Of a stretch of 49,437 nt of DNA, positions 1 through 49,437 are shown in pieces. The DNA is taken from positions 1 through 49,437 of the IMG/VR virus record IMGVR_UViG_3300029918_000007. One strand, 5' to 3'. A program made the position numbers and the translations under genes. This DNA comes from a virus. Under the pieces are notes generated by a model. That model saw only the letters and a program-made list of their open reading frames with translations. It was not told where the DNA came from and did no database searches. Positions within the stretch are counted from its first letter, which is position 1. Each line of letters begins with the position of its first letter.

Positions 1-106
1 CATCTGTCCCATAAATCCTGTCAAACTTCTCCTTTGCCAAAGATAATAATTCATCAATATTATCTCTGATGTAATCCACTGTTACGCTTGTTTCTTCATT
101 TATCAT
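1..106 (-). CDS. Partial CDS, N-terminal 35 residues, unknown
   Basis: An open frame starts at an ATG and runs off the left edge of the window, so only the N-terminus is visible. It begins MINEETSVTVDY and continues as a charged, probably helical stretch (DELLSLAKEKFDRIYG). The ATG lies three bases past the stop of the GP88-like gene, in the AATTATG context used by most genes here, so it should be the last visible member of the same minus-strand unit. No family can be assigned from 35 residues. Confidence 0.6.
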   Translation of the reverse strand, partial: MINEETSVTVDYIRDNIDELLSLAKEKFDRIYGTD

Positions 107-109
107 AAT

Positions 110-844
110 TTAGTGTAAGCTAAATGCTATATTTCTTAGTTGTATCTTATCTGTATAAGTGAAACACAACTTACATTTGGCACAAGCTCCTTTATCTTTA
201 GTATTTTCTATCTTCCCGTGAGTTTCCGGGCAATTAATAAACTTAATATTGGTAACATCTCTAGGTCCCATAAAAGCCACCCCTACATTATTATATCTAT
301 ATCTCAATTCCTCATATATCTTTAACCCTTTATCCTTATTTACCGGGTCTAAACTAAGATATACTGCTAAATTTGAAGCCTCAACTAAAATAGGTACAAA
401 GTCAAAACTTCTAGTATATACCCAGAATCTTATTTCTGGGAATGTACTACAAGCTTCGACCATAGCCCTGGCATAGTCTTCGGAAAAGAAATCGCCGGCC
501 CAATGAAGTCTATAATACCAATTCTCCTTCTTATTGTTATCTTTGAATGTTTGAAAAGTTCTAATAAGTAACTCTGTCATTTCTGGTTGGGTTTTTCCCA
601 CCAATAATTCAGAATTACTTGTTAAAACTTTTCCCACATTCTTATAAATCTGCACAATCTTGGAAACATAACAAGTCTGGCGTTTAAGCCCATCTCTTAT
701 ATCCAAACAACCGCCAGGACCACAAGTTGCACCAATACATGTCCCACCATTCTTAGGTGAACCGTGTGTCAATCCAAACGTATTATTATGATTCGGAATA
801 AATCTAACTTTGCTATTATTAGATGGTTTTAAAGTACTTAACAT
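110..844 (-). CDS. GP88-like phage protein, Cys-rich
   Basis: This 244-residue protein resembles the phage Gene product 88 family, whose function is unknown. The N-terminal half has a Cys cluster (TCIGATCGPGGC, then TCYVSK). The middle has the family-like block RLHWAGDFFSEDYARAM followed by FWVYTRSFDF. The C-terminus has a second cluster (CPETHG, then CAKCKLC). The spaced cysteines suggest a bound metal or Fe-S cluster, which is inference. It follows a hairpin terminator whose 3' arm supplies AAGGAG about 12 bases before the ATG, the only Shine-Dalgarno-like match among the starts I checked. It lies at the far end of the replication block. Confidence 0.7.
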   Translation of the reverse strand: MLSTLKPSNNSKVRFIPNHNNTFGLTHGSPKNGGTCIGATCGPGGCLDIRDGLKRQTCYVSKIVQIYKNVGKVLTSNSELLVGKTQPEMTELLIRTFQTFKDNNKKENWYYRLHWAGDFFSEDYARAMVEACSTFPEIRFWVYTRSFDFVPILVEASNLAVYLSLDPVNKDKGLKIYEELRYRYNNVGVAFMGPRDVTNIKFINCPETHGKIENTKDKGACAKCKLCFTYTDKIQLRNIAFSLH

Positions 845-847
845 AAT

Positions 848-897
848 TAAAGAAAGCTCCTTAATTTCAGTAATTGAATACTTACTATTAAGGAGCT
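848..897 (-). terminator. Hairpin terminator just before the GP88 start
   Basis: An 11-bp perfect inverted repeat (AGCTCCTTAAT at 855-865 and its complement at 887-897) is followed on the minus strand by TTCTTTA. It sits between the stop of the 904-1548 gene and the ATG at 844. The 3' arm contains AAGGAG, so it may also mask or present a ribosome site. Confidence 0.65.
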
Positions 898-903
898 GCT
901 AAA

Positions 904-1548
904 TTAAATCTTCACCTTAGTTGAATTAAGCTTATAAACACCACGTTTAACATTCTCAAGTGCTTTAACTGTTTTACCAGTTTGACTAAGCCAGCTAGTA
1001 ATCTCTTTAGCTTCTAGTTTAGCTCCAGTAGCAATCTCTTCACTAGTTACTTCCTTATCATGATTATTGGCTAGAAACTCAATCACAGCCTTGGTCTTGG
1101 TAGTTAATCTTTGAAATTGCTCAAGCAGCTTCTCCTTCAACTTATCTACATCTACTACTGGAATAGATACTGCCTCCTTCTCTTCCTTCCATTCAGACAT
1201 AGGCATTGAAGTAACTCTAGCCGGTTCATCTTCAAACCCTTTAGAAAGTTCAGTAATAGGTTGATTAGGATTATCTACCGCAGACTTACCACTAGCTACT
1301 TTCTTATTAATGGTTTGGAGTTCTGCTAGTTTGGGGTCAACTATAGTATGAGTACAAGCTTTAAGGTCTTTGAGGTCTTCAGAGACTGTAGTATGTACAA
1401 TCATGATATTAGGATCAATTTTAATAGCTTCAGCAAATCTTAGGACTTGGGAAGCTAGCTCTTTATAAGCAGCTCTTACTACTTTGGAGTCACTCGATTC
1501 TAAAGGAACTGTAAATAGGAGGCTGATTTTATTAGTTGGGACAGGCAT
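904..1548 (-). CDS. Small winged-helix-like protein, paralogue A
   Basis: This 214-residue protein of unknown function shares its C-terminal 60 residues with the next gene upstream. Both contain EI or EL followed by TSWLSQT, then a basic GVYKLN or GIYKFN ending, and both read like a small helix-turn-helix or winged-helix fold. The N-terminal 80 residues (AYKELASQVLRFAEAIKIDP) resemble the other copy only loosely. The linker is Lys/Glu-rich. It is separated by three bases from paralogue B and probably arose by tandem duplication. A DNA-binding or transcriptional role is inference only. Confidence 0.6.
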   Translation of the reverse strand: MPVPTNKISLLFTVPLESSDSKVVRAAYKELASQVLRFAEAIKIDPNIMIVHTTVSEDLKDLKACTHTIVDPKLAELQTINKKVASGKSAVDNPNQPITELSKGFEDEPARVTSMPMSEWKEEKEAVSIPVVDVDKLKEKLLEQFQRLTTKTKAVIEFLANNHDKEVTSEEIATGAKLEAKEITSWLSQTGKTVKALENVKRGVYKLNSTKVKI

Positions 1549-1551
1549 AGT

Positions 1552-2052
1552 TTAAGTTAATTGATTAGGGTTAAATTTGTATATTCCTCTAGAAGTATTT
1601 TCTATTGCAGGAATCTTTTTAGCTGTTTGAGATAACCAGGAAGTCAGTTCTTGTTTAGTTATTGAAGCTCCTTGGGCTATCTGGTCTACGGTAAGGTCAA
1701 TACCAGAATTTTGAACCATATATTTGATTATTGCTTCACTTTTATGGGTTTTCTTTAGATCTTTGAAAATTTGATCTATTAAAGTTTGTTCACCATTAAT
1801 CTGTGTATTATTTGTTTCTTGAGGTGGGGGCCAGCCAGCACTGGGCGATACAATTATTGGAGCTGATAAATTAATCTGAAGAATAGGTAAATCTTGTCTA
1901 ATATAATGATAGATGGTTTCAGGATCAGCCTTAATTTTGTCTGCTACATTAAGAAGTTGATTACGTAAATTCTCAACCACTATACCTAAACCTTTGTCAT
2001 TACTACTAGATACAGTATCTTTAAATGTTATGTATAAAATTGGGTCATCCAT
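1552..2052 (-). CDS. Small winged-helix-like protein, paralogue B
   Basis: This 166-residue protein starts MDDPILYITF. A longer frame from an upstream TTG would begin inside the 2059-2088 terminator hairpin, so the ATG at 2052 is preferred. The C-terminal block (LTVDQIAQGASITKQELTSW and LSQTAKK, ending GIYKFNPNQLT) matches the neighbour at 904-1548 and looks like a wHTH. A central Pro-rich linker (WPPPQE) separates it from an N-terminal domain with a helix similar to that of paralogue A. Function is unknown. Confidence 0.6.
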   Translation of the reverse strand: MDDPILYITFKDTVSSSNDKGLGIVVENLRNQLLNVADKIKADPETIYHYIRQDLPILQINLSAPIIVSPSAGWPPPQETNNTQINGEQTLIDQIFKDLKKTHKSEAIIKYMVQNSGIDLTVDQIAQGASITKQELTSWLSQTAKKIPAIENTSRGIYKFNPNQLT

Positions 2053-2088
2053 AAGAAAAAGCCCCAACAACTAGATGTTATTGGGGCT
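2053..2088 (-). terminator. Rho-independent terminator abutting the next start
   Basis: An 8-bp stem (AGCCCCAA / TTGGGGCT) with a 13-base loop is followed on the minus strand by TTTTTCTT and then directly by the ATG at 2052. This is a classic intrinsic terminator for the 2101-2883 gene, with no leader left for the gene downstream. Confidence 0.8.
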
Positions 2089-2100
2089 GAGGTTATTTAC

Positions 2101-2883
2101 TTAACTTTTATAGGCTGGCAAGACTTGAGCAAGATCCATAAATTCGTCAGAAGCAAGCACCAGTCTTACAATCTGATCGAATTCTTCACTAACACTATAT
2201 TTGGTTGAAGAACCATCACCCTCTACATAAAGAATTTTAAACTTCGAATTCAACCTTATAATAGTATCTTGGCTAGTCCGGATATTACTTTTAATAGTAT
2301 CAACTCCGTTACTAGAGCTAAATGGATTCTGTATTCCATAATACCCCCACAAAGCCAATGCTACTTTAACATTTTGAGGTGTAAGAATGGTATTCTCAGA
2401 AATGAAATTACCTCTATCAAGATAGGTAGCTCTTACTTCACTTACAAAGTCTTCATTACTTAAAAGATCGTCAATTACTGTCAACAAGTCACGTGTATAA
2501 GGAGCAGGTACTACATTCTTCTTAGCCTTAGCCTTAACCTTATTCCTGAGCAAAGTACGGTTAGGCTTTGAGTTTGTAGTCTTAACCTTAACTGCAGGCT
2601 CAAATGCATTGTTGGTAATATTATCAATTACCTCACTCAGCTTCTCAAAGTTCTCAGTGAAATTTGAATCAGCTGAAGCATAAGTACTTTCTGGCACTGT
2701 CCTACTAACCCTATTAGTATTTACCGGAATCTCATTAGTTGAAATCTTGGCTGTACCAGACGCTGACAATACATGCTTTTGCAGGCTAGTAATCAGTTCT
2801 TGTGATGCACCAGTCAAGATTACAATGTCGGGGTCAATGGTGCTTTGATTGACACGTTTAGTATTTAGATTAATTATTAACAT
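2101..2883 (-). CDS. Unknown 260-residue protein, basic linker
   Basis: I do not recognise this protein. Residues 1-60 resemble the N-terminal regions of the two following genes (a short beta-like start, then IDPDIVIL and a helix). Residues about 105-130 form a very basic linker (RNKVKAKAKKN). The C-terminal half is an alpha/beta domain with a possible winged-helix ending (KILYVEGDGSSTKYSV). It is the first of three similarly laid-out genes, each separated from the next by a few bases or by a terminator. Nucleic-acid binding is plausible from the basic linker but unproven. Confidence 0.5.
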   Translation of the reverse strand: MLIINLNTKRVNQSTIDPDIVILTGASQELITSLQKHVLSASGTAKISTNEIPVNTNRVSRTVPESTYASADSNFTENFEKLSEVIDNITNNAFEPAVKVKTTNSKPNRTLLRNKVKAKAKKNVVPAPYTRDLLTVIDDLLSNEDFVSEVRATYLDRGNFISENTILTPQNVKVALALWGYYGIQNPFSSSNGVDTIKSNIRTSQDTIIRLNSKFKILYVEGDGSSTKYSVSEEFDQIVRLVLASDEFMDLAQVLPAYKS

Positions 2884-2927
2884 ATAGTTGTTGTTATTAT
2901 TGTTTGTTGTTTGCTATAGAATCAGAC

Positions 2928-5684
2928 TTATTTCCAATTCCAGCATTTATTATTGAAGTCCCAGACCGTCTCCCCATGAAAAGCCTCCTCCTTACATTTC
3001 CATCTATCTCCTACTGACATTTCCATTCCTAAAGTATCACCAGTAGCTATTTTACATTCTTTAGTAAAGTAGTTCTTACAAACTTCAGGAAACCAATTAT
3101 CTTTCATAACATCTTTATGTACAAGATAATATGCAGCATCATGAACACTATTTACTGGTTTAATCCACTTCATCCAGACCCCTTCTTTAACTAGATAACG
3201 TTTCATAGTTACACATATATCCCACATAAACAATGCTAATTCACTAGCAGGTGGAAAAGCCAAACTTTCATTCTTCCAACCAGCCAATATTCTAAAGTCA
3301 TCACTATCTTCGAAATGGTATTTTAAACCTCTAGCATTCTCTATATACTTATATTCTTCTACTTGCTGCATACATTGCTTCCTAAACTCCATATATTGTG
3401 TATATTGCTCCCATGTCTTCAAAGCATATTCGATACGTTGAATAGGTAGATAAATGCCACTTTCTGCATAAATCTCTGCTTGAATAGGCATTGAGGCAGC
3501 TAATAGTTCTGAAGTGTATGATACTCTAAATGTAATAGACTTTGCTGACACATATTTAGAATAATCGTTTTTAGTTACATTTGGGTCTTGGAAATACTCT
3601 CTAGCTTTGGTTAAATGAAATCCACCACTAAGAATGTCATTTATATATTTAGGGTCTTTACTTAGGAATGCTAATATTCCGAGGTCGGCACTGGCTATGT
3701 CGATCTCAGCCCAATACCAATCAGGGTCCCCGGAATAGAATATATGTCTAAGATTACTTGGTATTAGATGATAATTCTTCTTTTGGTCATCTTTACTCAT
3801 TAAACTATAACCAGGCACAAATATATTAGGGATATTACTTAACACTTTGGAAGCTGGATTCTGTACATTAGGCTTGCTACTACTTCTAAAGTTATCCAAG
3901 CATTCATAAAAACTTGGGTGAATCTTGCCATCTTTACAAATAGCCGCCCAATATGAACTCTTTTTGGCATCCTCGTCAGCATCACCTTCCAGATCTGCTT
4001 CATCTATTTCTTCAAACTCAGTACCAGTTTTACACAAGAACTTAGTAGCAAATACTCCTACTCTAGTTAAATCTAATAGATTCTTAACTATAATATATTT
4101 ATCCTGTATTAAGTTATCTGGTTGTGGTTTTTCCAATTCCTTCTCTAGATCGAAACATATAGTACTTAATGATTTACTATTAGTACTAGGAGAATAATGC
4201 TTCTTTGTACCTGCTTTTTGTTGATCGTACCAAGCTCTGGGTTTAATCTTTCCTTTTTTAGTATAAAAGGCTGGGGCTAAACCGAGTACTTGATATAATA
4301 ACTTCTTCTTTTGAGGTGCACTAGCTGGATTAAAATCTGGGAAGATACCAGTTAATCTAGTTTTTAATATATCTTTAAGTTCTTCATATTTAGATACATA
4401 TTGATTAGTCATTTCTTCCATTTTCACCAAATCTATAGGTATCCCAGCTAACTCCAAATCCATGAAATAATGAGTTAAAGGTAGATATGTATTATAAAAG
4501 TAAGTTCTTACTTTCTCTGGTAACTTATCCATACTTTCCTTCATAGCTAAACAAGCAGTCCTATGAGCTACTGCATCACCACCACAATACTCATAAAAGA
4601 AATCAGGCTCTAATAACTTTAATTGGGCTAACTCTTCCCACTTCAACCCATGCTTTTTGAGGAGATCTGGCATCTCTTTATAATAAGGTTTATAGTTAGT
4701 GAAGTACTTAATACCAGTTTCTAGACCTTTAGGATACCTACTATCTAAGAATCCACAAGCTTTCATACCATCAAAGAATAGAGTGTCATCAGATAAATTA
4801 AACCCTCTCAATTTAAGCCTTTCATCATCAACTCTAATATTCCAACCCATTCTTTGTACTTGTGGATGTTCTAATAATGGCTTTACTGTATCAAGTAATT
4901 CTTTATTCTCAGTTACACCATCTTTTGAAATATCCAATACAATAGCTACATTAGGTTCACAAGAATACTGAAAAGTATACATGACCTCATCATCAGTCAT
5001 CTTCTTCCCCTTCCATTCTCCATCATAACCTACTAGGAATGCCTTCTTATCTATATATTCTTGTATAATAACTTTACTTAATTCAGGGTCATCTACTACT
5101 AGTTTATCATATCTAGTATAATCCAGCTTATCTTCTATAAATCTTTTAGCTAGAGTAAACACCTCTCTAAATGCAGACCTTAGTGTAGGGTCCTGGCCAA
5201 CTATCATTCCAGGAGAATAGTTAGGTAACAGCTTGCAGTCATAAGGACAATCTATAATATTGCCTAAATAACTAGTAACCTTGCTTTTCTCTTTCTTAAT
5301 CCTTTTAAACGGCTCAGCTCCTAAAGTAAGGATCAATCTAGGTTTAACTGTTTTAATCTCAAAATCCAGTACACCGCTACATTGTTCAATCATCTGTTTA
5401 GTAGGCTTTCCGGCTGAACCTACATCAAATTTAACCATAGCAGTTAAATAATAATCAGATTCTTGAAAGCCGGCCAAATCCAGGGCTGCTTTAAGTTCAT
5501 CACCATTATCCCCAGCTAATAAGTTACCAGTTTGTAGAGCATCATAACTAGGATAACTAAGAACTAACATCAACTTGGCTTCGTGATCTCCTGAAGGTTG
5601 TATAAATGAAGCTCCAGCTACTCTATATGTATTATATTCTGTTAAAAATTCATCAATTGTCATCATAATTTTATCTGTATCCAT
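2928..5684 (-). CDS. polA: DNA polymerase A with N-terminal UDG-like domain
   Basis: This is a 918-residue family A replicative polymerase. Residues about 25-185 look like a family 4-type uracil-DNA glycosylase domain (VLSYPSY, LAGDNGDELKAAL, ILTLGAEPFK, LPNYSPG); a UDG-like domain fused to PolA is known in some phages. Next comes a 3'-5' exonuclease with Exo I DGEW, Exo II GWNIRVDDE and Exo III YEYCGGD, so proofreading should be active. The polymerase domain has motif A AEIDIASADLG, motif B K-x3-F-x3-Y (AKSITFRVSY) and motif C VHDA. Motif C keeps the catalytic Asp, but the usual HDE is HDA. The start overlaps the upstream gene by 22 bases. Confidence 0.9.
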   Translation of the reverse strand: MDTDKIMMTIDEFLTEYNTYRVAGASFIQPSGDHEAKLMLVLSYPSYDALQTGNLLAGDNGDELKAALDLAGFQESDYYLTAMVKFDVGSAGKPTKQMIEQCSGVLDFEIKTVKPRLILTLGAEPFKRIKKEKSKVTSYLGNIIDCPYDCKLLPNYSPGMIVGQDPTLRSAFREVFTLAKRFIEDKLDYTRYDKLVVDDPELSKVIIQEYIDKKAFLVGYDGEWKGKKMTDDEVMYTFQYSCEPNVAIVLDISKDGVTENKELLDTVKPLLEHPQVQRMGWNIRVDDERLKLRGFNLSDDTLFFDGMKACGFLDSRYPKGLETGIKYFTNYKPYYKEMPDLLKKHGLKWEELAQLKLLEPDFFYEYCGGDAVAHRTACLAMKESMDKLPEKVRTYFYNTYLPLTHYFMDLELAGIPIDLVKMEEMTNQYVSKYEELKDILKTRLTGIFPDFNPASAPQKKKLLYQVLGLAPAFYTKKGKIKPRAWYDQQKAGTKKHYSPSTNSKSLSTICFDLEKELEKPQPDNLIQDKYIIVKNLLDLTRVGVFATKFLCKTGTEFEEIDEADLEGDADEDAKKSSYWAAICKDGKIHPSFYECLDNFRSSSKPNVQNPASKVLSNIPNIFVPGYSLMSKDDQKKNYHLIPSNLRHIFYSGDPDWYWAEIDIASADLGILAFLSKDPKYINDILSGGFHLTKAREYFQDPNVTKNDYSKYVSAKSITFRVSYTSELLAASMPIQAEIYAESGIYLPIQRIEYALKTWEQYTQYMEFRKQCMQQVEEYKYIENARGLKYHFEDSDDFRILAGWKNESLAFPPASELALFMWDICVTMKRYLVKEGVWMKWIKPVNSVHDAAYYLVHKDVMKDNWFPEVCKNYFTKECKIATGDTLGMEMSVGDRWKCKEEAFHGETVWDFNNKCWNWK

Positions 5685-6082
5685 TCTCCTTCTACATTAG
5701 CATATAAATGTTTGCCTAATTTATAATCTAGAAGTGATTCAATACCTTTAGTAAAGTAAGCTGGATAATTAATAGTGTCAGGTTCATTATCTTTATAAAC
5801 CTCTCCTTCTTCCGGCTCTAATTCTAATTCATGGTCATCACTATAATACTTCTCAATGCCTTCTTTATCAAATTCGATGAGGAAAAGGGGCTGGTCTATA
5901 TAATTAATGAAAGTATGTTGTTCAAATTCACTCTGTATATAAATATGTCCCTCTTCCTCACCCAACTTCCTAAAAGCTTCAATTAGTATCTTATTCAACC
6001 AGCCTAAATATAACGTATAGTACCTATCCTTAAATGGGCATAAGAAATAGTATAAGGTATCTTCATTAAGTGTTTCTCCCAT
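5663..6082 (-). CDS. Unknown acidic 139-residue protein
   Basis: An acidic protein of unknown function lies between the DnaB and polymerase genes. The N-terminal half is aromatic-rich (YYFLCPFKDRYYTLYLGWL). The second half has a strongly acidic stretch (HELELEPEEGE). Its end overlaps the start of the polymerase gene by 22 bases, and it starts five bases after the DnaB stop, so it is translationally coupled within the replication operon. A polymerase-associated role is inferred only from position. Confidence 0.5.
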   Translation of the reverse strand: MGETLNEDTLYYFLCPFKDRYYTLYLGWLNKILIEAFRKLGEEEGHIYIQSEFEQHTFINYIDQPLFLIEFDKEGIEKYYSDDHELELEPEEGEVYKDNEPDTINYPAYFTKGIESLLDYKLGKHLYANVEGEWIQIKL

Positions 6083-6087
6083 AAAAT

Positions 6088-8499
6088 TTAATAAGTGACT
6101 GGTCTAATACCAGTACGATCTACTTCTGTCATGGTAGAATTTTGATATGGTAAGTCATTAGTAACTAACGTGGATGTTACTGTCATATATTCAAATTCAG
6201 TCTTAAGAGTTATTTTAAAGTCAGCTGAATGTCTTATTTTTAAAGGAAACAAGTTTATCTCATCACTTTTATCACCAGCTCTGCCTACACCTAAAACCAA
6301 GTCTGGCTTATTTACTATTGCTTTATAACCTTGAATTTCATCTATAGTAAAATATGCCCTAGTCTTGCCTTTAGCTTGATGCTGTACCCACAATACAAAT
6401 CCTTTACCACCTATTTGTTTATGTGATAATTGGTCTAACTCAGCTGCAGTCATACCTTCAATCTCATAAGTCTGCATATTCTTTCTTATAGGTGCATCTG
6501 GAGTTATGAATTGTAATTGATCTAGCATTACTAGTTCTGGTATAAAACCAGTTTCTTCATAGTTTTGTTTTAACAATTCATATAGCAGATTAGGAGTTAT
6601 AGCACCATCAATCCCCTTTAAACCCATTAAACAGAGATTATCTTTTAAAAATTTTATTTTCTCAGTAGTTAATTCTTCATTAAACTTTGATTCCAATTCT
6701 ATATTAGCACTACCTTGTCTTAATTGTCTATATGGTATTCTAAATACTCTGGAATAGAATCTTTGGCTTAAATCATCTTCATGCTCTTCACAAGATATAT
6801 AAACCGCCTTTCTACCCATTTCCGCAGATATACCCACCATATTAGTACCTACAGCTGTATTATGTGTTACTGTAAAATCCCCCAAAAGATAAAGATGATT
6901 ACCTGATAATTCAAAACCATAATAATCTCTATCGTTTATAGGCTCAACAGTAAAACCAACATGTAATACATCTTTAATCTGCTGTCTTATCCCAGCCCGC
7001 TTTCTAATAACTTTACATGGAATTTTATTTACGTGTCCACTTATATTAACTCTATATACTTTACATCTGTATATTGATCCATCCTCTCTTTTCATAGTAG
7101 CTATTTTAGGATAACTATATGCTGCGAACCCTAAACTTCTAGCTAAATAAAGAATATCTTGACTCAAACCTTCATACTTAGTTACAACTTCATAAAAGTT
7201 ATGATGTAGATATCCATCAGTATCTATAATACCAGCTAATAACTGCAACCTATTACTTTCAGAGTTAATCAAATAATCACTAGGAATTCTCTTTTGATTA
7301 TTACCATTAGCTCTTTTTATTTCATTACGAAATATATTTATTTCAGGTTTTCTACTAAAACAATAAGTAATATCATACTGTCTGACCTTATATTTATTGA
7401 TTTTAGCCCATTCCATCATTACACTAATAATTTCTGGATCAGTATTTGTAATCTTCGGTGCTGCTCGTGTTCCATCTCCTATCCAACAACCGAAGATATA
7501 CGGGTCCATATTCAAAGGTTTAACAGGATAATCAACACCAATTCGATATAATTTAAGACAATCTTTCTTAGTTCTTATTAGAGCACAATAATCCTTAACT
7601 GTCATATTAACTATATTTCCCTTACCATATTGATAACCAAAACCACATTGAGTATTACATACTAAACTAAGGATATGAGATTCATTACAAGTCCAAGGTT
7701 CCCCCTTAACAGGAATTACCTTATACATTTGCTCACTACCCCTAGCCAAACTAAGTACTTCTCTAGATGTTGAATCATTACCCATTAGTAATTCACCCAC
7801 TTTAATATCTTCAACATTCTTTATTGAACCGTCATACATTAATATTTTAGTACCTTTTCCATGACATTTACCCCCACCTGAAAATCCTAGCAACATAGCA
7901 TATTCACTAGATAATAGTCCACCATCCAACTTCTCATCCAGCTTACTTAAACCTGTACCTATCATACTACTCTTAGTCTTGAATATGATACTACTAAAAG
8001 GATTCATCACCCTAGGCCTGCTCATAGGAGAATCGCCAGCCAAATCTAAATTGAGTTTATTTAATTCACTGGTTAAGGTATGAACATCATCCCTATACTT
8101 ATTAATAAGCTTCTGTGCCCTCCTATTCTTTAGGAAAGGTAACAATCTACTATCAAAGAACTCAGGACTCTCCAACAACCTATCTGCATTATAGAAGTAC
8201 TCAAATAGTTCAAGTGTATTATCTTTTAAACTATCAATTAAAGTTCCATCCTCAAATTTATGTTTTAAGCCATCCAACAATGTATTAGCTGGCACTGGTC
8301 TAACATCTATACTATTAATGATATTTACCAGCTCTTTATATACTTGATTACCATAAGTATCATCCAATACTAAATCATCTCCTACAATATTCAATTGTTT
8401 AGCTTTATTACTCACTTCCGGAGATAATAGCATATGCCTAATCAACAATTCCGAAAAATCAGCATCGGTTAAAGGCTCAGTAAAATTTGTATCATTCAT
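6088..8499 (-). CDS. dnaB: Replicative DNA helicase DnaB with in-frame intein
   Basis: This 803-residue precursor encodes a DnaB-type hexameric helicase of about 467 residues after splicing. The N-terminal domain (1-150) precedes a linker and the RecA-like domain (GTGLSKLDEKLDGGLLSSEY). The Walker A motif reads GFSGGGK at 205-211 and is interrupted there. It resumes as TAVGTNMVG after residue 547, so the spliced motif is GFSGGGKT. Walker B is LVMLDQLQFI. The gene overlaps the upstream gene by four bases (ATGA) and belongs with the primase, SF2 helicase and PolA genes of this operon. It should unwind DNA at the phage fork. Confidence 0.9.
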   Translation of the reverse strand: MNDTNFTEPLTDADFSELLIRHMLLSPEVSNKAKQLNIVGDDLVLDDTYGNQVYKELVNIINSIDVRPVPANTLLDGLKHKFEDGTLIDSLKDNTLELFEYFYNADRLLESPEFFDSRLLPFLKNRRAQKLINKYRDDVHTLTSELNKLNLDLAGDSPMSRPRVMNPFSSIIFKTKSSMIGTGLSKLDEKLDGGLLSSEYAMLLGFSGGGKCHGKGTKILMYDGSIKNVEDIKVGELLMGNDSTSREVLSLARGSEQMYKVIPVKGEPWTCNESHILSLVCNTQCGFGYQYGKGNIVNMTVKDYCALIRTKKDCLKLYRIGVDYPVKPLNMDPYIFGCWIGDGTRAAPKITNTDPEIISVMMEWAKINKYKVRQYDITYCFSRKPEINIFRNEIKRANGNNQKRIPSDYLINSESNRLQLLAGIIDTDGYLHHNFYEVVTKYEGLSQDILYLARSLGFAAYSYPKIATMKREDGSIYRCKVYRVNISGHVNKIPCKVIRKRAGIRQQIKDVLHVGFTVEPINDRDYYGFELSGNHLYLLGDFTVTHNTAVGTNMVGISAEMGRKAVYISCEEHEDDLSQRFYSRVFRIPYRQLRQGSANIELESKFNEELTTEKIKFLKDNLCLMGLKGIDGAITPNLLYELLKQNYEETGFIPELVMLDQLQFITPDAPIRKNMQTYEIEGMTAAELDQLSHKQIGGKGFVLWVQHQAKGKTRAYFTIDEIQGYKAIVNKPDLVLGVGRAGDKSDEINLFPLKIRHSADFKITLKTEFEYMTVTSTLVTNDLPYQNSTMTEVDRTGIRPVTY
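6859..7866 (-). mobile_element. Intein with LAGLIDADG homing endonuclease in DnaB
   Basis: This 336-residue protein-splicing element occupies residues 212-547 of the DnaB precursor. It begins with Cys (CHGKGTKILMYDGS), ends with the His-Asn pair (TVTHN), and is followed by Thr as the +1 extein nucleophile. Block B is probably the CNESH stretch. Two LAGLIDADG helices are visible, IFGCWIGDGT and LLAGIIDTDGYL, both with the acidic residue, so the endonuclease may be active. The insertion is exactly after the Walker A lysine. All splice-junction residues look intact. Confidence 0.9.
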
Positions 8500-9053
8500 A
8501 ATCTAGGTAACCTTGAAAAATCCAATCCCTGACCACTATCTGATTTAATTGTCTTAAGATAGTTTAGCAGAGGTTTATCATTTCTTAACATATTAGTAGC
8601 TACATCACTATATACTCTAATAATTTCTTCATCTCTTTCCGTAGATATTAATACTCTAAACCAGGGTAAAAAGTCTAAAGTAGAATTTAATAAAGCTAAT
8701 CTTTCTTTCCAGCCATTATCCAGGCATTCAGCCAATATTCTACATTGAGTCTCAAACTCTCTATCTATATGTCTGTCAAATTTAAGATATTCTTCAACAT
8801 AAGTCTTGGAATCTCTAGTATACAGCTGATTTGGAGTCAGTTTAGTATAACCTTTTAATAAAGGAGAGAAATAGACATGAGCTGCTACATAGACTTTTGG
8901 CTCTACCTCTAACTCTCTACTAATAGCCAATGCTTTACTAACTGGATTATATAACTGGCTTTTTAAACTCTTAGTAAGCACATAATTACATTGTTTAGCA
9001 AATTCATAGCAAAATTCCTCTATTAAAGCAGTATTCGAATTTTCAATGTACAT
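8496..9053 (-). CDS. Unknown protein between primase and DnaB
   Basis: This 185-residue, mostly helical protein lies between the primase and DnaB genes. It overlaps DnaB by four bases and the primase gene by 11, so it is tightly coupled to both. I recognise no motif. It is rich in Leu, Glu, Arg and Tyr, with a long central helix-like stretch (EFETQCRILAECLDNGWKER). Its position is that of a helicase loader or primase-helicase adaptor in many phages, but that is inference from context alone. Confidence 0.55.
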   Translation of the reverse strand: MYIENSNTALIEEFCYEFAKQCNYVLTKSLKSQLYNPVSKALAISRELEVEPKVYVAAHVYFSPLLKGYTKLTPNQLYTRDSKTYVEEYLKFDRHIDREFETQCRILAECLDNGWKERLALLNSTLDFLPWFRVLISTERDEEIIRVYSDVATNMLRNDKPLLNYLKTIKSDSGQGLDFSRLPRL

Positions 9054-9975
9054 TTATCCTCCATTCATTATCAACTATTTCTTGCAAGATATCCTTAGGT
9101 AAGTCATCTGGTGAAGAAGCATCGTATTTTGCTAAATCTATATTTATGGCCTTGGAACTCCCACCTAAATTAATGTTATCAACAAACTTATTAGCCATCT
9201 TTTGCGTATTGTCATTATTCTTATCTGAATCTAATAACATAACTACTTCCGGCCAGGTTTGTATCAACTTTAATTGATTCTTGGATATACAACAACCCCA
9301 AGTAGCCACACTATTAGGGAATTTTAAAGCTTTCTTAACCCCTTCAACTACAATTACTTGCTTAAACTTTTTAGCATTGTCATAGTTATATAAGTAATCA
9401 CCTTTATGAAATAGATGGTAGTACTTTACAACATTTTGCAAATCACCATATATAGTACCAGGAATACTTCTCATTTGCCAACCTACCAGACTATTATTAA
9501 AGTATACCGGGAATATAAGTCTCTCAGCACTAGTAATATATGTTCTACCATTATGAAAGTTCCTACCACCTTCAAACGGCACAAACACTATCTTGTATTC
9601 ATTAGCATAAGTATCCAGGTCTCTCAATTCATCTTTATACAAGAATTGAATTGCTGGATGATCTTCTGCTAATTGATTGACTGGAATAGCATGATTATAT
9701 GGAAGAACCAGAGATAGTTGGTTTATTTCTCTTACTTCTTCCTTTTCTTCAATTACTAGATTAGAAGGTATATAGTAACCATCTACCAGAGTTGCTACAT
9801 CCTGTTTAATTCCGCAAATGAAACAACCACTATTATATCCATTTGCTGGCACATATCTTTTCATTTTATTCTTATTATGAGGTGCACAGGTAGGACAAGG
9901 GATATAAAACCAATCTCCACTAACTTTAACCTTATTATATTTAAGCTTAAGTTGTTGTTCCAATATTGTGTTCAT
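9043..9975 (-). CDS. DNA primase, zinc finger plus Toprim
   Basis: This is a 310-residue DnaG-type primase. An N-terminal zinc-binding domain has CPTC at about residue 28 and CFIC at about 51. The middle (WQMRSIPGTIYGD) is typical of phage primase linkers. The Toprim domain has VIVVEGVKKAL, with its catalytic Glu, and VVMLLDSDKNND, with the DxD metal site. It is short for a DnaG and lacks a helicase domain, which agrees with a separate DnaB downstream. It should make RNA primers at the fork. It is three bases from the helicase gene upstream. Confidence 0.85.
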   Translation of the reverse strand: MNTILEQQLKLKYNKVKVSGDWFYIPCPTCAPHNKNKMKRYVPANGYNSGCFICGIKQDVATLVDGYYIPSNLVIEEKEEVREINQLSLVLPYNHAIPVNQLAEDHPAIQFLYKDELRDLDTYANEYKIVFVPFEGGRNFHNGRTYITSAERLIFPVYFNNSLVGWQMRSIPGTIYGDLQNVVKYYHLFHKGDYLYNYDNAKKFKQVIVVEGVKKALKFPNSVATWGCCISKNQLKLIQTWPEVVMLLDSDKNNDNTQKMANKFVDNINLGGSSKAINIDLAKYDASSPDDLPKDILQEIVDNEWRINVH

Positions 9976-9978
9976 TTA

Positions 9979-11445
9979 TCATAATTCTTTTAATTCTTCT
10001 TTATTCCAACTCCAATCTATTTCTTTAGGAGTATTTACTATCTTAACTTTCCAACCTTGTTTTTCATAGATAGCCATTCTTTTCATGGCCATATTTTCAA
10101 GCGTTTCATTGTGGTTATCTAGAAAGTCTATTAAGAAAAAACCTTCTTTATCTGGAGCTGTTCTTGCCCCTCTATAAGCTTCCTGTAATATTTCTACTTC
10201 ACTAGTTCCACCACTAGCTTGAATTACTACTCTAATTTCAGGCAAATCACAACCAGCTTTCAAAGCATCTGTCGCAATTAGGTGTTGATATTTTCCTTCT
10301 CTAAAGTCATTCAAATTTTTATCTTGAGTCTTTACATTTAAAGAAAAGGCTCCAAATTCCTTACCCTGACCCCTATGTACATAATTAGTACCAGAAGGCA
10401 TGAAATTGTATAATGGAATTAGATGGTCAGCAATATGATCTACAAACGTCAAACTCTGCCAATTGTTAGGAATGGAACTACAAATTTCACCTATCAACTT
10501 ATTCCTAACCTCATTCTTTTTTATACCTCTAATCAGCTTAGCATCCATACTATCTCCACTAAATCTAGCAGAATCTGGAACTCTAACCATATATACATTA
10601 CAAGGAACTACAGCACCGGCAGCTTCAGCATCAGCGTAAGGGAAATATATTAATCTTTCACCAAATAAACCTTTTAACAGTTTATCAGCGCCATTAAACA
10701 AGTTTTTATCTGTAGCTGTAAACCCTAACATTCTGACTGGGGTAATACTACTTAATGTAGATACCGTTGTCTCACCAGTAGTACTCTGTATCTCATCCAT
10801 TATCAATAACTTACACTTCTCTAATGAAGCATTTTTTAATGATTTATATGTAGTTATAGTAATATCATTTGAAATATCATTAAAACCACCACCTACTCTA
10901 CCTATATGCTTGTTAGGAAATAGCTTAGTAAATTTAAGATAAGTTGTATCAAATATAGTTTTTAACGGCATAGCTATAATAGTTGGACCTATTTCTTGAA
11001 AAGCAGCATAAGTACAAGCCATTAATATAGTTTTACCAGCACCACCAGCTGCACAACAAATACCGTTACCTGCCCAAGCTTTATACAAAAACTCAACTAA
11101 CAAAGGAATCTGATAGTCTCTTAAGCCAGTACTGTCTATACCATCCCAGTTAATATCTCTTACTGCTGCTAAGTTGGGTTCTTTAACAAATGTTCTACAA
11201 TCATCTACTACCAGAGTATCATTCTCTGATTCAATTAACTTAGAAACTTTGTCAAAAAACCCAGCAAAGGAGATAATACCACTTTCAGGAGCTGCGGTGT
11301 ACAATTCTTTCTTTTCGAATTTGTTAACTCTCTTATAGCCTTGTAAACCAAAGCTCCTGTGTGAATATTGTAGATAAGATGTTATATAACTAGGTGCTGG
11401 GTCTATTAAAATAGCTCCATCAACTCTAGTTATATTAATGTTCAT
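9979..11445 (-). CDS. SF2 DEAD-like helicase
   Basis: This is a 488-residue superfamily 2 helicase. Motif I is AAGGAGKT at about residue 133, motif II is IMDEIQS (a DExx variant), motif III is GFTAT, and motifs V and VI are TDALKAGCDLPE and QEAYRGAR. The N-terminal 100 residues are a separate domain, as in UvsW-like phage helicases. A role in branch migration, recombination or origin unwinding is likely from the family and neighbours. Its start overlaps the end of a tiny membrane-protein gene by 11 bases. Confidence 0.85.
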   Translation of the reverse strand: MNINITRVDGAILIDPAPSYITSYLQYSHRSFGLQGYKRVNKFEKKELYTAAPESGIISFAGFFDKVSKLIESENDTLVVDDCRTFVKEPNLAAVRDINWDGIDSTGLRDYQIPLLVEFLYKAWAGNGICCAAGGAGKTILMACTYAAFQEIGPTIIAMPLKTIFDTTYLKFTKLFPNKHIGRVGGGFNDISNDITITTYKSLKNASLEKCKLLIMDEIQSTTGETTVSTLSSITPVRMLGFTATDKNLFNGADKLLKGLFGERLIYFPYADAEAAGAVVPCNVYMVRVPDSARFSGDSMDAKLIRGIKKNEVRNKLIGEICSSIPNNWQSLTFVDHIADHLIPLYNFMPSGTNYVHRGQGKEFGAFSLNVKTQDKNLNDFREGKYQHLIATDALKAGCDLPEIRVVIQASGGTSEVEILQEAYRGARTAPDKEGFFLIDFLDNHNETLENMAMKRMAIYEKQGWKVKIVNTPKEIDWSWNKEELKEL

Positions 11446-11551
11446 CTTTATCTTTATTATGTTTAAACAGATTGACTAACGTTTTTCTCTTATCAGAATA
11501 CCATAGAATATGTCTAACCAGGAATCCTACAATTATTCCAGATAAAAACAT
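11435..11551 (-). CDS. Tiny 38-residue membrane protein
   Basis: A short frame fills the gap between the 75-residue gene and the helicase. It starts MFLSGIIVGFLVRHILWY, a single likely transmembrane helix, and ends with a basic-acidic tail (KHNKDKDEH). Its stop overlaps the helicase start by 11 bases and its ATG follows the upstream stop by four bases, so coupling supports a real gene. No function can be assigned. Confidence 0.5.
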   Translation of the reverse strand: MFLSGIIVGFLVRHILWYSDKRKTLVNLFKHNKDKDEH

Positions 11552-11555
11552 ATAA

Positions 11556-11783
11556 TCAAACTTCTTCCCAAACCATCCGCATAAGCTTGGTTTTCTTATG
11601 TAGATTTCTAGCTGAGGCTTTATTATAAGCTATTCTATGCTTTCTAGGTGAGGCTGTTTCTTCAAGCCCACTACTAGAAGCAATTTCCCTGTCATTTACT
11701 AGTTCTTCGTAAACCGGGTTCTTAGACCATTTACCATTGTTTCCTTTAAAGAAAACGCCATATATATTAGTTGTTATTTTCAT
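11556..11783 (-). CDS. Unknown basic 75-residue protein
   Basis: The start MKITTNIYGVFF is chosen because it has the AATTATG context and lies seven bases past the upstream stop; a longer frame would overlap the upstream gene by 68 bases. The protein is basic, with a C-terminal half rich in Lys, Arg and His (RKHRIAYNKASARNLHKKTK). The first residues resemble the MKITKRGNRWYDE start of the Cys-repeat proteins in a loose way (a short beta hairpin, then KW). Function is unknown. Confidence 0.45.
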   Translation of the reverse strand: MKITTNIYGVFFKGNNGKWSKNPVYEELVNDREIASSSGLEETASPRKHRIAYNKASARNLHKKTKLMRMVWEEV

Positions 11784-11790
11784 AATTAAT

Positions 11791-12141
11791 TTACCATTCA
11801 GTTTTGAATTCACATTGTTTGTTTTTCCCTTCCCCGAATTCGTTGAGGATATACCCAATTATCTTCTCTCGCCAGCCTCTAAACTCTTTAGGCAAGTCTT
11901 TGTCTTCATGATTAAACTTACATATATCCAAACTATCTTTATCAAAATAAATAGTACCTCCATTAGAAGGATTTTGAGAATCACATATATAATGCCAGAA
12001 ATCTAGATAAGGTTTTGTATTGAACGTACTATAACTAGACTTGGCATAATTACGGGATTCAAAATCATACTTCTTCTCCAAATATTCTATACACTCACTC
12101 CAATCTAACTGACTTACAGTTATTGGTTTTGGTTTCTTCAT
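11791..12141 (-). CDS. Unknown 116-residue protein
   Basis: A soluble acidic protein of unknown function lies directly downstream of the SbcC-like gene. It begins MKKPKPITVSQLDWSECIEY and contains several aromatic residues (PYLDFWHYICD). It has no Cys pairs or P-loop. The size and charge resemble small phage proteins that are conserved among relatives without a known role. It lies 16 bases from the SbcC stop and in the same unit. Confidence 0.5.
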   Translation of the reverse strand: MKKPKPITVSQLDWSECIEYLEKKYDFESRNYAKSSYSTFNTKPYLDFWHYICDSQNPSNGGTIYFDKDSLDICKFNHEDKDLPKEFRGWREKIIGYILNEFGEGKNKQCEFKTEW

Positions 12142-12157
12142 AATTCTTTCACTTTAT

Positions 12158-14218
12158 TCATAATTCCATTAATTGGTCAACTACTGTGCTCAAACCAACA
12201 TCATGATCTATTACTATAATTTGATTGATAACCTTTTGTTTTCTAAGTTCATTAATCAAATTAAAATAATTTTGCCTATTCACTTCACTCAAATGATTTG
12301 TTCCTTCATCTATTATTAGAATAGGGAACGCTTTGGCAAACATTCGATGCAAAGCCAGTCTCAAACTTAACCCAATCATTACCTCTTGTCCACCTGAAAC
12401 AGTGGGTAGTACTCTCTTAGCACTATCACATAGCCTAATCCTAAACCCGTCTTTTACTACTATAGTATAAGGTAGATCAAAGTAATCCAGATAGTTAGAG
12501 ATATAGCTTTGTACATTATCCATATAAGTTTCAATCAGTTTTCTTGGAAACTTATGAACTGCAAACATATCATAAACAGCATTCAACTTATCTAAGTAGG
12601 TTTTCCTCCTAATATTATAAGTATGATTATTCTGGCTAAGAACTATTCTAGATTCTAACAAAGTCAGCTCATGTTCTAATTTACCACTAATTAACTGTAG
12701 ATTAGCTATATTATCTTTAGTAGTATTATTATTCTCTATAACTTGTTGTAATATAGCTAATTCCTCTTCTATTGATTTCTCTCCATCATAAATAGCCAGA
12801 TTGTTTAACTTTTCATTAATTACTCTTATTTCAGCATCAAGTTCGATTAACCTATTATTAGCTTTGGTCAATTCACCTTCTATATCATGCCTACCATCTA
12901 ATAAAGTTTGAGTATTAGTATGTTCTTGTACAGAATAAGTAACTTTTTTAGTCCTGGCCAGCTCTTGTTCTAGATAACCTTTTCTAGATAACAAAGAATC
13001 ATATTTAGACAATTCAATATTCAATCTTTGAACATCTTTTAAATCTACTTGATAACTTGTATTAGCTTTATTAATTTTTCTAGTCAATTCATCTTCAGTA
13101 ACTTGTAGATTAATTAACAAAGGTTGAACATCCGATAATGCTTGATAACAAGTAGGACAATTAGCATGACCCTTTAATTGTAATAAACTGTTTTTCTGTT
13201 TCAAAACTTCTTTTAAATCAGCATTACATTCGAGTAGATAATCATAATTACTAGTTTTCCTATCTTCAGCAACTATAAGCTCACTCCTTTTCTCTGCCAA
13301 CAAATTTAAATCTATATTTTTAGTTATAGCATCCAGTTCAGATATTATAGATTGACTCCTGTTAAATACTGATCTAGTTTCAACAAATTCATTAAGTTTA
13401 TTGAGTAATTCCAGGCTAGACTGGTAATTTTCTAAACTACCTTGAAGATCGATAATAATTTGATGTAATTGACTTACTTCTACTTCATATAAGTTTTTCT
13501 GATTTTCTAATTCCGGCCTTTTATCCAGGTCTGTAATACACTTTTCAAGAAAATTAATCCTATCCTGGAAACACTTTAAAGTATGTTCATCTACTAATTC
13601 AATAGTATATTCTTCTATTTTGGCCAATGCTTTATTACGTTCGATAGCTACGTTAGTCTGATCTACAATAAGTAACTGAACGTCTTCCTCTAATTTCTCT
13701 GGTGGGCATACTTTTATATAGTTATCCCAAACTGTGTTTCTTATTTTATCAGTATTAGGAACCATGAATATTTTTTGAAATATTTTTTCTCTGACCACGG
13801 TTTCATCACTGAATAAACTTTGAATTTCACCTTGTTTAGCTACTATAACATTATTAAAGATAGTGCTGTCTATTTGTAACAAGTCATTCCAAAGCTGATT
13901 AACTTCAGTAGTCTTATTATAAACAACATCATCATAAGTTAATATAACTTTAGAGCCGGTTAAATGTCTTTCTAGTGTACCTTCCTTTCCATTTAATAAG
14001 AACTTACCCTTAACCCAACCTTCAGTTTCTCCTAATGTAATACAATCTGATTTCTTTGGTGTATCAATTTCCCCAGTAAATAAGAAACAAATGGCACTTA
14101 TAATACTAGATTTACCACTAGCATTACCTCCCACTATTCCTACTACACCAGATTCAAAAGCTAAAGTTTTGTTTCTATGCAGCTTATAATTATGTAATGT
14201 TAATTCTAATAATTGCAT
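12158..14218 (-). CDS. sbcC: SbcC/Rad50-like recombination ATPase (gp46-type)
   Basis: This 686-residue SMC-type ATPase has Walker A VGGNASGKSS at residues 29-38, then a long coiled coil with a zinc hook CPTC at about 353-356. A second coil leads to the ABC signature VSGGQE near 606 and Walker B FPILIIDEGTNHL near 630. It should pair with the SbcD nuclease encoded just upstream to process DNA ends and hairpins, as gp46/gp47 do in T4. Two genes and a Cys-repeat gene separate the partners, which is unusual because sbcC and sbcD are commonly adjacent. Confidence 0.9.
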   Translation of the reverse strand: MQLLELTLHNYKLHRNKTLAFESGVVGIVGGNASGKSSIISAICFLFTGEIDTPKKSDCITLGETEGWVKGKFLLNGKEGTLERHLTGSKVILTYDDVVYNKTTEVNQLWNDLLQIDSTIFNNVIVAKQGEIQSLFSDETVVREKIFQKIFMVPNTDKIRNTVWDNYIKVCPPEKLEEDVQLLIVDQTNVAIERNKALAKIEEYTIELVDEHTLKCFQDRINFLEKCITDLDKRPELENQKNLYEVEVSQLHQIIIDLQGSLENYQSSLELLNKLNEFVETRSVFNRSQSIISELDAITKNIDLNLLAEKRSELIVAEDRKTSNYDYLLECNADLKEVLKQKNSLLQLKGHANCPTCYQALSDVQPLLINLQVTEDELTRKINKANTSYQVDLKDVQRLNIELSKYDSLLSRKGYLEQELARTKKVTYSVQEHTNTQTLLDGRHDIEGELTKANNRLIELDAEIRVINEKLNNLAIYDGEKSIEEELAILQQVIENNNTTKDNIANLQLISGKLEHELTLLESRIVLSQNNHTYNIRRKTYLDKLNAVYDMFAVHKFPRKLIETYMDNVQSYISNYLDYFDLPYTIVVKDGFRIRLCDSAKRVLPTVSGGQEVMIGLSLRLALHRMFAKAFPILIIDEGTNHLSEVNRQNYFNLINELRKQKVINQIIVIDHDVGLSTVVDQLMEL

Positions 14219-14228
14219 TATTGTATAT

Positions 14229-14624
14229 TCATAAATAAGGGTCTAATAGTCTATCTCTACAATCTATAAACGGTCTAACTTCTGGTATATATTTCTTATC
14301 ATCAATCCAATCACCATGATAACTACAACTACTACAACTACTACAATCAATACAACTTCTACAATTACTACAATCTCTACAACTACTACAATTAATACAA
14401 CTACTACAATAAATACAATCTCTACAACTACTACAATCACTACAATTATTACAATAGCTACAATCTCTACAATAACTACAATCAGTACAATCACTACAAC
14501 CTATACAATCACTACAATTACTACAATTAGTTAGAGTAGGTGAATAGATAGTAGCTGCTTCTTCAGTATTCCAACTATTATTGTTTTCATCATACCATCT
14601 ATTATCTCTTTTTGTTATTGTCAT
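14229..14624 (-). CDS. Cys-x-x repeat protein 1
   Basis: This 131-residue protein has a conserved N-terminus (ITKRDNRWYDENNNSW, then YSPTLTNC). After it, 23 cysteines are spaced exactly every third residue over about 67 residues, for example CSDCIGCSDCTDCSYC. The two residues between cysteines are mostly Ser, Asp, Asn, Tyr, Arg or Ile. A short tail closes the protein. A regular C-x-x ladder suggests a beta-solenoid or a dense metal or Fe-S binder; neither is shown. A second copy lies at 16434-16880. The coding repeat is TGTAGT-rich and prone to slippage. Confidence 0.65.
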   Translation of the reverse strand: MTITKRDNRWYDENNNSWNTEEAATIYSPTLTNCSNCSDCIGCSDCTDCSYCRDCSYCNNCSDCSSCRDCIYCSSCINCSSCRDCSNCRSCIDCSSCSSCSYHGDWIDDKKYIPEVRPFIDCRDRLLDPYL

Positions 14625-14791
14625 AGATTTCTTTTATTTTCTTCTATAATTGATCTAAATATTCTAGTAGCTTCTTTCCAATCTTCCAATGCTTTAGCTT
14701 CATATTTATCTGGAGGATAATCAATATAATTAACTAGTCGATCACCTACTACAATAATCCGTTCTATTAAATCATAATCATCTGTGTTCAT
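14621..14791 (-). CDS. Small 56-residue acidic protein
   Basis: A short frame bridges the two flanking genes with ATGA overlaps at both ends, which strongly supports translation. It begins MNTDDYDLIERIIVVGDRL and continues with a helical C-terminal half (EDWKEATRIFRSIIEENKR). Function is unknown. Confidence 0.6.
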   Translation of the reverse strand: MNTDDYDLIERIIVVGDRLVNYIDYPPDKYEAKALEDWKEATRIFRSIIEENKRNL

Positions 14792-15288
14792 AGTTCCATA
14801 TCCAATCTCCTATTAATGAACATTCCCTCATCATATTCTTTATTAGGGTTGTATATTCTTAAACCAGTCACTCTACTTAACTCTTTATCCACATCTATAA
14901 TAACTGAAATGCGTGGTTTATATATACTAATAGGAGTTGGTATTGTATTAAATATATTACTTAAATCAATATTAGATGGAGTATGAATTGAACTTTGTAT
15001 AACTGGCATCACAGTTCGTCTACTATCCCATTCAGTTTGCCACACCTCTATCTGAGCCATTAATGCATCAGTAGTTATATCTTCTGAAGTAATTATACCT
15101 CTTCTTTGTGCTTCTTCTCCTAACTCTATTAACTTACCTTCACAATATACTCTATAATTCGGCTTAGTATCTGTAGCTAATATAGTCTTGCGTAAGTACC
15201 GTAATGCATGTTTAACGTGGCTATTTTCCATTATACTATAAGGTATTTCACCAGCATCTTTTGTTTTCCAATAACCCGGCCTGCTCAT
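14788..15288 (-). CDS. Unknown 166-residue protein between SbcD and SbcC
   Basis: I do not recognise this protein. It begins MSRPGYWKTKDAGEIPYSIM and its first 40 residues resemble a small helical domain (HVKHALRYLRKTI). The C-terminal part is beta-rich (RISVIIDVDKELSRVTGLRI). It overlaps the SbcD gene by four bases and the small gene downstream by four bases, so it is co-translated with the nuclease. A role in the SbcCD complex is possible from position only. Confidence 0.5.
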   Translation of the reverse strand: MSRPGYWKTKDAGEIPYSIMENSHVKHALRYLRKTILATDTKPNYRVYCEGKLIELGEEAQRRGIITSEDITTDALMAQIEVWQTEWDSRRTVMPVIQSSIHTPSNIDLSNIFNTIPTPISIYKPRISVIIDVDKELSRVTGLRIYNPNKEYDEGMFINRRLDMEL

Positions 15289-16418
15289 AATTCATATTTG
15301 GCTTTAAATTGGTCTAATGTGTCTTTGACATCATTATTTAACAAAGATAAAGATAAGGTATATAAATCCTCATCCCCATCACAGCAAGAATGTAGAGCTT
15401 TTTCAATTTTAACGTCAGTAGTAATATCTGATCGACTAGTCAGTACTTCTTCACATTCATCATTTGTTAACGAACCAATTGGATGTTGTTGTAATTTAAC
15501 CAATGCCGCTTCATATAAGGCTGTTAATTTATTTATATAAGGGTCACTATTATTGTCCCAGTTTATTTTCAAAACTGGTTTAAATTTTTCTTTATTTATC
15601 CATTCTAACTCAGCTGAAACATCAAAATTTACAGCTGCCTCTCCTTGAAAATTAATTTCTTTCCAGGCTCTTCTTTGCTGGAATGGAAGTCTAATTAGAT
15701 TCTTTCCATCACAATATAACACTGACTTTACAGTTCTAGACTCAGCTATATCCGTTATACCCAAACTACCAGTATAACCTACATAAGCCTCTCTATTAAC
15801 ACCATAAGCCTTGGTTTCAGGACCGGAATGAATGTCTCCAGCTATTATACCTTGTAAATTAGGGAAATTCTTAAATAACTCAAGTTTATTGAAATCTATT
15901 AGTTTCTTGGGTTCTGCCATCTTGAATAACTGTGGAAATTGACAATGTAGGAAAATCCACTTAATATTTTCAGGATTTTTATCTCCTGTAAGAGCTGTAA
16001 CTAATTCATCGACAGTTACATAAGAGTAATCAAAATAGTCCAATCCAGTAAAAGATGGTTCTATAGTAACTGGTAGAATATCACTAATTCTTATCCAGGC
16101 TTCACCTTTTAAGGGCTTATCATGATCTCCTGCAATTCCTATCAGTTTAATGTCATGTAAGGCTAATTTTGCCACTAATTTAGCTATGAAGGCTATAGTA
16201 TGTGGTTTGGTATAATTATTATCCTCAAATAGATCACCAGCAATAATTAAATACCGTACATCTTTTTCAATAGCTAATTCTACTAGTCTCACAAAATTAT
16301 CTCGTAAATCTTCTTCAAGTTCAGGGAAATTATACAATTTCTTACCTAAATGAATATCTGCACTAGCTATAAAAGTTGGGCTGGGTTTGTTTAAATTAAA
16401 TACTATTTTTTCACTCAT
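15285..16418 (-). CDS. sbcD: SbcD/Mre11-like exonuclease (gp47-type)
   Basis: This 377-residue calcineurin-like metallophosphoesterase has the ordered motifs ASADIHLGKK (DxH), AGDLFED (GDxxxD), AGDHDKP (in place of GNHD), FLHCQ and IIAGDIHSG (GDIHxG). Together these form the two-metal site. The motif order and length match SbcD. It is expected to nick and degrade DNA ends with the SbcC-like ATPase encoded downstream. The GNHD motif is GDHD here, a tolerated variant in this family. Confidence 0.9.
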   Translation of the reverse strand: MSEKIVFNLNKPSPTFIASADIHLGKKLYNFPELEEDLRDNFVRLVELAIEKDVRYLIIAGDLFEDNNYTKPHTIAFIAKLVAKLALHDIKLIGIAGDHDKPLKGEAWIRISDILPVTIEPSFTGLDYFDYSYVTVDELVTALTGDKNPENIKWIFLHCQFPQLFKMAEPKKLIDFNKLELFKNFPNLQGIIAGDIHSGPETKAYGVNREAYVGYTGSLGITDIAESRTVKSVLYCDGKNLIRLPFQQRRAWKEINFQGEAAVNFDVSAELEWINKEKFKPVLKINWDNNSDPYINKLTALYEAALVKLQQHPIGSLTNDECEEVLTSRSDITTDVKIEKALHSCCDGDEDLYTLSLSLLNNDVKDTLDQFKAKYEL

Positions 16419-16433
16419 AAATAAAGAACTATA

Positions 16434-16880
16434 CTACAAATCTGGTTCCAGTTTTCTATCATTAATATCTATTTCCACCCTAATAGTTGGTTCTTGTCTA
16501 TCCTTAAATTGGGCTGCAAAACTTATCTTATTACTCAGATCATAAATTGATTCACAGTAACTACAATCTCTACAATACCTACAACTAATACAATCTCTAC
16601 AATCATTACAATCAACACAATAACTACAACTACTACAATTAATACAGCGACTACAATTATTACAACTACTACAATTACTACAACCACTACAATAACTACA
16701 ATCACTACAACTAATACAACTAATACAATGACTACAATAACTACAATTAATACAATCACTACAATCTCTACACCATATACAATTAGTTAGGGTAGGTGAG
16801 TATAGAGTAGCTGATTCTTCAGTTATCCAACTATTATTATTTTCGTCATACCATCTATTACCTCTTTTAGTTATTTTCAT
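16434..16880 (-). CDS. Cys-x-x repeat protein 2
   Basis: This 148-residue paralogue of the 14229-14624 protein keeps the same head (ITKRGNRWYDENNNSW, then YSPTLTNC). It has 26 cysteines spaced every third residue, for example CSHCISCISCSDCSYC. The tail differs from copy 1 (FAAQFKDRQEPTIRVEID). It lies between a terminator hairpin and sbcD, while the other copy lies just before sbcC, so the two copies each precede one SbcCD partner. Function is unknown; metal binding or a beta-solenoid fold is inference. Confidence 0.65.
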   Translation of the reverse strand: MKITKRGNRWYDENNNSWITEESATLYSPTLTNCIWCRDCSDCINCSYCSHCISCISCSDCSYCSGCSNCSSCNNCSRCINCSSCSYCVDCNDCRDCISCRYCRDCSYCESIYDLSNKISFAAQFKDRQEPTIRVEIDINDRKLEPDL

Positions 16881-16881
16881 A

Positions 16882-16928
16882 AGAATATAAATTGAGGGAG
16901 GTAGACAAAATAAATGCCTACCTCCCTC
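16882..16928 (-). terminator. Hairpin terminator before Cys-repeat gene 2
   Basis: An 11-bp perfect stem (GAGGGAGGTAG at 16894-16904 and its complement at 16918-16928) is followed on the minus strand by AATTTATATTCTT and the ATG at 16880. It ends the DUF1257/DUF2997 unit. Confidence 0.7.
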
Positions 16929-16934
16929 TACTAC

Positions 16935-17162
16935 TTACAACCTAGATTCAATGACTCTAACTTCTTCTTTAATCACTGCATCCCGGTTAGGTCCATGAGC
17001 AATCAACTCATTTTCAGGTGTTCTAGCTTCCCATTCCTGACTAGTTTCATTAAACTCAACATTACTAGCTCTGGTAACTTTCAATTTACCCAGATTCATG
17101 TTCATTAACTTATCAGAATAGACAGCAGAAATAACACCGTCAGTACCTACACGAATTTTCAT
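16935..17162 (-). CDS. Unknown 75-residue protein
   Basis: A small protein beginning MKIRVGTDGVISAVYSDKL has a beta-rich fold and a conserved-looking SNVEFNETSQEWEAR stretch, followed by a helical ENELIAHGPNRDAVIKEE. Similar short proteins occur in phages and plasmids without known function. It overlaps the DUF2997 gene by four bases and ends directly before a terminator, so it is the last gene of the Ycf46-DUF1257-DUF2997 unit. Confidence 0.55.
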   Translation of the reverse strand: MKIRVGTDGVISAVYSDKLMNMNLGKLKVTRASNVEFNETSQEWEARTPENELIAHGPNRDAVIKEEVRVIESRL

Positions 17163-17365
17163 TCAGTGATGGTATTTTCGAGTTTAATCTGTTCAGGGTC
17201 TTCATAAGCACTGGCATTAGTAGCCCGAGACTTCTCGTCTACAATACCCAACGCCTTTTCGATACCTGAAGTAGTTTCCAGACAACTAGTGCCTGCTCCC
17301 TTAACGTCCATGACAGTAACGTTACCGTCTTTGGCAATTTGGAAGTGAATTTTTGGTTTGTTCAT
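17159..17365 (-). CDS. DUF2997-like protein
   Basis: This 68-residue protein resembles DUF2997: a beta-hairpin start (KIHFQIAKDGNVTVMDV), the conserved Gly-x-x-Cys segment (KGAGTSCLETT), then a helix containing IEKALG. DUF2997 genes commonly sit beside DUF1257 (Ycf35) and Ycf46-type AAA+ genes; all three are present here. Biochemical role is unknown. Four-base overlaps with both neighbours support the start. Confidence 0.65.
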   Translation of the reverse strand: MNKPKIHFQIAKDGNVTVMDVKGAGTSCLETTSGIEKALGIVDEKSRATNASAYEDPEQIKLENTITE

Positions 17366-17742
17366 ATAAATATTACTTGGTTTTTGTGGATGTTAATTTT
17401 TGATGTTTCGATGTTAGTGATATCTTTTTCACACAGGATGCGGAATCTTACTCTAGAAGTATGTACTCTAGGAGCTATCTTCTTATAATATACTATTGTT
17501 TGTACACTAGCAGCCCAGACATTATTAACTTCATCTAATTGACGCAAAGAATTGTCAACCAGTTTAATACTTTGTGCTGGTGGCTGTTCAAACAAGAAGT
17601 AATTAAGAATTAAATTAGCAACCCTGCTCTTTAACTTATCAGACAGGCCAACTTCATATTTTTTGTGTAAAGGCTTGGAAGGAGCATGAGTATTACCCCA
17701 TGCTCCTTGCTGCCCCTGCTTCTGTGTAGCAGTATTCACCAT
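17362..17742 (-). CDS. Unknown 126-residue protein in Ycf46 cluster
   Basis: I do not recognise this protein. A flexible Gln/Gly-rich head (TQKQGQQGAWG) precedes a helical region (SDKLKSRVANLILNYFLFEQ) and a basic beta-rich end (RVHTSRVRFRILCEKD). It lies between DUF1257 and DUF2997 with a three-base gap and a four-base overlap. That makes it a candidate extra component of the module. Confidence 0.5.
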   Translation of the reverse strand: MVNTATQKQGQQGAWGNTHAPSKPLHKKYEVGLSDKLKSRVANLILNYFLFEQPPAQSIKLVDNSLRQLDEVNNVWAASVQTIVYYKKIAPRVHTSRVRFRILCEKDITNIETSKINIHKNQVIFI

Positions 17743-17745
17743 AGC

Positions 17746-18138
17746 TTATTCAGCGTAAATATCGACAATGCCATTTTCCTGGACATGCCGGGTCGCAACA
17801 TAGCCTTCATAAGCTAGTTTGTCTTCAATGACACAGCAACCATACTCCTGCTTCAATGCTTCACAGTTACTACCCAAAGTCTTGGAGATGCTACCATCAT
17901 AGAAATCACCGTACAGTTCGATTTCTCCGGTAGTCTCGTTCAACTTCATTCCGATATCATATCCATTATTGGGGTTTTTGGCCACCATTGGATAAACCTC
18001 ATTTCTAGCCGGGTCACTAGGATAAGTGTTGATTTTGCTGTCGTTTTCAATCTTCCAACCGAAATGTGTAAGCGCTCTTTGAAAAGAGGTCATGAATTCG
18101 GTTTTGAATTGAGTGTTGATTTTTACAGTGTGTGACAT
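17746..18138 (-). CDS. DUF1257 (Ycf35-like) protein
   Basis: This 130-residue protein matches the DUF1257/Ycf35 pattern. It opens MSHTVKINTQFKT, has a helix and ALTHFGW, then NGYDIGMKLNETTGEIELYG, DFYDG and the end of a helix with ALKQEYG. The family is known from plastids, cyanobacteria and other bacteria, usually next to Ycf46-type AAA+ ATPases, and lacks a defined function. Here it is in the same unit as the AAA+ gene and DUF2997. No SD sequence precedes it. Confidence 0.7.
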   Translation of the reverse strand: MSHTVKINTQFKTEFMTSFQRALTHFGWKIENDSKINTYPSDPARNEVYPMVAKNPNNGYDIGMKLNETTGEIELYGDFYDGSISKTLGSNCEALKQEYGCCVIEDKLAYEGYVATRHVQENGIVDIYAE

Positions 18139-18156
18139 ATGTTATTTATGTGTTGT

Positions 18157-18519
18157 TTATTGTTGAATTTCAATTAATTTTTTTACTTCATTAACCAACA
18201 ACTCATCCATTGGTTGTATAGCTAAATCTGTTATTCTATCTGCTTTGTTGTTATCGTAAATATCTGCTTCTAACGTTATTCTAAGCTTTTCTTTAGGCAC
18301 TACGAATACCTTGTTCTTTTCCTTACTAGTATCACCTTTAAAGACATAAGTTTCAACTCCTTTTTCTATTGATTTTGCCTTACTACCGTTATAATCAAAA
18401 GAAGCATTATTTAGAATTGCCACTGCTTCAAAAAGTGGAATACTGACAATTTCTGTCTTACCTGCCAACTTAATATATACCATATCTAACGGGTATGGCA
18501 TTCCTTCAAATATTACCAT
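18157..18519 (-). CDS. Unknown 120-residue protein in Ycf46 cluster
   Basis: A soluble alpha/beta protein begins MVIFEGMPYPLDMVYIKLAG and contains a conserved-looking FEAVAILNNASFDYNGSKAK stretch. Function is unknown. It lies three bases from the DUF3150-like gene and 18 bases from the DUF1257 gene, so it belongs to the same module. The start is chosen for the AATTATG context. Confidence 0.5.
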   Translation of the reverse strand: MVIFEGMPYPLDMVYIKLAGKTEIVSIPLFEAVAILNNASFDYNGSKAKSIEKGVETYVFKGDTSKEKNKVFVVPKEKLRITLEADIYDNNKADRITDLAIQPMDELLVNEVKKLIEIQQ

Positions 18520-18522
18520 AAT

Positions 18523-19509
18523 TCATAGTTCATCAAAATCCAATCTTCTAGTATACTCACCGGTCAAGGTGTCAATATCACTAATGGATTTTGCAGTTTC
18601 AAGGGTAGTATTAATGGCTGTATTAAGCCTTTGCACAATCTCAGCGTCTGATTTAAAATCAGCTCCAGAACTAATCAACTTCTTTACAATAGCCAGATTT
18701 TGTTTAACTTTCTGGTCATCAAGAAAATCCAAGGCATCAAAACTATCAATAGCTGCCTTCATTGTCTTTAAATTTGCACCAGAAATAACTTCTCTATTTT
18801 GTATCTTTTGCGCCATCACTTCGAAAGTCTTTACTATCTCACCACGCAACGCCAAAGTACTCTCTTTAAGAAAGGATTCCATTTGCGTTAAATGATGCTG
18901 ATATTGTTCTTTCATTAGTGCCTCATATTTAGCTGAGGCCTTTTCAGCTGCTAAATTTTGAGCAATAATTTCCGTCCTTGTCACCTTATCCATCTTCTTC
19001 GGAAATGCTACTTCATACAAACTTATGCTAAAATTATACCTGCTTCTAACTTCACTTATAGGTAGATAACAAGGTAACAGATTATCTTCATAATCCGGGT
19101 ACTTGTCCAGCATTTGTTGTTTGTATACTTCGTAATTAGTAATAAGATTATCAACTTGCTTGAAAAACTCGGCTCGGTACTTATCCAATTCTATACTAAC
19201 CTTCTCTAACAGCTTGGTGGGGACAAAATGAGCATCAGCTATTGGATATTGATGTGAATTGTGGATCAAGTATGCCCTGGCTGCCGATTCTATTCTTGAA
19301 AAAACCAACCTAACTTCATCAGTAAAAAGTGCTTTCTTTCCAATAGTCACAAATGCCGGGATTTTACTATCTTTTTCCTCGATTCCTAAATCCTTGGTAT
19401 CTGCTCCTACCATCATACTCCATTTACTGACATGTACTTGTACTAATTTTCCTGATTGAAATAAGTTTCTAGTCCGTTTCTCCAAATCAGGCAATGCTAC
19501 ATTCTTCAT
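18523..19509 (-). CDS. DUF3150-like protein
   Basis: This 328-residue, mainly helical protein has the layout I associate with DUF3150: a short beta start with VSKWSMMVG, then GKKAL, a helix (SRIESAARAYLIHNS), a VPTKLLEK turn, and a long helix ending in YPDYEDN. The C-terminal half is coiled-coil-like. DUF3150 genes in other phages often lie beside AAA+ ATPases, and here the Ycf46-type ATPase is one gene upstream. The assignment is from pattern memory and should be searched. Confidence 0.5.
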   Translation of the reverse strand: MKNVALPDLEKRTRNLFQSGKLVQVHVSKWSMMVGADTKDLGIEEKDSKIPAFVTIGKKALFTDEVRLVFSRIESAARAYLIHNSHQYPIADAHFVPTKLLEKVSIELDKYRAEFFKQVDNLITNYEVYKQQMLDKYPDYEDNLLPCYLPISEVRSRYNFSISLYEVAFPKKMDKVTRTEIIAQNLAAEKASAKYEALMKEQYQHHLTQMESFLKESTLALRGEIVKTFEVMAQKIQNREVISGANLKTMKAAIDSFDALDFLDDQKVKQNLAIVKKLISSGADFKSDAEIVQRLNTAINTTLETAKSISDIDTLTGEYTRRLDFDEL

Positions 19510-19511
19510 AA

Positions 19512-19922
19512 TTAATCAGGTTTTTTATGTGCTATAAGATTAAGTCTTACCACTTTTCCGTTTTCGAAGTAGGCGGAAAACTCTATCCAACCAGTATAAT
19601 CTTTTCCAAGAGCTTCATAAAAACAAATCTCTCCGGTAAAAATAACTTGTTCCCACCGTCTATTAACCTTGGCACCACAACCTATGAATCCTCGCAACCC
19701 CTTTAATTCTTCTGGAGGTTCTTGGTCAGGATGATTTTTAATCCATATACCTCGTTCACTCTGATCTTCTTGATCATAATTCTCATACCAAAGTGTGCCG
19801 TCCTCCCTAATCTCGTATAAATCACAAGCTTGGGCAGGAGTATCTTTGGTTTGAAATGTAGTATTTTGAAACTCAGTGACTGGTAATGGATATTTGCATT
19901 TTATTTGATCGAACATTCCCAT
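19512..19922 (-). CDS. Conserved MGMFD-type phage protein
   Basis: This 136-residue protein opens MGMFDQIKCKYPLP, a start shared by a widespread family of small phage and prophage proteins of unknown function. It is acidic and beta-rich (GTLWYENYDQEDQSERG, then TGWIEFSAYFENGKVVRL). It lies two bases from the DUF3150-like gene and follows a hairpin that separates it from AAA+ exon 2. No catalytic motif is visible. Confidence 0.55.
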   Translation of the reverse strand: MGMFDQIKCKYPLPVTEFQNTTFQTKDTPAQACDLYEIREDGTLWYENYDQEDQSERGIWIKNHPDQEPPEELKGLRGFIGCGAKVNRRWEQVIFTGEICFYEALGKDYTGWIEFSAYFENGKVVRLNLIAHKKPD

Positions 19923-19931
19923 AAATAGATA

Positions 19932-19966
19932 GGGGAAGCTAGTTTAATGCTAGCTTCCCCATATTT
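19932..19966 (-). terminator. Hairpin between AAA+ gene and MGMFD gene
   Basis: An 11-bp perfect stem (GGGGAAGCTAG / CTAGCTTCCCC) has a 7-base loop. The minus-strand side runs TATCTATTTATG straight into the next start codon, giving a weak U-run. The plus-strand side has ATATTTTT, so termination could be stronger in the other direction. Confidence 0.55.
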
Positions 19967-20734
19967 TTAGTTAAACGGATCTAACGCTCTGTCTTCACCG
20001 TTACCTTCAGTTCTTCGCTTAGTTTCATCCATGGTAAACATTTTCACTGAACCACTAACGCTAGCAACTCTGAGCTTGCCCACCGCCTTCTCCCGCATAG
20101 CATCAATATCAACTTTGGACGTAACGCTGATTGGTTGAGTACTGTTAATCTCATCCAGCAAGTCAGTGTTAGTGAATTCCTTACCATCTTTATCAAACCG
20201 GTTAAACATGGCACCTTTGATAACTTCTTCAATTTCAGCACCAGTAAAACCTTCAGTCTTCTCAGCAAGTTTAGCCAGGTTATACTTGGCTGGCTCTCGA
20301 AAATACCGCTTAATTAACACATCAAAGATCGATATTCTCTCAGCTAGTGTAGGCAAGTCGACCCAGAATACATCATCAAACCTGCCTTTACGAATAAACT
20401 CGGGTGGGAGTTTAGTATGATCATTAGTGGTGGCTATAACAAATACGGGAGATTTGTGATCACTCAACCAACTTAATAGTGTAGCAAACGTACGAGAAGA
20501 TGTACCTGAGTCACCAGCACCAGATACTGCATTACGATTCAGACCTTTTTCAATTTCGTCGATGAACAACACACACCGTCCAATACTATCAACTGTTTCA
20601 ATTACTCTACGGAAGTTTTCCTCACTTTCACCCACATACTTACCAAATAAACTTCCTATATCTAACTGAAACAACGGAAAGCCAAACTGATTTGCAGTGG
20701 CTTTGGCAATTGCTGTTTTCCCTGTTCCTGGTAT
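19967..20734 (-). CDS. Ycf46-type AAA+ ATPase, exon 2 (ATPase core)
   Basis: The 255-residue second exon starts inside the Walker A motif (IPGTGKT) and holds the AAA+ core: Walker B CVLFIDEIEK, sensor 1 FVIATTND, arginine-finger region IRKGRFDD and the small helical domain. Read alone it could start from a TTG, but it would lack half the P-loop. Joining it to the exon ending at 21041 across a 306-base group I intron restores LLAGIPGTGKT in frame and gives a 558-residue protein. The 3' splice site is after the G at 20735. Confidence 0.9.
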   Translation of the reverse strand: MPGTGKTAIAKATANQFGFPLFQLDIGSLFGKYVGESEENFRRVIETVDSIGRCVLFIDEIEKGLNRNAVSGAGDSGTSSRTFATLLSWLSDHKSPVFVIATTNDHTKLPPEFIRKGRFDDVFWVDLPTLAERISIFDVLIKRYFREPAKYNLAKLAEKTEGFTGAEIEEVIKGAMFNRFDKDGKEFTNTDLLDEINSTQPISVTSKVDIDAMREKAVGKLRVASVSGSVKMFTMDETKRRTEGNGEDRALDPFN

Positions 20735-21040
20735 CAATTTTGTTATCGTAAAGGCTTTTTATCCTCTACTTCTATGGCTTAGTATCTTACGCACATAGTT
20801 CGGCATATATATTCAACCTATTTCTAGGTTGCAGCGGTCTCTTGGTGGCTTATTACATCCACTATGCTCTGCCCCTGGTTAAATAGAATAATCTATAGAA
20901 CCTTCAGGTCGGATTCCCTCATTTTTAATAGGGTCCCCGATTTTTTCCGCTGTAAGCTTCGCTCCATTACTAGAGCGACCGGCATAAAAACTAACGAATA
21001 TATTATTTACCATAACCAAAGGTATTCGTCAATTTAATTC
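20735..21040 (-). ncRNA. Group I self-splicing intron in the AAA+ gene
   Basis: The intron starts after a U (GGT) and ends in G. Paired elements occur in the canonical order on the minus strand. P1 pairs exon TGGCTGGT with the guide GCCGGTCG at 20976-20983, with U.G at the splice site. P2 is at 20960-20977. P3 is ACAGCGG (20947-20953) with CCGCTG (20832-20837). P4/P5 lie at 20907-20940. P7 pairs GCATAG (20862-20867) with CTATGT (20793-20798). P8 is the hairpin 20814-20831. No endonuclease gene is inside. Confidence 0.88.
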
Positions 21041-21949
21041 ACCAGCCAGTAGAACTCCCTTAGGGTACGGCAAATGATAATCTCTAGCTTTCTGACTATA
21101 AGCTTTAGATCTCACTTCTGTCCATTTCTTCAAGCCATCCAAACCACCAATATGCTCATAAGTAATATCAGATTGTTGATATTGTAACTGACCACCACGC
21201 TTGACTTGTTTAACCTTCTCGTTAAATACACTAAGGACGAAAGAAGCATTAAATTCATGATTCTCAATAATAGCCAAACTTACTGCATCATGAGCTTCAC
21301 TAAATGTAAGTCCTTTCAGAGCTTCAATAGTAGCTTGCTTAATGTCAGGATCAATCTTCTTTTCCGGCTCACCCTTCTCCTCATTCTTTTTATTAAAGAT
21401 GGCTACTACGGACATTAAAATACCCTCTAATTGCTTTTCATCAGGGAGGTGGAAATCCAGAATTTGAATCTCCTTCTCCAACTCTACAGGAATCTTAATG
21501 ATAGGAGATATAAACACCAACATATTTCCCTTACACTTCAAATCATCAATGGCATTACGAATAGGCCGGACTTGCCCAGGAGCTTCAATATAAGGATGGA
21601 AATCCTTCATAATGATAATATTCCGTCCAGTTCCATTAGGCAACGCTTTAATGCTCTCAATTGCATTAGTCAGGCCATAATCCTTGGGTCCTGCATTAGG
21701 TCCTGTACTTGTGCCAACACCACCTTTAACGGATTCAAAGTTGTTAATAACAGACTTGTCAGCATTTTTAACATATTTCTCCAACAATCTCTTACAATCC
21801 CAACTATATATGGTTATTTGTTTAGCATCAGCAACCGCATTAATGATACTTCTGGTTACTCTGCTTTCTTCGTGAGTCCTGATCCAAAGGATGGGATAAC
21901 TAGCACGAAGATAGTTCTTAAATTTATCTTCAAACGATATCTTTTGCAT
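21041..21949 (-). CDS. Ycf46-type AAA+ ATPase, exon 1 (N-terminal domain)
   Basis: The 303-residue first exon holds the Ycf46-type N-terminal domain: YLRASYPILWIRTHEESRV, a segment with YSWDCKRLLEKY, NIIIMKDFHPYI and a helical region with FSEAHDAVSLA. It ends with IGGLDGLKKW and GVLLAG, the first half of Walker A. Without splicing, translation stops after three more codons. The family is an AAA+ ATPase of unknown substrate linked to DUF1257 and DUF2997 genes. The start overlaps nothing and is one base from the upstream stop. Confidence 0.9.
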
Positions 21950-21950
21950 T

Positions 21951-22316
21951 TTACTGGTTTATGTTTAGTAGTTGTGTTATTTCGTTATTCAGTCCAGGAT
22001 CGGTTTCCTGGGCCAAAAGTTTATGAGCTATTAATTGTGCTGGTTGTAATCCACTGCAATCATGGTTTTCTAACAAATCGACTCTATCTATTTCAATCTC
22101 CTCATTCTCCAATTCTGGGGTTGAGGAAGTATTAAGCTTTTCCAAATCTTCAAGATAAACTTCTACAGCAGCATCATTGAAGTTTATTACAGCATATTCT
22201 TCTTTTACAGATAAAACCTTGCCTTGTTTACCGTATAGAGTAGAGAATATATCATCAGCGAGATACCGTTGAGCAAAAACAACGGTATCTCCTTCATTTA
22301 TCAGATTTTTTGACAT
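21951..22316 (-). CDS. Unknown 121-residue protein upstream of AAA+ gene
   Basis: The N-terminal half reads like a small KOW/SH3-type barrel (GDTVVFAQRYLADDI, YGKQGKVLSVKEEYAVINF). The C-terminal half is helical and acidic. Function is unknown. It ends one base before the AAA+ exon 1 start and overlaps the small upstream gene, so it is part of the same unit. Confidence 0.5.
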   Translation of the reverse strand: MSKNLINEGDTVVFAQRYLADDIFSTLYGKQGKVLSVKEEYAVINFNDAAVEVYLEDLEKLNTSSTPELENEEIEIDRVDLLENHDCSGLQPAQLIAHKLLAQETDPGLNNEITQLLNINQ

Positions 22317-22431
22317 TCGATTTAGCGGCAGAGTTTAGTATAGGTGCAGTATTAGTTTCGTACACTCCTTTAATTTTAGAATGTTTTTTGGGTTTGGATC
22401 GAGAATTGTATTTTTTAGCAGATCTTGACAT
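22294..22431 (-). CDS. Small 45-residue basic protein
   Basis: A short frame beginning MSRSAKKYNSRSKPKKHSKI is very rich in Lys, Arg and Ser. Its end overlaps the start of the 121-residue gene by 23 bases in another frame. It is the first gene of the leftward replication block, facing the terminase gene across 136 bases. The charge suggests nucleic-acid or polyanion binding; this is inference. Confidence 0.5.
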   Translation of the reverse strand: MSRSAKKYNSRSKPKKHSKIKGVYETNTAPILNSAAKSNVKKSDK

Positions 22432-22567
22432 AAGATGTAAAGCTAGTTAAGATTAGTTGTTATTTGAGTAAGATGTTTAAAAGTGACAGGATTTCAATTA
22501 AGCATAGTTTAAGAAAATGAAAACAAATAGAAAGACCTAGATCTAAACTATCTACTTCATTAACCTT

Positions 22568-24244
22568 ATGCTTTCTATCCATAATATATATCAGCAAGCG
22601 GCAGCGTTGTTTAAACAGACGGATCAAAAGTCACGATTTCTAGCAAGACAGCTGCTATTCTTGAATAGTCCTCTATCCAAGCTCGTAGAACTTTATCTAT
22701 ATAACAACGAAGGACAGCCACAAAAGTTGGATAAATTCCCAATGATGCGGTCTATCTATGACGGACTACCAAGAAAGTTATTATTAAAGTGTTCAAGAAA
22801 GACGTTAAAATCAACGTTAGTCAGTAATATGATAGCTTTGAATTTAGTTCGATATAATTACTATCGAATGATGTATGTTGCACCTAACGAACAGGCTACA
22901 AAAAGATTTTCACATGATTATTTAACTGCCAGATTTGCCAGCCCACCACTACAAAAGATCATCAGCAAACTATCTAAAAATGATGTCTATGTTAAGGAAG
23001 TAGCTGATAGTAATAGTAATATCATACTAACTTATGCTAGTGAGGATGCATCACGTACTAGAGGTCCCGCTACGGATTCCAACATCTTCGACGAGTGCCA
23101 GGGGATGAATCTGGATATTATACCAGTTGTAAATGAAACCATGGCTATTAGTCCAATTAAACGAGAAACATATGCTGGTACTCCTCTTACTACAGATAAT
23201 ACTATTAATACTATCTGGAAGAAGGGGCATCAAATGGAATGGATGACTAAATGTGAAGGCTGCAATCACTGGAATTCACTTACAGAAGCTAATGAGCCTC
23301 TAAAAATGATTCTTAAACAAGGGTTGAGTTGCAGTAAGTGCAGCAAGCTTCTAAATACTAATATAGGTCAGTGGATTGACTTTAACCCAGGGGAACATGA
23401 ATTATATGGATTTCATCTAGCTCAACCTATCCTACCATATTACAATCAAAGAGAAAAGGATTGGAAGGAAATATATAATAAGGTTCATAATATAGATAGT
23501 AACTATAGTGTTCTACAAGTTTACAACGAAGTATTTGGTCTGGCTTATGATATTGGTAGTAAACCTATTACTGAGGAACACTTAAAATCATTATGTGTGC
23601 TAGGTCCAATGAATACCATCTATCAGCGTAATGCAACTAGATACCAGTATATAGTTGGTGGTGTTGATTGGGGAGTGAATCCTGAAAGCTCCAGAACTGT
23701 GTTTACATTAATGGGTTTAAGACATGATGGTTATCTAGAAGTGTTCTATATCAGGATTTTTAAGAATACCGACTATGAACTCCAGATAAGAGAGATTGCT
23801 GACATTTGTAGGGTATATCAGCCAACTCTCTTCACTGATTCCGGACCTGACCCGATTAGAGGAAAAATGCTGGGTAACTTATATAATAGCTCAATGACAC
23901 AATTAGTAAGTTACCGTGAAATGAATTTAACTCAATATACAGACTTTCCACCTGATGCTTTGGATTGGAGCCAGACTAGATGGTGTCTTAATCGAAGTGA
24001 AGTAATGAGTTTCACCTTTGAACTAATAAAGAAATCCAAGATACTATTACCTTGCTGGGAGGATAGTAGTGAGGCTTGCCAGGATATTCTTTCTATATTT
24101 ACTGAAGTTAAAGAAGATAACCTTAGAAGCAAGATATTTTACAGACACCGTGACCCTGATGATGCATTTCATTGTATTACTTGGTGTGCTTGTGCTGCTC
24201 ATCTCTGGAATGGTAATAGCTTCTTTACTACTCACAATATCTAA
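22568..24244 (+). CDS. terL: Terminase large subunit, GpA-type
   Basis: This 558-residue packaging motor matches lambda GpA-type terminases. The ATPase domain has a Walker A-like LLKCSRKTLKST and Walker B NIFDECQG. A zinc-finger-like insert CEGC...CSKC lies at about residues 230-260. The nuclease domain has GGVDWGVN, FTDSGPDP and DPDDAFH, the expected acidic metal ligands. It is on the plus strand, facing away from the replication block. In the 136-base gap to 22431 I see no convincing -35/-10 pair. The end overlaps a convergent small gene by four bases. Confidence 0.9.
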   Translation: MLSIHNIYQQAAALFKQTDQKSRFLARQLLFLNSPLSKLVELYLYNNEGQPQKLDKFPMMRSIYDGLPRKLLLKCSRKTLKSTLVSNMIALNLVRYNYYRMMYVAPNEQATKRFSHDYLTARFASPPLQKIISKLSKNDVYVKEVADSNSNIILTYASEDASRTRGPATDSNIFDECQGMNLDIIPVVNETMAISPIKRETYAGTPLTTDNTINTIWKKGHQMEWMTKCEGCNHWNSLTEANEPLKMILKQGLSCSKCSKLLNTNIGQWIDFNPGEHELYGFHLAQPILPYYNQREKDWKEIYNKVHNIDSNYSVLQVYNEVFGLAYDIGSKPITEEHLKSLCVLGPMNTIYQRNATRYQYIVGGVDWGVNPESSRTVFTLMGLRHDGYLEVFYIRIFKNTDYELQIREIADICRVYQPTLFTDSGPDPIRGKMLGNLYNSSMTQLVSYREMNLTQYTDFPPDALDWSQTRWCLNRSEVMSFTFELIKKSKILLPCWEDSSEACQDILSIFTEVKEDNLRSKIFYRHRDPDDAFHCITWCACAAHLWNGNSFFTTHNI

Positions 24245-24459
24245 ATGGTTGTAGTTTTTGATTGATTAGACTTTGAGATTTTAGGAGTCTTTACTACTCT
24301 ATGAAGCCCTCTTGTTTCATTTACTATTCCTTCTTCAGGCCAGATACTTACAGTAAAATACTTATCTTCAGGAATATCACAATAACTACGAACTTTACTA
24401 TCATTAACTAGAGGATTTGAAATATACTCTTTAAACTGAGCTGGAGTGAGTTTCTTCAT
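24241..24459 (-). CDS. Unknown 72-residue protein
   Basis: A small basic protein begins MKKLTPAQFKEYISNPLV and ends in a Ser/Lys/Thr-rich tail (KISKSNQSKTTTI). Function is unknown. It is convergent with the terminase gene, overlapping by four bases, and lies three bases after the next small gene. It is the last gene of a short minus-strand cluster of orphans. Confidence 0.45.
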   Translation of the reverse strand: MKKLTPAQFKEYISNPLVNDSKVRSYCDIPEDKYFTVSIWPEEGIVNETRGLHRVVKTPKISKSNQSKTTTI

Positions 24460-24462
24460 TTA

Positions 24463-24648
24463 TCATTCAATCATAGTTCCATCTCTAATACCTTTTTCGA
24501 TATTTCTACCTCTCTCAATCCCTAACTCATAACCAAGAGAAAAAGAAAGGAAGTCTATTTCAATCTTAAGGTTATCCCATTGTCTTTTTAGTTCTTTGTG
24601 TTCAGTTTCAAAACTGATCTTCTTTAGTTTCTTTGTTTTAGTACTCAT
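24463..24648 (-). CDS. Small protein, paralogue of 25163-25366
   Basis: This 61-residue protein has the pattern MSTKTKKLKKISFETE, a helical middle, and the end GIERGRNIEKGIRDGTMIE. The gene at 25163-25366 shares the head (MKTKKPKKINSDTE) and tail (GFMRGREVEKGLTDGIMIE), so the two arose by duplication with one gene between them. Function is unknown; the basic head and Arg-Gly-Arg core could contact nucleic acid. Confidence 0.55.
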   Translation of the reverse strand: MSTKTKKLKKISFETEHKELKRQWDNLKIEIDFLSFSLGYELGIERGRNIEKGIRDGTMIE

Positions 24649-24653
24649 ATTGT

Positions 24654-25160
24654 TTAGTTATTCCATCTAGGAATTCGTTGTAACCTACCAGTTTTGGGAT
24701 TAAGTTTACGCCTAATATCTTGGAAATAATTGAGATAATCCACTGGATTTTTGTATTCACTCCACTGTTTGATAAAGGCAAGTGCATCCTTTGGACGCTC
24801 AAAAAAGAGAGAAAAGGAAATCTGATCTTTCACATTGTATTGGTCTGTGCCTACTCCCCATCCTTTAGAAAGGGATAACTCGGTACGTCCTTCCATTTTG
24901 CAATTTTTGTCTTTGACATTCGCATCTAACCATTGAACTACTTCTGGTTTGAGACAATAAACGTCTTCCATTCTCTTTCGTCCAAATTCATCTACTTCAA
25001 TCTGAAATTTATCTAATATAGTATTCCAATCAGTTGTATTCTTACCAGCATATATGTCTTCTCTACAAGCATACTTTTCCATACTAACAATCACTTGACA
25101 GTCATATACACCTCCCCAAATAGAATCAAAACACCAGCAATGATTAATTAAAACATTCAT
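24654..25160 (-). CDS. Unknown 168-residue protein between paralogues
   Basis: This is not recognised. It begins MNVLINHCWCFDSIWGG and is rich in Trp, Cys and charged residues, with a basic C-terminus (RKLNPKTGRLQRIPRWNN). The two small paralogues flank it with gaps of two and five bases. A region with SFSLFFERPKDALAFIKQW looks like a folded alpha/beta unit. No motif supports a function. Confidence 0.45.
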   Translation of the reverse strand: MNVLINHCWCFDSIWGGVYDCQVIVSMEKYACREDIYAGKNTTDWNTILDKFQIEVDEFGRKRMEDVYCLKPEVVQWLDANVKDKNCKMEGRTELSLSKGWGVGTDQYNVKDQISFSLFFERPKDALAFIKQWSEYKNPVDYLNYFQDIRRKLNPKTGRLQRIPRWNN

Positions 25161-25162
25161 AT

Positions 25163-25366
25163 TTAGCCTCCTTCAATCATAATTCCATCAGTTAAACCTT
25201 TTTCAACCTCTCTACCTCTCATAAATCCAATATAATAAGCATCTGTAAATAATTGAGCAGGGATGATGTTACAAGGATCTTTATCTTTAGCATACTTCTT
25301 CCAATGTTCATCTAGTACAACCTTTTCAGTATCAGAATTAATCTTCTTTGGTTTCTTTGTTTTCAT
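25163..25366 (-). CDS. Small protein, paralogue of 24463-24648
   Basis: This 67-residue protein shares a basic head (MKTKKPKKINSDTE) and the tail GREVEKGLTDGIMIEGG with the gene at 24463-24648, while the middle differs (KDPCNIIPAQLFTDAYYIGF). It lies four bases after the stop of the next gene upstream (25371-25589). No function can be assigned. Confidence 0.55.
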   Translation of the reverse strand: MKTKKPKKINSDTEKVVLDEHWKKYAKDKDPCNIIPAQLFTDAYYIGFMRGREVEKGLTDGIMIEGG

Positions 25367-25370
25367 ATTC

Positions 25371-25589
25371 TTATTTTAGATATATCTTCTCAATTTTTTC
25401 AGACCCAGTAAGTCTATCAATAATTAAATACTCAACATAGTTACGTTGAAACTCTGAACCGGGAATTCTGAGTCCTGTATAGCCACAACTTTTAAACCAC
25501 TGCTCACTACCCCTAGCATGAATAGTTTTCTTATAACGATTGAAGAGTCTGTCCCATAAATTAAGTTTTTCAGGTAGATGATTACTCAT
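25371..25589 (-). CDS. Unknown 72-residue protein
   Basis: A basic small protein begins MSNHLPEKLNLWDRLFNRYK and continues with WFKSCGYTGLRIPGSEFQRN. Function is unknown. Its ATG follows the tRNA-like element by six bases, so it may depend on processing of that RNA. Confidence 0.45.
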   Translation of the reverse strand: MSNHLPEKLNLWDRLFNRYKKTIHARGSEQWFKSCGYTGLRIPGSEFQRNYVEYLIIDRLTGSEKIEKIYLK

Positions 25590-25595
25590 ATTTGT

Positions 25596-25671
25596 TGTGC
25601 TTGAAAGAATTCGAATCTTTGTCCAAAACAGTATTTAAACTGGTTTGTGCATTCCAATCTGCCACAAGCAC
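25596..25671 (-). tRNA. tRNA-like gene with abnormal anticodon arm
   Basis: A 76-base minus-strand element has a perfect 7-bp acceptor stem (GTGCTTG / CAAGCAC), U8, a D-arm with GG in the loop (GCAGATTGGAATGC), and a perfect T-arm (AAAGA-TTCGAAT-TCTTT). The anticodon arm is odd: CAGT/ACTG closes a 6-base loop TTAAAT, or CAG/CTG closes an 8-base loop TTTAAATA, so the anticodon is unclear (UAA is one reading, but the long variable arm of tRNA-Leu is missing). No CCA is encoded. It could be a degenerate tRNA or a mimic. Confidence 0.5.
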
Positions 25672-25680
25672 ATTAGAATG

Positions 25681-26256
25681 TTATTTGAACTTAGATAAGT
25701 ATTCTTCGATTTTTTGTTTTTTGTTAGTATAGATTTCAGCCAATGCAGCTTGTTTTTCTGACTGGCTGTCTAAATAATGCTCAGTAGTTATATCAGGCAT
25801 TATTGCGGAAGGAAATTCGTTAGGAGCTGAAATTAAACCATATTCAGAAAAAATAATACCAGCATAAGCATTTACTTCATCTGAGAAAATAACTTCATCT
25901 CCCATAAATCCAGTTCTGATAGTTTGAATCTCAGGCAAAGCTGCTATAATCTGCTCAGGATCAATAGGAGAGAAAACATCATAGTCAAAAGGTTCACCGT
26001 TTAACCCATGAACACAACTATTAAAAACATGCCAATCATTTTCAAATTGATTGGTTGACATCACTATAATAGCTGCCTGTAACTTATCTGATTGAATAGG
26101 AGATAGAGTAATATTAAAATCATCTCTAATCTCAGTAACTAGAATATCAGGGTTCCAATCAAAGCATTCAGTACCGTAATGATCGAATATTGCAGCTAAT
26201 AGTACTGAAGCAGGACTAGAACTATCTTTTAAGACTAAGATAGAAGCGTCAAACAT
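25681..26256 (-). CDS. Unknown 191-residue protein
   Basis: An acidic protein of unknown function begins MFDASILVLKDSSSPASVLL. It looks helical at both ends, with several conserved-looking aromatic and acidic positions in the middle (CFDWNPDILVTEIRDDF). It ends in KKQKIEEYLSKFK, a likely coiled helix. It lies one base after the 346-residue gene and should be co-expressed with it. A structural role is possible but unsupported. Confidence 0.5.
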   Translation of the reverse strand: MFDASILVLKDSSSPASVLLAAIFDHYGTECFDWNPDILVTEIRDDFNITLSPIQSDKLQAAIIVMSTNQFENDWHVFNSCVHGLNGEPFDYDVFSPIDPEQIIAALPEIQTIRTGFMGDEVIFSDEVNAYAGIIFSEYGLISAPNEFPSAIMPDITTEHYLDSQSEKQAALAEIYTNKKQKIEEYLSKFK

Positions 26257-26257
26257 T

Positions 26258-27298
26258 TTAAAGTGCGGTTATGCCGGATAGTTCTTTAAACAGCTCAAAA
26301 TCTGAACGAGGGACAGTAGGCAAGACATCCATTAATTCATTGGCATTCTTTGGGTCTAATCCACAATCAAAAGCCTTGTCATATATATCTTTGGATACTT
26401 TCTGCAAATCATTTATATGATAACAACTACCACCAATTTTGACTACATTCAGCATATCAGCAATTTTGGTCAAATCTAGTGTCATGGTTCGATCAACTAA
26501 GTCTCCCATCTCCCTATATAATAGTGGTTTTTCATATACTCCAGCTAATTTTTCTATATTATAAGCTTCACTACAAAGTTCAAAGGCCTCAGTCTTGGAA
26601 GAGATATTAGCTGCCTTCTCTATAATAGGTTGATACTTAGTTTGATACTCTTCACTCAACCTATGCATTCTTCCAGCTAGGGTATCAGAAAATTCCCTGG
26701 TATCTGGATAGAATAGACCGGCATACTTACAAATCAAATCAGGTAAATCCTCGATATTCTGTTCCACAGCCTTCTCAACGAAAGCTGAAGCTATTTTAGT
26801 ACGCCAATTAAATGGGTAATTGTTTAGATTCTTAACAAATTCTGATGCTTGAAATTTAAGATCTTCAGCAGTCTTATAAGGAAACAAATCATATTCATTT
26901 CCACCAATCTCAATAGATACTATGGACTGTTCAGTATAATCAGCAGCTTGTTTAACATCCAGACCACCATTATAATTAGCAATGTCATCATAGATATCAA
27001 ATATCTGAGCAGCTTTAACAATTCTGACACCTACCTCATTAATATACTTTTCACCACAAAGTTTGGTAAGTTCAGCCCTTTTATTAATAAAGAAAGCATT
27101 ACTCAAATAAGTATCTTCAGCAGTATTAATGGGAAAAGCTCTATGCATCTGATCAGCAAAAGCAGTATCTGGCAAACTTTCTGTAGCAGTTTTAGTCAAT
27201 ACTTCCGCTTCTTTAACATAGGCTGGCAATGTATTTAAATCAACAAATCTATACAATTCGCTATAAGAGTTGTCATCAGTAATGTCAAATTTCTTCAT
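26258..27298 (-). CDS. Unknown 346-residue protein, first gene of unit
   Basis: An all-helical acidic protein of unknown function begins MKKFDITDDNSYSELYRF. It contains YKTAEDLKFQASEFVKNL and SAFVEKAVEQNIEDLPDLI. It is the first gene of a minus-strand unit whose likely -10 box TATAAT (27305-27310) ends six bases before the ATG, so its mRNA may be leaderless. It is paired with the 191-residue gene one base downstream. Confidence 0.55.
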   Translation of the reverse strand: MKKFDITDDNSYSELYRFVDLNTLPAYVKEAEVLTKTATESLPDTAFADQMHRAFPINTAEDTYLSNAFFINKRAELTKLCGEKYINEVGVRIVKAAQIFDIYDDIANYNGGLDVKQAADYTEQSIVSIEIGGNEYDLFPYKTAEDLKFQASEFVKNLNNYPFNWRTKIASAFVEKAVEQNIEDLPDLICKYAGLFYPDTREFSDTLAGRMHRLSEEYQTKYQPIIEKAANISSKTEAFELCSEAYNIEKLAGVYEKPLLYREMGDLVDRTMTLDLTKIADMLNVVKIGGSCYHINDLQKVSKDIYDKAFDCGLDPKNANELMDVLPTVPRSDFELFKELSGITAL

Positions 27299-27304
27299 AT
27301 TTCT

Positions 27305-27332
27305 ATTATAGCAATATCTATTATATCAACAA
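27305..27332 (-). promoter_or_regulatory. Promoter of 27298 gene, leaderless-type spacing
   Basis: A perfect TATAAT on the minus strand (27305-27310) ends six bases before the ATG. The -35 is poor: TTGTTG at 27327-27332 with 16-bp spacing, or TTGACT at 27332-27337 with 21. The short distance predicts transcription starting at or next to the ATG. Confidence 0.5.
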
Positions 27333-27353
27333 GTCAAATTAATAGTAATATGG

Positions 27354-27382
27354 TTGACCTGATACAAGTACAAGACTATACT
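27354..27382 (+). promoter_or_regulatory. Strong sigma70-type promoter for 27394 gene
   Basis: TTGACC, a 17-bp spacer and TATACT lie on the plus strand, ending 11 bases before the ATG. This is close to the sigma70 consensus. It is divergent from the promoter on the other strand, in a 95-base gap. Confidence 0.7.
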
Positions 27383-27393
27383 TACTTGTTAAT

Positions 27394-28698
27394 ATGGATG
27401 TCAAATCTTTATGTAGTAAAGTACATTTACCTTCAGCTGTGGCTCATTTCGGCTGGGAGGTTCCTAAAATGTATAGAAAACTACCAAATCTAGGATGGTA
27501 TGCCCTTTCAAAAGATGAGCAAATGACATTTAATGCCATTGATTTATTCGCTTATAATCAACCTAAAGAGATTAGGAATGATGACTTGTTATTGATGAGT
27601 AGATGCTATCGTTATTATATCAAGGAGCATCCAGACTTGTTGGAAGTACCAGCCAAGTATGCAGAATATATAGAAGCCGGTATTGTTAATGATTATACAC
27701 AATTAAGAACTAATGAGAAATTGTGGAAGTATAGTAGAATGTGTGCATTAGAGAACTTGATAACTTATAAAGGAAGAAACTATAAATTAAATGAACTGTT
27801 AAATGAGTTAGGGATGACTCAATTTATCAATACTGGAGTAGGATTGTTAACTTATAAGATGATAAATAGTAGAGACTTTGCCAGTCTTAAACTGCATAAT
27901 AGACATGCTAATAAATTGTTAGTACCGACCTATTTCGCACCTAACTACAAGATTGCAACTTTGGAGATATTTGAGATATGTGATATGTCTATAAATGAGA
28001 TGATTTTCCAAACTGATGGGCCTGGTTGGTATGGTAAACTAGGTACTAATATAGTAGGTAGTATCAGGGACTTGTTAACTAATGAGGGATGTACCTGGTC
28101 TAATAAGATAGTTAATTGGGTTGGAGATAAGAAGCTTACACTACATCATTCACTACAACCAACGCAATGTATCGAGATTTGGAGTAATCAAAGTAATTTA
28201 GCTACCAATGTAAATCCTCTAACCTTGATTAAATCACAAAATCTGGCTGAACAATTAAAAGGTTGTTTAGGGAATTTGACCATAACTCAATTAGGTGAAC
28301 TGGAACAAGTAACCAAGACCGATCTAAAGAAATATTGGTTGTCATCAAAGACTAGTGAAGTCAGTATTAGCGGAACCAGATTTACTAGAAACAATGACCG
28401 TTACTATTATCAGTCAGGTAAGAATCTGATTGAATATAGTAACTTCGCTCTAGATTTAACCAAGATAAAGAAAGAAAATGATGTTTATTATCAATTTGGA
28501 CTAGTTATTAAGGAAGGAGAAACCGCAGCTTTCAAGATAAAGAGGAAGGCTTTTCTGAATCATCATACTTTGTTAAAAGAACTATCTGATATTATGCTGG
28601 ATAGTGGTATGACACCTCCTAACGTATCGCCTAATTATAGAAACTACCTAATAAACGTGATTTATGCGTTTAATCCGATAAATAGGGTGGAGAAATAA
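27394..28698 (+). CDS. Unknown 434-residue orphan, plus strand
   Basis: This is not assigned to a family. It begins MDVKSLCSKVHLPSAVAHFG. A central stretch (ANKLLVPTYFAPNYKIATLE) weakly recalls the PYY/PGKI segment of phage primase-helicases. The C-terminal part has FTRNNDRYYYQSGKNL and PNVSPNYRNYLINVIYAF. There is no P-loop or catalytic motif I can name. It is a single-gene unit with its own strong promoter and a terminator directly after it, facing the opposite way from its neighbours. Related phages would be needed to place it. Confidence 0.5.
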   Translation: MDVKSLCSKVHLPSAVAHFGWEVPKMYRKLPNLGWYALSKDEQMTFNAIDLFAYNQPKEIRNDDLLLMSRCYRYYIKEHPDLLEVPAKYAEYIEAGIVNDYTQLRTNEKLWKYSRMCALENLITYKGRNYKLNELLNELGMTQFINTGVGLLTYKMINSRDFASLKLHNRHANKLLVPTYFAPNYKIATLEIFEICDMSINEMIFQTDGPGWYGKLGTNIVGSIRDLLTNEGCTWSNKIVNWVGDKKLTLHHSLQPTQCIEIWSNQSNLATNVNPLTLIKSQNLAEQLKGCLGNLTITQLGELEQVTKTDLKKYWLSSKTSEVSISGTRFTRNNDRYYYQSGKNLIEYSNFALDLTKIKKENDVYYQFGLVIKEGETAAFKIKRKAFLNHHTLLKELSDIMLDSGMTPPNVSPNYRNYLINVIYAFNPINRVEK

Positions 28699-28699
28699 A

Positions 28700-28780
28700 T
28701 TATTATTCGGCAAGGACCACCTTTTTAATTATATGTATAGTCCCTGCCAAATAATAACTTTGGCAGGGATTTTAATTTAT
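28700..28780 (+). terminator. Terminator with overlapping alternative hairpin
   Basis: An 11-bp stem (TCCCTGCCAAA / TTTGGCAGGGA, 28741-28769) followed by TTTTAATTT is an intrinsic terminator for the plus-strand gene. A second large hairpin (28700-28717 with 28740-28757, 16 of 18 paired) uses the same 5' arm, so the two are mutually exclusive. The minus-strand gene at 28777 may also end here. Confidence 0.7.
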
Positions 28781-29340
28781 AGCAATTCTACAAATGGAGC
28801 TTTGTCATTCCATTTTATCTTCAGTTGTCTCAAAAGACTGTCTAATATAGGTTTAGGTTCACAGCATTCATGAGATTCCAGTAATTCAATTAACTCTAGT
28901 CTAGCAACTCCAGTAATACATCCTTCTTTACAAACATCAAAAAGAATATTCCTGATATTACTTATAGTGTTACAACAAGGAGCTAACTCACAATTTTCAT
29001 CATAGTATAACCTATCAGAATCTTGGTTTAATCCTATAGCTTTAAACCATTCAGTTTGACTAGCATCAACTAAATATTCCACTGCCTGAGCTTTAGCCTC
29101 ATCATAGCTAAGAAAAAACTGACTAGCTTTCCATCCAGAATTTAGACCTTCCTTGTCCAAGTTTATAGTGTTTAAAACATAGTCAGTAGGGGTTAATACA
29201 TATTGCTCCCCTTCTTTAGTTAATACACCATAGTAACCAATAACTTCATCTTCATCTACAGTTCCAAAAACAGGTCTGGGAATGTATACCTTGGTACCTA
29301 TTAAGATTATATCGTCTTTTATTTCACAGTTAATGTTCAT
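28777..29340 (-). CDS. Unknown 187-residue Cys-containing protein
   Basis: An acidic protein of unknown function begins MNINCEIKDDIILIGTKVYI. It has a beta-rich first half (TPTDYVLNTINLDKEGLN) and a Cys-rich second half (CELAPCCNTISN, CKEGC, HECCEPK). The cysteines may bind metal or form a redox site; that is inference. It is the only protein gene downstream of the long structured region to its right, which may be its 5' leader. Confidence 0.5.
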   Translation of the reverse strand: MNINCEIKDDIILIGTKVYIPRPVFGTVDEDEVIGYYGVLTKEGEQYVLTPTDYVLNTINLDKEGLNSGWKASQFFLSYDEAKAQAVEYLVDASQTEWFKAIGLNQDSDRLYYDENCELAPCCNTISNIRNILFDVCKEGCITGVARLELIELLESHECCEPKPILDSLLRQLKIKWNDKAPFVELL

Positions 29341-29378
29341 AGCTAAAAATTGAGTTTAAGTATGTTTAGAATTTAAGT

Positions 29379-29692
29379 AGAGGTGGCCCAAATCAATTAA
29401 GATTCAAGCCACCTCTTCTCTGACCAATCAACACAACAAGGCAACTGAAATTAAACAGGGAGGTGGTGAAATCAGTAAATAAGGTGATCAACCCTACAAT
29501 ACATTCTGGGTAACAGAGATTGACGCTCTGCCAGATTTCCGCAATCCCCTCCCTATAGAGATACATTATTCGTCACCCTGGCTCAAGAGATGTCACCTCC
29601 TAAGCTACTTTGCGGACGAACAACGGGCTTTTGGCCATATCCACTTTGTCCAAGCCTCGGATTTGCACCGACTGTAGCCAGGATTATAGTGG
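29379..29692 (-). ncRNA. Candidate structured RNA with pseudoknot
   Basis: A roughly 310-base minus-strand region has no reading frame but folds densely. Stem A (CCTGGCT 29676-29682 with 29577-29583) and stem B (TTCGTC 29615-29620 with 29569-29574) interleave as a pseudoknot. A T-arm-like hairpin TCGG-TGCAAAT-CCGA lies at 29657-29671. A hairpin at 29506-29534 has two stacked stems (CTGG/CCAG and CAGAG/CTCTG). Arms 29457-29463 and 29548-29554 pair over 7 bp, and a 9-bp hairpin lies at 29379-29416. It may be a stand-alone RNA or a leader of the 28777-29340 gene. Confidence 0.55.
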
Positions 29693-29959
29693 GAAATTCA
29701 AATTTGACTAAAAGCTATAAAACTCCTAATCAAGTTATCATACCATAATTAATCAAAATTCTGGTGGAGGGGAGGGGGTATGATAGATAAGTAAAAATTT
29801 CCGAATAATGTTTATGTTATTCAAATTATTATACCCTATTTAAGTTTAAGTTAGGTAGAGGGGAGGGAGGGGGACCCTACATCATATTTATCATATTTTA
29901 AGGTATAATAAAATGATTAGTAGTTCTTAACCACAACCGCAACATTAAAAATTAAACTT
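29693..29959. other. Non-coding gap with G-rich repeats and shared 16-mer
   Basis: No gene is visible. The gap holds a 16-base motif also found before mazG (29727-29742) and two purine tracts on the plus strand, GGTGGAGGGGAGGGGG (29763-29778) and GAGGGGAGGGAGGGGG (29858-29873), about 95 bases apart. A TATAAT lies at 29904-29909 ahead of the small plus-strand gene, without a good -35. The tracts could form triplex or quadruplex structures. Confidence 0.5.
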
Positions 29960-30085
29960 ATGATACACGAACTTATTATGATGGTACTGGCGTTGGCTTT
30001 CGTATTTACCGTTATCACCTTCTCTGACCTGCTACTCCCTACCCGATCGGGTTATACGAATAACAAGATGCTGAGGTTGGGTTAA
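29960..30085 (+). CDS. Tiny 41-residue membrane protein, plus strand
   Basis: A short frame begins MIHELIMMVLALAFVFTVIT, one clear transmembrane helix, followed by a short polar tail (LLPTRSGYTNNK). It is more GC-rich than its surroundings. The stop lies inside a terminator hairpin, which suits a short dedicated transcript, and a TATAAT lies 50 bases upstream of the ATG. There is no SD. It could be a holin-like or signalling microprotein; this is inference. Confidence 0.5.
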   Translation: MIHELIMMVLALAFVFTVITFSDLLLPTRSGYTNNKMLRLG

Positions 30086-30112
30086 ATACCTAACCTCAGC
30101 ACCCTTTTCTTT
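30070..30112 (+). terminator. Intrinsic terminator of the small plus gene
   Basis: A 9-bp stem GCTGAGGTT / AACCTCAGC (13-base loop) is followed by ACCCTTTTCTTT on the plus strand. The stop codon of the small gene is in the loop. It also separates the plus transcript from the convergent thyX gene. Confidence 0.75.
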
Positions 30113-30114
30113 AG

Positions 30115-30888
30115 CTATGACTCAAAAACTACCCACTTATATTTTTCATAAGCTTCCATTACTAAAGGAAACTTATCCTGACATATTAATTTAATAGCTT
30201 TACCATACTCCTGAATTTCTGCTTGAGCGTGACTATCTTCTCTTAACGTAATAAAGTGAAGTAGATTCTTTAAATCCCAGCAAGCATATATTTCTGTATA
30301 AATATTAACAGGCAATACCATCCTAGCCATCTCTCTAGCTATACCTTGCGCCAACATTGATTGATATAACTCATAAGAATAGTGACAATGTTTTATTAAT
30401 GCTTCTGTAGCTGTTACATCTATTCTACTATAATTTTCTTCTATAGTTGGAATATGATTATAGTGTTCTACAATTGGATTCCATTTATCATCAATAAGAT
30501 TACCTTGGTTATCCATACCTCCAGTAACTAAACTTCCTTGTTTATTTTTAGTATCTTGCACTCTCCAACTAGAAGGAATATAAAACTCATTAGGTAATTC
30601 TGTATATCTAGCACTAACTTCATTTAAATTCTGCATCCTATGACGAACATATTGACGCATAACAAATAGAGGTAACTTGATATTTAATGTAATCTTTACC
30701 ATCTCAAACGGACTAGTATGCCTATTTTTATAAAGATATTGAATCAGTTTACGGTCACCTTCTATTCCTTTACTAGGTGCTTTATAGCTTATTCTAGCAG
30801 CTTCACAAATACGTTCATCATTACCCATCCAATCAATTAATCTTACAAATCCGTGATCTAAAACGTTAATTGTCTCTCCTTTATTCAT
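30115..30888 (-). CDS. thyX: Flavin-dependent thymidylate synthase
   Basis: This 257-residue ThyX makes dTMP from dUMP using FAD and methylenetetrahydrofolate. The signature RHRMQNLNEVSARY at residues 82-95 matches the ThyX motif (RHR, then N-E-x-S-x-R-Y), and HTSPFEM at 57-63 fits the family too. The length is typical. It lies after a Tmk and an unknown gene, in the nucleotide cluster. No canonical ThyA is seen. With Tmk it should feed dTTP synthesis. Confidence 0.9.
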   Translation of the reverse strand: MNKGETINVLDHGFVRLIDWMGNDERICEAARISYKAPSKGIEGDRKLIQYLYKNRHTSPFEMVKITLNIKLPLFVMRQYVRHRMQNLNEVSARYTELPNEFYIPSSWRVQDTKNKQGSLVTGGMDNQGNLIDDKWNPIVEHYNHIPTIEENYSRIDVTATEALIKHCHYSYELYQSMLAQGIAREMARMVLPVNIYTEIYACWDLKNLLHFITLREDSHAQAEIQEYGKAIKLICQDKFPLVMEAYEKYKWVVFES

Positions 30889-31094
30889 TTAATGTATTGG
30901 TTAACCCAGTTCTCAGTAACTTTATTCTGCTCACTAACTTCTTTATCAGATAATCTAGCTTTGGTAACTTCAGTTTTTCTTCCATCTTCCACTCTAGCAT
31001 GATTACCTTCAGTTTCTTTAATAAACTTGTCTCTTTTTAGTTCTGCTTCTTTTGATTTTACTATCTTTATATTGTCTAAGTGTTGTTTTCCCAT
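30885..31094 (-). CDS. Unknown charged 69-residue protein
   Basis: A small, very charged protein with no clear fold begins MGKQHLDNIKIVKSKEAELK. It overlaps thyX by four bases and lies four bases from tmk, so it is translated with them. Lys, Glu and Arg make up much of it (EDGRKTEVTKARLSDKEVSE). A coiled coil or disordered segment is likely. Function is unknown. Confidence 0.45.
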   Translation of the reverse strand: MGKQHLDNIKIVKSKEAELKRDKFIKETEGNHARVEDGRKTEVTKARLSDKEVSEQNKVTENWVNQYIK

Positions 31095-31098
31095 AAAT

Positions 31099-31800
31099 TT
31101 AAATAATCTTTTTAGCTAAATCCACTTCTATTGTACCTTCTTTTAACTGTCCTATTTTAAATGCTACACATCTAAATATCTCATTATGTGTGTCTTCTAT
31201 ACTACCAGAGCTATCAATTGGTATGATAGCTCCCTTACTAGCTTCTTGTAAACTCATTAACCATTCAAAACCTTGCTTTATTCTGGCATGATATTCTTTA
31301 CTTTCAGACTCAAATCTATCAGTAGTCTTTCTTTCTGATATTCTTCTAGCCGTCTCTTCATCAGTAGTATGCAAGACTAAGGTTAAATCTGGAACCAAAC
31401 CATTAAGCACAAAATGTAGATTAGCGGATATAATATCTTTATCTACAAACTTTCCGAATCCTTGATAAATAATCGTGGACCAATAAAACCTATTACAGAT
31501 AACTATATTACCTTCTTGTAGTGCAGGTTTTATAGCATCTTTAACTAGTTGTGCGAAAGAAGCAGTCATAAGTAACAATTCTGCTTCAGGACAGATTGGT
31601 GTATTGCTAGATTTAAATATCTCTCTAATTTTCTCACCTAATTCTGTACTACCCGGTGATCTAAACGTCTTCACACTAAATCCAGTCTTGTTTAAAGCCT
31701 GTCTAAGCAGGTCTACATGCATATCCTTACCCGAAGCATCTGCGCCTTCTGCTATAATAAGGAAACCTCTCTTCTCACCAATAATCGGTATGTTATTCAT
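31099..31800 (-). CDS. tmk: Thymidylate kinase
   Basis: This 233-residue dTMP kinase has the P-loop EGADASGKD at residues 18-26. The DR(Y/F) motif is changed to NRFYWST, and the lid-type region ERKTTDRFESE lies near 170. It phosphorylates dTMP to dTDP and complements ThyX in making dTTP. The start overlaps the unknown 89-residue gene by one base. The missing Asp in the DR motif is a small oddity; the Arg is kept. Confidence 0.85.
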   Translation of the reverse strand: MNNIPIIGEKRGFLIIAEGADASGKDMHVDLLRQALNKTGFSVKTFRSPGSTELGEKIREIFKSSNTPICPEAELLLMTASFAQLVKDAIKPALQEGNIVICNRFYWSTIIYQGFGKFVDKDIISANLHFVLNGLVPDLTLVLHTTDEETARRISERKTTDRFESESKEYHARIKQGFEWLMSLQEASKGAIIPIDSSGSIEDTHNEIFRCVAFKIGQLKEGTIEVDLAKKII

Positions 31801-32069
31801 TAGTTGTAAATTGTTATATTATTTATTGGTCTATGATAGGTTAAAGACATACTTATATTAATTATATTTGAATCACTAGTATCTGGAACAATAGTGATTA
31901 TAGTATCATTATTAGCATTACATTTATTAAATTCTTCCTGTAATACTCGTAAAAATCCTTCTATTGATTCTCTCAATGATTCAGTATTAAATTCTCCTAT
32001 AAATGGTAGTAAACCCTGATGTATTTCTAGTTTAATTTTGTCTAATTTACTTTGTTCTAAGCTATTCAT
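31800..32069 (-). CDS. Unknown 89-residue protein
   Basis: A small acidic protein has a helical half (SLEQSKLDKIKLEIHQGLLP, then RESIEGFLRVLQEEF) and a beta-rich end (IISITMS-like INISMSLTYHRP). The layout recalls small phage proteins that precede nucleotide enzymes, but I cannot name a family. It overlaps tmk by one base and the Nudix gene by eight. Confidence 0.45.
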   Translation of the reverse strand: MNSLEQSKLDKIKLEIHQGLLPFIGEFNTESLRESIEGFLRVLQEEFNKCNANNDTIITIVPDTSDSNIINISMSLTYHRPINNITIYN

Positions 32070-32502
32070 AATTAGCAGTTATAAAACTTGGCGGCCTTGG
32101 ATTAGTGATAAAATCCAAAGCTGCTGTGATCAACCAAGGCAAATTCTTCATTATCGGTAATTTCCCTGCTATTACCTCACTAACTTCAAAGATTCCAACT
32201 TCCTCTTCTTCCATAGTTTTTACGTTAATTGGGTCAGTTACTGTATAATAACAATAAACTGTAAAAGGAGTATTATCAGTATCGGTACCAAGCATAATAC
32301 TGTAATATTTCCAGTCAATTATCTTAACCCCAGCCTCCTCTTCAAACTCTCTTACCATAGTATCGGTAGGAAATTCTCTTGATTCGACCTTACCGCCTAC
32401 TCCATTCAATAATCCCCTCATCCATTCTGGTTGCTGTTTTCTAATGAGTACTACCTTAGATAGATCAGTAGAAAACAAAAACCCTAGTACATATTTGGTC
32501 AT
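32062..32502 (-). CDS. Nudix hydrolase
   Basis: A 146-residue Nudix protein has a perfect box at residues 37-59: G-x5-E-x7-REFEEEAGV (the stretch begins GKVESREF). It should hydrolyse a nucleoside diphosphate derivative; candidates are oxidised dNTPs, NADH or an RNA cap. The specificity cannot be read from sequence. The gene is in the nucleotide cluster, overlapping the 89-residue gene by eight bases. No other domain is present. Confidence 0.85.
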   Translation of the reverse strand: MTKYVLGFLFSTDLSKVVLIRKQQPEWMRGLLNGVGGKVESREFPTDTMVREFEEEAGVKIIDWKYYSIMLGTDTDNTPFTVYCYYTVTDPINVKTMEEEEVGIFEVSEVIAGKLPIMKNLPWLITAALDFITNPRPPSFITANYE

Positions 32503-32551
32503 ATATTTATTTCTTCTTAAGTTCTAATTGACATGTATTCATAATTCATAA

Positions 32552-33265
32552 TTATTTGTTGTTATCTGCTACGAGTTTACACCATCTTATAAATTCTTCT
32601 GAGGATTTATCTAATTTCATTAAATTTACATATTTGTGCACCCATTGTATATTTCCTTCAATATAAGCCTTGGAAGAATCAATTCTATCAATAGAAGCAT
32701 TTCCATCATAACAACCATTTTTTGAATTTAGTATCAACAAAACACCAGATAGAGCACATATAAAATTTTGTTTAACTAATACATCCCACAAATATTGTTT
32801 TGTAATTTCAACAGGGATACCACGGCGCTTAGCTCCTCCACACATTGTACACCAATACGTTCCAGAAATATTCCCTACACCACCCCATAAACAATTGGTA
32901 TGACCTGCTAAATGTGTACAACCACATGTTGTAGTATGTTTAGAAATTAAACTACTACCTCTAATAGAAGCTTCACGTCCACAATTACATTTACATAACC
33001 AATAAGCATTTCCTATAACTACTTTATCAAAACGAATTACTTCTAAGTTACCAAATTTTTTACCTAGTAAATCTTTTCTGTGTAAACAACCACAAGATTT
33101 TGTATGCCCACTAAGTAACTTTGCTGAAGTTGTTATTGTAGTAACACCGCAACTACATAAACAATTCCAATATTGTTGATGAAATTTATGTTCATCAGCT
33201 TTTGAAATAACTGTCAATTTACCAAATATTTTACCTATCAAATTAGGTTTAGTCATATAACTCAT
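32552..33265 (-). CDS. HNH homing-type endonuclease with Cys repeats
   Basis: A 237-residue free-standing homing-type endonuclease. Two repeats of a zinc-ribbon-like unit (FGKLTVI, CLCSCG, SCGCL and FGNLEVI, CKCNCG, TCGCT) precede an HNH domain with ASIDRIDSSKAYIEGNIQW and HKYVNLMK. The double Cys-Gly-Cys repeats are typical of phage HNH enzymes and probably bind DNA. The first ATG is chosen over a GTG three codons upstream. It lies between Nudix and ribonucleotide reductase, the latter a common target of such elements. Confidence 0.8.
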   Translation of the reverse strand: MSYMTKPNLIGKIFGKLTVISKADEHKFHQQYWNCLCSCGVTTITTSAKLLSGHTKSCGCLHRKDLLGKKFGNLEVIRFDKVVIGNAYWLCKCNCGREASIRGSSLISKHTTTCGCTHLAGHTNCLWGGVGNISGTYWCTMCGGAKRRGIPVEITKQYLWDVLVKQNFICALSGVLLILNSKNGCYDGNASIDRIDSSKAYIEGNIQWVHKYVNLMKLDKSSEEFIRWCKLVADNNK

Positions 33266-33319
33266 ATATATCACAGAACATAAAATATGTCAATGCTAAG
33301 TGTTATATATGGTTTTTAA

Positions 33320-35431
33320 TTATAAAAGATCACATTTTCCACCACTACATGCTGCAACTGCCATTAAAGCAGTAGTATCTTCCTCTTCTTTAAGTTTCTT
33401 ATAATCTACTTTCTTAAAATTACTAACTATATCATCCCATTTATCTTTATCTTCTTTAGTAGAAACACTTTCCATAGGAGCTTGTTTATATAACTTGTCT
33501 CCAATCTTAGCTAGAAAGGAAACCGCTGCAAAATTTTTCTTATTATTATAAATATATTTAGTAACTTCTTCCCATTCATCATCAGCTACTTGAATAGTAC
33601 AAGATACATTATGAGTAATATTCTTCTCATTATGTATGGTACTACCTGGCAATACCCAATTTTCCTGAATTAACTTTATATATTCAAGATGCTTTAATGC
33701 TGTTAGATCTTCTTTAACTATAGCATTTTCGTCTACACTTAAAGGAAACATAACTACATCATCTGTCTTGTTAGCACTCCATACGCTAGGCTCACACATA
33801 TGAGGGTTTATACTCTTAAAATACTTATAGATTGGTTCGTGTTTATTACATTGAATCCTTCTAAAGTACTTTCTACTATGATGTGGATGTGCACCAGAAG
33901 CACTCATTAATACAATACTGTTAGTTCCTTCTGGCTTAACACAAGTACATCTAGCAGCCGGATTAATACCTAACTTCTTAGCCCATAATTCATTAGTCTT
34001 AACAACTAATTTAGAGCCTTCTTGTAACATTTCAGCAGTTAATAGAATATCTGGTGAATCCATAAACCCGGTAATCGACACTCCTAACAAAGCTTCTTTC
34101 TCTGTAAGTTCTTTAGTTACTCTAGATAAATAAACCATATCTTCTGTGTACGAAGCTTGTAAAGTACCTAATATCGATGCAGCTTTAGCAGCATTTAAGA
34201 AGTCTTGTTTATTCTTAACCTTAGCTCCATTAATTGAACTTAAGTTACAAAACTGAACACCACATCTACCATCTTCAGTAACCGGAATAAACCCTATCTC
34301 AAAACAAGGGTTAAATAATTGATGGGGGTGGTCCGCCCAAACAAACCCCGGCTCTCCAAACTGTTTAGTCTTTTCAATTATATCTGTAAACTCTTCTAAC
34401 GTAGTACTAGCTCTAAGTAATAATACACTATTATTACTTCTAGCTCTTTGAGGTTCGATATGTATCCAGCTAATTGTATTATCCTTAACTAAGAAATCAT
34501 ATTCAAACTTATCAATAACAACTTCATACTTCTCTCCATCTACAGTAACTTTTCCTTCATATTTATTAGTATCCTTGTCAAAATCAAATTTATTATACCT
34601 AGTTACTTTAAATAATGTTTTAGCATTAATCAAATCTTGGTCGTTTTTATCAAATATAATGGCACAAGCTGACCTTCTAATACCTCCACTTAATACAGCA
34701 TCAGCACAATGCATTAAAATATCATAAGCATTAATAGTTTTAAGACTGATTTGCTTATTTTCTTCAATAATTTTATCTAGTAGTTTCTTAACTTTTATGT
34801 GAGCTTGCTTTAATCCTTTATAACCAGGAGCTTTGCCGCCGCCGGTCTTTAATGGAGTACCTTCAGGTCTAATCCTACTATAGTCAAACACAATCTTCCT
34901 ACCAGTATAAGCAGTGTTCTTAAAATAACAGTTCAATAATGCTTCAATAGAGTCTGCCCATCCTTCTATTGTGTCTTCGATTACATAAGTTATTACAATA
35001 CCGTTCTTATCTTTTTCATTTACTAATTTGGGTAACCTGTTAAGAAAATAATCTGAGATACCAAACCCGACACCACAACCACACAATAGTAAATAAAAAG
35101 ATTCAGAAAATGAACGAATACTATCTATATGTCTTACAGCACAATTAAACATTCTACTATTATGAGCAAGAATAGCTTTTCCACCAAATTGCATAGAACG
35201 CATTGATGGTGTGAGGCCTTTTTCTTTCACTAAATTGAATGCTTGTTTAATTTCATTCAAATCTTCTTTAGGTAATTTCCTAAACTTTTGAAGATGCATA
35301 CTTTCTACTCTATCTACACACTCATCCCAAGTTTCTCTTCTTTCAGCTATTGAGTTATACCTTGCATATTTACTCATGAAAGTAAAGTTAGCAATTTCTT
35401 CTAAAAAGTTAATATTATCTTTATTATCCAT
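33320..35431 (-). CDS. nrdJ: B12-dependent ribonucleotide reductase, class II
   Basis: This 703-residue monomeric class II reductase converts NTPs to dNTPs with adenosylcobalamin. Visible landmarks: PSMRSMQFGG, NCAV (redox Cys, about residue 97), CGCGVGFG, NPCFEI (catalytic Cys and Glu, about 373-378), FCNLSS (second redox Cys), and a C-terminal CSGGKC shuttle pair. The pattern resembles the Lactobacillus RTPR type. No class I or III subunit is in the window. The start is three bases from the dCMP deaminase stop. Confidence 0.9.
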   Translation of the reverse strand: MDNKDNINFLEEIANFTFMSKYARYNSIAERRETWDECVDRVESMHLQKFRKLPKEDLNEIKQAFNLVKEKGLTPSMRSMQFGGKAILAHNSRMFNCAVRHIDSIRSFSESFYLLLCGCGVGFGISDYFLNRLPKLVNEKDKNGIVITYVIEDTIEGWADSIEALLNCYFKNTAYTGRKIVFDYSRIRPEGTPLKTGGGKAPGYKGLKQAHIKVKKLLDKIIEENKQISLKTINAYDILMHCADAVLSGGIRRSACAIIFDKNDQDLINAKTLFKVTRYNKFDFDKDTNKYEGKVTVDGEKYEVVIDKFEYDFLVKDNTISWIHIEPQRARSNNSVLLLRASTTLEEFTDIIEKTKQFGEPGFVWADHPHQLFNPCFEIGFIPVTEDGRCGVQFCNLSSINGAKVKNKQDFLNAAKAASILGTLQASYTEDMVYLSRVTKELTEKEALLGVSITGFMDSPDILLTAEMLQEGSKLVVKTNELWAKKLGINPAARCTCVKPEGTNSIVLMSASGAHPHHSRKYFRRIQCNKHEPIYKYFKSINPHMCEPSVWSANKTDDVVMFPLSVDENAIVKEDLTALKHLEYIKLIQENWVLPGSTIHNEKNITHNVSCTIQVADDEWEEVTKYIYNNKKNFAAVSFLAKIGDKLYKQAPMESVSTKEDKDKWDDIVSNFKKVDYKKLKEEEDTTALMAVAACSGGKCDLL

Positions 35432-35434
35432 AAT

Positions 35435-35926
35435 TTATACATTCATTTCTTTACCATCACAAAACCCCTTAATCCCTAGTACTTTATCTAAGTAACTAAT
35501 ATTTATTTCTGCTTCTCTAGCCATAATTGTAGATATTCTAAAAGCTTCAACCCAATCTCCAGAATAAGTCATCTCTGGCCATTGTTTATGAAGTACTATA
35601 CTTGTAATCCCTCCTTGAATTATTGTTTTCATACACTCATTACAAGGCATCCCAAGAGTATATAAGGTAGTTCCTAAACTAGAATAACCTAGTTTAGCAC
35701 ATTGGAGTACAGAATTAGCCTCGGCATGTACTATCATTTTTAGCTTAGTATTTCTATCACTATATCTTTCTGGTGAATCTTGAACTTTAGCAGGGAATCC
35801 ATTAAAACCTGATGAAATATCCCACTTACCATCTCTAACCAATACTGCCCCTATTTTAGTTCTCGGGTCCTTGCTCATCTCGGCTGCTAAATATGCACGC
35901 CTCATAAAATATTCATCCCAGTTCAT
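35435..35926 (-). CDS. dCMP deaminase
   Basis: This 163-residue zinc-dependent deoxycytidylate deaminase makes dUMP for ThyX. Zinc ligands are HAE at residues 67-69 and PCNEC at 94-98, and the fold markers SKDPRTKIGAVLV and SSGFNGFP are present. The start is MNWDEYF, two codons after a TTG, and lies two bases past the mazG stop. It bridges RNR output and thymidylate synthesis, so the phage favours dTTP supply. Confidence 0.85.
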   Translation of the reverse strand: MNWDEYFMRRAYLAAEMSKDPRTKIGAVLVRDGKWDISSGFNGFPAKVQDSPERYSDRNTKLKMIVHAEANSVLQCAKLGYSSLGTTLYTLGMPCNECMKTIIQGGITSIVLHKQWPEMTYSGDWVEAFRISTIMAREAEINISYLDKVLGIKGFCDGKEMNV

Positions 35927-35928
35927 AA

Positions 35929-36255
35929 TCAACGCAAATCCCCAGAGCCACCTATAGTTCCTCTTTCTTTCCTAGAAGATAGTTTCATATAGTTATGTTC
36001 TAACAATTCAGTTAATGTAAGACCTAAAGTATCGGCCAGTCTAGTTAAATACCAGGCTGCATCACTTAATTCATCTGTCAACCTTAACTTTACTACATCA
36101 CTTAAAACTCCATTATCATCTCTAATCACTTTCTTTAATTTTCCACACACCTCGCCTGCTTCTGATGCTAAGCCCAAACCCAGGTATTCTAATTCTCTAT
36201 CTTTAGGATAGATTGCAGTTGTTCTTGTAAACTGTAAGTATTCGTCATTTGTCAT
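35929..36255 (-). CDS. mazG: MazG-like NTP pyrophosphohydrolase
   Basis: A 108-residue MazG-type protein removes pyrophosphate from NTPs or modulates alarmones. It has the helical metal-binding pattern LASEAGEVCGKLKK, LTDELSDAAWYL, and the typical end RKERGTIGGSGD. It starts the long nucleotide unit. A terminator lies directly upstream and a motif containing TATGAT lies within 38 bases of the ATG. Phage MazG proteins often adjust host nucleotide pools; here the substrate is unknown. Confidence 0.75.
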   Translation of the reverse strand: MTNDEYLQFTRTTAIYPKDRELEYLGLGLASEAGEVCGKLKKVIRDDNGVLSDVVKLRLTDELSDAAWYLTRLADTLGLTLTELLEHNYMKLSSRKERGTIGGSGDLR

Positions 36256-36277
36256 ATAGTTATTATTGTTGATTGAA

Positions 36278-36293
36278 TAATCAAGTTATCATA
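36278..36293 (-). promoter_or_regulatory. Shared 16-base motif with TATGAT before mazG
   Basis: TATGATAACTTGATTA on the minus strand is identical to the motif at 29727-29742, upstream of the candidate RNA. It starts with a -10-like TATGAT; no good -35 precedes it at 17 bp. It may be a phage promoter or operator. Confidence 0.4.
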
Positions 36294-36320
36294 AAAAATG
36301 CCCCTTAGGAATAGGGACAA
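36292..36320 (-). terminator. Rho-independent terminator before mazG unit
   Basis: A 7-bp stem (TGTCCCT / AGGGGCA, one G.U) with a 7-base loop is followed on the minus strand by six T. It terminates the 36374-36577 gene. A second hairpin (stem TAGGCAA / TTGCCTA) lies just upstream at about 36329-36351. Confidence 0.7.
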
Positions 36321-36373
36321 GGAAGATTTAGGCAAATTTTTTACTTGCCTACCGTTAAATTTGTTATATCTAA

Positions 36374-36577
36374 TTAAACCTCAGTAAGCTCCATTAAAGA
36401 CAGGGTAATACTTCTAAGTGCAGTATAAAGTTTCTCGTTATCATCTTTTATATCTTTAAACTTCTTATTAAGCACTAGTAAATTCTTTTCCCCTAATGTA
36501 GCTTTAAGAACGTCAGCATTATCAACTATAATAGTGACTTCCTCATCTTCTGGTTCGTAATTTATCTCTAATTGCAT
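36374..36577 (-). CDS. Unknown 67-residue protein
   Basis: A small acidic protein begins MQLEINYEPEDEEVTIIVDN and has a beta-hairpin head and a helical tail (NEKLYTALRSITLSLMELTEV). It is a single-gene unit with its own promoter and terminator. The predicted -10 ends six bases before the ATG, so the mRNA may be leaderless. Function is unknown. Confidence 0.55.
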   Translation of the reverse strand: MQLEINYEPEDEEVTIIVDNADVLKATLGEKNLLVLNKKFKDIKDDNEKLYTALRSITLSLMELTEV

Positions 36578-36583
36578 AACACT

Positions 36584-36612
36584 ACTTTAGAAATGTACGG
36601 TAATGTTGTCAA
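36584..36612 (-). promoter_or_regulatory. Promoter for 36577 gene, six bases before ATG
   Basis: TTGACA, 17-bp spacer, TAAAGT on the minus strand. The perfect -35 and 17-bp spacing support it; the -10 matches four of six. The -10 ends six bases before the ATG. Confidence 0.65.
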
Positions 36613-36622
36613 CTTTATTTTA

Positions 36623-36651
36623 TTGTTTAAGTAGTTCCAAGAAAGTAGAAT
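36623..36651 (+). promoter_or_regulatory. Promoter for 36658 gene, six bases before ATG
   Basis: TTGTTT, 17-bp spacer, TAGAAT on the plus strand, then six bases (AATACT) to the ATG. It lies back to back with the minus-strand promoter, with the -35 elements ten bases apart. Confidence 0.6.
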
Positions 36652-36657
36652 AATACT

Positions 36658-37398
36658 ATGAACTATAAATTAGGACGTAATAAGGCTGTATTTGATAAGA
36701 GGGCGCTTAAACTAGAAAAGTATTTAGCTCCTACACTAATACCACCAACTTCTATTAATTGGTGGGCTAAAATAGGTAATAACCCTTATCAGATGTTTCT
36801 CAATGATAGTCTAGGAATTTGTACTTGTGCTGCTGCCGCTCACTATATTATGAACTGGACTGCAAATAGTTCTACACTCATCACACCTACTAATGATGAT
36901 GTATTAAGAGCCTATGAAGCAATTACTGGCTATACTCCTAATAATCCTGCTACTGATAATGGAGCAGTTGAACTTGAGGTATTGAAGTACTGGCAAACTA
37001 CAGGTATTGCTAATCATAAGATAGGGGCATTCGTAAGTGTTAATCCTAAGAATATACTTCATCTAAAAATAGCTATCTGGTTATTTGGAGGGGTTTATAC
37101 TGGGGTTGATTTGACTGAGGATGATATGAATGCTGTGGAAAGTGGCATAACTACCTGGCAATATACTACTGGGAATATAATTGGAGGACATGCCATACCA
37201 TCATTTTCATTTTCAGAGAATACTTTTGAATATATTACTTGGGGTGCTGTACAATCCGCTACTTATGATTGGGTGACTAATAGGACTGAGGAAGCTTATG
37301 CATTGATTAGTCAGGATTGGATTAATAATACTGGTTTATCTCCTTCCGGGTTTAATATGGATCAATTAGTAGCTGACCTTATACAAGTACAGAATTAA
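36658..37398 (+). CDS. Papain-like cysteine protease-like protein
   Basis: This 246-residue protein looks like a papain-fold enzyme. A nucleophile-like block FLNDSLGICTCAAAAHY (residues about 48-63) precedes a His block GGHAIPSFSF and a downstream TWGAVQSATYDW, in the Cys-His-(Asn) order of C1/C39-type peptidases. Similar proteins are common in phages with unknown substrates. It is the first gene of a two-gene unit with the RNA polymerase beta fragment, one base apart, and should be expressed from the near-leaderless promoter. Confidence 0.55.
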   Translation: MNYKLGRNKAVFDKRALKLEKYLAPTLIPPTSINWWAKIGNNPYQMFLNDSLGICTCAAAAHYIMNWTANSSTLITPTNDDVLRAYEAITGYTPNNPATDNGAVELEVLKYWQTTGIANHKIGAFVSVNPKNILHLKIAIWLFGGVYTGVDLTEDDMNAVESGITTWQYTTGNIIGGHAIPSFSFSENTFEYITWGAVQSATYDWVTNRTEEAYALISQDWINNTGLSPSGFNMDQLVADLIQVQN

Positions 37399-37399
37399 T

Positions 37400-38086
37400 A
37401 TGTTAACTAGAACCGAGAAACTAACTAAATTTAAGGAATGGTTAAATCATACCTCCCTAGATAAAGATATTGTTAAGAATAATATTGGAGTAGATGAGGA
37501 TAAAATAAGTCCCCAAGTCTTATTAGCTAGTTCAGCAAAATTAATTAAGATTAATAAAGGTGAGGTTGAAGGTGATGATCGAGATAACCTTAAATTCTCC
37601 AAATTTATGGGACTAGAGGATTTTATAGCCGACCATATAAATAAGGATGCAGGTAAAATACAACAAAAAGCAGCTTATAAAATGCAAATGAAAAAGAATC
37701 TTAACTGGCTTACTCCTGGTTTCTTCTCTCAGCAAGTCAGGTCGGTTATTGTAGGAAATCCTTTAGCTAATAACGTTGAAGGTATTAATCCATTAGAACA
37801 CTTTGATAATAGTCATAAAGTAACTAAGATGGGGCAGGGAGGAATTGTATCAGAGTCAGCAATACCAGATGAATCTAGAAATGTAAGTCCTTCTAGTTTT
37901 GGCTTTTATGATCCCGTTCATATTGCAGAAAACACGAAGATAGGTGTTACTAATTATATAAATCAAAATGTAGCTAAAGGAGCAGATTGTAATTTATATA
38001 GGATTATGAAGGATAAGCACGGAAAACTTAAATGGATGAGTCACAAAGAAATTCTAGATAAACAAGTATTAATCCCTGAATACTAA
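37400..38086 (+). CDS. RNA polymerase beta fragment (fork/rifampicin region)
   Basis: This 228-residue protein aligns to about residues 440-580 of E. coli RpoB by eye. DDRDNLKFSKFMGLEDF fits the DDIDHLGNRRV region. NPLEHFDNSHKVTKMGQGG aligns ungapped with NPLSEITHKRRISALGPGG, and SFGFYDPVHIAENTKIG fits HYGRVCPIETPEGPNIG. Key pocket positions differ (H526 to N, R529 to K, S531 to T). It is a complete gene with its own start and stop, so the phage probably has a split beta subunit, as phiKZ-like phages do. The remaining parts are outside the window. Confidence 0.8.
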   Translation: MLTRTEKLTKFKEWLNHTSLDKDIVKNNIGVDEDKISPQVLLASSAKLIKINKGEVEGDDRDNLKFSKFMGLEDFIADHINKDAGKIQQKAAYKMQMKKNLNWLTPGFFSQQVRSVIVGNPLANNVEGINPLEHFDNSHKVTKMGQGGIVSESAIPDESRNVSPSSFGFYDPVHIAENTKIGVTNYINQNVAKGADCNLYRIMKDKHGKLKWMSHKEILDKQVLIPEY

Positions 38087-38104
38087 ATGAAAGAAGAGGG
38101 CTTC

Positions 38105-39868
38105 TTAAACATTCGCCAATAATTTAGATTTTCGAACCGGAAATCTACTTATAAATTTCTTATTAATCACACCTTCAACAAATGGGTTATTGTTGATATT
38201 ACTGTCTAAAGCCAAGGCTGCTTCTAATACATTTACACTATAAATAATAGGTGGGGCATTAGTTGAAGCTGTATCAATTGCGGTAATAGATTCTAATACA
38301 CTAGCTAGAGTTAATAGTGTGGCATCAGTATTATCTATAGCTGAGGCACTTTCAGACTCACTATTTATAGAACTTATAATAGCTGATAAACTATCCAAGG
38401 CTGAAGCTGTTTCAGTAATAGAAGTATTGAATAGTACTGAAGCTGAACTAGAATCACTTGCACTACCTGACTCTGTAATAGAACTTGTTAATAAATCATT
38501 AGCTGTAGGAGTATCATTAGCTGAGACTGACTCTGATATACTAGCTAATAGTGTAGAATTAGCTGTAGGGCTGTCTAGGGCTGTTCCTGACTCATTTATA
38601 CTAACTTGATAAGTAGCAGTTGAGCTAGGACTATCAGAAGCACTGCCTGACTCCGTAATAGAAGCTGCTAATAAATCATTGGCTGAAGGATTGTCATTAG
38701 CTGAGACTGACTCTGATATAGTTACACTATAATTAGCAGTAGAACTAGGAGTATCAATTGTGGTAACTGATTCTGTGATAGAAGCTGCTAATAAATCATT
38801 GGCTGAAGGGTTATCTACTGCACTACCTGATTCTGTAGTAGAACATGCATATATAGCAGTAGAACTAGGATTATCCGTTGCTGTTCCTGATTCTGTTATA
38901 GTTACTAAATAACCACCAACTATACTATCTAGAGCTGAAGCTGATTCTGTTACACTAGCTTGTAGGGTAGAATTAGCTGAAGGAGAATCTGTTGCACTAC
39001 CAGATTCACTAATACTTACACTGTATTTAGCAGTAGATGAAGGACTATCAGAAGCACTAGCAGCTTCACTTACTGAACCTGCAAATATAGCATTAGCAGA
39101 AGGGTTATCAGAAGCACTAGCAGATTCAGTTACACTTCCTGCAAATAAAGCATTAGCACTAGGATTATCTGAAGCTGAACCACTTTCTGATACTGTTGCT
39201 GCTAATAAATCATTAGCTGAGGGTGACTCTGTAGCTGAAGCAGATTCAGATATAGTTACTAAATAACCGCCAGCTGGACTATCTAGAGCTGAAGCAGACT
39301 CAGTTATGGACCCTGCAAATGTAGCTGTTGAACTAGGACTATCTACTGCACTATTAGATTCACTAGTACTAGCTTGAAGAGTAGAATTAGCTGAAGGATT
39401 GTCAGTTGCTGTACCACTTTCTGAAGTACTTGCAGCAAATATAGCATTAACAGAAGGACTATCTACTGCACTACCTGATTCTGTAGTAGAACCTGGATAT
39501 ATAGCAGTAGAACTAGGAGTATCAGTAGCAGATGCAGATTCACTATCACTTGCTCCATATACAGCTATACTAGAAGGGCTATCTAGAGCTGAAGCTGATT
39601 CACTTACACTAACTAGATAAGTTTGAGAAGTAGGAATTGCTGTACCACCAGCAAATTGATTCTGAGCGAGATAAAAACCACCGAAAGTTACTGAAACTGT
39701 ACCTGCTAAATCAACTGAATCTGAAGCTGAAGCTGTTTCTGTTACGGAAACATTATATACTGCTATACCACTAACTGAATCAACTGCACTAGCTGCCTCA
39801 ATTACCCTATCTGGTAATGGAGGATCGCCACCAAAATAACCTTCTCCAAAGTATGAAGAGCCAAACAT
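38105..39868 (-). CDS. Tail-associated 20-residue repeat protein
   Basis: This 587-residue protein opens MFGSSYFGEGYFGGDPPLP and then contains roughly two dozen tandem repeats of about 20 residues (for example SESASALDSPSSTAIY). It closes with a short basic tail (RFPVRKSKLLANV). Each unit is Ser/Glu/Asp/Ala-rich and likely forms an extended or beta-repeat rod. The gene is the last of the tail block. The repeats are also near-identical at DNA level, so copy number may vary by recombination. Confidence 0.7.
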   Translation of the reverse strand: MFGSSYFGEGYFGGDPPLPDRVIEAASAVDSVSGIAVYNVSVTETASASDSVDLAGTVSVTFGGFYLAQNQFAGGTAIPTSQTYLVSVSESASALDSPSSIAVYGASDSESASATDTPSSTAIYPGSTTESGSAVDSPSVNAIFAASTSESGTATDNPSANSTLQASTSESNSAVDSPSSTATFAGSITESASALDSPAGGYLVTISESASATESPSANDLLAATVSESGSASDNPSANALFAGSVTESASASDNPSANAIFAGSVSEAASASDSPSSTAKYSVSISESGSATDSPSANSTLQASVTESASALDSIVGGYLVTITESGTATDNPSSTAIYACSTTESGSAVDNPSANDLLAASITESVTTIDTPSSTANYSVTISESVSANDNPSANDLLAASITESGSASDSPSSTATYQVSINESGTALDSPTANSTLLASISESVSANDTPTANDLLTSSITESGSASDSSSASVLFNTSITETASALDSLSAIISSINSESESASAIDNTDATLLTLASVLESITAIDTASTNAPPIIYSVNVLEAALALDSNINNNPFVEGVINKKFISRFPVRKSKLLANV

Positions 39869-39872
39869 TTCA

Positions 39873-42800
39873 TTATGTTACAGTTATTGTCATTCCTACA
39901 GCTGGAGCTGTAGTAACTGCAGTACCAGCAGCTAATGCACTAAATTCATTAGGTAAAGCACCAGCAGCTACACTAGTTACTTTCCAAGCAATAGGTGAAG
40001 CAGTACCACCAGCGGCCAACCACTGTGGCATATACGGACTAGGACCTCCAATTGTATTAACTATACTAGCAGTTGTACCGAGGGAATCTATCTTAAATAC
40101 TTGCCAATAAAGTCCTGATCGTAGCCATCCAAAAGTATTAGTTCCAATAGTCTTTATAGCTGCAGTAGTTCCCATCGCAAATGCACCGCCTGATGTAACT
40201 TCATATCTAAGGTTACAAGGATAACCTGTAAACATAGTATCATCATAAATACCAAATCTTACGTTAGATCCAGCTGTAGCAGGAGCATTGGTTTGTTGTA
40301 CTTGGAATGCAGTAATATTAGCCCCACCTTCTGATACCCAGAAAGGAATAGCAAACGTATCACCAGCAACTGCAGTATATGTAGCACCCCAAACACCAAA
40401 TTCAGGTAAATAAACATTACTACCAGGACGAATAATATTTCGTTTAGGAGCGACTGGATAACCTTGTGGAGTCTGTGTCTCTAATACACCTAGAGTCCCT
40501 AAACCATCAGCAACAGGTACTAGCTTCTTAATAGCAGCAAATATAGCATTAGTTGCCAAAGCTGCTCCAACCGCATTAGGATGATAACCATCAGCAGATG
40601 TTGTATAGACGTTAGTAGGCAGAGTTCCAGTTCCACCAATCCCCATAGCTGTATTTACGTCAGCTAATTGAACCATTGAATCGAATGAATTAACTACTGT
40701 AGTAATTGTGCTATTTAAATTTTGTAAATCTGTGTCTGCTGCACTATGACTAGCTGGAGTTGCCCCACTAAAATCTGTATTAGTAGCATAATTAGCGTAA
40801 CCGTTTAAAATACGCCCAAAAGTATATTTAATGGATGTAAAAGCACCAGTAGCATTTCCTGATAATACTATGGTGGTTGCATTAGTTACAGATGAAATAG
40901 TCTTACCAGAAGTAAAAGCACCTTGAGCATCAGTCTCAGTTATTGAATTTCCAGCATCAGTACTTGAATTAAAATTGGCTGAACCAGAAGTAAAAGAAGT
41001 AGTAACACCAGAAGTTACCCCATCCCCTAAAGCGTAAGTAATAGTTCTACAATCACATTGATATACATTGGCTACAACTACAGGATTTGGTTTAAGAGAT
41101 TCAATCCAGGCTGAATCTAATTGTACTGTCCCACTCGCAGTAGTTACCTTGATAGTAATAGTCTGACCAGCATTAGCAGCTGATAATCCATTAGTACCAG
41201 AAGTCCATCTAACGAATACAGGTCCATGAGCATCTATGGAAGTAGAGTTTAAAGTGGTAGTAGTTCCAATAATACCACTAGTTCCAGTAATATTTCCACC
41301 CCAAGTAACAATACCTGAAGTTGCTCCGGAAGTACCAACTAATAGAAATCCTATTGGTTCTCCTTTATAGCCAAATGGAATGGTGAAAGTTGCTGTAGAA
41401 GTACCACCAGAATCTACTACTGTTGCTTGCATTCCAACAGTAGACATCCACTCAAGGTTAGCTACTGGACCGGCTGCATAATTAGTACCAAAAGCCCATT
41501 GAGCTAACCCAGTGCCACAAGGAAAAATAGCTGAAGCTCTTATTCTACTAATAGCCATGGTTAAGGCTTGCGAAAATACTGAGCGCATTAATGATTGATT
41601 AGCTGATGTATTATTACCTAAATCATTAATACCATATACAATTACAGATAAACCACCTTGTCGATAAAATGGAGAATATTTTTTGGTACGAGTTATTTCA
41701 GTTAAAAACCTCATATAACCGCCCATTAAACATCCTTGAGACGTAAGGTTTGCACCACTCCTAGCATGATTTCTTACTCTATCTTGAGAAATTCCCAAAG
41801 CATTTGTAAGTACGTTATTTAATATTTCAGCAGGATCAGTAATTTGATTTGCGCCAGTAATATAAACTATATCATCAAGCCAGGAATGTCCCCAAAGATC
41901 AAGTTGGGTTATAGTAGGTGGTGGTGGACCGTAAGATATATTACCACTTCCATCATTCTGAAATACCCCTGGAGTATTGGCTACTGATGTTAAATTATCA
42001 GCTAAGTTAATGACTTTTCCTGTTGATACCGTACTACCAAAATATTGAGTATTCCAGGTACCAGCTGAAGTTCCATTACTAGTTAATACTAACTCTAAAA
42101 ATGCTCCAGCTCCTACAATCCATAAAGTAGTTCCACCATTCATATTTACAGTAACAGCTCCAGTTGAACTATTATCAATAAAGAATGACGCCCCATTAGA
42201 AAGTGTAGTGGCATTAGGTAGTACACAAATCTGAGTTAATGTACCAGTAAAAATTATATAATTAGTAGCTGATCCACTTAATGTAGTTGTACTTCCAGCT
42301 GTAGCTACTGAAGAAAACCCTAACACACCATAAGATGCTGTCGTTTGATAAGGTCCACCAGGCAAATCACCAGACGCTGCAATACTAGGAACACCAGTAC
42401 CAGTAGTGTTTTTAAGTATACCGGTAGCAAGACCTGCTAATGAAGTACCGTTAATCTTTGCTACTGTAGGACCTGGATAACTACCTGATAAATCACCAGA
42501 AGCAGAGGCAGTAGCACCTAAATATGGCCCACCAGGCAAATCACCAGACGCTGCAATACTAGGAACACCAGTACCAGTAGTATTCTTTAATAACCCTGTA
42601 GCTAATCCTGCTAAAGAAGTGCCGTTAATCTTTGCTACTGTAGGACCTGGATAACTACCTGATAAATCACCGCTAGCAGAACCATTAGGAGGTAACGTAG
42701 TAGGAATTGCATTTTCAATATCTGTAACTACCTTTTTAGTAACAGTATTGGCTATTTGGTATCCTACAGCAATAGATACAGCAGATGTTCCTTCTTGTGC

Positions 42801-43025
42801 TCTAGTTATAGTAAATGTATCAGTGGCAACTGCAGTAACCCTAATAATCTCAGCATTAACTGTAGTAGGTATAACACCTGAAGGCCAGACAGTGCAATTA
42901 AATGGGGGAGTAGGAAATAATGCACCCTGACCAGTAGTTACAGTTAGTGAAGTACCAGAAGTAGGTGGTGATGGAGCAGTGGCTACTTGTGATATTGCTA
43001 GATTTGAATGGGCATCAAAAGCCAT
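39873..43025 (-). CDS. Tail fibre with SGNH-hydrolase domain
   Basis: A 1050-residue fibre. The N-terminal part has two near-identical 54-residue units containing GSYPGPTVAKINGTSLAGL and LPGGPY, a rod-like stretch. The SGNH-type esterase has block I GHSWLDD at about 379-385, block III YGINDLGNN at about 461, and block V DGYHPN at about 808, with Ser, Asp and His in order. A 340-residue insert between blocks III and V contains a beta-rich domain, perhaps carbohydrate-binding. It probably removes acetyl groups from a surface polysaccharide. Confidence 0.8.
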   Translation of the reverse strand: MAFDAHSNLAISQVATAPSPPTSGTSLTVTTGQGALFPTPPFNCTVWPSGVIPTTVNAEIIRVTAVATDTFTITRAQEGTSAVSIAVGYQIANTVTKKVVTDIENAIPTTLPPNGSASGDLSGSYPGPTVAKINGTSLAGLATGLLKNTTGTGVPSIAASGDLPGGPYLGATASASGDLSGSYPGPTVAKINGTSLAGLATGILKNTTGTGVPSIAASGDLPGGPYQTTASYGVLGFSSVATAGSTTTLSGSATNYIIFTGTLTQICVLPNATTLSNGASFFIDNSSTGAVTVNMNGGTTLWIVGAGAFLELVLTSNGTSAGTWNTQYFGSTVSTGKVINLADNLTSVANTPGVFQNDGSGNISYGPPPPTITQLDLWGHSWLDDIVYITGANQITDPAEILNNVLTNALGISQDRVRNHARSGANLTSQGCLMGGYMRFLTEITRTKKYSPFYRQGGLSVIVYGINDLGNNTSANQSLMRSVFSQALTMAISRIRASAIFPCGTGLAQWAFGTNYAAGPVANLEWMSTVGMQATVVDSGGTSTATFTIPFGYKGEPIGFLLVGTSGATSGIVTWGGNITGTSGIIGTTTTLNSTSIDAHGPVFVRWTSGTNGLSAANAGQTITIKVTTASGTVQLDSAWIESLKPNPVVVANVYQCDCRTITYALGDGVTSGVTTSFTSGSANFNSSTDAGNSITETDAQGAFTSGKTISSVTNATTIVLSGNATGAFTSIKYTFGRILNGYANYATNTDFSGATPASHSAADTDLQNLNSTITTVVNSFDSMVQLADVNTAMGIGGTGTLPTNVYTTSADGYHPNAVGAALATNAIFAAIKKLVPVADGLGTLGVLETQTPQGYPVAPKRNIIRPGSNVYLPEFGVWGATYTAVAGDTFAIPFWVSEGGANITAFQVQQTNAPATAGSNVRFGIYDDTMFTGYPCNLRYEVTSGGAFAMGTTAAIKTIGTNTFGWLRSGLYWQVFKIDSLGTTASIVNTIGGPSPYMPQWLAAGGTASPIAWKVTSVAAGALPNEFSALAAGTAVTTAPAVGMTITVT

Positions 43026-43028
43026 ATA

Positions 43029-43622
43029 TTACATGCTAGTACTATATGATACTTGAATTGTATCACCAGGGTTAACAATCTTATCACCACCTGAGAATAG
43101 ACCAGCAGACCAAAGAGTACCTGAAGTATTAGCAATAGTGGACGAAGCACCAGAGCCAAAGATAATAAAACATCCTTTAACTGTACCACCAGTAGTGATA
43201 ATAGGAAAACTTAGAGCTGCGGAAAGTGAAATCGAACCAGCAGAAGCAGCAGACCAGGCACAAGTTTTTCTAGGAGTAGTGTATAATGGATAATTAGTGC
43301 TTGAACCTGCTTCCTTCCAACCATTAGTACCATTAATTTGAGCAGCTGTATCACCAGCAGCTACGGTAGAATAAGATACTGAACTAATTAAACCCATATA
43401 AGGCCCAGTAACAGTATAAGCAGAGCCGTTTAAAAATGTATTAAAAGCCAGGTTTTTACCTTCAGTATTAACTACATTATCTATAGTATCTTCCCAAATT
43501 AAATTATTATTAGAGTCTATACATCTAGCAGTATAAACACCATGAGCTTCACAAGTTTCAGTGTGTTGGGCTCCTCTTAAAACAGTACAAGAATTATAAT
43601 CAATCGCATTAGATGTTTCCAT
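43029..43622 (-). CDS. Phage tail/fibre-associated protein
   Basis: This 197-residue protein has a Cys-containing head (GAQHTETCEAHGVYTARC), then a typical phage structural pattern IWEDTIDNVVNTEGKNLAF and NTFLNGSAYTVTGPYMGL. It ends beta-rich with NPGDTIQVSYSTSM. It lies between two large fibre genes and should be a structural or assembly component. I cannot name a family. The first 50 residues look globular. Confidence 0.6.
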   Translation of the reverse strand: METSNAIDYNSCTVLRGAQHTETCEAHGVYTARCIDSNNNLIWEDTIDNVVNTEGKNLAFNTFLNGSAYTVTGPYMGLISSVSYSTVAAGDTAAQINGTNGWKEAGSSTNYPLYTTPRKTCAWSAASAGSISLSAALSFPIITTGGTVKGCFIIFGSGASSTIANTSGTLWSAGLFSGGDKIVNPGDTIQVSYSTSM

Positions 43623-43664
43623 AATTCCAACTCTAACACAAACTTGATATACCAGTCAATTCAA

Positions 43665-46559
43665 TTAAGTTATTAGCGATATTAAAGCTGAAGTATCGGT
43701 AACAAATGCTGCACATATAGGAGATTGTACTACTTGACCTTGAGATACACTATTAGTAGAAGCAATAGCTAATGCTTGAACATCAACTCTTTCACTACAT
43801 TGATATACTAAGGCATCACTTGTAAATATGGGCCAAAGAACTTGATTAGTTGTACCAGTATTATAAGTTGCAAATGGACTAAATACACTACTTCTAATAC
43901 ATCCTAAAGTTACAGCTACGGTTCCAGCAGTACTAGCTATTCTATTAATAGATACACTATATATCCACCAACCATAAGCTTTTCCTTTAGCTGGTGTATC
44001 AGTAGGACCTACTTGATGCCAACCTTGATCAAAGCTAGGAGAATTATAAGTATTATATTGCCACTGATCATAAGCTCCCCAAATAGTATTACCGCTAGTA
44101 AGTGTAGGGGGCATCATTCTAGGAATTGTCTCACTATACCAATAAACAGGGTATCTAGGAAGTGGTGGGATTCTATGTTGGCCTGGTTGGAAAGCTTGAT
44201 AACGAGAAGTAAATTTCCAGGTTATAGTATTATCAGTTACTGTACCTCCTAAAGTTCCAGGCCAGGCAGGTGCTGATGAATTACTAGTACCGGTATTTTG
44301 AGCAGTTTCAATATTACCGTTAGAATCTATTATAGTTTGTCCTGATTGAAATACTGTACTAGCTATCCAAGTAGTAGCCGGTGCAGTAAATACTTTAGAA
44401 CAATGCCATACCACTCCATTATCAGTAGTAGATCCACCAAATGCCCCAGACCAAACTGGATGTGAACCGCCAGATATACCACCTGTAAATACTGTTTGAT
44501 AATTACCGTTAGAATCTATAATTGTAAATCCAGACGTAAAATATATAGAAGCAGCCCAACTAGGAGGCTCGGATTGACTTTCTACTGGACTGAGTTGATT
44601 ATATGAGTTAGATACTTGAGCATAAGCACCAAACATACCTGAACCGTTAGGAGCCAAATCACCTTGTAGCATTGGATTTACTGTAGCATTACCGGCTACT
44701 GCATATTTAGTTCTAGTTAAATTCCAAGGCATTGAAGTTAAACTAGGAATAGCTAAACTACTAATAGCAGGTGACATTGAAGACCAAAATCCAGCCTTAC
44801 TAGTACCAATACTCCAACCATTACCAAATATTTTTTCCGGATCATATGTAATAGCAGGAAATGTAGGGCCAGCTCCAGAATTCCAATTATTATTAGGTAT
44901 ATCCTGCACAAATAATAATCCTGGGCCGTGAGAAAGTCCATCACCAGGTAAGTTTATCTTTTTAATTGGCCATGCATTATCAATTCCATAAGCTGTAACT
45001 GCTGTACTATAACTAATACTGGCTGTGACAGGGCCAAATAATTTTCCATTGCCGCCGCTGCCATCATCTAGTGGGTTAGTGCCATTTGGGAAAAGGCGTG
45101 TATATGTGGTCTGTGTACCGGTTATAGGAACTGATGTGTCATCCGGTAATTGTGGTATGTCCACCTCAAGTTCATACCGCCCCGGTGCTAGAGTCGCGCT
45201 CACCGCTATTGAAATTTCGACAATCCCAATACTACAAAATCCTGTATCAGCCACCAATGTAGAATAAGAAACTGAACCAGGAAATGCATTATAACCACCA
45301 CTAGGAGATAGATTTACAGACCAAAGCGTATTAGGGTCAACTGTATCGGGTGTAATGGTTGTGGTTGGTCCAGGGTATGTTATCACAGCAGTCCCTCCAC
45401 GCACATACTCCGCAGTTATATGGAAGGTCCCACTAACAAAGAGAGAATCAACACCACCAACCACAAAGGCTTGTCGTTGCTTTGTTGTTACTGGATAATA
45501 GTATGGTGATGGTGGAAACGTTGACAAAAGCATACTGCAAACGGCATTAGTTCTTAAACCTGCAGAAAAAGGTGCACCACTACCAGGGAAATTACTACTA
45601 ATTGTAACTGTTGCTCCACCACCAGTATCTTCAAAATAAAACCAGGTACTTGCATAATTATCATTTGGTCCACCTACAGGCCAGGGTCCAGAAACACACA
45701 ATAATGAAGGTGAAGTAACATTCATAAATGTAAAAGAATCATCCAAATCCTTCAACCCCCAAATAGCACTACGAAGTCTATTTAGTTCAGCTAGCCAAGT
45801 AGGTCTTTGAGGAACTATAAACAAACCACCAAAAGTTGCCCCACTACCGGTTCCACCACTAGCAGCTAAATATTGTGGAGTATTAGATAAGTATTGAAGA
45901 AATCCTATATAAGTAGTATTAGGTAATGTGAATGTTAATATCTTGCCACTACCATCAACACTTACAACATGTACTGGAACTGGACTGCCACCAACTATCT
46001 TAGCTCCAGGCAAAGTTAAATTATCGCCAGCAGTATAACCAGTACCTCCAAAACAAAGATAAAAATCGGTAAAATAACCATTACCAGGATTATAGTCTGG
46101 AAATGAATAATTTTGAGAAGGGCCTACTTGACTAACAGTAAAAGTAATAGTAGCTCCAGTACCAGAACCAGTTACTGTATTAAGTGCGCCAGGAGTAGGG
46201 TCTGTATATGAAGGGAATGGAGGTGTGGTAGTCAGATCACCGGAAGGAGAAAAGGCAGAATTAGTATAAGTTACCAATCCTATAATAGCTCCAGTAATAT
46301 CTACTGAACCAACTTCAAAATATGTAGTATAGCCTGGGGAAACTACTATATCTCCAACAGCATAACCACTTCCTCTAGCAGTTAAAGCAAAAGCACCACA
46401 AATACGATAACCATATGGATTACTACTTAAGTCATAAAACATTGGATACACATAATAAAATGTACTCAAGTCAAAACTAGTAGATGAGACTGCATTAGCT
46501 TGAGTTGCTAATGCTTGTAAATCAGTTAATTTAAAGTTATTACCAGGAGCTACAGACAT
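43665..46559 (-). CDS. Large tail/fibre structural protein
   Basis: A 964-residue structural protein is beta-rich throughout. Late in it are two copies of a module, SGFTIIDSNGNYQTVFTGG and SGQTIIDSNGNIETAQNTG, followed by the W-rich VVWHCSKVF and ITWKFTS. The same module occurs in the next gene. The stretch 45010-45520 has visibly higher GC and different codon use (GCCGCC, CGCGCT), as if from recombination. It is a tail appendage; no enzyme motif is evident. Confidence 0.65.
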   Translation of the reverse strand: MSVAPGNNFKLTDLQALATQANAVSSTSFDLSTFYYVYPMFYDLSSNPYGYRICGAFALTARGSGYAVGDIVVSPGYTTYFEVGSVDITGAIIGLVTYTNSAFSPSGDLTTTPPFPSYTDPTPGALNTVTGSGTGATITFTVSQVGPSQNYSFPDYNPGNGYFTDFYLCFGGTGYTAGDNLTLPGAKIVGGSPVPVHVVSVDGSGKILTFTLPNTTYIGFLQYLSNTPQYLAASGGTGSGATFGGLFIVPQRPTWLAELNRLRSAIWGLKDLDDSFTFMNVTSPSLLCVSGPWPVGGPNDNYASTWFYFEDTGGGATVTISSNFPGSGAPFSAGLRTNAVCSMLLSTFPPSPYYYPVTTKQRQAFVVGGVDSLFVSGTFHITAEYVRGGTAVITYPGPTTTITPDTVDPNTLWSVNLSPSGGYNAFPGSVSYSTLVADTGFCSIGIVEISIAVSATLAPGRYELEVDIPQLPDDTSVPITGTQTTYTRLFPNGTNPLDDGSGGNGKLFGPVTASISYSTAVTAYGIDNAWPIKKINLPGDGLSHGPGLLFVQDIPNNNWNSGAGPTFPAITYDPEKIFGNGWSIGTSKAGFWSSMSPAISSLAIPSLTSMPWNLTRTKYAVAGNATVNPMLQGDLAPNGSGMFGAYAQVSNSYNQLSPVESQSEPPSWAASIYFTSGFTIIDSNGNYQTVFTGGISGGSHPVWSGAFGGSTTDNGVVWHCSKVFTAPATTWIASTVFQSGQTIIDSNGNIETAQNTGTSNSSAPAWPGTLGGTVTDNTITWKFTSRYQAFQPGQHRIPPLPRYPVYWYSETIPRMMPPTLTSGNTIWGAYDQWQYNTYNSPSFDQGWHQVGPTDTPAKGKAYGWWIYSVSINRIASTAGTVAVTLGCIRSSVFSPFATYNTGTTNQVLWPIFTSDALVYQCSERVDVQALAIASTNSVSQGQVVQSPICAAFVTDTSALISLIT

Positions 46560-46562
46560 AAT

Positions 46563-48383
46563 TTATAACCAGGTAGCATAAGAACAGGCTTGAAACCAGC
46601 CAGTACCAGTATCAGGACTATTAGTATTAGAATTTATTAAACATATATACATACCAGACGAAGTACCTGCCCCTAATACTGCAACATCATTAAGATTATA
46701 AGTAGATAATGCACTCCAAACTCCTCGATAATTAAGCCCGGAACCAGCTGGACTTATTGTAATTGTAGCACTGGAAGTAGTACCACTTAAAGTACCACCT
46801 ACAAAAGTAAGCATCTGTGCCCCATTTAATGTAGTAGTGCCATCAGTTAACTTAGTTCCAGTTACGGTAGCTGCCCCACTAGTACCTCCAACTGTCATTC
46901 CATTAAAAGTAATATTAGATACATTACTTAAACTTGTAGTACCATCAGTTATTCCTAAACTTGAAGCACTGCTAAATGAAAATGAACCAGAAGGAGTTAT
47001 ACCACAAGTAGTAGGAGTTACAGTTAAATAGCTGCTAGTAGTAGGAGAACCACTAGAAATAGATAATGTAGTAGTTCCACCTGAAGTAGAAGAATTTAAA
47101 TACCAATTAACAAAATTACCAGGAGCACAACCAGGAACTATTAGATTACCTAGATTTGATAATCCTAAACAAGCTGAGGGGGTTATTTGAAAAGGTGTAT
47201 TTCCTCCACCAGTCTGACTAACTGTATTTCCTAATACATCCTTTACACTAGTTACTGAAACTGCGTTTGCTGTATAACCTGAAGCACATTTTAAAGCCGG
47301 GAAACTTATATTAGTAATACCAAAATTTAAATTACAAGAACTAATAGATAACGCAATAGTTGGATCACCTACTGGAGCACTATAACCTATATCACCAGGG
47401 AATAAAAAGGTAGCTGTCCCACTACCTCCTACACTTAAACCTGATGGACAAACAATACCTAATTCAAGATTACCTAACAATACTGAACCGCAATCTTTGG
47501 TAGTAGGGGGAATTCCATGTATTAATCTATAATAATCATACTGACTTAAAACATCAACATAAGCATAGTTACTTATTGATGCTTGAGACATGGTCCAGGT
47601 AACATTATGATCTACAGTAGTACCAGATATAGCCCAGGTAGGAGCAGTTACACCGGATGTACCATCACCAGTAATAGCAGTGACTGTTTGTAGATTTCCA
47701 TTAGTATCAATTATGCTCTGTCCTATAGAATAAACCCTTGAATATAAATATGTTATTACTGGTGGTAGAGCTGTACTATTATTTAGATTTACCGTTACAT
47801 TGCTCTGAAATGAAATACCAGCTGCGCAATTAGGGGTTGGTAGATTTATTATAGTATCAATATTCCAGGTACAAGGCTGGGTTATATCTCCACTAATTCT
47901 AGTAGTGCTTAATGAAAAATCATCTGCAATTGGAGAACCATCACCAACCATCTTAAACTGTAAAACTCCACTAAATAAAGGACCAGTAGGATAGCAAGGT
48001 ATAATTAGTGTAGGTGGGATGTCTAAATTAAAATGACAAACATCAACTCCTGGAGTTATACCTACAGTAATAGAAGTATAAGGAATCATTCCAGAAGTAT
48101 TTAATATCCCTATAGCTTGAGTATTAGGAGTAAATGAAATACCTGAAGGGCAATTCTCAGGTAATGGAAAGGGTTCTGGTACTAATGGAAATTGTACGAA
48201 TAAAGGTACACAAGCTTTTACATTAGATGGTGGTGTGACTGCTCCGATAGTAGGAGGTGTGAGCAATGCTGGTAAAGTACATCCAGAACTAGGAATACTA
48301 CTAGACGGTTGTGGTATATACTGTGCTTGATGATTAGTAGAATTAGTTACCTCAATCAAGCTATCTATGAAACTATTACTCAT
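46563..48383 (-). CDS. Tail/fibre protein with DxNGN module
   Basis: A 606-residue beta-rich protein has Pro-rich repeats at its N-terminus (PLFVQFPLVPEPFPLPENC), a GQSIIDTNGNLQTVTAITG module shared with the neighbour, and a Gly/Thr/Ser-rich C-terminal half (GTTTLNGAQMLTFVGGT). Such modules are common in tail fibres and receptor-binding proteins. It lies three bases from the 964-residue gene. Function beyond structure is not readable. Confidence 0.65.
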   Translation of the reverse strand: MSNSFIDSLIEVTNSTNHQAQYIPQPSSSIPSSGCTLPALLTPPTIGAVTPPSNVKACVPLFVQFPLVPEPFPLPENCPSGISFTPNTQAIGILNTSGMIPYTSITVGITPGVDVCHFNLDIPPTLIIPCYPTGPLFSGVLQFKMVGDGSPIADDFSLSTTRISGDITQPCTWNIDTIINLPTPNCAAGISFQSNVTVNLNNSTALPPVITYLYSRVYSIGQSIIDTNGNLQTVTAITGDGTSGVTAPTWAISGTTVDHNVTWTMSQASISNYAYVDVLSQYDYYRLIHGIPPTTKDCGSVLLGNLELGIVCPSGLSVGGSGTATFLFPGDIGYSAPVGDPTIALSISSCNLNFGITNISFPALKCASGYTANAVSVTSVKDVLGNTVSQTGGGNTPFQITPSACLGLSNLGNLIVPGCAPGNFVNWYLNSSTSGGTTTLSISSGSPTTSSYLTVTPTTCGITPSGSFSFSSASSLGITDGTTSLSNVSNITFNGMTVGGTSGAATVTGTKLTDGTTTLNGAQMLTFVGGTLSGTTSSATITISPAGSGLNYRGVWSALSTYNLNDVAVLGAGTSSGMYICLINSNTNSPDTGTGWFQACSYATWL

Positions 48384-48760
48384 TTATTCATTAGTTTAAC
48401 CAAAATATAGTACATTAGCAAACTAAAGTAAGCTGCTATAAATATACTTACAGGAATAAATATTAAAGGAAAATCTATAAATACGATAATAGGAATATGT
48501 AATAGTATAGATAACCAGACTACTATACATTTGGGACAACTAATAATTTTTACAAGGAAGTTAGACCGATTAGCAGCTAAATATTCTAGATAAGACAAAC
48601 TAGGGTCATCTACAGTAATATTATTGTATTCTTCTATATAAAAGAACTTAGTCAATCTTAGTAAATTCATATATTCAACAAAAGTATTATTAAACCATAT
48701 AACTAAAAACATGGCTATACTTGCACTTAATAATAGGTATGAAATTAAAATATCAATCAT
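48380..48760 (-). CDS. Membrane protein with CPKC motif
   Basis: This 126-residue membrane protein has one N-terminal helix (ILISYLLLSASIAMFLVIWF), a soluble middle, and two more helices after SCPKCIVVWLS. The C-P-x-C-x3-W motif before a helix recalls DUF1360-type small membrane proteins of phages and bacteria. A zinc site or disulphide is possible. It overlaps the fibre gene downstream by four bases and follows a terminator. Function is unknown. Confidence 0.6.
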   Translation of the reverse strand: MIDILISYLLLSASIAMFLVIWFNNTFVEYMNLLRLTKFFYIEEYNNITVDDPSLSYLEYLAANRSNFLVKIISCPKCIVVWLSILLHIPIIVFIDFPLIFIPVSIFIAAYFSLLMYYILVKLMNK

Positions 48761-48761
48761 A

Positions 48762-48803
48762 TAAATAAAATGAGGCTAAACTACATTAAATAGCCTAGCC
48801 TCA
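48762..48803 (-). terminator. Terminator before the membrane-protein gene
   Basis: An 8-bp stem (TGAGGCTA / TAGCCTCA) is followed on the minus strand by TTTTATTTAT and the ATG at 48760. It ends the two small genes upstream. Confidence 0.7.
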
Positions 48804-48819
48804 TATTACTTCAATCTAT

Positions 48820-49014
48820 TTAATCGTCAATACTCTTTTGAGCATTCTTTACAACTTCTGCTTCTTCATTCAGAATATCCTTAATTTCAGATTTAATCCG
48901 TTTAATATTTTCTGAATGCATCTTACTAGTAGCTTTCTTTTCTTCCTCTGCTTCCAACTGTTCTATATAAAGGTTGTATATTCTAGTCTTGGTGTCATTT
49001 AGCGTTATAGCCAT
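48820..49014 (-). CDS. Small 64-residue helical protein
   Basis: A helical, charged protein begins MAITLNDTKTRIYNLYIEQL and continues as EEEKKATSKMHSENIKRIKS, a likely coiled coil. It lies three bases from the neighbouring 84-residue helical gene. Function is unknown; the two may be partners. Confidence 0.5.
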   Translation of the reverse strand: MAITLNDTKTRIYNLYIEQLEAEEEKKATSKMHSENIKRIKSEIKDILNEEAEVVKNAQKSIDD

Positions 49015-49017
49015 AAT

Positions 49018-49272
49018 TTATTTAGTCTCTTCTTTAGGTGTGTCTACCGTCTTACTTAGTATATCTTGTATCAATTGTTTCTGTCCTACTATAATCAACT
49101 GCATTCTCTTCCATTCATTCAATTTATTTGTAGCATCATCTATATTAGATTGTAAACTAGTTAAACTAGTATCTGCTTGTGCCAAATAACCCTGCAATAA
49201 CTTAACTATCTGCTCAGTCGACATCTTAAAATTAGGTATCACTGGTGTGTCTAACGTAGCTTGTTCATTCAT
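49018..49272 (-). CDS. Small 84-residue helical protein
   Basis: The start MNEQATLDTPVIPNF is chosen because a promoter -10 (49280-49285) ends seven bases before it; a longer frame from a TTG would run through the terminator and promoter. The protein is helical (ADTSLTSLQSNIDDATNKLN, then EWKRMQLIIVGQKQLIQDI) and looks like a coiled coil. It starts a small unit with the 64-residue gene. Function is unknown. Confidence 0.55.
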   Translation of the reverse strand: MNEQATLDTPVIPNFKMSTEQIVKLLQGYLAQADTSLTSLQSNIDDATNKLNEWKRMQLIIVGQKQLIQDILSKTVDTPKEETK

Positions 49273-49279
49273 GTTTAGT

Positions 49280-49308
49280 ATCATTTCAAAATAGAGGAAA
49301 GTTGTCAA
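49280..49308 (-). promoter_or_regulatory. Promoter for 49272 gene
   Basis: TTGACA, 17-bp spacer, AATGAT on the minus strand, seven bases before the ATG at 49272. The perfect -35 and spacing support it; the -10 matches four of six. Confidence 0.6.
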
Positions 49309-49340
49309 ATAAAAAAGCAACCTAAGTAAATAGGTTGCTT
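49309..49340 (-). terminator. Rho-independent terminator
   Basis: A 9-bp perfect stem (AGCAACCTA / TAGGTTGCT) with a 6-base loop is followed by TTTTTTATTT on the minus strand. It terminates the partial gene at the right edge and directly precedes the 49272 promoter. Confidence 0.8.
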
Positions 49341-49359
49341 TGTGATAAGATTAAATAGC

Positions 49360-49437
49360 TTACTGAGGTTGCAAGATAACAGTACCAGTCAACCCAGCCA
49401 AACCTGTGACAGTACCAGTAAATCTAAGGGCCAAAGC
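49360..49437 (-). CDS. Partial CDS, C-terminal 25 residues
   Basis: A frame enters from the right edge and ends ALALRFTGTVTGLAGL, then TGTVILQPQ and stop, just before a strong terminator. The Gly/Thr/Leu-rich beta pattern fits a tail or structural protein. Only the end is visible, so no family can be assigned. Confidence 0.5.
   Translation of the reverse strand, partial: ALALRFTGTVTGLAGLTGTVILQPQ

What the first reader, a model, noticed from the sequence alone, without database searches (positions are those of the whole stretch)
37400..38086. Stand-alone fragment of RNA polymerase beta
A complete 228-residue gene corresponds to the rifampicin-pocket/fork region of RpoB (about E. coli 440-580), with NPLEHFDNSHKVTKMGQGG and DPVHIAENTKIG in order. 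PhiKZ-like phages split their polymerase subunits, but here a single small piece sits alone, in one unit with a papain-like protein and away from the replication block. Substitutions at H526 (N), R529 (K) and S531 (T) suggest rifampicin insensitivity. A phage-encoded multisubunit polymerase is implied.
Basis: partly seen in the sequence, partly recalled or inferred. Interest (0 to 1): 0.8.

Follow-up and report, generated by a model that had tools for sequence, protein, structure and literature searches.

The report
Stand-alone fork piece of phage polymerase
A large phage carries its own cell-type RNA polymerase cut into separately encoded pieces, and this small gene is one of them: the fork part of the beta subunit, with the matching pieces found on longer contigs of the same phage.

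Summary
Window 37400-38086 (+) encodes 228 residues matching the fork region of RNA polymerase beta (Pfam Rpb2_3, E 1.1e-5; E. coli beta 426-576). The window is a fragment: a 151-kb contig of the same phage (99.99-100% identical) and a 134-kb relative carry the rest: a 232-residue beta N-terminus, a beta C-terminus fused to the beta-prime N-terminus, and the beta-prime C-terminus, one copy each, tiling without overlap. A sigma-like protein is present. The fork stands alone in 8 of 78 loci (5 distinct sequences, one clade); in the other 70 it lies in a longer chain. Nearest relatives are fused, so the split looks derived; the family groups with Arash/D181-type polymerases, not AR9. In this phage the beta-prime Asp triad is interrupted by an intein-like element split over two ORFs, the junction identical in four contigs, so activity probably needs trans-splicing. 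Best reading: a phage RNA polymerase reassembled from pieces with new cut sites. Not shown: expression, assembly, activity, rifampicin response. The 'papain-like' neighbour is unsupported.

The parts
37400..38086 (+). stand-alone RNAP beta fork piece (228 aa); residues 60-228 correspond to E. coli beta about 444-657, the whole perhaps 375-657 (protrusion second half, fork, start of external domain; domain names recalled)
37778..37960 (+). Rpb2 domain 3 (fork) match
   Evidence: Pfam PF04565 residues 127-187; same place
37754..37840 (+). rifampicin-cluster-like stretch, residues 119-147 (L511 and G534 kept; S512A, Q513N, F514N, D516E, H526N, R529K, S531T, L533M relative to E. coli)
   Evidence: HMMER alignment; positions; position names recalled
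36658..37398 (+). 246-aa neighbour on the same strand, one base upstream, unknown function (phrog_19005); probably not part of the polymerase: no such ORF upstream of the fork gene in L008 and L009

Best explanation
The gene encodes the fork/protrusion segment of the beta subunit of a phage-encoded, cell-type RNA polymerase. In this phage lineage the enzyme is made as separate chains: beta N-terminus (232 aa), fork piece (228 aa), beta C-terminus fused to beta-prime N-terminus (985 aa in the relative G004; two ORFs of 931 and 573 aa in this phage) and beta-prime C-terminus (636-779 aa). I infer that they assemble without covalent links into one active enzyme, the fork piece supplying the wall next to the active site, with a phage sigma-like factor for promoter recognition. 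The split arose by gene fission from a fused beta-beta-prime chain such as relatives still carry. In this phage the beta-prime Asp triad is interrupted by an intein-like element split over two ORFs, so I infer that protein trans-splicing restores it. Shown: homology, one copy of each piece in the contigs held, tiling, conservation. Inferred: assembly, splicing, activity, role of sigma, direction of the fission.
For: Homology. The window is 99.99-100% identical to G007:84234-133670 reversed. blastp with the polymerase chains of Arash and D181, independent of the profiles, finds the pieces in G007 and G004: beta N at Arash gp206 12-227, fork at 233-469 (D181 231-462), beta C/beta-prime N from 484, and beta-prime C with Arash gp216. 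Piece profiles (built in part from these same sequences) hit each piece once and cover beta N 5-227, fork 1-239, beta C 1-525, beta-prime N 2-519 (interrupted in G007), beta-prime C 1-605. A third lineage not used for the profiles, G008, repeats it: beta N, fork, fused beta C/beta-prime N and the start of beta-prime C. The beta N model (pLDDT 75.5) matches Mtb beta B1-B2 domains (Foldseek E 3e-11, TM 0.31 by query length). Catalytic residues: DNDGD in G004, DTDGD in G008, the two beta lysines GDK-7-KG in G004, G007 and G008, SKHxGG at the trigger loop in G004 and G007 (roles of these motifs recalled). pN 0.10-0.36 against pS 0.69-0.94 in 10 of 10 pairs. One clade, SH-aLRT 100, quick tree; with fused L041 and L042 at 100/99. 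Sigma-70 region 3, E 1.3e-6, 28.8 bits against 25.3, in a 213-aa protein of G007.
Against: No expression, complex or activity data. In this very phage the beta-prime gene is broken at the catalytic triad; if the halves do not trans-splice, the enzyme is dead. The intein's first block is not recognised (Intein_splicing below cut-off, profile positions 40-148 only). The fork gene lies 6 to 42 kb from the other pieces and they are on both strands, not in an operon. The fork model has moderate confidence and its full-length alignments have rmsd 18-19 A. Five shorter records with the fork gene (G001, G002, G003, G005, G006) show no Rpb2_6 or Rpb1_2, and three records with the core lack the fork gene; all are linear, probably fragments. 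The sigma-like protein of G004 is below the Pfam cut-offs.
Confidence: 0.85

Rival explanations
1. The fork protein is a free-standing decoy or regulator that binds host RNA polymerase (beta-prime or sigma) and shuts down or redirects host transcription.
For: It lies 6 kb or more from the other pieces, with the beta N gene on the other strand; many phages encode small host RNA polymerase binders (recalled).
Against: The segment it carries is the one missing from the other pieces of the same genome, with no second copy in the contigs held, and the pattern recurs in G004 and G008. A decoy would not need to tile. Its best relatives are fork segments of phage polymerases, not of cellular beta.
Confidence: 0.06
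2. Decaying remnant: the fork gene, or the whole polymerase, is being lost in this lineage.
For: The beta-prime gene of this phage is interrupted at the catalytic triad; the polymerase is in pieces.
Against: 10 of 10 pairwise comparisons show far fewer replacement than silent changes; matching C-terminal ends (IPE then Y, H or A, then stop) in five lineages; the relatives G004 and G008 keep an uninterrupted triad.
Confidence: 0.05
3. The separate pieces are primordial subunits that never were one chain, as argued for jumbo phage polymerases (PMC7824862, passages read), not the result of fission.
For: The split clade sits on a long branch (2.39) and the root of the family is unsure (87/99).
Against: Split phages form one clade beside fused L041 and L042 (100/99) in a family in which the other 70 of 78 loci carry beta N and fork in one chain. 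Cut sites differ between Arash, D181 and this clade.
Confidence: 0.1

Closest known systems
Salmonella phage Arash gp206/gp216 and Vibrio phages D181/D148/D69 polymerase
   Same: Same RNA polymerase family with the beta C-terminus fused to the beta-prime N-terminus; fork piece 26.5-27.6% identical, fused core about 30% identical
   Different: Arash has beta N, fork, beta C and beta-prime N in one 1525-aa chain plus a 606-aa beta-prime C chain; D181 has 514 + 1006 + 609. Here beta N and fork are two further genes on different strands
phiKZ/AR9-type jumbo phage virion and non-virion RNA polymerases
   Same: Cell-type polymerase encoded as several chains; beta in two (nvRNAP) or three (vRNAP) pieces (PMC7824862 passages; PMC7598289 abstract and one section)
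   Different: Other cut sites; no beta-beta-prime fusion in what I read; two sets per genome and no sigma according to those papers; AR9 falls outside this family in the tree, on a long branch
mReC, multi-subunit-RNAP-encoding Caudovirales (Weinheimer and Aylward 2020, PMC7481178; first part and found passages read)
   Same: Metagenomic tailed phages with a deep-branching cell-type polymerase
   Different: Their screen asked for beta and beta-prime matches of at least 800 aa with NADxDGD, which this phage would fail; the words split and intein do not occur in the main text
crAss-like and YonO single-chain polymerases
   Same: Both catalytic halves in one chain (as described in PMC7481178 and PMC7824862)
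   Different: crAss polymerase was reported not to match the beta and beta-prime profiles (PMC7481178); the single-chain members here (frames of 2068-2161 aa) match this family's beta and beta-prime piece profiles in order

Membership tests
RNA polymerase beta (Rpb2), fork domain | Match to Rpb2 domain 3 above the curated cut-off | tested here: met
   PF04565 26 bits against 21; Foldseek rows shown are RNAP
RNA polymerase beta (Rpb2), fork domain | Complete beta within one chain | tested here: not met
   228 aa, fork profile only; the other piece profiles find nothing in the window
Arash/D181-type fused beta-beta-prime phage polymerase family | beta C-terminus fused to beta-prime N-terminus | tested here: met
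   G004 and G007 by Pfam (Rpb1_1 just below cut-off) and blastp; G008 by piece profiles
Arash/D181-type fused beta-beta-prime phage polymerase family | Groups with the family in a tree of the beta C region | tested here: met
   31-row tree: split clade with L041 and L042 at 100/99; family branch 87/99 against Salmonella, YerA41, Carin-5 and AR9, so not starred
Arash/D181-type fused beta-beta-prime phage polymerase family | Three catalytic Asp of DxDxD in one chain | tested here: inconclusive
   Met in G004 and G008; interrupted by an intein-like element in this phage
phiKZ-type jumbo phage RNAP | Two polymerase sets per genome | tested here: inconclusive
   One copy of each piece in contigs of 151 and 134 kb, neither closed
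phiKZ-type jumbo phage RNAP | Kinship to phiKZ/AR9 polymerase | tested here: inconclusive
   AR9 outside the family but on a long branch, support 87/99; phiKZ itself did not enter the tree; no phiKZ-type record among 8 with a fork match at E up to 1
phiKZ-type jumbo phage RNAP | No recognisable sigma factor (PMC7598289, PMC7824862) | tested here: not met
   Sigma-like 213-aa protein in G007 over the Sigma70_r3 cut-off; 212-aa counterpart in G004 below it
mReC | NADxDGD in beta-prime | tested here: not met
   GADNDGD in G004, SLDTDGD in G008; AADYDGD in Arash
mReC | Major capsid protein of PF07068 | tested here: inconclusive
   0 of 5 records match, without any positive control
mReC | Falls in the mReC RNAP clade | not tested
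   mReC sequences not at hand

The most novel reading that the evidence does not exclude
A five-ORF phage RNA polymerase: beta cut at two new places so that the fork is a subunit of its own, beta C fused to beta-prime, and the catalytic Asp triad of beta-prime itself divided between two genes (GAD on one, SDGD on the other) and restored only by a split intein, with a second intein in the trigger loop. Polymerase activity would then depend on trans-splicing at the active site and could be timed by it.
Probability: 0.45. Interest if true: 0.82.

Novelty: new variant of a known kind. Interest (0 to 1): 0.62.

Why it matters
Split phage polymerases are known, but whether the pieces are primordial or the result of fission is disputed (PMC7824862 and PMC7598289, passages). 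This family holds, side by side, single-chain (frames of 2068-2161 aa), two-, three- and four-piece versions of one enzyme, with the split clade beside fused relatives, so the order of events can be tested. The cut sites also show where beta can be broken and still, presumably, work. A screen that asks for beta and beta-prime matches of 800 aa or more with NADxDGD would miss such phages.

Tried and rejected
phiKZ kinship: not supported by the tree, in which AR9 is the only jumbo phage of that type, on a long branch; phiKZ gp178 and gp71 were given to the profile search, but gp178 matched too short a stretch and gp71 not at all, so neither entered the tree. A phiKZ stretch fetched first held no annotated polymerase gene. 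Papain-like neighbour: no support. Promoters at the locus: 5 sites against 8.7 expected in shuffles, so nothing is claimed; the promoter-like TTGACA-17-TATTGT before the second beta-prime ORF was read by eye and not tested. Ribosomal frameshift joining the two beta-prime ORFs: rejected, because the second frame has a TAG after the first ORF's TGA. Assembly error: rejected, the junction is identical in four contigs (G007, L121, L122, L124): 6101 bp in three, 4079 bp in L122, which ends inside the element (L123 is the same record as G007). Bacterial genomes: a pattern-based scan found 1 weak match (25%, a metagenome-assembled contig). The mReC capsid test had no control. A regular expression for the beta lysines was wrong and was put right. 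No tRNA in the window.

Limits of the counts. The piece profiles were built from Arash, D181, G004 and G007, so their hits in these four are by construction; blastp is the independent evidence there. The fork tree used 77 of 78 loci (L098 left out, fork match too short). For the beta C tree 34 chains were given and 31 entered (phiKZ gp178, phiKZ gp71 and L098 dropped; for L098 I had picked a wrong ORF). In one search the label N+F+C+pNpart includes L075, whose chain is cut by a contig end, and 6 further loci are labelled cut; in all 70 the fork shares a frame with beta N. The 76 IMG/VR loci come from two patterns taken from six sequences, so distant members may be missed. Absence of the neighbour in L008 and L009 means that no like ORF stands upstream there; the rest of those phages was not searched for it. 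Literature: in the listings (capped lists; one search was far too broad) I saw no title or abstract start that reports a stand-alone beta fork gene or an intein in a phage beta-prime triad; the library is open-access only, and one of ten searches was unused.

Full report
Observation. ORF 37400-38086 (+) is complete, 228 aa, with the two quoted motifs in order. Pfam gives Rpb2 domain 3 over the cut-off; the PDB sequence search lists only RNAP beta, E. coli 426-576. Insensitivity to the drug is inference.

The window is a fragment. It is the whole of a linear 49,437-base virus record and is 99.99-100% identical to G007:84234-133670, reversed, of a 151,189-base contig. In window coordinates the beta N-terminal gene would lie at 51572-52270 (-), about 2.1 kb past the right end, the fused beta C/beta-prime gene at 73638-76433 (+), its second part at 76465-78186 (+) and the beta-prime C-terminus at 80516-82855 (+). 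Within the window the five piece profiles find only the fork.

The other pieces. Queries were the polymerase chains of Salmonella phage Arash (1525 + 606 aa) and Vibrio phage D181 (514 + 1006 + 609 aa). By blastp, G007 and the relative G004 (134,588 bases; fork 78% identical) each hold beta N (232 aa), fork (228/227 aa), beta C fused to beta-prime N (931 aa plus a second ORF of 573 aa in G007; 985 aa in G004) and beta-prime C (779/636 aa). Profiles built partly from these sequences find each once, covering the models without overlap. G008, the record of L040 (53% identical fork), was not used for the profiles and repeats the pattern: a fused frame of 1007 aa, beta N and fork as separate genes, and the start of beta-prime C. 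The beta N piece has no Pfam match, but its model (pLDDT 75.5) matches the beta B1-B2 domains of M. tuberculosis RNAP (E 3e-11). Catalytic parts: DNDGD (G004), DTDGD (G008), GDK-7-KG in all three, SKHxGG in G004 and G007; that these are the Mg-binding triad, the two beta lysines and the trigger loop is recalled. The canonical NADFDGD spelling matched none of 654 ORFs. Five shorter records with the fork gene have no Rpb2_6 or Rpb1_2, and three records with the core have no fork gene; all are linear and probably fragments. Two of the five (G003, G006) do hold beta N.

How general. Profiles run on 78 loci (76 IMG/VR loci plus Arash and D181): fork alone in 8 (5 distinct sequences; four of the 8 are identical to the window's protein); in the other 70 it shares a frame with beta N. 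Of these, 8 have beta and beta-prime whole in one frame of 2068-2161 aa, and 6 are cut by a contig end before their make-up is clear. The stand-alone genes form one clade (SH-aLRT 100, quick tree) and keep matching C-terminal ends. pN is 0.10-0.36 and pS 0.69-0.94 in 10 of 10 pairs (silent sites near saturation). In a tree of the beta C region the split phages group with fused L041 and L042 (100/99), and the family stands apart from Salmonella RpoB, YerA41, Carin-5 and AR9 (87/99; long branches). I read this as fission from a fused chain. The gene order is not fixed: the fork gene is 13.5 kb from beta N in G007 and 6-7 kb in L007, L008 and L009, always on opposite strands, also in G008.

The broken beta-prime gene. 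In this phage the first ORF ends GYGAD-SIVDYIIYREKIN-stop, and the second, which starts with its own ATG, ends with an intein-like C-terminus before SDGDQL. The second ORF matches LAGLIDADG_3 (8.3e-8) and, below cut-off, Intein_splicing (2.7e-6, profile 40-148). The junction is identical in four contigs. A second Hint-like module (Hom_end_hint 1e-6, Hint 4.4e-6, both just below cut-off) sits before SKHKGG of beta-prime C. I infer a split intein; the N-terminal block is not recognised, and splicing is not shown.

Sigma. A 213-aa protein of G007 matches Sigma70_r3 over the cut-off (1.3e-6); its G004 counterpart is below it. blastp with the sigma factors of Arash and D181 found nothing of note. 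Its use by this polymerase is inference.

Mechanism and rivals. Complementary tiling, single copies and conservation favour an enzyme assembled from separate chains over a decoy of host polymerase or a remnant. The broken triad is the main evidence against activity in this phage.

Literature. Jumbo phage vRNAP/nvRNAP splits and the primordial-subunit view: PMC7598289 (abstract, one section) and PMC7824862 (passages). mReC: PMC7481178 (first part and passages). None describes these cut sites in what I read.

Noticed in passing
L025 (G007 55485-60033, -); junction also in L121, L122, L124: Intein-like element in the beta-prime catalytic Asp triad, split over two ORFs with a promoter-like sequence between them (read by eye); junction identical in four contigs.
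   Followed up: partly
G007 50816-53155 (L024): Hint-like module (just below Pfam cut-offs) in beta-prime C at the place of the trigger loop, absent in G004.
   Followed up: partly
L044, L050, L051, L052, L062, L068, L097, L098: Beta and beta-prime whole in one frame of 2068-2161 aa, matching this family's piece profiles in order.
   Followed up: partly
window 6088-8499 (-): DnaB-like helicase interrupted by an intein with homing endonuclease.
   Followed up: no
window 2928-5684 (-): Family A DNA polymerase (Pfam match below cut-off, PHROG match strong) with an N-terminal uracil-DNA glycosylase domain.
   Followed up: no
window 14229-14624 and 16434-16880 (-): Two proteins made largely of short cysteine-rich repeats (CSDCIGCSDC and the like).
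   Followed up: no
window 38105-39868 (-): 587-aa protein of low-complexity Ser/Ala/Asp-rich repeats, convergent with the fork gene.
   Followed up: no
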